IMG/VR virus record: IMGVR_UViG_3300006749_000143
Location: 1 to 23,498 of that record
Source of the DNA: a virus
Length of the DNA: 23,498 nucleotides
Strand: one strand, 5' to 3'
The translations under genes and the position numbers were made by a program. Shown piece after piece: positions 1 through 23,498 of the stretch. The notes beneath the pieces were generated by a model that was not told the DNA's origin, ran no database searches, and saw only the letters and a list, made by a program, of their open reading frames with translations. Each line of letters starts with the position of its first letter. The stretch's first letter is position 1.

Positions 1-1
1 C

Positions 2-145
2 GATGACCTAACGAATGCAATATTAACAGGATGGGTTAAGAGTGCGCTAGGTGAAGACGAGGTTCTTAAAATAGAACAAAAAATTCAAAATGACATAAAT
101 GAACAGATGGTGCCATCAACATACACCGTGACAATAGAAGATTAA
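2..145 (+). CDS. 3' end of an unidentified gene (partial)
   Basis: An open frame enters from the left edge and runs 47 codons to a TAA stop. The visible C-terminus starts DDLTNAILTGWVKSAL, has a short charged helix-like stretch (EDEVLKIEQKIQNDINEQ) and ends in VPSTYTVTIED. Too little is present to assign a family. It is on the same strand as all downstream genes. It is followed by 85 non-coding bases, one of the longest gaps in the window, so a transcriptional break between it and the next gene is possible. Confidence 0.7.
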   Translation, partial: DDLTNAILTGWVKSALGEDEVLKIEQKIQNDINEQMVPSTYTVTIED

Positions 146-230
146 GTAAAAATTACTAAAAACAAGTAATAATAACAATATACCTGCTCGGCATAGAGCA
201 ACCTTACGTTTAACCTTAAAACCAAATATA

Positions 231-515
231 ATGACGTATTTTTATTCGACTAAAACGTGGACTAGTCAACCACAAGTATCCGAAGACCAAATTGAATATT
301 GGAAACACCTCTCAGAAAAAAAGAACTGGAGGATAACCCAATTACCAAATGGATTTTACCAAACGGAATATAAAGACCAGGATAACTCTTGGCAAGATGT
401 TACACGAAGAGAAACAATTGAAGGCGCAGAGGCCGCAATTGATGGTAGCATTAATCATTATCAAAAACGATTAGACTTTTTAAAAGGGCCTAAAGTCGTT
501 AAAACATTTAAATAG
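231..515 (+). CDS. Small hypothetical protein, 94 aa
   Basis: This ATG-started frame is preceded by an A-rich leader (accaaatata) without a Shine-Dalgarno motif. The product is mildly basic and soluble, with no membrane segment or signal peptide. Its middle part, NWRITQLPNGFYQTEYKDQD, reads like a short beta meander, and the following ETIEGAEAAIDGSINHYQKRL like an amphipathic helix, so a compact alpha/beta fold is plausible. I do not recognise a characterised family. It lies 20 bases upstream of the phage GroEL gene, so it may share its transcript. Confidence 0.7.
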   Translation: MTYFYSTKTWTSQPQVSEDQIEYWKHLSEKKNWRITQLPNGFYQTEYKDQDNSWQDVTRRETIEGAEAAIDGSINHYQKRLDFLKGPKVVKTFK

Positions 516-535
516 TAATATAAAAATTTAATTTA

Positions 536-2092
536 ATGGAATTTAATAACCCAAGCGAAATTGTCAAAGAACTTAACTTTGGCCAAGAAGCTAATAGTAA
601 AATTATGCAAGGCGTTGAAAAACTCTCAAGCGCTGTAAAGTCCACATTAGGGGCTAGCGGTAAATGTGTAATATATGAAGACGCTCTTGGCCGGCCGGTG
701 ATCACAAAAGACGGTGTAACCGTTGCAGAAAGCGTAGTCTTATTAGACCCGGTCGAAAACATTGGGGCTACTTTAATTAAAGAAGCCGCAAGAAATACAG
801 TTAAGGAAGCTGGCGATGGAACAACAACATCAACAGTGTTAGCACATGCAATACTGCAAACAGCTCTTGAATCTGATGCTGATAGCAGAACAATAAAAAA
901 CGGTATATTGTCTGCGTGTGATAAAGTAGTTGACTATTTAAATAAAAATAAAAAAAGAATTACAAAGTCTATGCTAAATCAAGTTGCTGCTATTAGCTGT
1001 AATAACGATAGCAAGCTTGGTGATAAAATAGCACAGGCTTTTAAATCAGTTGGTAAAGACGGGGTGGTATTGATGGAAGACTCTGATACAAATGAAACAT
1101 ATGTTGAATTCGTAGATGGAGTTCAATTTGATTCATCATTAAAATCACCTCATCTTGTAACTGACAAAAGTAAAAACATAGCGGTGCTTGATAACCCGTA
1201 TGTGCTTATAGTATCATCTCCGATACCCAATATAAGACGTATACAAAATATATTGGAGCATGTTATTAAAAAGAAAAGAAGTTTACTTATAGTTGCTGAA
1301 GTTGATCAACAGCCGTTATCAACATTACTGGCAAATAAAGTAAAAGGTAATATTAAAGTTAATATAGTAGAACTTCCTGGCTTTGGGCCAACAAGAGAAG
1401 ACACAATACAAGATTTAGCTATATTAACTGGCGCTACAGTTATAAATGAACAATTAGGCGATGACTTTGATTTTATCAATGCTGATTGTTTAGGCGAAGT
1501 TGAAAAGGCTGTTACAGATGATAAGAATACAGTTTTACAAATTATTGAAAGTCCAGCTGTAGAACAAAGAATAAAAGAAGTTTCAAATAAAATAAAAGAA
1601 GAAAAGAACGGTTATTTTAAAAAGAAACTTGAGCAGCGCTTGTCAATGCTAACTGGTAAGGTTGGTATCATTAAAGTTGCTGGTAATTCTAAAATAGAAT
1701 TAAAAGAAAAGAAAGACAGAGTTGAAGACGCAATTTATGCGACTAAAGCTGCTTATAAAGAAGGAATTGTTCCAGGCGGTGGTGTTGCTTTATTAAATGC
1801 GGCTACTCTTATTAGTGCAGAAAATGTTGGTGAAGAAATACTGCTTGAAGCTATTAAGTGGCCATATGCTACAATATTAGAAAATGCTCAACTAGAATAT
1901 GTAGAGCCGATGACAGTAGGTACAGGTTTGAATGTTATAACAGGTGAAGCTGTAGAAATGATTGACGCTGGTATAATTGATCCTGTGTTAGTAACAAAGT
2001 CAGCTCTTAAAAATGCAGTTTCAGTTGCTACGACTATTTTATCTGCAGATTGTATAATAAGTAATATACGTGTACAAAATGCAAGCAGTTAG
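536..2092 (+). CDS. groEL: Phage GroEL-type chaperonin (Cpn60), 518 aa
   Basis: This is a group I chaperonin subunit, which forms ATP-driven rings that fold proteins inside a cage closed by GroES. Visible signatures are ITKDGVTVA with catalytic Asp59, GDGTTTSTVLA with Asp94, the apical-domain block ELPGFGPTREDTIQDLAILTG, RVEDAIYATKAA with Asp398 (the hydrolysis Asp, same number as in E. coli), PGGGVALL from 413, and EMIDAGIIDP near the end. So equatorial, intermediate and apical domains are all present and ATPase residues are kept. It is about 30 residues shorter than bacterial GroEL: the Gly-Gly-Met tail is missing and the equatorial segment after PGGG is shortened. The usual TLGPKGRN loop reads TLGASGKC, and apical residues equivalent to Tyr199, Tyr203 and Phe204 are Leu, His and Leu. 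The leader taatataaaaatttaattta lacks a Shine-Dalgarno. The likely clients are virion proteins; this is inferred from context. Confidence 0.95.
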   Translation: MEFNNPSEIVKELNFGQEANSKIMQGVEKLSSAVKSTLGASGKCVIYEDALGRPVITKDGVTVAESVVLLDPVENIGATLIKEAARNTVKEAGDGTTTSTVLAHAILQTALESDADSRTIKNGILSACDKVVDYLNKNKKRITKSMLNQVAAISCNNDSKLGDKIAQAFKSVGKDGVVLMEDSDTNETYVEFVDGVQFDSSLKSPHLVTDKSKNIAVLDNPYVLIVSSPIPNIRRIQNILEHVIKKKRSLLIVAEVDQQPLSTLLANKVKGNIKVNIVELPGFGPTREDTIQDLAILTGATVINEQLGDDFDFINADCLGEVEKAVTDDKNTVLQIIESPAVEQRIKEVSNKIKEEKNGYFKKKLEQRLSMLTGKVGIIKVAGNSKIELKEKKDRVEDAIYATKAAYKEGIVPGGGVALLNAATLISAENVGEEILLEAIKWPYATILENAQLEYVEPMTVGTGLNVITGEAVEMIDAGIIDPVLVTKSALKNAVSVATTILSADCIISNIRVQNASS

Positions 2093-2336
2093 TTATTATT
2101 TAGTAGTTGATAAAATAAAAGAAGCCCCGAAGAAAGTAGGAGGCTTAGAATTAACAGAAGCGCAGAATAAAGATGAAAGGTATTTAAAAGCCAAAGTTAT
2201 TAGTATTGGTGATCAAGTACCAATAGTAAAAGTTGGCGATACAATACGATATGACAAACATGCAGGTCATGGTATCGATTTCGATGGTAAGCTATATTAT
2301 GTAATTAAAGCAGTTGATGTAGTTATTATAGAATGA
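2079..2336 (+). CDS. groES: Phage GroES-type co-chaperonin, 85 aa
   Basis: The product is a short GroES/Cpn10 homologue, the lid of the GroEL cage. The mobile loop (about residues 13-33) contains GGLELT, matching the GGIVLT of bacterial GroES, with L23-E24-L25 in place of the Ile-Val-Leu tripeptide that docks on GroEL. It is followed by KAKVISIGD (barrel strand), KVGDTIRYDKHAG (the GD turn) and DGKLYYVIKAVDVVII at the end. It is slightly shorter than the usual 95-100 residues because the roof hairpin region is reduced. I chose the ATG at 2079; a GTG three codons upstream (2070) is possible. The gene starts inside the end of the groEL gene (14-base overlap), so the order is GroEL then GroES, the reverse of the bacterial operon, and translation is probably coupled. 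Confidence 0.9.
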   Translation: MQAVSYYLVVDKIKEAPKKVGGLELTEAQNKDERYLKAKVISIGDQVPIVKVGDTIRYDKHAGHGIDFDGKLYYVIKAVDVVIIE

Positions 2337-2773
2337 GGATAGAAGCAAACGATTTAAAAGAATTAAATTTATTAAAATATTATAGAATAATACGCAAGTG
2401 GGCGTGTAAAACATATAATTTGAAAGACGCTGATATAGAGCTACTAATATATTTAGATTGCAAAGTTCACTTTACACGTAATGATTTTATAGAAGGTGTA
2501 TATACATACTCATGGGATAAAAACAGATGGGAACGATTACGCCGAGAAGGTTGGATTGACGTGTTTAAAGAGCGTAATAGAACGACATCTAAATTTGCTG
2601 TATATAAGACATCATTTAAATGTCAAAACTTAATTAAGCGTATATACAGGATTATGTTAGCGCAAGAAGATTTGCCAACCTCACAAAGAAGTATATTTTA
2701 TAACAACAAGTCATATACTGATAAAGTTTATAATAAAGCTATTGATGATATGATAAACGACAAAACTAGGTAA
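2333..2773 (+). CDS. Winged-helix-like putative DNA-binding protein, 146 aa
   Basis: The gene starts on an ATGA overlap with the groES stop. The arrangement of predicted elements resembles a MarR-like winged helix: an N-terminal helix (YYRIIRKWACKTYNL), a second helix (DADIELLIYLD), a helix-turn-helix-like stretch around residues 50-77 (FTRNDFIEGVYTYSWDKNRW), then NRTTSKFAVYKTSF as a beta wing, and a basic C-terminal helix (LIKRIYRIML). It is rich in Arg, Lys and aromatic residues, as expected for nucleic-acid binding. From memory, similar proteins occur beside structural genes in marine flavophages. A role as a late-gene regulator is an inference; a structural or RNA-binding role cannot be excluded. 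Confidence 0.6.
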   Translation: MRIEANDLKELNLLKYYRIIRKWACKTYNLKDADIELLIYLDCKVHFTRNDFIEGVYTYSWDKNRWERLRREGWIDVFKERNRTTSKFAVYKTSFKCQNLIKRIYRIMLAQEDLPTSQRSIFYNNKSYTDKVYNKAIDDMINDKTR

Positions 2774-2774
2774 A

Positions 2775-2921
2775 ATGAAAAAAGGTATAGGTCCAAACAA
2801 CTTAGGAGCTCCAAAGTCTCCCACAAAAATACTAGGTGCAATTGCAGGCGCAGTTGCTCCAGCATTAATTAAAGGCGCTGCCGGCGCATTAGCTGGTAAG
2901 CTTATGGGTGGTAAAAAATAA
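2775..2921 (+). CDS. 48-aa Gly/Ala-rich membrane-active-type small protein
   Basis: This short frame begins ATG one base after the preceding stop and ends in TAATG, sharing one base with the next start, which supports its being real. The protein has a basic N-terminus (MKKGIGPNNLGAPKSPTK) followed by a hydrophobic Gly/Ala segment of about 28 residues (residues 20-47: ILGAIAGAVAPALIKGAAGA and onwards) ending in GGKK. The repeated small residues at 3-4 spacing resemble a glycine zipper, seen in membrane-inserting or oligomerising peptides. The motif KSPTK (14-18) and the GIGPNNLGAP start echo the downstream 113-aa protein (GVGPSCLGSP). A minor virion protein or membrane-penetrating peptide is possible; no function is established. 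Confidence 0.65.
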   Translation: MKKGIGPNNLGAPKSPTKILGAIAGAVAPALIKGAAGALAGKLMGGKK

Positions 2922-3301
2922 TGGCACTTAAATTAAAAACACCAGGTGAATTATTCGGATTTAACGACGAGTTATCCAGATTTGGCAGACCTGTTTTTGA
3001 AAAAGATTTAGATTCTAACGTTATAGCAGAAGCTAATCGTGATGGAACTACTTTTGTTGATAAAAAAGCCTCTAAAAAGCAAAAAGCTGATTCGATAGCC
3101 CATGAAGATGAGCATCATGATCAGATGCTGCAGGGGCAGTTATCATATACAGATGACAGTGTAACTTGGAAAAAAGATACAAAGTCGCCAGCAAGAGTAT
3201 ATACTAGATTAGATAATGGTATGATAGAAGCTGCTGGTAAAAAAGTAAAAGAAGGAGCACACGGTTTTCCTTGGGAAGCTGATGCTTATAAAAATTCATA
3301 A
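2921..3301 (+). CDS. Putative zincin-type metallopeptidase-like protein, 126 aa
   Basis: The sequence contains SIAHEDEHHDQM, in which H61-E62-x-x-H65 is a textbook HExxH zinc-binding and catalytic motif, followed about 53 residues later by FPWEADAY, where Glu119 could be the third metal ligand (gluzincin-like). Between them is QGQLSYTDDSVTWKK, a pattern I recall from short phage proteins of this type, in which HExxH, a GxLxY stretch and a PWExEAY end occur together. The N-terminal 40 residues resemble a polar extension. It has no signal peptide or membrane segment. Its position among small virion-like genes suggests prohead maturation, virion entry or lysis, but substrate and activity are unknown. 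The alternative is a non-catalytic protein with a chance HExxH. Confidence 0.6.
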   Translation: MALKLKTPGELFGFNDELSRFGRPVFEKDLDSNVIAEANRDGTTFVDKKASKKQKADSIAHEDEHHDQMLQGQLSYTDDSVTWKKDTKSPARVYTRLDNGMIEAAGKKVKEGAHGFPWEADAYKNS

Positions 3302-3302
3302 T

Positions 3303-3605
3303 ATGTACAAAGCAACACCGATAACTAAAAAAGCTTGCAGTTCGCCTGCAAAGATGAATGAAGCATTAGTATATGGCGAAGCAGATGCTGCTGACAAATT
3401 TTTAGATGTTGGCGGAACTGTTAAATCTGCTATAGATAAAGAAGAGGGGCAACAATCTGGCAGCGCTGGTAGTGTTGCAGCTCCACCTGAAGATGGAAAA
3501 TCTGCCGCTGACAAAATAAAAGATATGTCAGACAAATTTGACCCTGAAAAATTTAAACTAAACTTTGATACGAGTAAAATCCCAACGGACTTATTCAATT
3601 TATAA
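3303..3605 (+). CDS. Small disordered-looking protein with SPAK motif, 100 aa
   Basis: I take the ATG at 3303, just after the preceding stop (taATATGtac), rather than the non-ATG start seven codons upstream that would overlap it. The protein begins MYKATPITKKACSSPAKMNE, then continues into a polar, low-complexity stretch rich in Gly, Ser, Ala, Asp and Lys (residues 40-75) and ends in a hydrophobic KIPTDLFNL. There is no membrane segment. The SPAK motif at 14-17 links it to its neighbours. The phrase GEADAADKFLDVGGTVKSA resembles VREPMLDVGSVAKQAKED near the start of the next protein, suggesting the two share an N-terminal module. Function unknown. Confidence 0.7.
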   Translation: MYKATPITKKACSSPAKMNEALVYGEADAADKFLDVGGTVKSAIDKEEGQQSGSAGSVAAPPEDGKSAADKIKDMSDKFDPEKFKLNFDTSKIPTDLFNL

Positions 3606-3615
3606 AACTAACATC

Positions 3616-4812
3616 ATGAACAAACCAATAACAACAAGAGTAAATCAGTCGTCCTCAATGGGCATGAAAGTTAGAGAACCGATGTTAGATGTTGGTTCTG
3701 TAGCTAAGCAAGCAAAAGAAGATGCTAATAAAATAGAAAAAGTAGAAGGATATTCACTTGGCCAGGACGGCTCTGTCCAGTATGGAAATACAACTACAAC
3801 AACTACAGGTGGCACGCCCGATAAAACTGTTAAAACAAATTTAACAGACCGAGATGTTTGGGATACAAATAGAAAAAATGTGAAAAGTAAATACACTACA
3901 TTTGAAGATTATCAAAAAGCTGCGCAAAAATATAGAAACGAAACTGCAAACTTTACGCCTGATACAAAAACTACTATCGTAAAAGGAACTGATCCTGTAT
4001 CAACTACTTCTAGTAATGTAGAAAGCTTAAAAAAGAAAACAATGGGTAACTACGTTGCTCCTTGGACTTTAAGACAAGATATTAGAGGCGATAAAATTGC
4101 TAAAAATAAAGCGCAAAGACAAAAGCTTAAAACAATGCGTCAGTCAGGCGAGCTTGGTGACACTGCAGGTAAGCAATTTGGTGATGCTCTTAAAAAGAAA
4201 AAAACAGCTAATGTAGACGCAAGAGCTGATAAAAAGCAAGCAAGAAAAGATAAGCGTCAAGCAATGAAAGACCTTAGAGGCAAGAAAGGTGATATGACTG
4301 ATGCTGAATTCAAAGCTGCTAAAGGCCAAATTAAATCAGACAAGTCTGCTAAAATGGACGAAGCTAACAAAACAATTAAATCTAACAGAAAGCAATTTAA
4401 AGAAGATGTTGGTAATATAAAAAGCAGGAAAGAAAAGAAAAAAGAAGTTAAACAGGAGTATAACAAAAAATTAAGTGAAGCTCTTGACGCTAAATTTGAT
4501 ACAAGAGTAAAAGGCTCTCAACAAGGCGCTACGCATACTAACAAAGATCAAAAAGTTGAAATAGGAACTAAAAATATGGATCTTTCTGATTTTTCACCAG
4601 AAAAACAAAAAGAAATAATCGGAGGTTCAAGTCCAGCAAACAAACTAAAATCCCCATATAAAATGTATACAAAATCACCATTTAAAATGTCTGCTAAGTC
4701 GCCATTGACAAAAGCATTAGTTGGTAACCAAAACAAATTGCCACAGCATTTGCAAGACGCGATTAAAGCAGCACCAGGAAAAAACTATAAAAAAGGATAT
4801 TACGGAAAATAA
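3616..4812 (+). CDS. Lysine-rich coiled-coil protein with C-terminal SP-x-K repeats, 398 aa
   Basis: The start chosen is ATG 3616 (MNKPITTRVNQ), after the preceding stop, because the longer frame would extend into the previous gene. The protein is very rich in Lys, Asp, Gln and Thr. Residues from about 165 to 300 are strongly charged and heptad-like (KQARKDKRQAMKDLRGKKGD and onwards), suggesting long helices or coiled coil. Near the C-terminus four Ser-Pro motifs occur at residues 339, 346, 354 and 362 (SPANK, SPYK, SPFK, SPLTK), spaced 7-8 residues, followed by KALVGNQNKLPQHLQDAIKA, a tail that I recall from uncultured marine phage proteins. No enzyme motif or membrane segment is visible. 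A virion-internal or DNA-associated role is plausible from composition and context only. Confidence 0.75.
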   Translation: MNKPITTRVNQSSSMGMKVREPMLDVGSVAKQAKEDANKIEKVEGYSLGQDGSVQYGNTTTTTTGGTPDKTVKTNLTDRDVWDTNRKNVKSKYTTFEDYQKAAQKYRNETANFTPDTKTTIVKGTDPVSTTSSNVESLKKKTMGNYVAPWTLRQDIRGDKIAKNKAQRQKLKTMRQSGELGDTAGKQFGDALKKKKTANVDARADKKQARKDKRQAMKDLRGKKGDMTDAEFKAAKGQIKSDKSAKMDEANKTIKSNRKQFKEDVGNIKSRKEKKKEVKQEYNKKLSEALDAKFDTRVKGSQQGATHTNKDQKVEIGTKNMDLSDFSPEKQKEIIGGSSPANKLKSPYKMYTKSPFKMSAKSPLTKALVGNQNKLPQHLQDAIKAAPGKNYKKGYYGK

Positions 4813-4813
4813 T

Positions 4814-5155
4814 ATGGATACGCCATTTAAAAGAAAAGGTGTAGGTCCAAGTTGTTTAGGCTCACCTGTAAAGAAAAAAGGCGACGCGCCTTCTCGTAAA
4901 AAATCTAAAGGATATTATAACGAAGCAAAGTCAACCGGTACAGGTGCGGCTGCAGGTGGCGGTATGTCACAAAAAGGCGTAGATAAATATAAAAGAGATA
5001 ATCCGGGTAGTAAGCTACAAACAGCAGTAACAAAAGACCCATCTAAATTAAAGCCGGGTAGTAAAGCCGCTAAAAGAAGAAAATCATTTTGTGCAAGATC
5101 AAAAAGTTGGACATCTGAAAGAGGCAGAGCCGCAAGACGAAGATGGAATTGTTAG
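4814..5155 (+). CDS. Basic conserved phage protein (DUF6321-like), 113 aa
   Basis: ATG 4814 follows the previous stop by one base; the longer frame upstream would overlap it heavily. The C-terminal half is the recognisable part: GGGMSQKGVDKYKRDNPGSK, then KPGSKAAKRRKSFCARSKSW and a GRAARRRWNC end (Cys93 and Cys113). This pattern (K-R-R-K-S-F-C-A-R ... R-x-W-N-C) occurs in small basic proteins of many marine phages including cyanophages, which I believe correspond to DUF6321; the label is from memory. The N-terminus MDTPFKRKGVGPSCLGSPVK adds a TPFK and an SPVK motif. The high charge suggests nucleic-acid or virion-interior association. Its 3' end overlaps the next small gene by 13 bases. Confidence 0.75.
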   Translation: MDTPFKRKGVGPSCLGSPVKKKGDAPSRKKSKGYYNEAKSTGTGAAAGGGMSQKGVDKYKRDNPGSKLQTAVTKDPSKLKPGSKAAKRRKSFCARSKSWTSERGRAARRRWNC

Positions 5156-5277
5156 AGCATTTAACCGGCATGTGTGGAGAATCTCATATAAATTTATTCC
5201 ACATTTTAATAATCAGTTTAATTTTTTTAAGTTATGGAATCACAAGGATTAGGAGACACTATAGAAAAGTTTACTAA
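5143..5277 (+). CDS. 44-aa single-TM small protein (LTGxCGExHxNL type)
   Basis: This short frame starts at ATG 5143 inside the end of the preceding gene (13-base overlap) and ends inside the following 49-aa gene (44-base overlap). The product begins MELLEHLTGMCGESHINLFH, continues as a hydrophobic helix (residues 16-33, ILIISLIFLSYGI) and ends in a basic tail (RIRRHYRKVY), giving an N-out or N-in single-pass membrane protein with positive-inside character. I recall very similar tiny phage proteins with LTGxCGExHxN followed by a hydrophobic segment. The coding of this helix also explains the T-rich tract at 5220-5228, which otherwise looks non-coding. Proximity to a holin-like gene suggests a lysis or membrane role, which is an inference. 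Confidence 0.65.
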   Translation: MELLEHLTGMCGESHINLFHILIISLIFLSYGITRIRRHYRKVY

Positions 5278-5383
5278 GGCAACTGGAATTAAAAAGTTAG
5301 CTGATAAGATACCGGGCGGTTGTGGGTGTCAAAAAAGAAAACAAGCTTTAAATAAAATGTTTCCTTATGAGTCAAAAAAATAA
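5234..5383 (+). CDS. 49-aa Cys-containing conserved small phage protein
   Basis: The frame ATG 5234 to TAA 5383 encodes MESQGLGDTIEKFTKATGIK, then KLADKIPGGCGCQKRKQALN and KMFPY near the end. The pattern GLGDTIEKxTKATGIK ... CGCxxRKxxLNxxFPY is one I recall from small proteins in Bacteroidota phages, encoded near structural and lysis genes. Cys30 and Cys32 in a CGC pair could bind metal or form a disulfide; the N-terminal part should be an amphipathic helix. It overlaps the upstream 44-aa gene by 44 bases and the downstream holin-like gene by 17 bases. The upstream sequence has no Shine-Dalgarno. Function unknown. Confidence 0.75.
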   Translation: MESQGLGDTIEKFTKATGIKKLADKIPGGCGCQKRKQALNKMFPYESKK

Positions 5384-5831
5384 AAAGAAATTTTCTGAAA
5401 CAAAAGTAGGAAAGTTTTTAAGCAAAGCTGCACCGGGTATATTAGGTACAGTTGGCGATGTATTACCTGATCAAGGCGTATTTGGTATTGTAAAAAATAT
5501 AATATCAAAAGATGAAACGTTACCACCAGAAGATAAAGAAAAAGCTATGAAGCTTTTAGAAATGGATATGGTAGAAATGCAAGAAGTATCTAAACGCTGG
5601 GAGTCAGATATGAAATCAGATAGCTGGCTAAGTAAAAATACAAGGCCAATGAGTTTAATATTTTTAACTATCTCAATGGTTTTTTTAATATTATTAGATA
5701 GTTTTGAATGGAATTTTAGTGTATCAGCTGGTTGGGTTGATTTACTACAAACACTTTTAGTTACAGTTTATGTAGCTTATTTTGGTTCACGTGGTGCTGA
5801 AAAATTCCAAACAATTAAAAATGGAAAATAA
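5367..5831 (+). CDS. Holin-like membrane protein (3TM gene-transfer-release holin type), 154 aa
   Basis: Holins permeabilise the inner membrane to time lysis. The protein has an amphipathic N-terminal region (SKAAPGILGTVGDVLPD, residues 19-35), a charged helix (EDKEKAMKLLEMDMVEMQEV), then the characteristic SDSWLSKNTRPMSLIFLT, in which a first membrane helix runs from about residue 95 to 112, and a second helix from about 123 to 140 (WVDLLQTLLVTVYVAYFG) ending in the basic SRGAEKF. This layout matches the family named holin of 3TMs for gene-transfer release (PF11351). Calling it a holin rests on family resemblance; no endolysin gene is recognisable nearby. Confidence 0.7.
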   Translation: MSQKNKKKFSETKVGKFLSKAAPGILGTVGDVLPDQGVFGIVKNIISKDETLPPEDKEKAMKLLEMDMVEMQEVSKRWESDMKSDSWLSKNTRPMSLIFLTISMVFLILLDSFEWNFSVSAGWVDLLQTLLVTVYVAYFGSRGAEKFQTIKNGK

Positions 5832-6045
5832 TCCATATGACTTAGGCGATCCCAAAGGTCATAGAGCTGGAATAAAATGGGACACAAAACAAGAAAAATG
5901 GAGAATCACAGTTGGATGTCCGCAATATGTGTTTTTCTTTCATGACATACAAAAAGGATTAAACTATTTAAAAGAGTATTATAAAGATCCTGTATTGTTT
6001 GTTGAAAACTATAAATTGAACCTGGGCAATAGAAACTTAAATTAA
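5821..6045 (+). CDS. Small hypothetical protein, 74 aa
   Basis: ATG 5821 lies within the last codons of the holin-like gene (11-base overlap). The product begins MENNPYDLGDPKGHRAGIKW and continues with alternating aromatic and charged residues (KWRITVGCPQYVFFFHDIQK), looking like two short beta strands followed by helix GLNYLKEYYKDP. It has no membrane segment; FFF is too short to span. I recognise no family. The tight overlap suggests coupled translation with the holin-like gene. Confidence 0.65.
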   Translation: MENNPYDLGDPKGHRAGIKWDTKQEKWRITVGCPQYVFFFHDIQKGLNYLKEYYKDPVLFVENYKLNLGNRNLN

Positions 6046-6050
6046 ATATA

Positions 6051-6290
6051 ATGGCAAAGAAAATTAAAAAAGATCAGCTAGAAAAATTACAAGCGGTAGT
6101 TACTGAAATAAATAACATTACGTTAGAGGTTGGGAAACTAGAATCTAATAAGCATAAAATGTTGCATGCTTTAAACCAATCAGAGCAAACATTATCTGTA
6201 ATACAAAAGGAATTGCAAGATGATTACGGTAATAAAATTGTTGATATTAAAACGGGAGAATTAAAAGATGAGCCTGCTCAGGAAGATTAG
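6051..6290 (+). CDS. Small coiled-coil protein, 79 aa
   Basis: After MAKKIKKDQLEKL the residues 8-58 follow a heptad-like pattern of hydrophobics (LQAVVTEINNITLEVGKLES and on through ALNQSEQTLSVIQKELQ), predicting a continuous helix or coiled coil. It ends in DDYGNKIVDIKTGELK, a short motif (YG...xDxxTGEL) I recall at the end of small coiled-coil proteins in Bacteroidota and marine phages. No enzyme motif or membrane segment is visible. Possibly a minor structural or assembly factor; this is not established. The next gene starts 23 bases before its stop. Confidence 0.75.
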   Translation: MAKKIKKDQLEKLQAVVTEINNITLEVGKLESNKHKMLHALNQSEQTLSVIQKELQDDYGNKIVDIKTGELKDEPAQED

Positions 6291-6486
6291 TATCGGCAAA
6301 GACTATAAAAATGACGCCATGCATTACTCTGTTGGTCAAGAAGTGTATGGCGGACATATTATAGATAGTATTATTGAGGAAGAGCATAAGTACTCAATAT
6401 ATATTAAGAAAGGTACAGATGTTATACCTTGGAAAGACTTTAATAAAAACATGGCTATCGCAATAGAATATAATTTAGAATACTAA
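6268..6486 (+). CDS. Small hypothetical beta-rich protein, 72 aa
   Basis: The start at 6268 overlaps the preceding coiled-coil gene by 23 bases and the stop shares one base with the next start (TAATG). The protein MSLLRKISIGKDYKNDAMHY continues with VGQEVYGGHIIDSIIEEEHK, YSIYIKKGTDVIPWKDF and ends AIAIEYNLEY, an alternating hydrophobic pattern suggesting a small beta barrel or sandwich. From memory similar proteins appear next to terminase genes in flavophages, but no function is known to me. Confidence 0.7.
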   Translation: MSLLRKISIGKDYKNDAMHYSVGQEVYGGHIIDSIIEEEHKYSIYIKKGTDVIPWKDFNKNMAIAIEYNLEY

Positions 6487-7058
6487 TGCGGGGTTTGTTT
6501 GACTTTGTTATAAGACCATACGATAAGGCTTATAGCAACGAAAAACAAATTGGTGATAAAACTTTAATATTAAATACAGATAAATCAGACCATAATTTTG
6601 TGTCAAGGGTTGGAGTTGTTGAATATACTCCTGCTTATAATGCAATGGGTATTGAGTTTGGTGATGAAGTAATTGTGCATCATAATGTTTTTCGTAGATT
6701 TAATGATATTAGAGGCGAAGAAAAAAGAAGTCGTAATTGGTATAGAGACGATTTATATATAGTGCCTGTTGAACAAATATATGCTTATAAAAGAATAACA
6801 CAATGGAACGCGCTTCCTGGTTATAACTTTATAAAACCAATAAAAGACAATGAGCTTGTTGGTGAAGTGGTATATAAAGACCCTTATTTTAAAGCTGGTA
6901 AAGTTGGCGATGTAGTAGGGTTTAAGCCAAATAGAGAATACGAATTTAATATAGATAACGAGGTATTATATAGAGTTCCTACAAATTCAATTACAATTAA
7001 ATATGAACATCAAGGAGAAAAAGAGGAATATAATAAAAGCTGGCTACAAAGCGGTTGA
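6486..7058 (+). CDS. Putative tandem GroES-like barrel protein, 190 aa
   Basis: Two successive segments have the strand and turn order of the Cpn10 barrel. Copy 1 (about 25-103) has RVGVVEYTP, GIEFGDEVIVHHNVFR with the GD turn at 59-60, then DDLYIVPVEQIYAYKR. Copy 2 (about 114-174) has FIKPI, LVGEVVY, KVGDVVGFKPNREYEFNID with GD at 141-142, then EVLYRVPTNSITIKYE. Both end in the [L]Y-x-V-x-x-x-x-I strand typical of GroES (VLIMSESDILAIV in E. coli). Neither has a clear GGIxL mobile loop. A protein with two linked Cpn10 domains is known in chloroplasts (Cpn20), so a two-barrel co-chaperonin for the phage GroEL is one reading; a repurposed virion barrel is another. The fold assignment is by eye. 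It begins on a TAATG overlap. Confidence 0.5.
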   Translation: MRGLFDFVIRPYDKAYSNEKQIGDKTLILNTDKSDHNFVSRVGVVEYTPAYNAMGIEFGDEVIVHHNVFRRFNDIRGEEKRSRNWYRDDLYIVPVEQIYAYKRITQWNALPGYNFIKPIKDNELVGEVVYKDPYFKAGKVGDVVGFKPNREYEFNIDNEVLYRVPTNSITIKYEHQGEKEEYNKSWLQSG

Positions 7059-7275
7059 TGAACTTATAAAAGTTGCAGAAGAACCAATTGTAGAGTCGGA
7101 CGACGACTTAGCTGCTGACAGGTTAAAAAATGCTGCAGCTACTAAAAAGCTAGCTATATTTGATGCTTTTGAAATATTAACCAGAATTCAAGAGGAAGAA
7201 AATATACTTGATGATAAACCACGAGAAGACAAGCCTAAATCATTTGGGGGGTTTGCAGAAAGAAGATCTAAATAA
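7003..7275 (+). CDS. Small protein upstream of TerL, candidate terminase small subunit, 90 aa
   Basis: The first in-frame ATG (7003) gives MNIKEKKRNIIKAGYKAVDE and a 56-base overlap with the preceding gene. This is long, so a non-ATG start further in is possible; an AGGAG lies at about 7013-7017. The core KAVDELIKVAEEPI, DDDLAADRLKNAAATKKLAI and FDAFEILTRIQEEENIL is all helical. It ends with a basic, Gly-containing tail (KSFGGFAERRSK). Its stop shares one base with the TerL start (TAATG). Small helical proteins just before TerL are commonly small terminase subunits that recognise DNA, and this position and size fit, but there is no diagnostic motif. Confidence 0.55.
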   Translation: MNIKEKKRNIIKAGYKAVDELIKVAEEPIVESDDDLAADRLKNAAATKKLAIFDAFEILTRIQEEENILDDKPREDKPKSFGGFAERRSK

Positions 7276-9482
7276 TGTACGCACAAACTTTATATAAGGT
7301 TATAACACCTATAAAAGAAAATACAATATCTAGGTTAAATAAAACTAAGAAGTGGCAATACGGTTATAACAAAGAGCACGACGTTGTTGTTATAAGCAAG
7401 ACCGGGCAGATTGGCGAAGTGTATAGCATACAAAATTTAAAAATAGCTTTGCCAAAAAAGCCGGCTAAGTTAGATAAAAAAGATAATCATTGGGTTGCGC
7501 ATGAGTATCCTAAAGAGCTTGGAAGAATTACAAGTGCTTTTGAATGGCGTGAATATCCAAATGATTTTAAGGATAAATGGGAACCATATATAGATGAGCA
7601 GTTTAAATTACGGGAAGAGGGTTATTGGTTTTACAACAAAGGCAACCCTACTTATATTACTGGCACTCATTACATGTACTTGCAGTGGTCCAAGATTGAT
7701 GTTGGGAAGCCAGAGTTTAGGGAAGCAAATAGATTATTCTACATTTTCTGGGAAGCTTGTAAAGCAGATAGAAGAGCCTATGGAATGTGCTACCTTAAAA
7801 ATAGACGATCTGGATTTTCTTTTATGGCGTCAGGCGAGACCGTTAATTTGGCAACAATATCAAGTGACTCCCGGTATGGTATACTATCCAAGTCCGGTGC
7901 TGATGCTAAAAAAATGTTCACAGACAAGGTGGTTCCAATATCGGTTAATTACCCCTTCTTTTTCAAACCAATTCAGGATGGTATGGACCGCCCCAAAACC
8001 GAGTTGGCATATCGTGTACCAGCCAGTAAGTTTACCCGTAAAAAAATACTCACGGGTGAAAGGCCGGAGGAGCTCACCGGTTTGGACACAACAATCGACT
8101 GGAAGAACACAGGCGACAACTCCTATGACGGTGAAAAACTCGCGCTCCTCGTACACGACGAATCGGGTAAGTGGGAAAGGCCGGACAACATCCTCAACAA
8201 CTGGCGAGTCACAAAGACGACGTTACGATTAGGATCAAGAGTAATTGGTAAATGTATGATGGGGTCTACGAGCAATGCTTTAGACAAAGGTGGTGATAAC
8301 TTTAAAAAACTTTATTATGATTCGGACGTTACAAAACGAAACCGCAATGGACAGACTAAGTCAGGACTCTATTCTTTGTTCATACCTATGGAGTGGAATT
8401 ACGAAGGATTCATTGATTCTTTTGGAATGCCTGTATTCGAGAACCCACCAGAAGGTTGTGTTGATGTCTACGGAGACCCGATTGATGTCGGAGTTATTGA
8501 GCATTGGCACAATGAGGCAGACGGCTTAAAAGGTGACCAGGATGCTTTAAATGAGTTTTATAGACAGTTTCCGCGCACAGAAGAACATGCGTTTAGAGAC
8601 GAAACAAAAAATAGTATATTTAATTTAGTTAAAATATACGAACAAATTGATTATAACGAAGATTTAAAAAACAGCAACGTTATAAATACCGGCACATTTA
8701 GCTGGGCGAATGGCATAAAAGATTCAAGAGTTATGTTTTCGCCTAACCCGCAAGGAAGATTTAAAATCTCATGGGTGCCGAACGCGGAATTACAAAATGC
8801 ACAAATAATTAAAAACGGTATACGTTATCCTGGTAATGAACATATGGGTGCATTTGGTTGTGATAGTTATGATATATCAGGAACAACTGATGGTAAAGGT
8901 TCAAAAGGATCTTTACACGGTTTAACTAAATTTAGTATGGAAAACGCGCCTCCAAATCATTTCTTTTTGGAGTATATAGCCAGACCACAAACAGCAGAAA
9001 TGTTTTTTGAAGATGTGCTAATGGCTTGTGTGTTTTACGGAATGCCACTACTCGCAGAAAATAATAAACCAAGACTATTATATTATTTTAAGCGTAGAGG
9101 TTATAGAGGATATTCAATGAATAGACCTGACAAAATTTGGAATAAACTATCTGTTGCAGAAAAAGAAATAGGTGGTATACCTAATTCAAGTGAAGATATT
9201 AAACAAGCTCACGCGGCGGCAATAGAAAGTTATATACAACAATATGTTGGTATTAAAGATGATGGATACGGTGATATGTATTTTAATGATACCTTATTAG
9301 ATTGGGGTAGATTTGATATTAACAAAAGAACAAAATTTGATGCCACTATTAGTTCAGGATTAGCAATTATGGCATGCAATAGACACTTATACAGACCTAA
9401 TCCTAAAGTTGAAAAACCAAAATTAAACTTGCATATTGCTAAGTATAAAAATAGTGGTGCAATATCTGAAATAATAAAATAA
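7275..9482 (+). CDS. terL: Terminase large subunit (TerL), 735 aa
   Basis: TerL is the ATP-driven DNA-packaging motor and nuclease that docks on the portal. The N-terminal ATPase has a variant Walker A, CYLKNRRSGFS (residues 172-182), a Walker B LALLVHDE ending in Asp295-Glu296, and a coupling motif GSTSN at 330-334. The C-terminal nuclease domain starts near GAFGCDSYDISGTTDGKGSK with Asp530 and Asp533 as candidate metal ligands. At 735 residues it is longer than T4- or lambda-type TerL but close to crAss-like ones. The usual Walker A Lys is Phe here, while Lys175 lies just upstream. The segment 7900-8230, between the Walker motifs, is far richer in G+C than the rest of the gene. It is followed after four bases by the portal gene. 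Confidence 0.93.
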   Translation: MYAQTLYKVITPIKENTISRLNKTKKWQYGYNKEHDVVVISKTGQIGEVYSIQNLKIALPKKPAKLDKKDNHWVAHEYPKELGRITSAFEWREYPNDFKDKWEPYIDEQFKLREEGYWFYNKGNPTYITGTHYMYLQWSKIDVGKPEFREANRLFYIFWEACKADRRAYGMCYLKNRRSGFSFMASGETVNLATISSDSRYGILSKSGADAKKMFTDKVVPISVNYPFFFKPIQDGMDRPKTELAYRVPASKFTRKKILTGERPEELTGLDTTIDWKNTGDNSYDGEKLALLVHDESGKWERPDNILNNWRVTKTTLRLGSRVIGKCMMGSTSNALDKGGDNFKKLYYDSDVTKRNRNGQTKSGLYSLFIPMEWNYEGFIDSFGMPVFENPPEGCVDVYGDPIDVGVIEHWHNEADGLKGDQDALNEFYRQFPRTEEHAFRDETKNSIFNLVKIYEQIDYNEDLKNSNVINTGTFSWANGIKDSRVMFSPNPQGRFKISWVPNAELQNAQIIKNGIRYPGNEHMGAFGCDSYDISGTTDGKGSKGSLHGLTKFSMENAPPNHFFLEYIARPQTAEMFFEDVLMACVFYGMPLLAENNKPRLLYYFKRRGYRGYSMNRPDKIWNKLSVAEKEIGGIPNSSEDIKQAHAAAIESYIQQYVGIKDDGYGDMYFNDTLLDWGRFDINKRTKFDATISSGLAIMACNRHLYRPNPKVEKPKLNLHIAKYKNSGAISEIIK

Positions 9483-9486
9483 ACAT

Positions 9487-11913
9487 ATGGCTGAGTCAGT
9501 TATAAACAGTTTTTTTCCAAGTCAGATTGCTAGCGATCAAGAAAAAATGTCTAGCGATTATGGTTTAAGAGTCGGTAGAGCTATTCAAGACGAATGGTTT
9601 AAATCAGATTCTGGAACTAATAGATTTAGAAGTAATCAAAACACTTTTCACCGTTTGCGATTATATGCTCGTGGTGAACAAGGCATACAAAAATATAAAG
9701 ACGAATTATCTATTAACGGTGATTTGTCATATCTTAATTTAGATTGGAAGCCCGTACCAATTATACCTAAGTTTGTAGATATAGTTGTAAACGGAATATC
9801 AGAAAGAGTATTTGATGTTAAAGCATATTCACAAGATCCGTATGGCGTAGCGAAAAGAACAAAGTATATGAATTCGCTTATACGTGATATGCAAACAAAA
9901 GAATTAAACGAATTTGCACAACAAAACTTTGGTATTAACATGTTTGAAAACAAACCTGAAATGTTACCAGAGTCGCAAGAAGAGTTAGAATTGCATATGC
10001 AACTAAGCTATAAGCAAGGTGTTGAATTAGCAGAAGAGCAAGCAATAAATACTTTGTTAACTGGTAATCATTACGATTTAACAAAGAAAAGAATAACTTA
10101 CGATTTAACAGTATTAGGTATTGGTGCTGTAAAAAATTCATTTACAAAGTCAGAAGGTGTTAAAGTAGATTATGTAGACCCTGCTAACTTAGTATGGTCA
10201 TATACAGATTCACCTTATTTTGATGATATTTATTATTGTGGTGAAATTAAAAGTGTACCTATAAATGAATTAAAGAAACAATTTCCAGAATTAAGTGATT
10301 CAGATTTAGAGCAAATATCTAAACAAGGTTACCAAAATAATGGATTTTACGATAGGACTTTAACTAATTACGATACATCGGATTCTAACACTGTACAAAT
10401 ATTGTATTTTAATTATAAAACTTACATGAATGAAGTTTATAAATTAAAAGAAACAGCTACAGGTGCAGATAAAATTATAATGAAAGATGATACGTTTGAT
10501 CCACCAACTGAAGTATTAGAAGCAAGGTTTGGTAAACTATCAAAAGTATTAGAAGTATTATATGAAGGTGTATTAGTTTTAGGCACAGATTATTTGCTTA
10601 AATGGGAGATGGCAAAAAATATGATACGCCCAAAAAGTGACTATACAAAAGTAATGATGAATTATAGTATAGTTGCACCAAGAATGTATAAAGGTCGTAT
10701 TGAAAGTTTAGTTAGCAGAATAACTGGATTTGCAGATATGATTCAGTTAACACATTTAAAGTTACAGCAAGTAATGTCAAGAATGGTGCCAGATGGTGTA
10801 TATCTTGACGCTGATGGTTTAGCAGAAGTTGATTTAGGTAATGGAACTAATTACAATCCGCAAGAAGCATTAAATATGTTTTTTCAAACAGGTTCTGTAA
10901 TTGGTAGATCGTTTACACAAGAAGGCGATATGAACCCAGGTAAAATACCTATTCAGGAAATAACCAGTGGTTCTGGTGGTAATAAACTACAGTCATTAAT
11001 TAGCACATACAATTATTATTTACAAATGATAAGAGATGTGACCGGGCTAAATGAAGCGCGCGATGGTAGCACACCTAGTAAACATTCGTTAGTTGGAATA
11101 CAAAAATTAGCGGCAGCAAATAGTAATACAGCTACAAGGCATATATTAGAAGGAGGTTTATTCTTAACTAAAAATTTATGTGAAGGTTTATCACTTAGAA
11201 TATCAGATATTGTAGAATACTCACCTACAGCAGACGCTTTTATACAAAAAATTGGTGGTTTAAATGTAGCTACACTAAAAGAAATGTCGCAATTACATTT
11301 GTATGACTTTGGTATATTTATTGAATTAATGCCAGACGACGAAGAAAAACAAATGTTAGAAAATAATATTCAAACAGCATTGTCAGCAGGTTTAATTGAT
11401 TTAGATGATGCTATTGATATAAGAAATATTAAAAGTTTAAAATTAGCAAACCAACTTTTAAAACTTAGACGTAAAAAGAAAGCAGAGCGCGATCAAATGA
11501 TGCAACAGCAGAATATACAAGCGCAAGCAGAAGCGAACGCGCAAGCACAACAAGTTGCGGCACAAGCGGAAGTTCAAAAGAATGAAGCTTTAACAGCGCA
11601 AAAAGCACAACTTTTACAACTTGAAGGACAAATGGATATGCAAAAACTTCAAGCAGAAGTTATGGCTAAGAAAACTTTAATGGAACAAGAGTTCCAATAC
11701 AACATGCAGCTTAAAGGCATGGAGGTTCAAAATTTACAACAAAGAGAAGTACAAAGAGAGGATAGGAAAGACGAAAGAACAAAGTTACAAGCTTCTCAGC
11801 AAAGTGAATTAATTGAACAAAGAAAAAACAATACTCCGCCAACCAACTTTGAATCAGGAGGTAACGACATTATAGGCGGTGGATTTGACTTAGGTTCCTT
11901 CGAACCGAAGTAA
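9487..11913 (+). CDS. Portal protein, 808 aa
   Basis: The portal forms the dodecameric ring at the head vertex through which DNA enters and leaves. Recognisable parts are an N-terminal region with FHRLRLYARGEQGIQKYKDE, the clip/stem-like middle (LTVLGIGAVKNSF, VDYVDPANLVWSYTDSPYFD), and MIRDVTGLNEARDGSTPSKH near residue 515-532, a signature found in portals of crAss-like and marine podoviruses. From about residue 660 there is a long Gln/Ala-rich coiled coil (QAQAEANAQAQQVAAQAEVQ and so on), and the extreme C-terminus GNDIIGGGFDLGSFEPK is a distinctive short tail. The position directly after TerL and before the scaffold supports the call. Confidence 0.9.
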   Translation: MAESVINSFFPSQIASDQEKMSSDYGLRVGRAIQDEWFKSDSGTNRFRSNQNTFHRLRLYARGEQGIQKYKDELSINGDLSYLNLDWKPVPIIPKFVDIVVNGISERVFDVKAYSQDPYGVAKRTKYMNSLIRDMQTKELNEFAQQNFGINMFENKPEMLPESQEELELHMQLSYKQGVELAEEQAINTLLTGNHYDLTKKRITYDLTVLGIGAVKNSFTKSEGVKVDYVDPANLVWSYTDSPYFDDIYYCGEIKSVPINELKKQFPELSDSDLEQISKQGYQNNGFYDRTLTNYDTSDSNTVQILYFNYKTYMNEVYKLKETATGADKIIMKDDTFDPPTEVLEARFGKLSKVLEVLYEGVLVLGTDYLLKWEMAKNMIRPKSDYTKVMMNYSIVAPRMYKGRIESLVSRITGFADMIQLTHLKLQQVMSRMVPDGVYLDADGLAEVDLGNGTNYNPQEALNMFFQTGSVIGRSFTQEGDMNPGKIPIQEITSGSGGNKLQSLISTYNYYLQMIRDVTGLNEARDGSTPSKHSLVGIQKLAAANSNTATRHILEGGLFLTKNLCEGLSLRISDIVEYSPTADAFIQKIGGLNVATLKEMSQLHLYDFGIFIELMPDDEEKQMLENNIQTALSAGLIDLDDAIDIRNIKSLKLANQLLKLRRKKKAERDQMMQQQNIQAQAEANAQAQQVAAQAEVQKNEALTAQKAQLLQLEGQMDMQKLQAEVMAKKTLMEQEFQYNMQLKGMEVQNLQQREVQREDRKDERTKLQASQQSELIEQRKNNTPPTNFESGGNDIIGGGFDLGSFEPK

Positions 11914-11946
11914 TAATAGTAATGTATAATTATATAATATTTTATC
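11914..11946 (+). promoter_or_regulatory. AT-only leader before the scaffold gene
   Basis: The 33 bases between the portal stop and scaffold start are nearly all A/T and include the palindrome TATAATTATA. The last ten bases before the ATG (atattttatc) match nine of ten of those before the gene at 14735 (atattatatc). This could be a late promoter -10-like region or a shared translation leader. There is no clear upstream -33 element, so the promoter reading is weak. Confidence 0.3.
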
Positions 11947-13188
11947 ATGTCAGAAAAACAAGAAGAAGTTCTTGAAACTCAAGTTGAGGGACAAGAGCAA
12001 ACTGAACAACCAGTTGAAGAACCAAAACCAGACACGGGTGCTTCGGTAGCCGAAGACGGTACGATTAAATTAGATTTAGGTAAACTTAATAAACCGCAAG
12101 AAGATGCCATTCAAGAACAAAGCGCAGATGACAGCGATGATACTGTCGGACAATCCGAAGACTCGCAAGACAGCGAAGAAGTGGCTGAAGAAGTACGGGA
12201 CACCAGCAAAGATGAGCCCGTTCAAAATGAAGAAACCATATTAGAAGAGGTAACTGATGAAGCAGATAACCCTGACGAGGCAGGAGTGGATGGAAGCACT
12301 GAAGCTACCGACTCCGCACCGGAACAAGAAGAAATACAACCGCAAACAGAAACACAAGTTGAATTACCCGAAGGATTAGAAAAGGTAGTTGAATTTATGA
12401 ATGAAACAGGCGGTGATTTGAATGACTATGTAAAATTAAATACAGATTATTCAAAGTTAAATGAAGCGCAGTTAATTCGCGAATATTACGAAACAACTAA
12501 ACCTCATTTAGATGCAGAAGATATTAATCTTTTAATGGAAGACTTTAGCTATGACGAAGAAGTCGATGAGCCAAAGCAAATTCGTAAAGCAAAGATTGCT
12601 TTTAAAGAAGAAGCCGCAAAGGCTAAAAACCATTTAGAAGGTTTAAAAAATAAATACTATAATGAAATTAAAGCTGGGTCGAAGCTAACGCCGAACCAGC
12701 AAAAAGCGGTTGACTTTTTTAATAGGTACAACCAAGAAAACGAACAAGCTACTAAGGTAGCTGAAAGACAGCAGCAAGTATTTTTAAATCAAACCAATCA
12801 AGTGTTCGACAAAAATTTCAAAGGTTTTGAATATGCAGTTGGCGACAAAAAGTATAGGTTTAATGTAAAAAATACGGATACTGTTAAGGAAACTCAGAGT
12901 GATATTAATAATTTTGTTAAGATGTTCTTAGATAAAAATAATACAATGTCAGATGCTCGCGGTTACCACAAGTCTTTATTTACGGCGATGAATGCAGATC
13001 AAATTGCAAATCATTTTTATCAACAAGGTAAAGCTGATGCAATGAAGGATAGCGTTGCGAAAGCTAAAAATGTCGATATGAGCCCAAGAGCGGTTCATGA
13101 AACAAAAGCGGCAAATGGCTGGACTGTTAGAGCTGTCCCTTCAGATACTACATTCGGATCCAAACTTAAAATAAAAACTAGAAAATAA
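11947..13188 (+). CDS. Acidic scaffolding protein, 413 aa
   Basis: Scaffolds template procapsid assembly and leave before DNA fills the head. The first 140 residues are very acidic and look disordered, rich in Glu, Asp, Gln and Ser (for example DSDDTVGQSEDSQDSEEVAE). The rest is mostly helical with a basic, helical middle (KQIRKAKIAFKEEAAKAKNH) and a globular-looking C-terminus ending ANGWTVRAVPSDTTFGSKLK. Size, composition and position between portal and capsid genes are those of a scaffold. The acidic segment is encoded by DNA with more G+C than its surroundings (137 of 300 bases from 12001 to 12300 by hand count). No protease domain is visible. Confidence 0.8.
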   Translation: MSEKQEEVLETQVEGQEQTEQPVEEPKPDTGASVAEDGTIKLDLGKLNKPQEDAIQEQSADDSDDTVGQSEDSQDSEEVAEEVRDTSKDEPVQNEETILEEVTDEADNPDEAGVDGSTEATDSAPEQEEIQPQTETQVELPEGLEKVVEFMNETGGDLNDYVKLNTDYSKLNEAQLIREYYETTKPHLDAEDINLLMEDFSYDEEVDEPKQIRKAKIAFKEEAAKAKNHLEGLKNKYYNEIKAGSKLTPNQQKAVDFFNRYNQENEQATKVAERQQQVFLNQTNQVFDKNFKGFEYAVGDKKYRFNVKNTDTVKETQSDINNFVKMFLDKNNTMSDARGYHKSLFTAMNADQIANHFYQQGKADAMKDSVAKAKNVDMSPRAVHETKAANGWTVRAVPSDTTFGSKLKIKTRK

Positions 13189-13204
13189 CTTTAAATTTTA
13201 GATT

Positions 13205-14668
13205 ATGGCTTTTCCAAATCCGGGTACAGGTGCCCAATTAAATCATCTGACTCCACGACCTGTTAAAGGGTTATTCGGAGATAACTATTTGTCGATTGCC
13301 GATCTAGATTTCACTCAACAGTTTCTACCTGAAGTATATGAGAAAGAAGTAGAAAGATATGGTAACAGAACTATATCTGGCTTCTTAAGAATGGTAGGTG
13401 CTGAGATGCCTATGGCGTCTGATGTAGTGGTCTGGAGCGAGCAAGCTAGACTACACGTTGCGTTTGACGATTGTTCAATTGCAGACCCAACAACAGGAAC
13501 TATTACTTTTGAGGATGACGCTGCTGGTGTTGCTGGTGCGCAAACTGCTGAGCAAAAAGCTCAATTAGTTGCAGTTGGTGCTACTATCAATGTAAGCGTT
13601 GGTGTTAATTCTGTAAAAGCAAGAGTTAGTGACGCTCCTTCTGCGGCAGGTTCATCTTTAACTGATTCTATTACTGTAACTCCTTATGGAGCTGGTAATT
13701 TATCAGGTTTAGGTGCTGGTGCATTAAGTGACGTTAAAATCTTTATCTATGGTTCTGAATATCCAAAAGGATCTGGCGATGTAGGTAACTCTATTGATGC
13801 TAAATTCACTCAGTTCAATAACAAGCCAATTATTCTTAGAGATAAGTATAATGTAAATGGTTCTGACGTTGCACAAATCGGGTGGGTTGAAGTAACAACT
13901 GAGTCTGGTACATCTGGATACTTATGGTATTTAAAATCAGAGCATGAAGCAAGAATTAGATTCGAAGATCAGTTAGAAATGGCAATGATTGAAGCTGTTA
14001 AAGACGAAGGAGCTATCTTAGGTTCTGCAGGTGCTGCAGGATTTAGCGGTTCTGAAGGTCTATTTGCTGCAATTGAAGACAGAGGACTTGTTTACAATGA
14101 TCCTGACTTTGGTGCTGCAGGCGGTGTAGGCGTTGGTGAATTTGACGACATCTTAGCTGAATTAGATAAACAAGGTGCGATCGAAGAGAATATGATGTTC
14201 TTAAATAGATCAACAAACTTGTCTATTGACAACATGTTAGCTGGCCAAAATACTTACGGAGCGGGTGGTACATCTTACGGTGTATTCGAAAATTCTGAGG
14301 ATATGGCGCTTAACTTAGGTTTCACAGGATTTAGACGAGGTTCTTATGACTTCTATAAATCAGACTGGAAATACTTAAACGATTCTACAACTGGTGGAAA
14401 CCAAGGATCTGTATTAGGTGTTTTAGTTCCTGCTGGAACAAGTACAGTTTACGATCAACAATTAGGTAAGAACATTTCAAGACCTTTCTTACACGTACGT
14501 TATAGAGCTTCTGAAGCTGATGACAGACGAATGAAGTCTTGGGTGACTGGCTCAGTTGGTGGTAACTACACAAGCGCGATTGACGAAATGAACGTTCACT
14601 TCCTTTCTGAAAGAGCATTATGTGTACAAGCTGCGAACAACTTCTTACTACTTAAGAAGACTGTTTAA
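13205..14668 (+). CDS. Major capsid protein, 487 aa
   Basis: The protein starts MAFPNPGTGAQLNHLTPRPV and continues with DLDFTQQFLPEVYEKEVERY, then a long Gly/Ala/Ser/Val-rich beta segment (about residues 80-240) that looks like an insertion domain, then SEHEARIRFEDQLEMAMIEA, a helix like the spine helix of HK97-fold capsid proteins, and a C-terminal domain ending CVQAANNFLLLKK. Length matches capsid proteins of crAss-like and marine podoviruses. The gene directly follows the scaffold, uses more C-ending codons than its neighbours (ttc, aac, gac), as expected for a highly expressed gene, and is followed by a strong hairpin. No maturation cleavage site can be identified by eye. Confidence 0.87.
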   Translation: MAFPNPGTGAQLNHLTPRPVKGLFGDNYLSIADLDFTQQFLPEVYEKEVERYGNRTISGFLRMVGAEMPMASDVVVWSEQARLHVAFDDCSIADPTTGTITFEDDAAGVAGAQTAEQKAQLVAVGATINVSVGVNSVKARVSDAPSAAGSSLTDSITVTPYGAGNLSGLGAGALSDVKIFIYGSEYPKGSGDVGNSIDAKFTQFNNKPIILRDKYNVNGSDVAQIGWVEVTTESGTSGYLWYLKSEHEARIRFEDQLEMAMIEAVKDEGAILGSAGAAGFSGSEGLFAAIEDRGLVYNDPDFGAAGGVGVGEFDDILAELDKQGAIEENMMFLNRSTNLSIDNMLAGQNTYGAGGTSYGVFENSEDMALNLGFTGFRRGSYDFYKSDWKYLNDSTTGGNQGSVLGVLVPAGTSTVYDQQLGKNISRPFLHVRYRASEADDRRMKSWVTGSVGGNYTSAIDEMNVHFLSERALCVQAANNFLLLKKTV

Positions 14669-14676
14669 TACTTTTG

Positions 14677-14708
14677 AAGGTTACGGGCGCTTCGGCGCCC
14701 AGAGCCTT
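14677..14708 (+). terminator. Hairpin after the capsid gene with UUCG tetraloop
   Basis: A perfect six-base-pair all-GC stem GGGCGC (14685-14690) and GCGCCC (14695-14700) closes on a TTCG loop, giving a very stable UUCG-type tetraloop in RNA. An outer AAGG/CCTT pairing (14677-14680 with 14705-14708) can extend it across an internal loop. A T-rich but interrupted tract follows (tttattaacattttta). It begins nine bases after the capsid stop. It could be an intrinsic terminator or a 3' stabiliser that raises capsid mRNA relative to downstream genes. Confidence 0.75.
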
Positions 14709-14734
14709 TATTAACATTTTTATTATATTATATC

Positions 14735-15475
14735 ATGGAAAATTGGGAAATAAAAGATAGACTATATATTCTCAGAAATAATAAGAAACCTATTATTTTT
14801 AGTCTAGCCGGAAAACATTCATCAAAAGCGCCATTATTATGGTTTGACAATGAAAACGGAATTCAAAGAGAATTGAAATATGCTACAAACCAAAATTCAC
14901 CGTTTGTAGACGAACAGAAGGGTGAAACAACATTAGGCAGAATCGTATTTAGAGACGGCCAGTTGCAAGTACCTAAAGAAAATCAGTGTCTTCAAAAACT
15001 ACTATCATTATATCATCCGTTAAAAGATAAATTGTACGAAGAATATAGTGCAGTAGAGCAATCAGTAAATGAATTAGATTATATTGAGCTTGAATTAGAA
15101 GCTTTAAATTTAGCTAAGGAATTAGATATTGATCAGATTGAGGGAATATTAAGAATTGAATTTGGTAACAAAGTTGATTCATTAAGTTCTTCAGAACTAA
15201 AAAGAGACGCAATGGTTTTCGCAAAAAGACAACCTATGTTGTTTATTAAATTAGCGCAAGATGACAATGTTGAACTAAGGAACGTTGGCGTCAAAGCTAC
15301 ACAGGCTGGTTTTATTAAACTATCTAAAGATCAAAGGACATTTACTATTGGTAAAGAAGATAGAAAATTAATGACAGTCCCTTTTGACGAACATCCATAT
15401 TCTGCATTAGCTGCTTTCTTTAAAACAGATGATGGTATGGAGGTTTACAAAAACTTAGTCAAAAAGCTTAAATAG
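14735..15475 (+). CDS. Conserved phage structural-region protein, 246 aa
   Basis: The product starts MENWEIKDRLYILRNNKKPI and includes LLWFDNENGIQRELKYATNQ, GRIVFRDGQLQVPKENQCLQ, a helical middle (LDYIELELEALNLAKELDID) and KLMTVPFDEHPYSALAAFFK near the end. I recall close relatives between capsid and connector genes in uncultured marine podoviruses, with no assigned function. It is soluble, with no membrane segment or enzyme motif. Hairpins lie on both sides (14677-14708 and 15481-15519), so its expression may be set independently of its neighbours. A minor head protein or head-completion factor is a reasonable but unproven guess. Confidence 0.75.
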   Translation: MENWEIKDRLYILRNNKKPIIFSLAGKHSSKAPLLWFDNENGIQRELKYATNQNSPFVDEQKGETTLGRIVFRDGQLQVPKENQCLQKLLSLYHPLKDKLYEEYSAVEQSVNELDYIELELEALNLAKELDIDQIEGILRIEFGNKVDSLSSSELKRDAMVFAKRQPMLFIKLAQDDNVELRNVGVKATQAGFIKLSKDQRTFTIGKEDRKLMTVPFDEHPYSALAAFFKTDDGMEVYKNLVKKLK

Positions 15476-15480
15476 CAATA

Positions 15481-15519
15481 TATAGTGGTTAGGCCGCTAT
15501 ATGCGGCTTAATTACTATA
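15481..15519 (+). terminator. 17-bp stem-loop with three G-U wobble pairs
   Basis: Left arm 15481-15497 (TATAGTGGTTAGGCCGC) pairs over its full length with right arm 15503-15519 (GCGGCTTAATTACTATA) around a TATAT loop. Fourteen pairs are Watson-Crick and three are G-U in the + strand RNA, with no mismatch. On the opposite strand these three would be A-C mismatches, so the structure favours + strand RNA. It begins five bases after the preceding stop. There is no real T tract after it (aataaaagaat), so it may be a processing or stability element rather than a simple terminator. Confidence 0.7.
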
Positions 15520-15530
15520 AATAAAAGAAT

Positions 15531-16301
15531 ATGAGCGTAAGTATAGATACTGTTTATCAGAGAGTATTAGGTATACTCAATAAAGAACAACGAGGGTATG
15601 TTACGCCTCAGGAATTTAATTTGTTCGCAAATCAAGCTCAAATGGATTTGTTCGAACAATATTTTTATGATATTAATCAATTTAGTAGAATGTCAGGTAA
15701 CAGCTCAGAGTATTCTGATATGCTAACTATATTAAATGAAAAGATTAATTTATTTGAAACAACATCACCTAACTTATCATATATAGATGCAGCTAATCCT
15801 ACACAAGGATTTTCATTACCTTCAGACCTGTATCGGTTAGGTTCGGTAATATATGCCAATGTAACATCAGAGCCTATATTGCCATCACCGCAAGATCCAA
15901 ACAACCCCTTAGTAACAACAAGTTATATAAAGGTTGAGCGTATAAACGCTAATGAGTTCTTGCTTATAAATTCTTCACCTTTAACTAAACCTAAAAACGT
16001 AAGGCCCATATATGTAGGTAATCAATCCGGCATTAAAGTATATGGAGACTCGCAAATAACAGATTCTGTAACAGTAAATTACATTAGAAAGCCAGTTAAG
16101 GTTGAATGGAGATACCAAATGGTTTATGGCGAAGCATTATACGATGCAACATATTCCGTTAACTTTGAATTACACCCTTCAGAGGAAACTGAACTTGTAA
16201 TTAAAATATTAGAGTTTGCTGGTTTATTAGTTAAAGATATTCAAATGTATCAAATAGCGGCTGGCGAAGAGGTAAGAAACACACAAGAAGAAAAAGCATA
16301 A
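15531..16301 (+). CDS. Head-tail connector / ring protein, 256 aa
   Basis: The N-terminus VYQRVLGILNKEQRGYVTPQ followed by EFNLFANQAQMDLFEQYFYD is a helical signature I recall from connector (ring) proteins of crAss-like phages and marine flavophages. The middle (FSLPSDLYRLGSVIYANVTS; VRPIYVGNQSGIKVYGDSQI) is beta rich, VTVNYIRKPVKVEW is a strand pair, and FELHPSEETELVIKILEFAG is the closing helix. Such proteins stack beneath the portal. The gene lies between a hairpin and the next connector gene, four bases from it. The exact ring position cannot be read from sequence. Confidence 0.75.
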   Translation: MSVSIDTVYQRVLGILNKEQRGYVTPQEFNLFANQAQMDLFEQYFYDINQFSRMSGNSSEYSDMLTILNEKINLFETTSPNLSYIDAANPTQGFSLPSDLYRLGSVIYANVTSEPILPSPQDPNNPLVTTSYIKVERINANEFLLINSSPLTKPKNVRPIYVGNQSGIKVYGDSQITDSVTVNYIRKPVKVEWRYQMVYGEALYDATYSVNFELHPSEETELVIKILEFAGLLVKDIQMYQIAAGEEVRNTQEEKA

Positions 16302-16304
16302 TAG

Positions 16305-17213
16305 ATGGGATTAATAACAAAAAATAATGAGCAATATTATTTAGGCCCAGATGGAGTATGGAATAGCTTAGATGAGAATTATGGTAATTACCAGTTTACA
16401 CCTATAAAAGATATTATAAGTAACTTTATGATTGCTTATGTTGGTCAAGATAAACTGATTACTAAAATTAAAAGAACAGATGTAGCTTTTCATGCACAGC
16501 GTGGTTTACAAGAATTGCACTTTGACACACTTCCTTCGGAAAGATCAATTGAAATTGAAATAGGACCATTGCTTAATTTTATTTTACCACAAGATTATGT
16601 AAACTATATAAAGCTAACTTGGACAGACGTTAATGGTATAGAAAGAATAATATACCCAACACGAAACACAAGTGATCCATTACCTTATTTACAAGATCAT
16701 AATTATGAATATATTTTTGATGAGCAAAATAGGGAAATAGTAAAAGCAAATCCTTCTGAAACATTAAAAAGATTTAAAAGAGATTCGCAAAGAGCTGATA
16801 TATACGAGAATGCAAATAACGCTGACCTATTAAGTGAAAATGCAATGGGTAGACGTTATGGTTTAACACCTGAAAATGCACAATCAAACGGTGTATTTTA
16901 TATAGATCAAATAAAAGGTATAATACATTTTAGCTCAGACATTTGCCATAAAATAGTAACCTTAAAATATATATCTGATGGTTTAGCTTATGACGAAGAT
17001 ATGAAAATACATAAGTTAGCTGAAGAGGCATTATATAAATACATAGCTTACGCGATCGTGTCAACAAGACCATCGATACCTGAATATATAGTTGGCAGAT
17101 TAAAAAAAGAAGCTTTTTCGGCAAAACGAAACGCTAAGCTAAGATTGTCGAATATTAAGCTTGAAGAAATTGCGCAGGTAATGCGAAACAAATCTAAGCA
17201 AATAAAACACTAA
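16305..17213 (+). CDS. Tail-side connector protein (ring/tubular), 302 aa
   Basis: The protein contains FHAQRGLQELHFDTLPSERS, then LLNFILPQDYVNYIKLTWTD, SNGVFYIDQIKGIIHFSSDI, and LAEEALYKYIAYAIVSTRPS with a basic helical C-terminus (KKEAFSAKRNAKLRLSNIKL). The LPQDYVNYIKLTW segment is typical of a connector protein encoded just before the giant tail protein in marine podoviruses and crAss-like phages, in the position that T7-like phages give to tail tubular protein A. It is followed after three bases by the tail protein gene. The role is inferred from resemblance and gene order. Confidence 0.75.
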   Translation: MGLITKNNEQYYLGPDGVWNSLDENYGNYQFTPIKDIISNFMIAYVGQDKLITKIKRTDVAFHAQRGLQELHFDTLPSERSIEIEIGPLLNFILPQDYVNYIKLTWTDVNGIERIIYPTRNTSDPLPYLQDHNYEYIFDEQNREIVKANPSETLKRFKRDSQRADIYENANNADLLSENAMGRRYGLTPENAQSNGVFYIDQIKGIIHFSSDICHKIVTLKYISDGLAYDEDMKIHKLAEEALYKYIAYAIVSTRPSIPEYIVGRLKKEAFSAKRNAKLRLSNIKLEEIAQVMRNKSKQIKH

Positions 17214-17216
17214 AAT

Positions 17217-20200
17217 ATGCCTGAAGTAATACGCACGTTCACGACAGGTAAAATGAATAAAGACCTGGACGAACGATTAGTTCCAAATGGCGAGTATAGA
17301 GATGCTCTAAACTTAGAAATATCTACATCGGATACCGGTAACGTAGGGGCTTTGCAAAACATTGATGGCAATACCGCTAAGTTAAATAAAGCCTTAAATC
17401 CTAATACAGGTATTTACACACCATGGACCGAAGGATATATAAATACACTAACAAATCCAAGGGTTATTGGTCAAATAAAAGATTCAGTAACCGAAAATAT
17501 ATATTGGTTTATAGCTTCAGATGGCATTAGTGCTATTGCTGAATATAACCAAATTGATGATGTTGTTGTGCCTGTTCTTGTAGACACTCAAGGAATATTA
17601 AACTTTAGTCAAGATTATTTGATTACTGGTATAAATATTATAGAAGATTTATTATTCTTTACAGACAATCAAACAGAGCCTAAGGGCTTAAATATAAAAG
17701 ACTTTAAAGCGTCAACACCTAATTTTCAAACGCATAGTGTAATTAATGGTAGAGACTTTATAGAAGAAGACATAACGGTTATTAAAAAAGCACCATTAGT
17801 TGCGCCAACATTAGATTTAGCAAGAACAAGAGCTGTTGATAATGAGGGTAACGAAGCTACTGTAGAAACGACCACAGTGCAAAACTTTACTATTTCTGAT
17901 CCAAATGACCCTTGTCTTACCTTATCATGTAGAATACCCGCTCCTTTAGGGACCGAGCTCACTTTAAACTGGGCAACAACGCCTTATCCGTTTTATAGAG
18001 CATCTGATGTTTTAGTTTTAACTGGTACAGCTCCAATGGGAACTGATGACGGCTCAGTAGGGGAACTAGCTGAATTCAAAGTTAGGGTTGAGGTTGTTAG
18101 TGTTCCACCCGGAAACACACAAACAAATGCAACTGTAAAAGTTTTATCTGTTCCAGAAACAATTCAATCTCAAGATATTACATGGGAAGTTATTTTAGAA
18201 GAATTACCATTTTTTGAATTTAAGTTTCCTAGATTTGCATTTAGATACAAATACAAAGATGGGTACTACTCTACATTTTCTCCATTTACTGAAATTGCTT
18301 TTTTACCAGGCCAATTTGATTATGAAACTAGAAAAGGTTTTAACCTTGGTATGGTTAATGAACTTAAGCAATGTGTTATAAAAGATTTTGTTCCTGATGA
18401 TATACCACCAGATGTAATAGAAGTTGACTTACTTTATAAAGAAAGTAATAGTCAGTCTGTATATGTGGTTGATACATTTAAAAAAGATGACGCTATATGG
18501 AATGAAGGGGGCTCAAGCGGTAATGGATTTAAAGTTGAATCAGAGATTATATCTTCTATATTACCTGGTAATCAAATATTAAGGCCATACGACAACGTTC
18601 CTCGTAAAGCAAAATCACAAGAAATTACTGGAAATAGATTAATATATGGTAACTACCTACAAAATTTTAATTTAAATAACGAACTGGGTATTGAAGTTTC
18701 ACCTACACTTACTCAAAGTATCGTTCATAATTCTAATTGGGATGTTATTAGTGGTGTGCATACGCAAAGTGAAATTGGCGAGCCTCTTCCTAGAACGCCA
18801 TTTAAATCTATTAAAACACAAAGAACGTATCAAGTCGGTGTAGTGTTTCAAGGAAAATACGGTAGACAAACACCTGTATTCACGTCCGAGTCAGCAGCTT
18901 TGACATTAGCAAAAGAGGAGGCTGATAAGTATAACCAAATTGTTGTGCAAACAGACGGTAATAAACCTGAGGGTTTTACACACTTTAAATATTATATAAA
19001 AGAGCCTTCAAACGAATATTATAACTTAGCTATGGACCGCCATTACGATGCGGAAGATGGCAACGTTTGGATTAGCTTCCCTTCAGCTGAAAGAAATAAA
19101 GTACAGGAAGATACATTTTTAGAAATTAAAAAGAAACATGATTCAGATGAGTTTGTTTCTGAACCCGCAAAATATAAAGTTATTGCAATTAAAAATGAAG
19201 CTCCTTTATTTTTAAGAAAACAAATAAATTCAGCAGGGTCAATAGAAGATGGCGGAAATGACATAAAAAGCACTGGTATACCACAGCCAAATAGAACATG
19301 GATAGATATTGACAAAGACACTTTTGAGGATAGTTCTGCTTCTGTTGTTTTAGACACCACCGACAAACAAAGACTTGTAAGAGTATTTAGCACGTCTGCT
19401 GTAAGTGATTACTACAATGTCGCAAGTATATCTTTACCATCAGGCGACGATTATTATAGAGTAGCAATCGAAAAGAAGTTTGGTGAAGACATGGCATTCA
19501 CTACTAATGATGCAGGCGATAAAGAGCCAGGATTGAGTGTTGAATTATCATTTGAAAATTTTGTTGACAAACCAGAATTTGAAGGTAGATTTTTTGTTAA
19601 GCTTGAAAAAGATTCAGTGCTTGAAAAATATATATTATCGGATGCCAATAATGATAATTTTGCAATTGGAGCTACTGTTAAATTAGGTTATACATCAAAG
19701 TCGATGGGTAGAAGCGCCATTAATGACACTTTTGGAGGTGGTTCATTTTTTGTAGATGATGGCCCCGTAAGAAATGGTGGTGACAATACAGGCCAAGAAG
19801 GAACAAAATATCACGGTAAAGGTATTGTTAGAGGAGGTGGTAATACAGCGGGTACACTTAGTATAGGTTTTAGTGGTATATGGCCAAGAGGCGGTGACTT
19901 TGGTGTTGGTAGAACAATATATACGCAATATAGAGATCAAGTAAAAACTTTAATGAGCAACGGTGGCTTATTAAGATTTAAAGAAGACCCTGATCAAATT
20001 GTATATAAAATAACAGAAACCGAAGAGGTATCAAGATTAAGAAACTATAAAAACAATAAAAAGCACGAAAAATATAATGTAGGTTCTAACAAAAGAACAA
20101 GATTTGATTTAAGACTTGAACCCGTTGACCCTAATGATGCTTCTAAGTTGCAAGGCCCATATCCAAATAAAGGGTTGTTTCAAGGTATTAATGATAATAA

Positions 20201-23144
20201 TGGTGCTTGGAGAAGTCACTTTGATGGAACAAATGTTGCTAGAGGCCCTGAAAATGGTCCTGAGTTAGAATTTTTAAAACCATTCTTTGAAGAAAATAGT
20301 TTTACAAGTTCTAATCCGGCTATATTTGAAACAGAGCCAAAAGAAACAGCTGAGTTAGAATTATTTTACGCAGCATCAGAAGCTTACCCAATAGGCGAAT
20401 ATGGTAATTCACATACGTTAGATTGGCATAACTGTTATTCATTTGCCAATGGTGTAGAGTCTGATAGAATACGAGATGACTTTAATGCTGTAACTGTAGA
20501 CAACGGGCCTATAGTTTCTTCAACATTGAAAGAGCCATATGCTGAAGAGCGGAGAGCTACTGGATTAATATTTTCACAAATATTTAATTCTATATCAGGT
20601 GTAAATAGTTTAAATCAATTTATACAAGCAGAAGCTATTACAAAAGATTTAAATCCTATATATGGTTCAATACAAAAACTACATACAAGAGACACAAACT
20701 TAGTTACATTATGCGAAGATAAGTGCTTGCGAATTCTCACAAATAAGGACGCTTTATTTAACGCGGATGGTAATGCTAATGTAACATCAAATAACGCTGT
20801 TCTGGGCCAAGCAACGCCTTATGTGGGCGAGTTTGGTATTAGTTTGCATCCTGAAAGTTTTGCTAGCTATGGATTTAGAGCGTATTTTACAGATAAAAAC
20901 AGAGGAGTTGTATTAAGGCTATCAGCAGATGGTCTTGAAGAAATATCAAGATATGGCATGAGCGACTTCTTTGCAGATAACCTAAAGCAGTCTAGTATTA
21001 CATGGGGATCTTACGATGATGACAAAGGTGGTTACAATATATCATTAAATAATATAGCTACAGAGTGGCGAAATAAATTTACAGATAGAATATATATAAA
21101 TGGTAACTGGAACGAATTTAGCACAGCTCATTCGGTTTTAACATTTAAAGAATCAACGAATGGTTGGGAAAGTAGAAAATCATTTAGTGAAGAAGGTGGT
21201 ATTAGTTTAAATGACAGATATTATACTTTTGATAGAGGAAATATATGGGAGCATAGAACAGATGATTCTGTTAAAAATAATTTTTATGGCGTTCAATATG
21301 ATAGCTCTGTAACCTTTTTAATTAATGAAGAACCAAACACTGTTAAAAAATATAAGACATTAAATTATTCAGGAAGCAAATCTAGGGCTTATGTATATGG
21401 TGATGGTGTATATGAAGGTTTAAGTTTAGCTGAGGTAGAAGCATTACAATTGCAAAACCTTACAACTCAAACATTGAAAAACGAAGGTTGGTTTACTGAA
21501 TATATTAATACAGATCTGCAAGAAGGTTATGTAAAAGAGTTTTTAGATAAAGAAAATAAATGGTTTCAATATATAAAAGGTGAAGCTACGTATTTTACTA
21601 CAAACACTGATAACAATCTAGACTCTAAAGAATTTTCGATGCAAGGTATTGGTAGAGCTACTTCAGTTGTAGGGCCTCCTGTTACAGACTTTAATGTAAG
21701 AATTTTTGGAGATCCCTCTTGTGCAGTATATATACAAAACCCAACAGCAGACCCTAAAACATATAGTGTGGCTGAGGATTGTACAAATTGTGGAGCTTTA
21801 GTATTAACAGGTACAGATCCGCAAGGTTTATCTTTAACATTTGAAATAGTTTCCGATAATACACAAAACGGTAATTTATCTGCAATAACTGGTAATCAAA
21901 TTACGTTTACACCTAATGTTCTTAATTACTATGGTTCAGCTGGTACATTTACATATAGAACATATAATGGCACAAATTATAGTGACCCTGCTACAGTAAC
22001 AGTTACAATAACAGCTGTTGCTGAACCGCCACAAATAACTAGCACACCAGATCCAGCGCAGCTTAGCCAAACAGTTGGTCAAACATTTACTTATACCAAT
22101 ATTACAGCGAGTGATCCTGATCATGACCCTTTAACTGACCTAGCTTGGTCTACAAACAATTTACCTTCAGGTTGGACTTTAACAACTACAGGAGATGGTT
22201 TTACAGGAACAGCAACTATAACAGGGACTGTAGCACAAGGCAATACTACGTTTCAAGTTATTGTTACTGACCCAGATGGAAACACTGATACGCAAGAAGT
22301 TACAGTAGGTGGTGTTGCTGCAGCTTTATTAGACTTAGATTTTGTAGCTCATTCTGGTAATGCACAGCCCGCTCAAACTTGGACTGACCCTAATGATCCT
22401 ACATTTGTAGTGCCAATGAAAGCCAAAGTTGGTACTGCTCATGGCTGTCCCCGTGGTACATATAGATTAGTTGCGAATAAACATATAAATGGTGGCGTTG
22501 TTGTTGGTAGATTTTACGTAGGAAATACACCTGGGCAAAATAATCGATTTGATTCTTTTACTTATGATACTAGCAATTATCCAAATAGTTTAACCGGAGA
22601 TCCTACTTATATACAAGTTGCAAGTGCAAGCGCACAAGGAAATACAGATAGTTTAGGCAATGTAAGTACCTTAGTATATGATGTTACCAGCCCTCAGTTT
22701 GGAACCGATCCAAATAATAGTTTGCAAAAATATGTTACAGCAGCTATGGCTAATAACAAATATTATACAAGTGGAGGTACAGATAGAACTAGGTATTCTT
22801 ATTTAAAAATGACACCCGCGCAGGCGCAAAATATTGCGGACAATTATCCAGACACTTATAATAATTGTTATGTTACGTTTACATTTGAGCCAGATACGTA
22901 TAATGCAGGTGGCGGGTTTAATACTCACGCAGACTCTGTTGGGTTCCAAGTTGTACAAAAAGGCTCAACACAAGGTCATAACGGAGGACCTGAAATATAT
23001 TCAGACACGCTAGGTGTTGCGAGTCAAACTTGTCAAGCGGGTCAACCATGTCCACCATCATCATGGCCTTATATAACATTTGATGTATGTACAGGAGCGT
23101 ATATTGATACATATGATCCATTAAATCCTCCAACAAATTACTAA
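17217..23144 (+). CDS. Giant tail (muzzle/stabilisation-type) protein with C-terminal Ig-like modules, 1975 aa
   Basis: The N-terminus has MNKDLDERLVPNGEYRDALN, then QNIDGN, the start of tail stabilisation or muzzle proteins in crAss-like and marine podoviruses. FFEFKFPRFAFRYKYKDGYY (about 331-350) and FIQAEAITKDLNPIYGSIQK (about 1133-1152), with RILTNKDALFNADGN and RAYFTDKNRGVVLRLSADG after it, belong to the same family and suggest a propeller-like body. After about residue 1505 the character changes: an Ig-like module (1508-1600, starting at the CTNCGALVLTGTD segment), a cadherin/He_PIG-like module (1603-1697; ASDPDHDPLTDLAW, VTDPDGNTDTQEVTV), then a 275-residue terminal domain with Cys1939, Cys1945 and Cys1958. 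The additions are likely surface exposed and involved in host binding. A Cys pair at 233/238 sits in an inserted beta domain. No peptidase or hydrolase motif was seen. Confidence 0.82.
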   Translation: MPEVIRTFTTGKMNKDLDERLVPNGEYRDALNLEISTSDTGNVGALQNIDGNTAKLNKALNPNTGIYTPWTEGYINTLTNPRVIGQIKDSVTENIYWFIASDGISAIAEYNQIDDVVVPVLVDTQGILNFSQDYLITGINIIEDLLFFTDNQTEPKGLNIKDFKASTPNFQTHSVINGRDFIEEDITVIKKAPLVAPTLDLARTRAVDNEGNEATVETTTVQNFTISDPNDPCLTLSCRIPAPLGTELTLNWATTPYPFYRASDVLVLTGTAPMGTDDGSVGELAEFKVRVEVVSVPPGNTQTNATVKVLSVPETIQSQDITWEVILEELPFFEFKFPRFAFRYKYKDGYYSTFSPFTEIAFLPGQFDYETRKGFNLGMVNELKQCVIKDFVPDDIPPDVIEVDLLYKESNSQSVYVVDTFKKDDAIWNEGGSSGNGFKVESEIISSILPGNQILRPYDNVPRKAKSQEITGNRLIYGNYLQNFNLNNELGIEVSPTLTQSIVHNSNWDVISGVHTQSEIGEPLPRTPFKSIKTQRTYQVGVVFQGKYGRQTPVFTSESAALTLAKEEADKYNQIVVQTDGNKPEGFTHFKYYIKEPSNEYYNLAMDRHYDAEDGNVWISFPSAERNKVQEDTFLEIKKKHDSDEFVSEPAKYKVIAIKNEAPLFLRKQINSAGSIEDGGNDIKSTGIPQPNRTWIDIDKDTFEDSSASVVLDTTDKQRLVRVFSTSAVSDYYNVASISLPSGDDYYRVAIEKKFGEDMAFTTNDAGDKEPGLSVELSFENFVDKPEFEGRFFVKLEKDSVLEKYILSDANNDNFAIGATVKLGYTSKSMGRSAINDTFGGGSFFVDDGPVRNGGDNTGQEGTKYHGKGIVRGGGNTAGTLSIGFSGIWPRGGDFGVGRTIYTQYRDQVKTLMSNGGLLRFKEDPDQIVYKITETEEVSRLRNYKNNKKHEKYNVGSNKRTRFDLRLEPVDPNDASKLQGPYPNKGLFQGINDNNGAWRSHFDGTNVARGPENGPELEFLKPFFEENSFTSSNPAIFETEPKETAELELFYAASEAYPIGEYGNSHTLDWHNCYSFANGVESDRIRDDFNAVTVDNGPIVSSTLKEPYAEERRATGLIFSQIFNSISGVNSLNQFIQAEAITKDLNPIYGSIQKLHTRDTNLVTLCEDKCLRILTNKDALFNADGNANVTSNNAVLGQATPYVGEFGISLHPESFASYGFRAYFTDKNRGVVLRLSADGLEEISRYGMSDFFADNLKQSSITWGSYDDDKGGYNISLNNIATEWRNKFTDRIYINGNWNEFSTAHSVLTFKESTNGWESRKSFSEEGGISLNDRYYTFDRGNIWEHRTDDSVKNNFYGVQYDSSVTFLINEEPNTVKKYKTLNYSGSKSRAYVYGDGVYEGLSLAEVEALQLQNLTTQTLKNEGWFTEYINTDLQEGYVKEFLDKENKWFQYIKGEATYFTTNTDNNLDSKEFSMQGIGRATSVVGPPVTDFNVRIFGDPSCAVYIQNPTADPKTYSVAEDCTNCGALVLTGTDPQGLSLTFEIVSDNTQNGNLSAITGNQITFTPNVLNYYGSAGTFTYRTYNGTNYSDPATVTVTITAVAEPPQITSTPDPAQLSQTVGQTFTYTNITASDPDHDPLTDLAWSTNNLPSGWTLTTTGDGFTGTATITGTVAQGNTTFQVIVTDPDGNTDTQEVTVGGVAAALLDLDFVAHSGNAQPAQTWTDPNDPTFVVPMKAKVGTAHGCPRGTYRLVANKHINGGVVVGRFYVGNTPGQNNRFDSFTYDTSNYPNSLTGDPTYIQVASASAQGNTDSLGNVSTLVYDVTSPQFGTDPNNSLQKYVTAAMANNKYYTSGGTDRTRYSYLKMTPAQAQNIADNYPDTYNNCYVTFTFEPDTYNAGGGFNTHADSVGFQVVQKGSTQGHNGGPEIYSDTLGVASQTCQAGQPCPPSSWPYITFDVCTGAYIDTYDPLNPPTNY

Positions 23145-23145
23145 T

Positions 23146-23498
23146 ATGAGTGCACAATATAATAATTTTTCAGTATCCGAAATAAATTTTATCGAGACAT
23201 TTGGAGATGACCTAGGGAACACCGGTACACACGTTATAAGGGTAACGCCTGACTCAGGATATTCAATTGATGTAAATGACTTTAGCGTAGTTGCACCCTT
23301 TAGCCCTTACATAGATCAATCATCTATAGTTCTAGCGCAAAATATAAATGAGGTAACAATTAGCTTTAATTTGTTAGCAGGCACATTAATGCCTGAAAAT
23401 GCCATTGAAATACCTTTGTGTATATCTGGTTTTGCAACATTAGATGAGTTTACTATTAATGGTAATTATGCCTATGCGACTAGCGGGTTTACCCCTCC
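23146..23498 (+). CDS. Tail-associated protein, 5' part only
   Basis: An ATG one base after the preceding stop opens a frame that runs off the right edge (117 complete codons). The start MSAQYNNFSVSEINFIETFG is followed by THVIRVTPDSGYSIDVNDFS and INEVTISFNLLAGTLMPENA, an alternating beta pattern with a GYSIDVNDFS phrase resembling repeat units in tail fibre or adhesin beta sandwiches. Adjacent to the giant tail protein, it is probably a fibre or fibre-attachment protein. The C-terminal part is missing, so a closer call is not possible. Confidence 0.65.
   Translation, partial: MSAQYNNFSVSEINFIETFGDDLGNTGTHVIRVTPDSGYSIDVNDFSVVAPFSPYIDQSSIVLAQNINEVTISFNLLAGTLMPENAIEIPLCISGFATLDEFTINGNYAYATSGFTP

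Follow-up and report, generated by a model that had tools for sequence, protein, structure and literature searches.

The SP-x-K motifs encoded by five consecutive genes of a marine podovirus-like phage appear to be the core of a few interchangeable terminal peptide modules, carried by late, small and basic accessory proteins. The pattern is non-random and, across the sequences compared, a real one that extends clade-wide in patches. We suggest that the modules may be docking peptides that recruit their carriers for joint packaging or assembly, a reading that we consider quite possible, if short of probable. The window (the whole stretch of DNA analysed, 23.5 kb) is a linear IMG/VR record and a fragment of a podovirus-like genome with a GC content of 30-40%. 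Its gene order runs from GroEL- and GroES-like genes through a conserved 146-aa protein, the SP-x-K block, a holin (matching phrog_3427), the terminase and the portal to a 413-aa scaffold-like protein and the capsid and tail genes. The terminase and portal matched those of Flavobacterium, Cellulophaga, Tenacibaculum and Maribacter phages and of the uncultured spring phage MW202828, and the terminase, the portal and the order of structural genes were homologous with those of Flavobacterium, Cellulophaga and Tenacibaculum podoviruses. Judging from these phage relatives, we infer that the host is a marine member of Bacteroidota. Window-like DNA was absent from the phage collection at megablast level. 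Besides the GroEL-like and GroES-like genes (536-2336), the window encodes, immediately 5' of the terminase genes, a 190-aa protein (6486-7058), the positional counterparts of which are annotated as cpn10 in Cellulophaga and Flavobacterium phages.

All five open reading frames of the block are real and, as the earlier note had it, encode KSPTK, KSPAR, SSPAK, SPANK, SPYK, SPFK and SPLTK (the last four at residues 339, 346, 354 and 362 of the 398-aa protein), together with TPFK at residue 3 and SPVK at residue 17 of the 113-aa protein; most are SP-x-K motifs as claimed, but SPANK and SPLTK have the form SPxxK. The 48-aa small protein (2775..2921, + strand) bears the N-terminal tag GIGPNNLGAPKSPTK at approximately 2784-2828, and most of its 15 homologues have K[ST]P[TASN]K in register, with SMAK, SAAK or AMAK in its place in some. 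A glycine/alanine-rich hydrophobic stretch (ILGAIAGAVAPALIKGAAGALAGKLM), possibly membrane-active, follows the tag in this protein. The 126-aa protein (2921..3301, + strand) is a minigluzincin-like metalloprotease with an HExxH motif at residues 61-65 and a glutamate at position 119. Its KSPAR (SPAR at 3185-3196) sits in the folded metalloprotease domain and is not a tag; this product is the misfit among the five. The 100-aa protein (3303..3605, + strand) carries the N-terminal tag PITKKACSSPAKMN, with SPAK at 3342-3353; PIT was found near the N terminus in 21 of its 27 homologues, and PIT..SP.K in 18 of the 27. The lysine-rich 398-aa protein (3616..4812, + strand), for which the evidence includes KNYKKGYYG and ALIGKQ scans, has an N-terminal NKPITTR module and, from approximately 4630, a C-terminal tag array (SPANK..SPYKM..SPFKM..KSPLTKALVGNQNKLPQHLQDAIKAAPGKNYKKGYYGK). 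The last of the five, the 113-aa protein (4814..5155, + strand), belongs to DUF6321 (PF19846; 39.4 bits against a Pfam gathering threshold of 28.5) and has the N-terminal tag TPFKRKGVGPSCLGSPVKK, with TPFK at 4820-4831 and SPVK at 4862-4873. It does share GxGPxxLGxP with the 48-aa protein, and the products are in general otherwise unlike each other, as described, except that the 100- and 398-aa proteins both have an N-terminal PITxR/PITxK module. Beyond the block, the 49-aa 'GLGDTIEKFTKATGIK' protein (5234..5383, + strand) is without a tag in the window, and its orthologue in record G018 starts with MAFKMKHRGFGDT. The motif is not explained by Ser/Pro/Lys composition, the chance origin that the earlier note had allowed for: the five proteins contain 6 SP.K sites where within-protein shuffling predicts 0.42, and 9 [ST]P.[KR] sites where it predicts 1.01, and none of 20,000 shuffles attained either total.

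The enrichment over related phages, proposed as a check in the earlier note, was also recovered. Raw k-mer counts were dominated by homologous proteins and were replaced by a family-weighted de novo scan, in which the proteins from the loci compared were sorted into 190 families of equal weight. This unbiased scan placed FKM (15.6 vs 2.1), SP.K (23.2 vs 8.2), P.KM (10.3 vs 2.3) and P.KQ (13.6 vs 4.3) at the top, with M.FK and SPL also among the most over-represented patterns. Profiled by position, 248 distinct SP.K sites had K at -1 and -2, a preference at the x position for A (4.9x), F (3.4x) and M (3.2x), and Q, M or K after the lysine, giving the consensus K-S-P-[A/F/M]-K-[Q/M/K]. The stricter form SP-[small/hydrophobic]-K-[MQK] occurred, over 11 long records, 17 times against 2.0 expected on the late strand, defined as the strand with the terminase, and 0 times against 0.5 on the other strand. 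SP[KR][KR]-type sites were not enriched on the late strand (8 observed, 10.3 expected). Tagged late small proteins had a median net charge per residue of 0.096, versus 0.0 for untagged ones (p=1e-6).

The recurrent modules are KGxGPxxLG..SPxK, PITxK..SSPxKM, MxFKMK, AYxQNSPFKK, KSPxxKALxGxQxNLPxxLKxKI and SPAKNYKKGYYG, with tag sequences that include SSPAKMN, KSPFKMSAK and SPAKNYKKGYYGK, and their carriers are small, basic, late-strand proteins. Module turnover is fast, and the proline is often lost (SAVK, SMAK, SCAKN). Across 46 DUF6321 homologues, the domain remained intact and was joined to at least five different N-terminal modules or to none, with an SP-motif near the N terminus in 26. 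No other observation speaks as strongly for a functional equivalence of the modules as this exchange among DUF6321 orthologues. The common short tag suggested earlier is thus upheld, in the form of exchangeable and clade-specific modules on small late proteins. However, the loss of the motif from homologues that keep the rest of the protein, which had been named as an argument against it, was encountered in part: the motif was absent in 20 of the 46 DUF6321 homologues, and some near relatives had almost no SPxK. Four records (G007, G009, G010 and G012) had only 0-1 small late proteins with SPxK, and some of these records bore PITxR or KNYKNGYYG modules. The tags are therefore patchy, and this argues that they are non-essential.

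Across the sequences surveyed, only phages of this terminase lineage carry the modules. A scan with the ALxGxQ module yielded 57 loci, and 43 of the 44 newly reached records had a terminase 67-83% identical to that of the window; with the KNYKKGYYG module, 59 loci were reached and nearly all had this terminase. A query made of the tag alone found nothing in annotated phages, its sole match having an E value of 6. The cargo domains found elsewhere occur in other phages without the tag: the DUF6321 domain is present in Synechococcus and Pelagibacter phages, and SPxK was absent from the DUF6321 copies read in cyanophages and pelagiphages. Four loci without any window proteins (L182, L184, L217 and L218) had seemed to come from a different tag-bearing phage, but the idea of an unrelated lineage was dropped because the full L182 record encodes the terminase and portal of this clade, and its neighbouring tagged genes recur in L184 and L217.

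Two further motif-bearing genes lie within the gene for the 413-aa scaffold-like protein (11947..13188, + strand), which was assigned from its conservation and its position between the portal and major capsid protein genes. Nested gene A (46 aa; 12104..12244, + strand, +1 frame) ends with TPAKMSPFKMKKPY and is kept in 16 distinct relatives, and nested gene B (40 aa; 12257..12379, + strand, +1 frame) has a TPHR/SPHK-type motif and is kept in 15, so that both bear a motif of the SP-x-K type. In the overlaps, the nested products were more conserved than the outer one (identities of 65% vs 54% for A and 68% vs 54% for B), and the third codon position of the outer gene, the fastest in the non-overlapping control region, was the slowest in the overlap. 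Homologues of gene A matched phrog_1375 (E=2e-5), and a homologue of gene B matched DUF7230 (E=2.3e-4, under Pfam's cut-off) and phrog_6310 (E=1.3e-3). Open-frame length was not significant for the nested ORFs when compared with synonymous codon shuffling; the support for them comes from the codon-position pattern and the family matches, on which genes A and B are judged to be under selection in the nested frame.

The links to virion annotations are suggestive, but they are not proof. The family phrog_6437 includes gp80 of Cellulophaga phage phi38:1, an untagged protein labelled 'structural protein' on the basis of similarity notes in its record, and members of this family from the clade studied here are tagged with SPFRK or KGIGPKQLGSPLK (L219, L230). 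The small basic proteins were not found in the available part of a protein-methylation study of phi38:1. Four domains matched parts of one 708-aa cyanophage protein, SSM2_109: DUF6321 (E=2e-9) and the CYHK (E=9e-15), LYTDENP (E=7e-15) and CWSGY (E=3e-4) domains, the last three taken from relatives and not from the window. The LYTDENP protein (L024) is without SPxK, and several other such small proteins are tagged. A shorter protein of phage S-B68, annotated to the cluster of SSM2_109, is labelled structural; T4-GC119 is termed structural in the annotation of one record only and is hypothetical according to PMC3037559. The domains fused in SSM2_109 of Synechococcus phage S-SM2 (L226, 373-2499) are separate small proteins in the clade of the window.

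Taken together, the enrichment, the hydrophobic-x consensus, the exchange of modules, the restriction to the late strand and to one terminase lineage, and the structural family of phi38:1 lead us to a model in which the modules would dock to one common phage component during assembly (the scaffold, the portal or the capsid interior), and the small proteins would thereby be packaged or assembled together. The patchiness of the tags and the tagless state of phi38:1 gp80, labelled structural nonetheless, are counterpoints to this model. The modules might instead dock their carriers to a late intracellular complex outside the virion, such as a lysis or host-takeover hub, and the carriers would then never enter the particle. 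We regard this as unlikely, although it is the alternative that fares best: the block sits between the chaperonin and holin (phrog_3427) genes, more tagged genes adjoin endolysin-like genes where the late region ends, and packaging and cytoplasmic assembly look alike in the present data. On the other hand, the phrog_6437 and cyanophage links lead to virion annotations, and two motif-bearing genes are located inside the scaffold-like gene.

A minimal HExxH...E metalloprotease (2921-3301) is kept at the same position across the clade. Among 53 aligned homologues of the 126-aa protein, selected for HExxH, H61, E62, H65 and E119 were invariant, giving the HExxH motif and the downstream glutamate as third ligand that characterize gluzincins; R96 and G112 were also invariant, and the SPAR as such was not. 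Over the larger set of 110 homologues, SP[ASN][RK] was found in 49, with other residues at the site in more distant ones. The N-terminal MALKLK of the protease is the counterpart of MxFKMK in homologues. The AlphaFold2 model had a pLDDT of 85.7 and placed residues 92-96 in a strand. A profile search matched the Methanocaldococcus jannaschii selecase MJ1213 (E=0.0011), and the top Foldseek matches, selecase and abylysin, were weak (E of at least 0.15 and TM of about 0.3, with only about 50-60 residues aligned). The 126-aa protein is a possible maturation protease. It is conceivable, though improbable, that the modules serve this minigluzincin as sites of recognition or cleavage and that it trims or matures the small proteins, in the manner of T4 gp21 acting on CTS-bearing proteins. 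The selecase-like enzyme is indeed kept at its position clade-wide (HExxH in 93 of 110 homologues), but clade members with few tags have it too, no sign of cleavage came to light, and the modules vary in both sequence and position (N-terminal, internal and C-terminal).

We find it equally doubtful that the modules have no common function and are disordered, lysine-rich tails on small genes that duplicated or recombined recently, copied by recombination and kept neutrally. The quick turnover and patchiness of the modules and the frequent loss of the proline speak for this; however, the enrichment across unrelated families persists after family weighting, and the modules are restricted to late genes and recur at protein termini. 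Least probable of all is the suggestion, in line with the earlier note, that SP-x-K contacts AT-rich DNA in the minor groove, like the SPKK of histones, and that the proteins condense the packaged genome: the carriers are basic and the genome has 30-40% GC, but this histone-like reading is disfavoured because the basic SPKK-type sites show no enrichment, x is A, F or M and is followed by Q, M or K, there are few motif copies per protein, and the tag follows the phage lineage and not AT-rich phages generally.

The tag reading is thus favoured over DNA binding, although its function is not proven. In its fullest form, the docking model would have the modules as address tags read by one lineage-specific assembly component, through which a varying repertoire of small basic effectors would enter the virion, with two of the tagged proteins overprinted in the scaffold gene; we put this forward as a speculative extension that is rather unlikely to hold as a whole. 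Small, basic late genes of unknown function are among the commonest 'dark' genes of marine phages, and a common, swappable tag would provide a sequence handle that predicts which small late proteins work together and perhaps travel in the particle. Provided that the tags are indeed virion-targeting, hundreds of annotations as hypothetical protein would become a testable prediction, and foreign proteins could feasibly be loaded into particles, as has been done with the T4 CTS.

In the open-licence literature, we found no papers on DUF6321 and nothing on point for packaging by SPxK-type or short linear motifs in phages, and the nearest comparisons are with systems known in other contexts. The SPKK motifs of histone H1 and sperm H2B likewise have Ser-Pro followed by a lysine within four residues, but where they have basic residues at x and directly after it (SPKK/SPRK), the motif described here has a hydrophobic or small residue at x, and SP[KR][KR] is not enriched. 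The minigluzincins selecase MJ1213 and abylysin resemble the 126-aa protein as metallopeptidases of about 110-130 aa with HExxH (profile E=0.0011), whereas the structural similarity is weak (Foldseek E above 0.1, TM of about 0.3). The tagged proteins have cargo domains from the DUF6321, DUF5872 and phrog_6437 families, which elsewhere lack the tag or form part of a multidomain protein (cyanophage SSM2_109). The crassviruses are also podoviruses of Bacteroidota with virally encoded cargo, gp45 and gp46 of phi-crAss001 being located in the capsid and tail; these proteins are large, however, and the available part of that report describes no common short tag (PMC10172136). The parallel behind the docking model is the capsid-targeting sequence of T4, a tag by which diverse internal proteins enter the scaffolding core (PMC3012670). 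The parallel drawn here is one of pattern rather than of sequence, and the present system, known from sequence alone, has several exchangeable modules, also at C termini, rather than one. Nevertheless, both consist of short conserved peptides on diverse late proteins, many of which are small and basic (PMC3012670), and the modules described here would act in a similar manner, as a conserved short tag on diverse cargo.
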